From: Candidatus Levyibacteriota bacterium
Lineage (GTDB): Bacteria; Patescibacteria; Microgenomatia; Levybacterales; UBA12049
NCBI GenBank assembly: GCA_003173915.1
Contig: PPGL01000082.1
Location: 1-10,175, forward strand
Length of the DNA stretch: 10,175 nt
Direction of reading: 5' to 3'
A model generated the notes under the pieces. It was not told the origin of the DNA and made no database searches. It saw only the letters and a list, made by a program, of their open reading frames with translations. Position numbers and translations under genes: made by a program. This document shows, piece by piece, positions 1 through 10,175 of this stretch (positions are counted from its first letter, which is position 1; each line of letters opens with the position of its first letter).

Positions 1-543
1 TCCAGCGCCAATAACTACAGAAACTGCATCGGCAGCATCTGTAACAGAAACACCTGTTGTCGGGCTATTTTGGGCCCTCGCATCAATGCCTGCTGCGTGA
101 TTCCATCCACGAAACCAAAGAGATGCATAGAGTCTTTTGGGTGCAACTGTTTTACAATATGTTTCCCAATCTCTTTTCCCAAGTGGATGAATAGACATAT
201 TAATAATGTTTGCGCCTTCTTTTTGTACTGCTTCTTGGGAAAGTTTTATGTCTTGCCACATGCGCTCTCTGAGATCGTGCAGAGACGTTGTCACTGGTAG
301 TGCAGTTTCGAGGAGATTAAATCCATTATCAAGTCCTTGTTCGCCAAGATCGGTACTTAATACACCAATATTTACTCCTTTTCTGGCATCACTTTCATGA
401 AACGATTGAAATGTATTTCTTTTTGTTGCTGCCTTTTTCAGCTCGTCAAAATATGCCTGAGATACAAGATGCGGCAATCCAGTTTTATTGTCTGCAATAG
501 TTTTTTCAAGTTCTGCACCGTAAGTCGTTACTGCTTTTTTCAT
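1..543 (-). CDS. Glutamate-cysteine ligase-like (GCS2-type) protein, N-terminal 181 residues, partial
   Basis: The reading frame opens with ATG at 543 and runs off the left edge, so the C-terminal part is missing. I tentatively place it with the GCS2-type glutamate-cysteine ligase/carboxylate-amine ligase family, which joins glutamate to an amine substrate using ATP. The hints are an early acidic strand (YGAELEKTIAD, residues 8-18), a GFNLLETALPV stretch (74-84) followed by a helix and SIHPL (117-121), and NHAAGIDARAQNSP (148-161) before a VTDAADAV helix. These resemble the family's layout of a Glu-rich first strand, NLE-type strand, HPL loop and substrate-binding His segment. No motif is decisive. 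The gene starts 2 nt after the stop of the 892-residue gene, so the two are almost certainly cotranscribed and probably translationally coupled. An AAGGAA element lies 6 nt before the ATG. The protein could be another ATP-grasp-like or glutamine-synthetase-fold ligase. Confidence 0.5.
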   Translation of the reverse strand, partial: MKKAVTTYGAELEKTIADNKTGLPHLVSQAYFDELKKAATKRNTFQSFHESDARKGVNIGVLSTDLGEQGLDNGFNLLETALPVTTSLHDLRERMWQDIKLSQEAVQKEGANIINMSIHPLGKRDWETYCKTVAPKRLYASLWFRGWNHAAGIDARAQNSPTTGVSVTDAADAVSVVIGAG

Positions 544-545
544 AC

Positions 546-3224
546 TTAATTCCTTGCTCCTCTTCTTGTACCACCTGCAGCAAAGGTTTCCAGCAAGAAT
601 TTATTATACTCAGCTGCGGCTGTTTGTGGATCTGGATCAATATCTCGAAGGAGAGTATGTATATCGCTAGCAACCTCAGATAATTTAAAAATTTTTGAAT
701 TCTGTTCCTCAAGCATTGCCTGTGTGGCTGTACGGGCAACGTCATTGATAATTGCATCAGTCCATTTGCTAAAATTTTGGGCTCTGTTTTCTTCTTCGTT
801 TTCTAGGTGGGGTATATCATCCGATCTTTCTACCAATGGACCATCGTATTTTAATACTGATCGTAGAGATTCTTTCATCTGTCGTCTGAGTATTGCAAGA
901 CGTGCTTTAACTTCTTCAATATTTCCCTGTCCACCTTGAGCTTCTATGGCTTCTATTTCATCATATTCTCTACGAATTGCTGTAGCAAATTGTCTAGACA
1001 TTTCTTGAGGAAGGGTAACTGTAGCACCTTCGGGTAATGATCCTGATCCTAATTGTTTGTTTACAAACTGTGTTGTTTTTTTAAGTCTGGCATATTTTGC
1101 TTCCGCTGCTTGGATAGCTTTACCATAACCTTCAAAATTTAACGGGGTAAATGTAGGGTACACAACGCTATCAACTCCTTCAGCAACATAATATGTTGGT
1201 ACTCCTGCTCCTACACGTATAACCGTTTCAAGGTGTGTTAATGGGTAAAACATACGTAGTACCAGTGGATCATTTGTTAATTGCTCTAAGAGTTCAAGAT
1301 TTCTTGTTCCATGTGCTTGGTTAATTTCTATTCTTTTGTTTACGCGATTTGTCCTATCTTGATCAAGTTGTATTTTTAATGCTTCAAGCTGTGGAATGTC
1401 CTCTTTAGCTGGTTTGTTTTTTGATAAGTCAGCTACCACTTTTGCCCATTCTACTAATGGATCATCTGAATGTTTTATAGTATCTGAAAGCGCCATATCA
1501 GAAAGAAATTGTCGTGCTGACGGGCTTTCTTTACATGCAATGTTAATTGCTTGAAAGAGTAGGGCAAATGGGGTTTTACCTTTTAAGGTTCCTCCTTGAG
1601 CTAACTCTAATACTTTTGCTGCAATAGTATCAACTGGTTGATTTGCAAGAAGAAGACGATTGTCGATCCACGCAAGAAAGCCATCGATTGTTGCATTTTC
1701 TGCAACCAGCTTGCGAAAAACTCCGAAGACTAATTCAGGGGTACCTTGATGATATATAACATGTCGAGAAACTGATGCAGGTTCCATAATGTTTGCTGGT
1801 GGCATTTTTTGTCCGGGATCAACATGGACCTGAGGATCCGCGAAAAAGAAAAAATGTAACATCGCATATGCTTCAGATGGGGTCATACCGAAAATATTAT
1901 CAGTGTAGCCTCCATTTCGAGTAGCATGTAATTTTCTATGGTGAGTGCCAAAATCATCCAATATTTTTTGTGCTCTTTCCCTTTTTCCATCAAATGAGCG
2001 AACTAGATCACGTGCGTATAACAACTGCATTCTCGTTGCAAAATCATGAGTTTCCCATGGAGTATCATTTTGGAATTCCAATGAATCAGCAAGTGTTGAA
2101 TGATATCGTTGAACATAACTTCGCAATAATTGTTGCGTTTGATCTCGTGCTGAAAGTACTTTTTCTTCATCCATGCCATTAATATGTATTGCTGCATTTG
2201 CCGCATTAAAGATAACTAATTTGGGAAGTTGCGTCGAAAAATGATAGTCTGTTTGTAGTTGGGCAACCATGTCTGCATCCAAGGAAATTCCGAGAAATTG
2301 TTCCCATGCGCTCTCTAAAATTTGCATTGCTTCTTGATGTGGGAGTAAATGAAGATCTGGTGCTACCTGTACTGTTTTTTCAGTATCGCCGTCCATAACT
2401 ACTTTTGTTTGTTTATCAGCAAGTTCGGGTTTTTTTTCTATCATCCTGTCCCAGGTCCAAGATTCTATTTCTTTTCTTTTAACTTCACGTGCTTTTTTTT
2501 GAGCTTCAGGATCCTTTAGCACAATTCTTTCTGCTGCACGGTCAAACAGCTCGTGGTTAATTGCCCAAACACTGTATCCTTGTGATGCTTCTTGGATTCT
2601 TTCTAATGTTTTAAGCCCGGAAACAATATATGCAGGTGTACGGGCATTAACAACTTCTTCTCCACCCATTCCAATTCGAATTTGTGTTTGCTCTATTAAT
2701 TCAGGATTGTTAAACCAATCAATTGCTATTTCAACGCATGACAACAAATCTCGTTGATATATATTTGATATATCTTCACTTGTTAAAACAAGAGCTCGTA
2801 CGAGTTCGGGTAACAAATAACCCATTCTATTCAAATGCTTTTGTGCTTCTGTTTGTCCTAATGTGCGGGTGCTATCGGTGATTAATTTCGTTGTTTCTGC
2901 ATGCAATTCTGCCAAAAATGTAGAATTTTCGGTTGCTGGATAAGTTTCTCCCCATTCATTAAATAATCTGACTTGTTGTTGCTTTTCTGGGTTGAATCCG
3001 TCACGCTGAAATACAGTTTGCCAGATTGTTTCAGAAAGAGCTTCTTCAACAGTTTTAGAAAAAGCTTTTTCAAGATCTTTACGAAGAACTGGAGTTTTAC
3101 GATTTTTTTCTCGTTCAGGAGTTGGTACAGTTTCCCTTCTTGCAGGATTTTTTGCACCAGAAATACCATCCTGTCTCTGAGAAGGTACTCTTTGTCCGTC
3201 TAGTCTTTCTGATACTGCTCCCAT
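546..3224 (-). CDS. Large hypothetical cytoplasmic protein, 892 residues
   Basis: I do not recognise this protein. It has no signal peptide and no clear membrane segment. The first 50 residues are rich in Arg, Lys, Gln and Glu and look disordered. The rest is mostly amphipathic helix, with likely coiled-coil stretches around residues 600-640, 745-790 and 835-860. A conspicuous HFFFF run sits at 457-461, followed by a His/Pro-rich segment (466-492). The tail is Gly/Arg-rich (GGTRRGARN). The start is the first ATG after an in-frame TAG 36 nt upstream; no other start codon lies between them. It is unusual that an intrinsic terminator hairpin and its U-run end only 7 nt before this ATG. A perfect AGGAGG lies on the far side of that hairpin (3257-3262). 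Expression should therefore depend on readthrough of the attenuator cassette at 3232-3332. It shares an operon with the GCS2-like gene. The function is unknown. Confidence 0.85.
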   Translation of the reverse strand: MGAVSERLDGQRVPSQRQDGISGAKNPARRETVPTPEREKNRKTPVLRKDLEKAFSKTVEEALSETIWQTVFQRDGFNPEKQQQVRLFNEWGETYPATENSTFLAELHAETTKLITDSTRTLGQTEAQKHLNRMGYLLPELVRALVLTSEDISNIYQRDLLSCVEIAIDWFNNPELIEQTQIRIGMGGEEVVNARTPAYIVSGLKTLERIQEASQGYSVWAINHELFDRAAERIVLKDPEAQKKAREVKRKEIESWTWDRMIEKKPELADKQTKVVMDGDTEKTVQVAPDLHLLPHQEAMQILESAWEQFLGISLDADMVAQLQTDYHFSTQLPKLVIFNAANAAIHINGMDEEKVLSARDQTQQLLRSYVQRYHSTLADSLEFQNDTPWETHDFATRMQLLYARDLVRSFDGKRERAQKILDDFGTHHRKLHATRNGGYTDNIFGMTPSEAYAMLHFFFFADPQVHVDPGQKMPPANIMEPASVSRHVIYHQGTPELVFGVFRKLVAENATIDGFLAWIDNRLLLANQPVDTIAAKVLELAQGGTLKGKTPFALLFQAINIACKESPSARQFLSDMALSDTIKHSDDPLVEWAKVVADLSKNKPAKEDIPQLEALKIQLDQDRTNRVNKRIEINQAHGTRNLELLEQLTNDPLVLRMFYPLTHLETVIRVGAGVPTYYVAEGVDSVVYPTFTPLNFEGYGKAIQAAEAKYARLKKTTQFVNKQLGSGSLPEGATVTLPQEMSRQFATAIRREYDEIEAIEAQGGQGNIEEVKARLAILRRQMKESLRSVLKYDGPLVERSDDIPHLENEEENRAQNFSKWTDAIINDVARTATQAMLEEQNSKIFKLSEVASDIHTLLRDIDPDPQTAAAEYNKFLLETFAAGGTRRGARN

Positions 3225-3271
3225 AAATAATAAAAAAACCCGCCTAGTTGGCGGGTCCTCCTAATTTGCAT
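3200..3271 (-). CDS. Possible 23-codon ORF overlapping the terminator and the start of the 892-residue gene
   Basis: An ATG at 3271 follows a GGAGGA element (3278-3283) with 6-nt spacing, the best Shine-Dalgarno arrangement in the window. The ORF begins MQIRRTRQ, reads through the terminator hairpin, crosses the start codon of the large gene in another frame and ends in TAG at 3200. A ribosome on it would melt the terminator and could feed reinitiation at the nearby ATG. The second cassette has an ATG at the equivalent place (4542, MQPYRR..., 15 codons) but without a good SD. It may be chance, because the ATGCAA is also part of a conserved stem. Confidence 0.25.
   Translation of the reverse strand: MQIRRTRQLGGFFYYLWEQYQKD
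3232..3256 (-). terminator. Intrinsic terminator of attenuator 1, directly before the 892-residue gene
   Basis: On the minus-strand RNA the arms ACCCGCC and GGCGGGT (7 bp) enclose the loop AACTA and are followed by a run of U; the plus strand shows seven A at 3232-3238. It lies about 150 nt after the stop of the M15 gene but only 7 nt before the next start codon. It therefore acts as a leader terminator rather than simply an operon end, although it would also stop readthrough from upstream. Confidence 0.85.
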
Positions 3272-3319
3272 TATGAGTCCTCCGCCGTTAGGCGTTCATA
3301 AGGACTACAATAAGTGCAA
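3257..3319 (-). promoter_or_regulatory. Attenuator 1: nested leader hairpin with alternative antiterminator pairing
   Basis: The RNA can fold into a long nested hairpin with three tiers. The outer tier is TTGCA (3315-3319) with TGCAA (3266-3270). The middle tier is AGTCCT (3301-3306) with AGGACT (3276-3281). The core is CGCC (3291-3294) with GGCG (3283-3286), closed by UAAC, which contains the leader ORF's stop codon. The GGCGG strand (3282-3286) can instead pair with the CCGCC arm of the terminator (3250-3255), which would be an antiterminator. This gives the 1:2, 2:3, 3:4 logic of translation-controlled attenuation. A ribosome halted inside the ORF covers strand 1, frees strand 2 for pairing with strand 3, and allows readthrough into the 892-residue gene. 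Pairings were read by eye; energies were not computed. Confidence 0.65.
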
Positions 3320-3332
3320 TTTGCTTTACCAT
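3288..3332 (-). CDS. Leader peptide 1, 14 residues (MVKQIALIVVLMNA)
   Basis: This 14-codon ORF starts 7 nt behind the -10 box, so the transcript should begin at or within a base or two of the ATG, making it leaderless. The peptide is MVKQIALIVVLMNA, with a run of Ile, Ala, Leu and Val in the middle. Its GCC-TAA end forms the 5' arm and loop of the GC-rich hairpin. It shares the MVK start, the hydrophobic centre and the Ala-stop end with leader peptide 2 at 4562-4609. At 14 residues it is too short for a membrane toxin, so a cis-acting leader peptide is the better reading. No database search was possible. Confidence 0.6.
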   Translation of the reverse strand: MVKQIALIVVLMNA

Positions 3333-3339
3333 ATTAGCT

Positions 3340-3369
3340 ATTCTATCAAAATGGATATATGAAAGTCAA
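3340..3369 (-). promoter_or_regulatory. Promoter of the leader 1/892-residue gene operon
   Basis: TTGACT (3364-3369) and TAGAAT (3340-3345) are separated by 18 bp on the minus strand. The expected start site is at about 3332-3334, on or just before the leader ORF's ATG. The hexamers and spacer length match those of the promoter at 4619-4648, and both have TTT directly after the -35 box. Confidence 0.75.
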
Positions 3370-3404
3370 CAAAGGGGAGTGATAGCTATGAAAATATAGC
3401 AGTA

Positions 3405-4421
3405 CTAGTGATAAGAAAAATTTGTATAATACTCGCTCGGATCGTATGGAATAATTTCCCCTGTTTCTTGGTTAAATCCTTTAATTGGTCCATACGTTGT
3501 TGGATATGTTGTGTGCTCTTTGGCAGTTATTGAGGCGAGCACATCCCCTTCTGAAACATGCCAGTCCTCTCCCGGATACACGAGAAATCCTGCCATTTCT
3601 GCAACTTGTCTAAATAATTGTCTTGTTTCCCATTGCTCTTGTGTAACATATGGACAATCAAGAGCGACAAATGCTCCAAGTGATAAATATTTGTGGCCTA
3701 AATCTAGCTCGGTTCCATCAGTTGTACGAAGCGTATAATCTATTGCGGCACCACTTTTATGTCCAGCAAGCCATGGTGAAATGGCAACCATGCTTCGAGC
3801 TTCTGCCCGTAATGTTTCCTCGTCAACATTTTCTCCTGCCTTGTTATGGCTTGCTCGGAAAATGTTCATTACCGACTGAAATAATCCCTCTTGCACTCCT
3901 TCTGGTCGAAATCCATCTTCAACATGTACTGCCAGTCCAATTGCGTTATATGCCTGAGCAAGTCGTACAAATCTTTTTGCAATTTCCTCTCTTGCCCAGT
4001 ATACACGAGGTTTTCCTGCCCATCCTTCACTTGCTGCTGCAGTGATTGGAATATCGCTAAATGTTGCTGTAACATCTTTTTCAGCAAGTGCTTCTTGAAG
4101 AGAGACCATTCTTTCTCCGCTTTCTACAATTACAGTGTCTCGAACGCCATCTTGTAGAGAAGTGAAATATTGTCCAAATGGTCCATCAAACTCCTGTGCG
4201 ACAATATCTCTTTGGCGTTGGGTAAGTGGTTTGTCTAAAAATCCGTGATCAGGAACGGTTAGTGTTGGAGGTTTCACTCCAAGAAAATTAGCAGCAGTAG
4301 CAAGTTTTGCTTGGAGTGTTCTAATTCTTTCTTGATCTGGCGAGACAAATCGTACTCCCAATTCTCGAGCAAAATCTGCATCTCTTCTTCTTAATGTTTC
4401 AGTGTTTAATTTTGTAGGCAT
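3405..4421 (-). CDS. M15-family (VanX/DdpX-like) zinc D-Ala-D-Ala dipeptidase
   Basis: The protein has 338 residues and all key motifs of the VanX/D-alanyl-D-alanine dipeptidase branch of peptidase family M15. These are EDGFRP (168-173, with the transition-state Arg172), GHKSGAAID (220-228, zinc ligands His221 and Asp228) and GEDWH (284-288, catalytic Glu285 and zinc ligand His288). The family cleaves D-Ala-D-Ala or related peptidoglycan peptides. The N-terminal 130 residues are extra compared with VanX (about 200 residues) and are not recognised. No signal peptide is visible, so a cytoplasmic role in recycling D-amino-acid peptides is likely. The start is ATG 4421, with a loose GAGAGGA about 14 nt upstream; an in-phase terminator cassette lies about 90 nt further up (4511-4609). 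No good terminator follows the stop; the next promoter begins 36 bp downstream. Resistance to glycopeptides should not be assumed. Confidence 0.8.
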   Translation of the reverse strand: MPTKLNTETLRRRDADFARELGVRFVSPDQERIRTLQAKLATAANFLGVKPPTLTVPDHGFLDKPLTQRQRDIVAQEFDGPFGQYFTSLQDGVRDTVIVESGERMVSLQEALAEKDVTATFSDIPITAAASEGWAGKPRVYWAREEIAKRFVRLAQAYNAIGLAVHVEDGFRPEGVQEGLFQSVMNIFRASHNKAGENVDEETLRAEARSMVAISPWLAGHKSGAAIDYTLRTTDGTELDLGHKYLSLGAFVALDCPYVTQEQWETRQLFRQVAEMAGFLVYPGEDWHVSEGDVLASITAKEHTTYPTTYGPIKGFNQETGEIIPYDPSEYYTNFSYH

Positions 4422-4510
4422 ATAAATTTTCCAAATCCTCTCTTATTTTTGTATCCTTTCATGTTTACTTAATAGTTCAAATTGTTGATTTTCACTATCT
4501 ACTTTTCCAC

Positions 4511-4532
4511 AAAAAAACCGCCTTTCGGCGGT
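4511..4532 (-). terminator. Intrinsic terminator of attenuator 2, upstream of the M15 gene
   Basis: The minus-strand RNA has ACCGCC and GGCGGT arms with a GAAA tetraloop and a run of U (seven A on the plus strand at 4511-4517). It lies roughly 90 nt before the M15 start codon and about 150 nt after the stop of the preceding gene. It has the same stem core and U-run as the terminator at 3232-3256. Confidence 0.85.
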
Positions 4533-4584
4533 AAGGTTGCATTACGCAATTACTTCCCGCCTTAGGCGTGAATAATAATTGCAA
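4533..4584 (-). promoter_or_regulatory. Attenuator 2: nested leader hairpin with alternative antiterminator pairing
   Basis: This has the same plan as attenuator 1 but with different bases. A perfect 7-bp stem GCAATTA (4576-4582)/TAATTGC (4546-4552) encloses the core CGCC (4565-4568)/GGCG (4558-4561), with the UAA stop codon as its loop. An alternative outer pair TTGCA (4580-4584)/TGCAA (4537-4541) matches the outer tier of attenuator 1. The GGCGGG strand (4556-4561) can instead pair with the CCGCC arm of the terminator (4527-4531). The enclosing stem is kept while its sequence has changed completely, which is the pattern expected of selected RNA structure. Read by eye, not folded computationally. 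Confidence 0.65.
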
Positions 4585-4609
4585 TAATTTGTGAAAAAGT
4601 TTTTACCAT
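4562..4609 (-). CDS. Leader peptide 2, 15 residues (MVKTFSQIIAIIIHA)
   Basis: A 15-codon ORF starts 9 nt behind a TAGAAT box, so the RNA should carry at most about 1-3 nt before the ATG. The peptide MVKTFSQIIAIIIHA has five Ile codons (all ATT) within six positions (8-13). Like leader 1 it starts MVK and ends in Ala-stop with GCC-TAA inside the core hairpin. The Ile run lies 1-2 codons upstream of the hairpin arm, where a stalled ribosome would mask it. The signal sensed could be charged tRNA-Ile, an antibiotic, or the nascent peptide itself. Confidence 0.65.
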   Translation of the reverse strand: MVKTFSQIIAIIIHA

Positions 4610-4618
4610 AATAAAGCC

Positions 4619-4648
4619 ATTCTAGCAAAGTGCATAAATTAAAGTCAA
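4619..4648 (-). promoter_or_regulatory. Promoter of the leader 2/M15 peptidase unit
   Basis: TTGACT (4643-4648) and TAGAAT (4619-4624) are 18 bp apart on the minus strand. The hexamers and spacing equal those at 3340-3369, suggesting duplication or a common regulatory design. The -35 box begins about 30 bp after the stop of the preceding gene. Confidence 0.75.
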
Positions 4649-4679
4649 TAAAGAAAAATAATAGTTGCGGAAAATAGGT

Positions 4680-5390
4680 TTATCCAGTCTGTGTTGCCGT
4701 AGAACGCTCGCCAGAAAGGGTAAAGTTGTTGCCATGTGTTTTTGCCATATCCCAGTAATTCATTCCTTTTTTCTGCTTGCCTGCCCCAGGGCCTCCTTTT
4801 TGCTTACCTTTCATTGTCGATAGCCATACATTTGCATTGTCAACTTTTTGTCGTGCATCACGAACAATGGCAATAATCCATGAGAAAAAGGTTTTGTGAT
4901 ACTTTCCTGGAGATACTACATTACCTCCTGTTGCCTCAACAACTTGCTTCTCAAGCGATGCTGATGCACCTGCAAGGCTTTTTACTTCCATAATAAGGTT
5001 TTGGATTTCTTCGCGAAGCTTTTGCGTTTCGTGTTGTGTTTGTTTTTCATGACTATGAAGTATCTCTCCAACATAATCTATTGCCGGACGGATATTTTCT
5101 GCTTTTTTCTGCATCTGCTTTTGCTGTTCTTGTTGGGCTGCTTGTGCTTTTGCCTGTGCTTTTAAATCGACTTCTTGGCCTGGATGAAGATCGCCGCTGT
5201 GTGATTTTGGCATCAGGTTGAATTCTCCTCCAAAAATTTGTTTTGCTGCTTCTCCAACTCCTGCTTTTGCCTGGTCTGCAACTTGTGTGGTAATGCCCTT
5301 GCCAATATCTTCAAATGCCTCAAAAGGATTAGAATATGAGGATTTTAGTTGGGGTTTTTTCTTTTTCTTTTTGTCGTCAGTATTCCACAT
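4680..5390 (-). CDS. Lys/Gln-rich hypothetical protein cotranscribed with trigger factor
   Basis: A 236-residue protein without signal peptide or clear membrane anchor. It has a Lys run (7-12), an Ala/Gln/Lys-rich probable coiled coil (about 75-100), a second helix-rich part (115-155), a conserved-looking core GKYHKTFFSWIIAIVRDARQ (162-181), a Gly/Lys/Pro linker (194-209) and a C-terminal segment YWDMAKTHGNNFTLSGERS (212-230). I associate this arrangement with uncharacterised Patescibacteria proteins, particularly Microgenomates (a DUF5660-like family from memory, not verified). It starts 12 nt after the trigger factor stop without a Shine-Dalgarno, which suggests translational coupling. The high Lys content could mean RNA or ribosome contact, which would fit its chaperone neighbour, but this is inference. 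Confidence 0.75.
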   Translation of the reverse strand: MWNTDDKKKKKKPQLKSSYSNPFEAFEDIGKGITTQVADQAKAGVGEAAKQIFGGEFNLMPKSHSGDLHPGQEVDLKAQAKAQAAQQEQQKQMQKKAENIRPAIDYVGEILHSHEKQTQHETQKLREEIQNLIMEVKSLAGASASLEKQVVEATGGNVVSPGKYHKTFFSWIIAIVRDARQKVDNANVWLSTMKGKQKGGPGAGKQKKGMNYWDMAKTHGNNFTLSGERSTATQTG

Positions 5391-5402
5391 ACTGTGGGTT
5401 TA

Positions 5403-6245
5403 TCACAGGTTTTTTAAGAAATCAAGCGTTTTCTGTTGGCGTAAGATATTAGCAAGAAGGTAGACATTATCTTGCAATTGTTTTCTTTCCTGATCGTCCT
5501 TTGCTTTTTCTAATGCTTCATCAATTTCTTTTGGCTCAATGGTAATTTTTTCTTCTTCTGCAATTTTTTGCAGTGCAAACTCTACTTTAATATCATTTTC
5601 TGCTTTTTTGCGATATTCTTCTCGCAGTACGTCAACAGTTTTTCCAGTTGATGCAAGATATTGGTCAAGAGAAAGTCCAAGAGACTTAATTTCATTTAAA
5701 AGTTGAGAAAGCAGTCTATCTACTTCCCCTTCTGTTAAAACTCCTGGAATCGTTGCACTAACTGAGGACATAAGCGTTGCCATAATGTCATCAAAATTTG
5801 GCTGTTGTGGTTTTTTGCCTGGAATAACAATTTTGCTTTTTGCTGTTATTTTCTGTATTGCTTCTTTATAGTTGTTAAGTTTGATTTCCGGGACTTCACA
5901 CGTTGTTGCACTAAATTGCCAATCCTTTCCCTCATCAAGAGAGTCAACGTGAATTTTTGGATTTATAATTGGATTTAGCTTGTGTTCTTTAACAGCTTCC
6001 ATGTATGCTTGTGGGAGAACTTTTTTGAGAATTTCTTCTCGTACTTTTTCGCCGTCAAGACTTTTCTCAACCATTGCTCGTGGTGCTTTTCCTTGTCTAA
6101 ATCCTGGAAGCGTTGTATTTTTTACAGCAGATTCGATTACTTCCTCTCGTGCGGTAGTCACTTTTTCTGAAGGAATGGTGACAGTCAGAATAATTGAGCC
6201 GTCTGCTTCTTTTTTAATTGTAGATAGTGTTTTTTTATCTGCCAT
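5403..6245 (-). CDS. tig: Trigger factor without PPIase domain
   Basis: A 280-residue protein. Its N-terminal part is the trigger factor ribosome-binding domain, with the signature GFRQGKAP (48-55), preceded by a beta strand (SIILTVTIPSEKV) and followed by the EEILKKVLPQAYMEAV helix. This loop docks on ribosomal protein uL23 beside the exit tunnel so the chaperone can hold nascent chains. The FKBP-type PPIase domain of the usual ~430-residue protein is absent. After a linker (about 125-155) the sequence goes straight into the helical C-terminal substrate-binding arms (165-280). Such shortened forms occur in reduced genomes. The start at 6245 follows an extended -10 box by 10 nt with no Shine-Dalgarno, so the message is probably almost leaderless. 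It is first in a two-gene unit with the Lys-rich protein. Confidence 0.9.
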   Translation of the reverse strand: MADKKTLSTIKKEADGSIILTVTIPSEKVTTAREEVIESAVKNTTLPGFRQGKAPRAMVEKSLDGEKVREEILKKVLPQAYMEAVKEHKLNPIINPKIHVDSLDEGKDWQFSATTCEVPEIKLNNYKEAIQKITAKSKIVIPGKKPQQPNFDDIMATLMSSVSATIPGVLTEGEVDRLLSQLLNEIKSLGLSLDQYLASTGKTVDVLREEYRKKAENDIKVEFALQKIAEEEKITIEPKEIDEALEKAKDDQERKQLQDNVYLLANILRQQKTLDFLKNL

Positions 6246-6255
6246 AGATTATGAG

Positions 6256-6264
6256 ATTATATCA
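6256..6264 (-). promoter_or_regulatory. Extended -10 promoter of tig
   Basis: The minus strand reads TGATATAAT, a perfect TATAAT with the TGN extension. The -35 region is weak, as is usual for extended -10 promoters. The distance to the tig ATG is 10 nt, predicting a 5' leader of only about 2-4 nt. It diverges from the tRNA-Leu promoter 50 bp away. Confidence 0.65.
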
Positions 6265-6310
6265 GATATATGAAGGTAATGCTACTAAGGAGAACCTATA
6301 TATAAGTAGA

Positions 6311-6338
6311 TTACTTTTGAGGACAAATTAGATATAAT
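6311..6338 (+). promoter_or_regulatory. Promoter of tRNA-Leu(UAG)
   Basis: TATAAT (6333-6338) lies 8 nt before the mature tRNA 5' end. A TTACTT element (6311-6316) sits 16 bp upstream. The primary transcript would carry almost no 5' extension. Confidence 0.65.
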
Positions 6339-6346
6339 AGGAAGAC

Positions 6347-6430
6347 GCGGATATGGCGGAATTGGTAGACGCGATAGGTTTAGGACCTATTGACCGTAAG
6401 GTTGTGGGGGTTCAAGTCCCTCTATCCGCA
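6347..6430 (+). tRNA. tRNA-Leu (anticodon UAG)
   Basis: The acceptor arms GCGGATA (6347-6353) and TATCCGC (6423-6429) pair perfectly, with discriminator A6430. The anticodon stem ATAGG/CCTAT encloses TTTAGGA, giving anticodon TAG. A long variable arm (GACC-GTAA-GGTT) and the T loop TTCAAGT mark a class II leucine tRNA reading CUN codons. CCA is not encoded (CAC follows). Confidence 0.96.
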
Positions 6431-6455
6431 CACGTTGACTTCAGCAACAGAATGT

Positions 6456-6482
6456 CCTATTCACTCGTTACAATGAAATAGG
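6456..6482 (-). other. Hairpin at the stop codon of the transglycosylase-like gene
   Basis: CCTATT and AATAGG arms with an inner CATT/AGTG extension (one G-U pair, one bulge) surround the TAA stop of the gene ending at 6468. No U-run follows on either strand, so it is not a standard terminator. It lies in the gap between the convergent tRNA-Leu and protein genes and may protect a 3' end. Confidence 0.3.
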
Positions 6483-7019
6483 AAGAGTCTGCGAATCGAA
6501 CTTCAATTTAAATTCCTCAATTTGGTTCATAAAGTAATCTGTGTGAGGTCCCCATGTCTCTGATGCTGCGTAAATATGTCCGATACTGTATACATCGTTT
6601 GCATGCCATTTATCCATATAATCATTTCGAATTGATTTTGAAACAGCCTCAATAGCATCCTGATATGTTGGGAAACACGTCATATGCCCGGTATAAATAC
6701 CAAATCCAAGCGGATTATTACAGCCAATTGGTACAGCCTGTCCAAAGGAAGATTCGGTGCCTGTCATGGCTGCAACAAGGTCCCATGGGAGCTTGTACAA
6801 ATCAGCTTGAGCAACAAAGACTTCTGCAAGTGGAGCAAGAGGAGAATTCTGGTTTTCTAAGAATTTTCTTAAAACCACTACCCTATCATCCTTTTGCTGT
6901 TGTTGTAACAGACCAGCAAAGGTAGCAGATGAACCAGATGTAGCTTCATCTGCAAAGGCTGTTGAGGTGAGTAAGCCAAACAAGAGGGCAAAAAGAATAT
7001 AAATAATTCCTGCCTTCAT
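6468..7019 (-). CDS. Exported transglycosylase/lysozyme-like protein (paralogue of the next gene)
   Basis: A 183-residue protein with a clear signal peptide (hydrophobic 4-19, predicted cleavage after AFA at 21-23). The mature part is a small lysozyme-like fold. A helix YKLPWDLVAAMTGTESSFG (75-93) carries the likely catalytic Glu89, followed by NNPLGFGIYTGH (101-112), a YQDAIEAVSKSI helix (119-130) and GHIYAASETWGPH. This is the layout of soluble lytic transglycosylase or glucosaminidase-like domains that cut the glycan strands of peptidoglycan. Cys100 and Cys115 could form a disulfide. It is paralogous to the protein at 7115-7735. The start is fixed by the signal peptide and an in-frame TAA 24 nt upstream. 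There is no Shine-Dalgarno; instead a UUCG hairpin and a terminator lie directly upstream. Confidence 0.8.
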   Translation of the reverse strand: MKAGIIYILFALLFGLLTSTAFADEATSGSSATFAGLLQQQQKDDRVVVLRKFLENQNSPLAPLAEVFVAQADLYKLPWDLVAAMTGTESSFGQAVPIGCNNPLGFGIYTGHMTCFPTYQDAIEAVSKSIRNDYMDKWHANDVYSIGHIYAASETWGPHTDYFMNQIEEFKLKFDSQTLPISL

Positions 7020-7028
7020 AAAAATTGA

Positions 7029-7046
7029 GGCTAAGCGAACTTAGCC
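7029..7046 (-). promoter_or_regulatory. UUCG hairpin 9 nt before a start codon
   Basis: The minus-strand RNA contains GGCTAAG and CTTAGCC arms (7 bp) with a UUCG tetraloop, followed by TCAATTTTT and then the ATG at 7019. It could be a second weak terminator or a structure controlling access to the start. A five-codon ORF (MAKFA, stop) begins at 7048 and covers most of it. Confidence 0.55.
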
Positions 7047-7048
7047 AT

Positions 7049-7091
7049 AAAAAAATCCTAACGTATGCATTTGAGAGGCATACCTTAGGAT
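7049..7091 (-). terminator. Strong intrinsic terminator between the two transglycosylase-like genes
   Basis: The RNA arms ATCCTAA-G-GTATGC and GCATAC-G-TTAGGAT (7 + 6 bp with one mismatch) enclose a 9-nt loop and are followed by a run of seven U. It lies 24 nt after the stop at 7115, so it can end that gene's transcript. It also lies between a consensus promoter (7101-7129) and the next gene, whose transcription must pass through it. Confidence 0.85.
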
Positions 7092-7100
7092 CTATAACAA

Positions 7101-7129
7101 AGTATACAATACAATTATAGGTTTGTCAA
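7101..7129 (-). promoter_or_regulatory. Promoter overlapping the end of the upstream gene
   Basis: TTGACA (7124-7129) and TATACT (7101-7106) are 17 bp apart on the minus strand. The -35 box is formed by the last codons of the upstream gene, so it could be partly coincidental. Transcription would start near 7094, right at the foot of the terminator hairpin, giving either a short hairpin RNA of about 45 nt or, by readthrough, the mRNA of the gene at 6468-7019. Confidence 0.5.
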
Positions 7130-7735
7130 GTAGGCAATTATAGGTTCATTTTTAATCTGAGTTGTAAAGATATTTACCTTGCCGACCCAATCATTTGTGT
7201 TCCCTGGATTCCATATCGAGCCAATTTGTTCTAGGGTAATAAGTCCTTTTTGTTGGAATTTTGCAAGTGTTTTGGATGCTGCGTCAATGCCGTCTTGGTA
7301 GCTTTCATAGGGTTGATTATGATGTGTATAAATGCCAAGTCCCCAACAATTATTTTCTGATCCATGAGGAATAACATTGCAGCCTCTTGATTCCTGCATT
7401 GCAATAGCAGGGACAAGCGAATAGTCAAGATTATAAGTATCTGCATCCGAAACAATGTGTTCTACCAAATCTTCCCTTGCAAGGACTGAATGATATTCTT
7501 TAAAAAAATTTATAAGTTTTGTAATACGGGAATCTGTTTCGCTAATATTGGCCGAGATTTGATCGGTTGCCTGCGGAAGTGCCGTATATGCAACAGAAAT
7601 ATGTGCGTTGTTGTGGGATAGATTAAAAGTGTTTCCAGCCTTTGTGTCGGAGTACCAAGAGAGCAGAAGAATACTTGCGATGAGAACGCAAGGCGTGAAC
7701 GTAAAATACGTAACAAAAAGGAACAGCTTACGCAT
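7115..7735 (-). CDS. Exported or membrane-anchored transglycosylase/lysozyme-like protein
   Basis: 206 residues from the ATG at 7735. The frame stays open to a TTG at 7777, but that codon is the -35 box of the promoters there, and the ATG version places a signal anchor (MRKLFLFVTYF..., hydrophobic to about residue 27) at the N-terminus. The lysozyme-like part has YNLDYSLVPAIAMQESRG (about 101-118) with probable catalytic Glu115, then NNCWGLGIYTHH (128-139) and YQDGIDAASKTL (146-157), matching the neighbour at 6468-7019 motif for motif. It probably trims peptidoglycan outside the membrane. Two Cys (119 and 130) may form a disulfide. The terminator at 7049-7091 follows. No Shine-Dalgarno precedes the ATG; a GATAAT lies 10 nt upstream, so a nearly leaderless message is likely. 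Confidence 0.8.
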   Translation of the reverse strand: MRKLFLFVTYFTFTPCVLIASILLLSWYSDTKAGNTFNLSHNNAHISVAYTALPQATDQISANISETDSRITKLINFFKEYHSVLAREDLVEHIVSDADTYNLDYSLVPAIAMQESRGCNVIPHGSENNCWGLGIYTHHNQPYESYQDGIDAASKTLAKFQQKGLITLEQIGSIWNPGNTNDWVGKVNIFTTQIKNEPIIAYLTNL

Positions 7736-7745
7736 CGGAACAACT

Positions 7746-7777
7746 ATTATCGTTACATGTTTGCCACTTGTTGTCAA
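7746..7777 (-). promoter_or_regulatory. Candidate promoter for the transglycosylase-like gene, divergent from tRNA-Leu
   Basis: GATAAT (7746-7751) lies 10 nt before the ATG at 7735, and TTGACA (7772-7777) lies 20 bp upstream of it, longer than optimal. The TTGACA shares five bases with the TTGTCA -35 box of the plus-strand tRNA promoter, so the two polymerases would compete. Confidence 0.4.
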
Positions 7778-7799
7778 GGAAACAGTGGTTTGTTAGAAT
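7771..7799 (+). promoter_or_regulatory. Promoter of tRNA-Leu(CAG)
   Basis: TTGTCA (7771-7776) and TAGAAT (7794-7799) are 17 bp apart, with the tRNA starting 9 nt after the -10 box. This is a good sigma-70 type promoter. Confidence 0.75.
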
Positions 7800-7808
7800 C
7801 TAACCAAC

Positions 7809-7895
7809 GCCCAAGTGGTGGAATTGGTAGACGCGCTAGTTTCAGGTACTAGTTCCCTTTAACAAGGAGTGGAGGTTCGAGTCCTCTCTTGGGCA
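7809..7895 (+). tRNA. tRNA-Leu (anticodon CAG)
   Basis: The acceptor arms GCCCAAG (7809-7815) and CTTGGGC (7888-7894) pair perfectly, with discriminator A7895. The anticodon stem CTAGT/ACTAG encloses TTCAGGT, giving anticodon CAG. The long variable arm and T loop TTCGAGT fit class II tRNA-Leu reading CUG. CCA is not encoded (CCC follows). The D arm has TGGTAGACGCG, as in the other tRNA-Leu. Confidence 0.96.
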
Positions 7896-7944
7896 CCCAA
7901 GGAGACACCCTCAGTCTCATACATACGAATGGATTGATAAATCG

Positions 7945-7990
7945 GGCTAAATCTATATTTTATAATCAAATTTAGCCTTGTTTTCTTTTG
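7945..7990 (+). terminator. Terminator of tRNA-Leu(CAG)
   Basis: GGCTAAAT (7945-7952) and ATTTAGCC (7970-7977) form a perfect 8-bp stem with a 17-nt AT-rich loop, followed by a U-rich tract (TTGTTTTCTTTT). It ends the tRNA transcript about 80 nt after the mature 3' end. Confidence 0.7.
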
Positions 7991-8038
7991 CTTAACACTC
8001 ATTGCGGCCTCAAGGAGACTTGAACACATTTAATCTTG

Positions 8039-8074
8039 ATATTTACAATTATATTTACAAATATATTGACAATT
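8039..8074 (+). repeat. Three 12-bp tandem repeats at the fic promoter, probable operator
   Basis: Three units follow each other without gaps: ATATTTACAATT (8039-8050), ATATTTACAAAT (8051-8062) and ATATTGACAATT (8063-8074). Each differs from the first by one or two bases at most. The third unit contains the -35 box TTGACA, so a bound protein would block or recruit polymerase. The C-terminal winged helix of the Fic protein is a candidate binder. Confidence 0.65.
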
Positions 8075-8094
8075 ATTTAATTGTGTGGTATATT
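8066..8094 (+). promoter_or_regulatory. Leaderless promoter of the fic operon
   Basis: TTGACA (8066-8071) and TATATT (8089-8094) are 17 bp apart. The fic ATG follows 7 nt after the -10 box, so transcription should begin at or next to the start codon. A second TATAAT (8094-8099) has an unsuitable 22-bp spacing. Confidence 0.75.
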
Positions 8095-8101
8095 ATAATG
8101 A

Positions 8102-9157
8102 ATGTTCACTCCTCAATTTACTCTAACAAATACTATTGTTAATAACCTTGGTACAATCGAACGACTATATGGGTTATTGCTTGGTGAAAAGTTAATTCCT
8201 TCTCTCTCGCTGAAGCTTATTCTGGAAAACCAAATTCTAGCTACTCACCATTCAACAAGTATTGAAGGAAACCCATTATCGCAGATAGCTGTTACTAATC
8301 TTATTCTTGGAGATCAAATCCCTGTTACTAAATCTGAAAAAGAGGTAAAAAACTATTTTTCTGTACTCAATACTATTTCAACACTTTCTAAAACAAGAGA
8401 TTTTATTACAACAAATTTAACAACAAAATTACACAAGGATTTGATGGAGGATATTGAAAAAGAAGACTTAGGAAAGTTTCGAGATAGAGAAATTATTGTT
8501 GGATACAGAACAATAACAAAAGAATTAGTTGTTAAACATAATCCTCCATTTCATACATCCTCATTGATAAGCGCAGCTTTAGAGGAGCGATATAATTGGT
8601 TGCAATCAGATCAAAATGTCCATCCTCTGATTAGGGCAGGTATTCTCCATCACCAATTTGTCTATATTCATCCTTTTATTGATGGTAACGGAAGACTTGC
8701 CAGATTGCTAACAGCATATTTTCTTCTTTTACAAAATTACGAAGTGACGAAATACTTTATCCTTGATGATTATTATGATATTGATAGACATCAATATTCA
8801 GATATGTTACATAGCGCTGATAATGCAGATGAGACAACATGGCTTGAATACTTTCTTGAAGGTATTGCATATTCACTTCAAGCGGCATTAGGAAGAATTG
8901 ATCAATTAAAAAACGCCAACGTTGAAAAAATTACCGGAGAAAAGAGAGTACTCGTTACCCACCGAGAAGAAGAAGTGCTCCAACTTATTATTGAAAAAAA
9001 GGCAATAAAAACAAGTGACGTTCAAGAGCATTTAAACGTTACTAGACAACAAGCACATCAACTTCTGGCTTCTCTTGTTTTAAAAGGTATTATTGAAAAG
9101 TTTGGAACTACCAAAGCAAGTTATTATAAACTTCTAGATAAATCTTCTCATTCTTAA
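8102..9157 (+). CDS. fic: Fic-family AMP-transferase with C-terminal winged helix
   Basis: A 351-residue Fic protein. The active-site motif HPFIDGNGRLAR (190-201) is complete, including the catalytic His190 and the nucleotide-binding GNGR loop, so it should transfer AMP from ATP to a hydroxyl group of a target protein. The inhibitory motif STSIEGN (51-57) is near the N-terminus, making it a self-inhibited class II type whose Glu55 blocks productive ATP binding. The family's GKFRDREIIVG segment (124-134) and beta-hairpin region (HNPPFHTS) are present. Residues about 283-345 form a winged helix (THREEEVLQLIIEKKAIKTS... VTRQQAHQLLASLVLKGIIEK), suggesting autoregulation or DNA targeting. The ATG lies 7 nt behind the -10 box, so the mRNA is leaderless. 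The gene is visibly more AT-rich than the left part of the window, suggesting acquisition. Its targets are unknown. Confidence 0.93.
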   Translation: MFTPQFTLTNTIVNNLGTIERLYGLLLGEKLIPSLSLKLILENQILATHHSTSIEGNPLSQIAVTNLILGDQIPVTKSEKEVKNYFSVLNTISTLSKTRDFITTNLTTKLHKDLMEDIEKEDLGKFRDREIIVGYRTITKELVVKHNPPFHTSSLISAALEERYNWLQSDQNVHPLIRAGILHHQFVYIHPFIDGNGRLARLLTAYFLLLQNYEVTKYFILDDYYDIDRHQYSDMLHSADNADETTWLEYFLEGIAYSLQAALGRIDQLKNANVEKITGEKRVLVTHREEEVLQLIIEKKAIKTSDVQEHLNVTRQQAHQLLASLVLKGIIEKFGTTKASYYKLLDKSSHS

Positions 9158-9158
9158 T

Positions 9159-9923
9159 ATGCATCGACCTTTTCAACCTATTGTCTCTGACATGAGTCCC
9201 TATGACATAAATTTTTTCCATGACTTCATCCTTTTTTTAGAACGTCTTAAAAACAAACCAATTAAACGCACTCAAACAGGTGCTATTTCAATAACAGATA
9301 TTAGCGATTTAATGGAAACATTCAAAACACAAGAACGACTAGAAGAATATAAAAAGTATGGATGGCACCTGCGAAGAGAAGATGAACTTGATTTTTTGAC
9401 TCAAATGAAGATTATTGCAGAAGCTATGTTTTTGACTTATAAACGGAGAGGATTATTAATCCTTAGCAGAAATGGTTTAGGTTTTTTAAACAATCTAGAT
9501 GCAAATAATCAATATCAACAAATGGTACTCCATTATTGGTATAGAGTTAATTGGGAGTATTTTAATCCTAGTATTAATGTTATTAACATTACCTTATCAG
9601 AATATTTTCAACAGAAGCAGAATAGTATATGGCATTATTTATTGGAAGCAGGAAATAATTGGGTTGATTATAAAGAATTTTGCCGTTTTTTAGAAAATCT
9701 ATTCACATTAGGCTTTAGTATAGACAAGAATTTTAATGAAGAAGAGCATTTGTTTTTTGAGATTAAACTTATTTTATTTAAGAGAAACTTAGAGCGTTTT
9801 GGATGTGTAGAAGTTATTGAATCAACTTCGAAAGATAAGTGGCGTAAAGAAATAGTTAAGTTTCGATCAACACATTTTGGTTTAAAGGCATATTCAAAAG
9901 CGTTATTTGAAAACTATTTATAA
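9159..9923 (+). CDS. Hypothetical protein coupled to fic
   Basis: A 254-residue protein that I do not recognise. Its ATG begins one base after the fic stop codon with no Shine-Dalgarno, so it is cotranscribed and probably translated by reinitiation. The N-terminal half (about 25-110) looks like a helical, possibly winged-helix region with the pattern KRTQTGAISITDISDLME, then FLTQMKIIAEAMFLTYKRRGLLILSRNGLGFL. This is reminiscent of uncharacterised prokaryotic proteins in which a helix-turn-helix-like unit precedes an aromatic-rich helical part. The second half is rich in Trp, Tyr and Phe (HYWYRVNWEYFNP, 125-137). There is no signal peptide or membrane helix. It could be an antitoxin-like partner or regulator of the Fic protein, but only gene order supports that. 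Confidence 0.75.
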   Translation: MHRPFQPIVSDMSPYDINFFHDFILFLERLKNKPIKRTQTGAISITDISDLMETFKTQERLEEYKKYGWHLRREDELDFLTQMKIIAEAMFLTYKRRGLLILSRNGLGFLNNLDANNQYQQMVLHYWYRVNWEYFNPSINVINITLSEYFQQKQNSIWHYLLEAGNNWVDYKEFCRFLENLFTLGFSIDKNFNEEEHLFFEIKLILFKRNLERFGCVEVIESTSKDKWRKEIVKFRSTHFGLKAYSKALFENYL

Positions 9924-9954
9924 TCACCTTTGTTAACTCAGTTTACCTTTTTCT

Positions 9955-9960
9955 TATAAT
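9955..9960 (+). promoter_or_regulatory. Isolated -10-like TATAAT after the fic unit
   Basis: A perfect TATAAT follows the stop of the previous gene by 31 nt. The nearest -35-like TTGTTA lies 19 bp upstream, a poor spacing. It could drive the orphan open stretch at 9976-10146. In this AT-rich region it may be chance. Confidence 0.25.
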
Positions 9961-9975
9961 ATCTCTTGGTTCTAG

Positions 9976-10146
9976 AATAACTTGATCCTTGAGGAAGCAT
10001 TTGCTCGTGATTATCGTTATCAGAATTTTGGTATACAAGCACAAGTTTTCAAATCCAAGGCAGAAAGTGTTCAAAAGAAAGTGCATCAGGGGCACATATA
10101 TAACTCGTTTTGTTTTTTAAGGCAAGCTTCTGTTCAACACACATAA
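9976..10146 (+). other. Orphan open reading stretch, possible small gene or gene remnant
   Basis: After an in-frame TAG at 9973 the frame stays open for 56 codons to a TAA at 10144. There is no ATG; a TTG at 9982 is the only plausible start, and there is no Shine-Dalgarno. The translation (..EEAFARDYRYQNFGIQAQ.. and ..NSFCFLRQASVQ..) reads like real protein and is less AT-rich than the surroundings, which suggests the remains of a gene. I cannot name a family. The rest of 9924-10175 shows no other gene. Confidence 0.25.
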
Positions 10147-10150
10147 ATTT

Positions 10151-10159
10151 TGTTATAAT
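10151..10159 (+). promoter_or_regulatory. Extended -10 promoter at the right edge, possibly for another tRNA
   Basis: TGTTATAAT is a perfect -10 with the TGN extension. The window ends 16 nt later in GCGGAT (10170-10175), identical to the first six bases of tRNA-Leu(UAG) and at about the same distance from the -10 box as in the two tRNA genes here. A tRNA starting at 10170 is therefore possible but unproven. Confidence 0.4.
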
Positions 10160-10175
10160 TTATCAACTCGCGGAT

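Follow-up and report, generated by a model that had tools for sequence, protein, structure and literature searches.

Putative leader-peptide attenuators ahead of an M15 peptidase gene and an 892-aa protein gene belong to a leader family of Microgenomatia

We studied two leaders, A and B, on the negative strand of a 10,175-nt stretch of Candidatus Levyibacteriota DNA (hereafter the window). Both are very probably classical ribosome-mediated transcription attenuators, turned on when charged Ile, Leu and Val tRNAs are short; this confidence covers the attenuator device and excludes the role of the genes behind it. The reading is based on computed anatomy, a family of relatives, codon matching, covariation and thermodynamic switching, from which we infer the transcript start, translation, stalling, read-through and direction of the response.

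All the elements of the twin anatomy described in the initial annotation (promoters, ORFs beginning MVK, hairpins and terminators) were located at their places on the negative strand. In leader A, a putative promoter at 3340..3369 (TTGACT at 3369-3364, an 18-nt spacer and TAGAAT at 3345-3340; consensus match only) is separated by 7 nt between the -10 and the ATG from the leader peptide ORF at 3288..3332, which starts at ATG 3332, encodes MVKQIALIVVLMNA and ends with a TAA (3290-3288) within a hairpin loop; its codons point to Ile, Leu and Val. The fold of the whole leader placed helix 1:2 at 3266..3319. Strand 2 (GGCGG, 3282..3286) has strand 3 (CCGCC, 3254-3250) as its partner, and the intrinsic terminator, helix 3:4 (3231..3263, with seven T/U at 3238-3232), was predicted by the terminator scan and by masked folding. 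Leader B has a putative extended -10 promoter at 4619..4648 (TTGACT 4648-4643, 18 nt, TAGAAT 4624-4619; likewise a consensus match only), 9 nt between the -10 and the ATG, and an ORF at 4562..4609 (ATG 4609) encoding MVKTFSQIIAIIIHA, whose TAA (4564-4562) also lies within a hairpin loop. Its helix 1:2, the anti-antiterminator hairpin spanning the stop codon, maps at 4541..4588, its strand 2 (GGCGG, 4557..4561) would form the antiterminator with strand 3 (CCGCC, 4531-4527), and its intrinsic terminator, helix 3:4, occupies 4511..4532 (seven T/U at 4517-4511). At minimum energy, each whole leader folds with the stop-codon hairpin, whose enclosing stems differ between A and B.

Whole-leader folds had z scores of -5.6 (A) and -3.5 (B), with 0/200 shuffles as stable, and the pattern TAGAAT-N5-10-ATGGTAAA occurred twice in the window, a number reached in 0/200 shuffles. 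Scans for single elements showed no clear excess over shuffles: 38 promoter-like sites in the window versus a mean of 31, and 10 terminators versus a mean of 7.4. These counts would suit another explanation, namely that the hairpins merely terminate the upstream DUF5660 and M15 genes and lie beside ordinary promoters, and that the short ORFs occur by chance; we consider it very improbable, given that both leaders have a promoter-like site upstream of the terminator, that the ORFs fit the downstream pathway across the class and that the 1:2 pairs covary (see below). The case for the leaders rests on the combined elements and the relatives, not on the promoter and terminator scans alone.

As the initial annotation had proposed, relatives were searched with a model built from the two window leaders alone, and homologous leaders were retrieved. 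Across 82 genomes of the order, the model gave 82 listed matches (E<=0.5); among the 33 inspected, 19 were leaders, many of them at known amino-acid genes, one (L047, at a contig end) was set aside, and 13 (L052, L055-L057, L059 and L065-L072) were dropped by eye because they fell within coding sequence or did not show the leader design. RNAalifold found no pair in a MAFFT alignment of 21 leaders, in our opinion because gaps misalign the hairpins; both models, R1 and R2, were consequently built on sequence only, and own-versus-cross duplexes served as the test for covariation. R2, the second model, contained 21 sequences, both window leaders among them, so that leader B's own R2 match is by construction. 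In 373 genomes of the class this model revealed leaders ahead of ilvA, leuA, ilvB, ilvE, citramalate synthase and DAHP synthase genes, and one leader each at cysK, LeuRS, IleRS and ThrRS. By hand count among the matches listed, 70/373 class genomes had a match at E<=1e-6 (eight of these 70 had contributed model sequences); at E<=0.02 the figure was 295/373, which includes plain terminators and is thus not a leader count. Up to nine model matches per genome at E<=0.02 were seen in G083 and G180, among the matches listed. In a draw from the phylum, matches at E<=1e-6 were found in 6/286 genomes, three of which (G091, G143 and G007) were also in the class draw. The suggested lineage-wide device is thus borne out by homologous leaders across genomes of the order and the class. 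In L042 and L053 the leader ORF extends through the hairpin. A pattern scan of viral contigs gave 27 matching stretches without promoter, hairpin or terminator, judged by eye to be due to chance.

For family analyses, 118 places were gathered: 108 among the class matches listed, eight from the two-leader model and the two window leaders. The set is uncurated and some places may not be leaders. It includes five places weaker than 1e-6 (two in G250:C8, G083:C81, G083:C35 and G051:C57:1106) and omits seven at E<=1e-6 among the matches listed (two more G374 copies, G242:C19 at a contig end, G191:C10, G355:C70, G388:C79 and G165:C24). There were 116 non-identical places with a terminator, and 108 were used in the codon and 2:3 analyses; the duplex, codon and masked-folding sets are uncurated model matches, both window leaders being in the model. 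A mechanical rule found an ATG ORF in 110 of the 116 uncurated non-identical matches, 102 of which also scored 14 or more for the terminator. Tandem leaders were observed before DAHP synthase in G276:C33 and G388:C88, and before a relative of the 892-aa protein in G345:C25.

Three mutually exclusive helices (1:2, 2:3 and 3:4) were found, of which the first two covary across the family. Own duplexes of helix 1:2 in 69 leaders reached -18.7 kcal/mol versus -12.1 for cross duplexes (0/10,000), with window leader B ranking first and A third, in line with the covariation suspected from the window pair. For helix 2:3 in 108 leaders the values were -11.0 versus -9.1 (0/10,000); in window leader A, where this helix has only 5 bp, the own duplex was not better than the cross one (-10.1 versus -10.3). 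A -10-like hexamer was located 3-12 nt upstream of the ATG in 53/62 leaders, compared with 24.4 in shuffles (maximum 34), and a Shine-Dalgarno-like motif in 0/62. The leaders of the family apparently lie on near-leaderless RNA.

Across the family, the ORFs carry regulatory codons for the amino acid of the downstream gene. In 43 labelled leaders the mean cognate codon fraction was 0.413 versus 0.247 when permuted (maximum 0.334), and 0/10,000 permutations were as good. The peptides vary with the pathway, with runs of I, L or F/Y/W and single cases with C or T. Among loci drawn without using leaders, R2 matched upstream on the same strand (E<0.1) at all eight DAHP synthase loci, each with an aromatic run in the leader ORF (seven listed by script; the L260 ORF was read from the sequence). 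In the ilvB draw, R2 matched within the fetched flank of only 2/12 loci; one of these two matches, in L227, lay about 1.1 kb upstream, before ilvE. Control loci had an R2 match in 0/18.

Codon matching also bears on whether the signal, instead of amino-acid supply, is a translation inhibitor or some other ligand acting by nascent-chain arrest, as in erm, cat and ABC-F leaders. Such leaders likewise combine a short ORF, hairpins and a terminator, and leader B begins MVKT, resembling the cat-86 leader peptide, MVKTD. We hold this explanation to be extremely improbable: the peptide sequence follows the pathway of the gene, which is not expected of arrest peptides, and the Pfam scan (Pfam being the sole library) recognised no resistance gene beside the window leaders. 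A conserved arrest peptide with a linked resistance gene was not found; Pfam names M15 only.

In the proposed attenuation mechanism, RNA polymerase would start at the leader ATG or a few bases upstream, so that the leader peptide would be translated from near-leaderless RNA. Without translation, strands 1 and 2 would pair and terminator 3:4 would form (off); a fast ribosome at the stop codon would cover strand 2, and the terminator would again form (off). Under a shortage of charged Ile, Leu or Val tRNA, the ribosome would stall on the corresponding codons and open 1:2, and the freed strand 2 would pair with strand 3, giving read-through into the gene (on). Leader B would be tuned mainly to isoleucine, and leader A to Ile, Leu and Val.

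The 1:2, 2:3 and 3:4 states of both window leaders switched as expected when folded under ribosome masks based on E. coli footprint values. Leader B had P(3:4) of about 1 without a ribosome or with one at the stop codon, and P(2:3) of at least 0.97 with a ribosome stalled at codons 7-11; the alternative 2:3 pairing also won when the 5' part was removed (4508-4575). In leader A, P(2:3) was 0.89-0.95 with stalls at codons 7-10 (L I V V). The modelled stalls that release the terminator are thus at L-I-V-V in A and Q-I-I-A-I in B. Within the family (n=101), the terminator stayed at P>0.8 with a ribosome at the stop in 95/101 leaders, at least one stall pushed it below 0.5 in 81/101 and no stall did so in 20/101; in free RNA, P(terminator) did not exceed 0.8 in 34/101. 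Release windows in this 101-leader set showed no cognate-codon enrichment over random windows of the same length (1164/5000 reached the observed value). In this model, stalling on regulatory codons would raise read-through. Homologous leaders, covariation of 1:2 and 2:3, gene-matched codons and mask-dependent switching in most, not all, family members support the leader-peptide attenuation put forward in the initial annotation.

The genes around the leaders are all on the negative strand. Leader B lies after a DUF5660 gene (4680..5390; PF18904, E 2.1e-25). Relatives carry leaders at this position too: at 17/30 fetched DUF5660 loci R2 matched on the same strand, no more than about 300 nt away (four of the 17 being model members). 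Behind leader B is a gene for a 338-aa D-Ala-D-Ala dipeptidase-like M15 peptidase (3405..4421; Pfam PF01427, E 4.5e-10). A scan of the genome collection for this family gave only seven related loci (L001-L007). The M15 gene is also in leader-headed operons in two Roizmanbacteria (L001 and L002), which suggests that the two genes of the window may have something in common; L003, L004, L005 and L007 had no leader match. Thus, of the notion of twin leaders before two unrelated genes, the leaders stand, whereas they are not an isolated pair and their genes may be related. The Ile/Leu/Val codons, the presence of the device before ordinary amino-acid genes and the leader-headed M15 operons elsewhere are points absent from that annotation.

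Leader A precedes the gene of an 892-aa protein (546..3224) with relatives P0102, L171, L175 and L183. This protein had no match above the cut-off in Pfam and none at E 0.01 in NCBIfam. Among the 7995 most word-sharing candidates scored, a profile built from five 892-aa relatives picked out P0102 and the window protein alone, and AlphaFold2, given two sequences, produced no usable model (mean pLDDT 38.3). The start of a GCS2-like carboxylate-amine ligase gene (1..543), which runs off the window, presumably shares a transcript with the 892-aa gene. It is the BLAST partner of the 505-aa protein of L171, which scores 23.8 bits against GCS2 (PF04107; cut-off 21); the window fragment itself hits NCBIfam weakly (E 0.0023), well short of the cut-off.

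We know of no branched-chain amino-acid role for the M15, epimerase, GCS2-like and 892-aa genes, and L002 has a second, Phe-rich leader (MKNPGKLFTFFFNPTFSGVIF) in front of genes for a 391-aa uncharacterised protein and an M20 enzyme. Both observations favour a view in which the leaders are attenuators but the window genes answer a general slowing of translation, the Ile/Leu/Val codons being a mere sensor and the cluster unrelated to these amino acids. This view concerns the gene role, not the device, and overlaps with the attenuator explanation; at labelled genes of the class the codons closely track the product amino acid, which argues against it, and we regard it as a real possibility, somewhat on the doubtful side. 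Our preferred reading, of low confidence, is that the M15, 892-aa and GCS2-like genes belong to a recurring gene kit that would supply or recycle amino acids.

In Proteobacteria, ribosome-mediated leader-peptide attenuators control the branched-chain operons ilvGMEDA, ilvBN and leuABCD. The leaders described here resemble them in having a short ORF with successive regulatory codons, three helices that exclude one another and a terminator before the first gene, and differ in the near-leaderless ORF without a Shine-Dalgarno-like motif, the stop codon inside the 1:2 loop, the phylum and the additional presence before M15 and 892-aa genes. Neither the window nor 20 leader loci contained an Rfam leader family at its gathering score; only tRNAs were found. 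T-box riboswitches, which exert tRNA-charging control ahead of a terminator, perform the same task and match over the cut-off in 8/94 genomes of the class, with no RF00230 match at the gathering score in the window; unlike them, sensing here would use a translated ORF. The Salmonella mgtCBR attenuators respond to signals that differ from those of the present leaders. They are reported to be tandem attenuators with two short leader ORFs before one operon (PMC3641672); tandem leaders also occur here (DAHP synthase, 892-aa relative), each ORF having its own terminator, whereas in mgtCBR both ORFs are in one leader. In Actinobacteria, leader peptides with terminators have been predicted upstream of ilvB, as have classical attenuators of trp, trpS and leuS (PMC1262725). 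These are similar to our leaders in the ilvB and aminoacyl-tRNA synthetase genes concerned and in the computational evidence; here, one design serves several amino acids within one class.

A literature search found no report of such leaders for Patescibacteria. To our knowledge, little is known about gene control in this phylum, and many of its members are believed to obtain their amino acids from other cells. We propose, tentatively and as an idea that may well prove wrong, that leader-peptide attenuation on near-leaderless RNAs is a main control of amino-acid genes in the class, and that the leader codons reveal a novel route for branched-chain supply, formed by a modular gene cluster (M15 dipeptidase, enolase-superfamily (N-acyl)amino-acid racemase, M20 deacylase, class-III aminotransferase, GCS2-like and ATP-grasp-like ligases, radical-SAM protein and the 892-aa family) turned on under Ile/Leu/Val shortage. 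If true, Patescibacteria would sense single amino acids through translation itself and, since the leader codons name the amino acid, they could guide the search for roles of uncharacterised operons in the group, such as the M15/892-aa cluster.

Two leaders were found on the minus strand of the window. Leader A, which precedes the gene for an 892-aa protein (546..3224), is bounded by TTGACT (3369) and a run of seven T (3238-3232), its ORF encoding MVKQIALIVVLMNA; leader B, which precedes an M15 peptidase gene (3405..4421), is bounded by TTGACT (4648) and a run of seven T (4517-4511), its ORF encoding MVKTFSQIIAIIIHA. In the folds of both leaders, a CGCC/GGCG hairpin closes around the TAA stop codon, which is in its loop; this hairpin belongs to a longer stem, and the terminator comes next. 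The positions and shared design proposed in the initial annotation were thus borne out by sequence scan and folding. Taken each alone, the promoter-like and terminator-like sites of the window showed no clear excess over shuffled sequence, and therefore weight was placed on their combination and on comparison.

Elsewhere on the same strand (7129-7020), a promoter-like TTGACA-17-TATACT is directly followed by a long hairpin (ATCCTAAGGTATGC...GCATACGTTAGGAT) with seven T, then by a second hairpin with a T-rich stretch and the ATG of a 183-aa ORF (6468-7019), i.e., a terminator-like element that separates the promoter from its gene, with no clear leader peptide. The Ile/Leu/Val-type leaders are a few kilobases away from two tRNA-Leu genes on the plus strand, at 6347-6431 (anticodon TAG) and 7809-7897 (anticodon CAG).

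Because the trigger factor of the window was 57% identical to that of genome G003, this genome was taken as the centre of the comparison. A first model, made from the sequences of the two window leaders, was run on the 82 genomes of the order of G003 and produced a list of 82 places with E<=0.5. Of the 33 examined by eye, 19 were accepted as leaders and 13 were dropped, the remaining one being truncated where its contig ends; homologous leaders thus exist in relatives. Some of those in the order genomes stood before genes that, from protein motifs recognized by eye, we take to encode threonine dehydratase (MNMKFAGIIGIIITR, MKSIFAGIINIITTR, MKFDLINVIIINR, MLIKKAQIIINIITP), isopropylmalate synthase (MNSKNLLNLLLLTV, MKIVFNLLTLALLTV, MKFGLLLGLLLSR) and acetolactate synthase (MKYNVTQLIIVLINR, MKFTKNLVVLIVTR). 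The second model, R2, likewise sequence-only and built from 21 leaders including both window ones, was run on 373 genomes of a class, presumably Microgenomatia, that holds a named Roizmanbacterium (G001). By hand count among the matches listed, 70 of the 373 had a match at E<=1e-6, eight of these genomes having supplied model sequences; in a draw from the phylum 6 of 286 did, three of them also in the class draw. The 118 places read, from 74 genomes and the window, included leaders before genes for DAHP synthase (10, with FYFYF-type runs), branched-chain aminotransferase (10) and citramalate synthase (three), and one each before those for LeuRS (FLSFLLLNFA), IleRS (EIIITIIT), ThrRS (TSKIITAT) and cysteine synthase (IICCTI). 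With leaders before many amino-acid genes in the class, the earlier idea of a lineage-wide device was upheld.

Tandem leaders were seen before DAHP synthase in loci L124 (G276:C33, genome and contig) and L119 (G388:C88), both aromatic, and before a relative of the 892-aa protein in L175 (G345:C25), both Ile/Leu/Val-rich. Pyruvate kinase-like genes, unexpected attenuation targets, were located behind leaders in L062 (G064:C15) and L123 (G264:C4), these being Ala/Val-rich (MVVNNKAVAVVAVLLP) or Ile/Val-rich (MKNQVLSIVVLITPLTAVSCNN). T-box matches occurred in 47 of 94 genomes of the class of G003 at E<=0.001, and over the gathering cut-off in 8 of 94; as they are present beside the leaders, the class seems to have two tRNA-charging systems side by side.

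The leader peptides corresponded to the genes downstream. The mean fraction of cognate residues in 43 labelled leaders was 0.413 vs 0.247 with permuted labels (maximum 0.334), and none of 10,000 permutations reached the observed value. Eight DAHP synthase loci chosen blind to leaders (family TIGR01361, 137 genomes) all had an upstream same-strand R2 match at E<0.1 and an aromatic run in the leader, seven found by script and that of locus L260 from the printed sequence; a stricter script had recovered five of the eight. Among 12 acetolactate synthase loci that passed the family cut-off, only two had an R2 match in the fetched flank, in one case at a distance of about 1.1 kb upstream, and no match was present at any of 18 control loci related to this family but below its cut-off.

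The stems had also been thought to covary. Helix 1:2, over the stop codon, was stronger with its own strands than with swapped ones (-18.7 vs -12.1 kcal/mol, 69 leaders; reached in 0 of 10,000 permutations), leaders B and A ranking first and third among the 69. For the antiterminator, helix 2:3, the values were -11.0 (own) vs -9.1 (cross) in 108 leaders (0 of 10,000), own exceeding mean cross in 91; own pairing was better in leader B (-10.1 vs -8.1) and no better in leader A (-10.1 vs -10.3). These duplexes support covariation of helices 1:2 and 2:3 over the family.

When a ribosome with the E. coli footprint was masked out in the folding, leader A had a terminator (helix 3:4) probability of ~1 without ribosome or with the ribosome at the stop codon, and an antiterminator probability of 0.89-0.95 with the ribosome at codons 7-10 (L, I, V, V). 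The antiterminator of leader B reached at least 0.97 at codons 7-11 (Q, I, I, A, I) and 0.56-0.65 at codons 12-13 (I, I). The alternative pairing described in the initial annotation is therefore predicted to act as a switch set by ribosome position, and ribosome-mediated attenuation is the best explanation of both leaders. Among 101 leaders, terminator probability was above 0.8 in 95 with the ribosome at the stop codon and in 67 as free RNA, and some stall pushed it below 0.5 in 81. Terminator-release windows were present in 31 of 38 labelled leaders, with cognate residues at 0.54 inside vs 0.30 outside; since random windows of equal length matched the observed cognate content in 1164 of 5000 trials, this enrichment is non-discriminating. 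Upstream sequence was long enough in 62 leaders; 53 of these had a -10-like hexamer 3-12 nt before the ATG (shuffles: mean 24.4, maximum 34), the commonest distances being 6-7 and 11-12 nt, and in no case was a Shine-Dalgarno-like motif found at the leader ATG.

The attenuation mechanism itself is textbook, and PMC1262725 presents comparable leader predictions for Actinobacteria. A search of open-access journal papers found no report of leader-peptide or transcription attenuation or riboswitch regulation in Patescibacteria/Candidate Phyla Radiation, and Patescibacteria were unnamed among the matches listed in a broader one. Of two papers matching leader peptides and this radiation, PMC7143001 applies the term to bacteriocin precursors and PMC8939145 deals with modified peptides.

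Leader B occupies the position that follows trigger factor and DUF5660, the latter present in 64 of the 82 order genomes. A same-strand R2 match lay within ~300 nt after DUF5660 in 17 of 30 fetched loci, four of the 17 (L198, L217, L220 and L221) being model members, and the genes behind such matches include threonine dehydratase, acetolactate synthase and citramalate synthase. Leaders after DUF5660 in L042 (G023) and L053/L104 (G067) are without the hairpin stop, and their ORFs, MVEKIKNLILVLINSLRGGKSDA and the GTG-started VLNQLFKNIMNLINSLMGRSGS, continue through strand 2.

Relatives of the M15 protein occurred in Roizmanbacteria and Woesebacteria, and the subfamily is rare, with matches at E<=1e-20 in 3 of the 373 class genomes. 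In two named Roizmanbacteria loci, L001 (leader MKSKVWSIMYVLFLTP) and L002 (leader MSIKIYSILFVLFIDRI), M15 belongs to an apparent leader-headed operon that also encodes an unknown protein of 515 or 519 aa, a member of the enolase superfamily and, after these, a protein resembling class-III aminotransferases. In L001 a radical-SAM-like protein, scoring below the Pfam cut-off, comes next on that strand; its relative in L002 is on the opposite strand. The enolase-superfamily gene adjoins M15 in all five loci L001-L005, and the R2 search gave no leader match in M15 loci L003, L004, L005 and L007.

Three relatives of the 892-aa protein, for which structure prediction yielded no fold, were located in L171, L175 and L183, and all three are preceded by a leader rich in Ile/Leu/Val; a fourth is protein P0102. 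L175 and L183 were found via their leaders; the L171 relative, the sole match in the 82 genomes, predates any leader search. Downstream of the L171 relative come a GCS2-like ligase akin to window ORF 1-543, a member of the enolase superfamily that scores above the TIGR01928 cut-off, and an M20 deacylase. Further leader-headed loci carry M20 enzymes, a GNAT and an ATP-grasp-like protein of circularly permuted type that scored below cut-off. This gene kit suggests putative amino-acid or peptide salvage, one example of such a route being D-to-L conversion through N-acyl amino acids.
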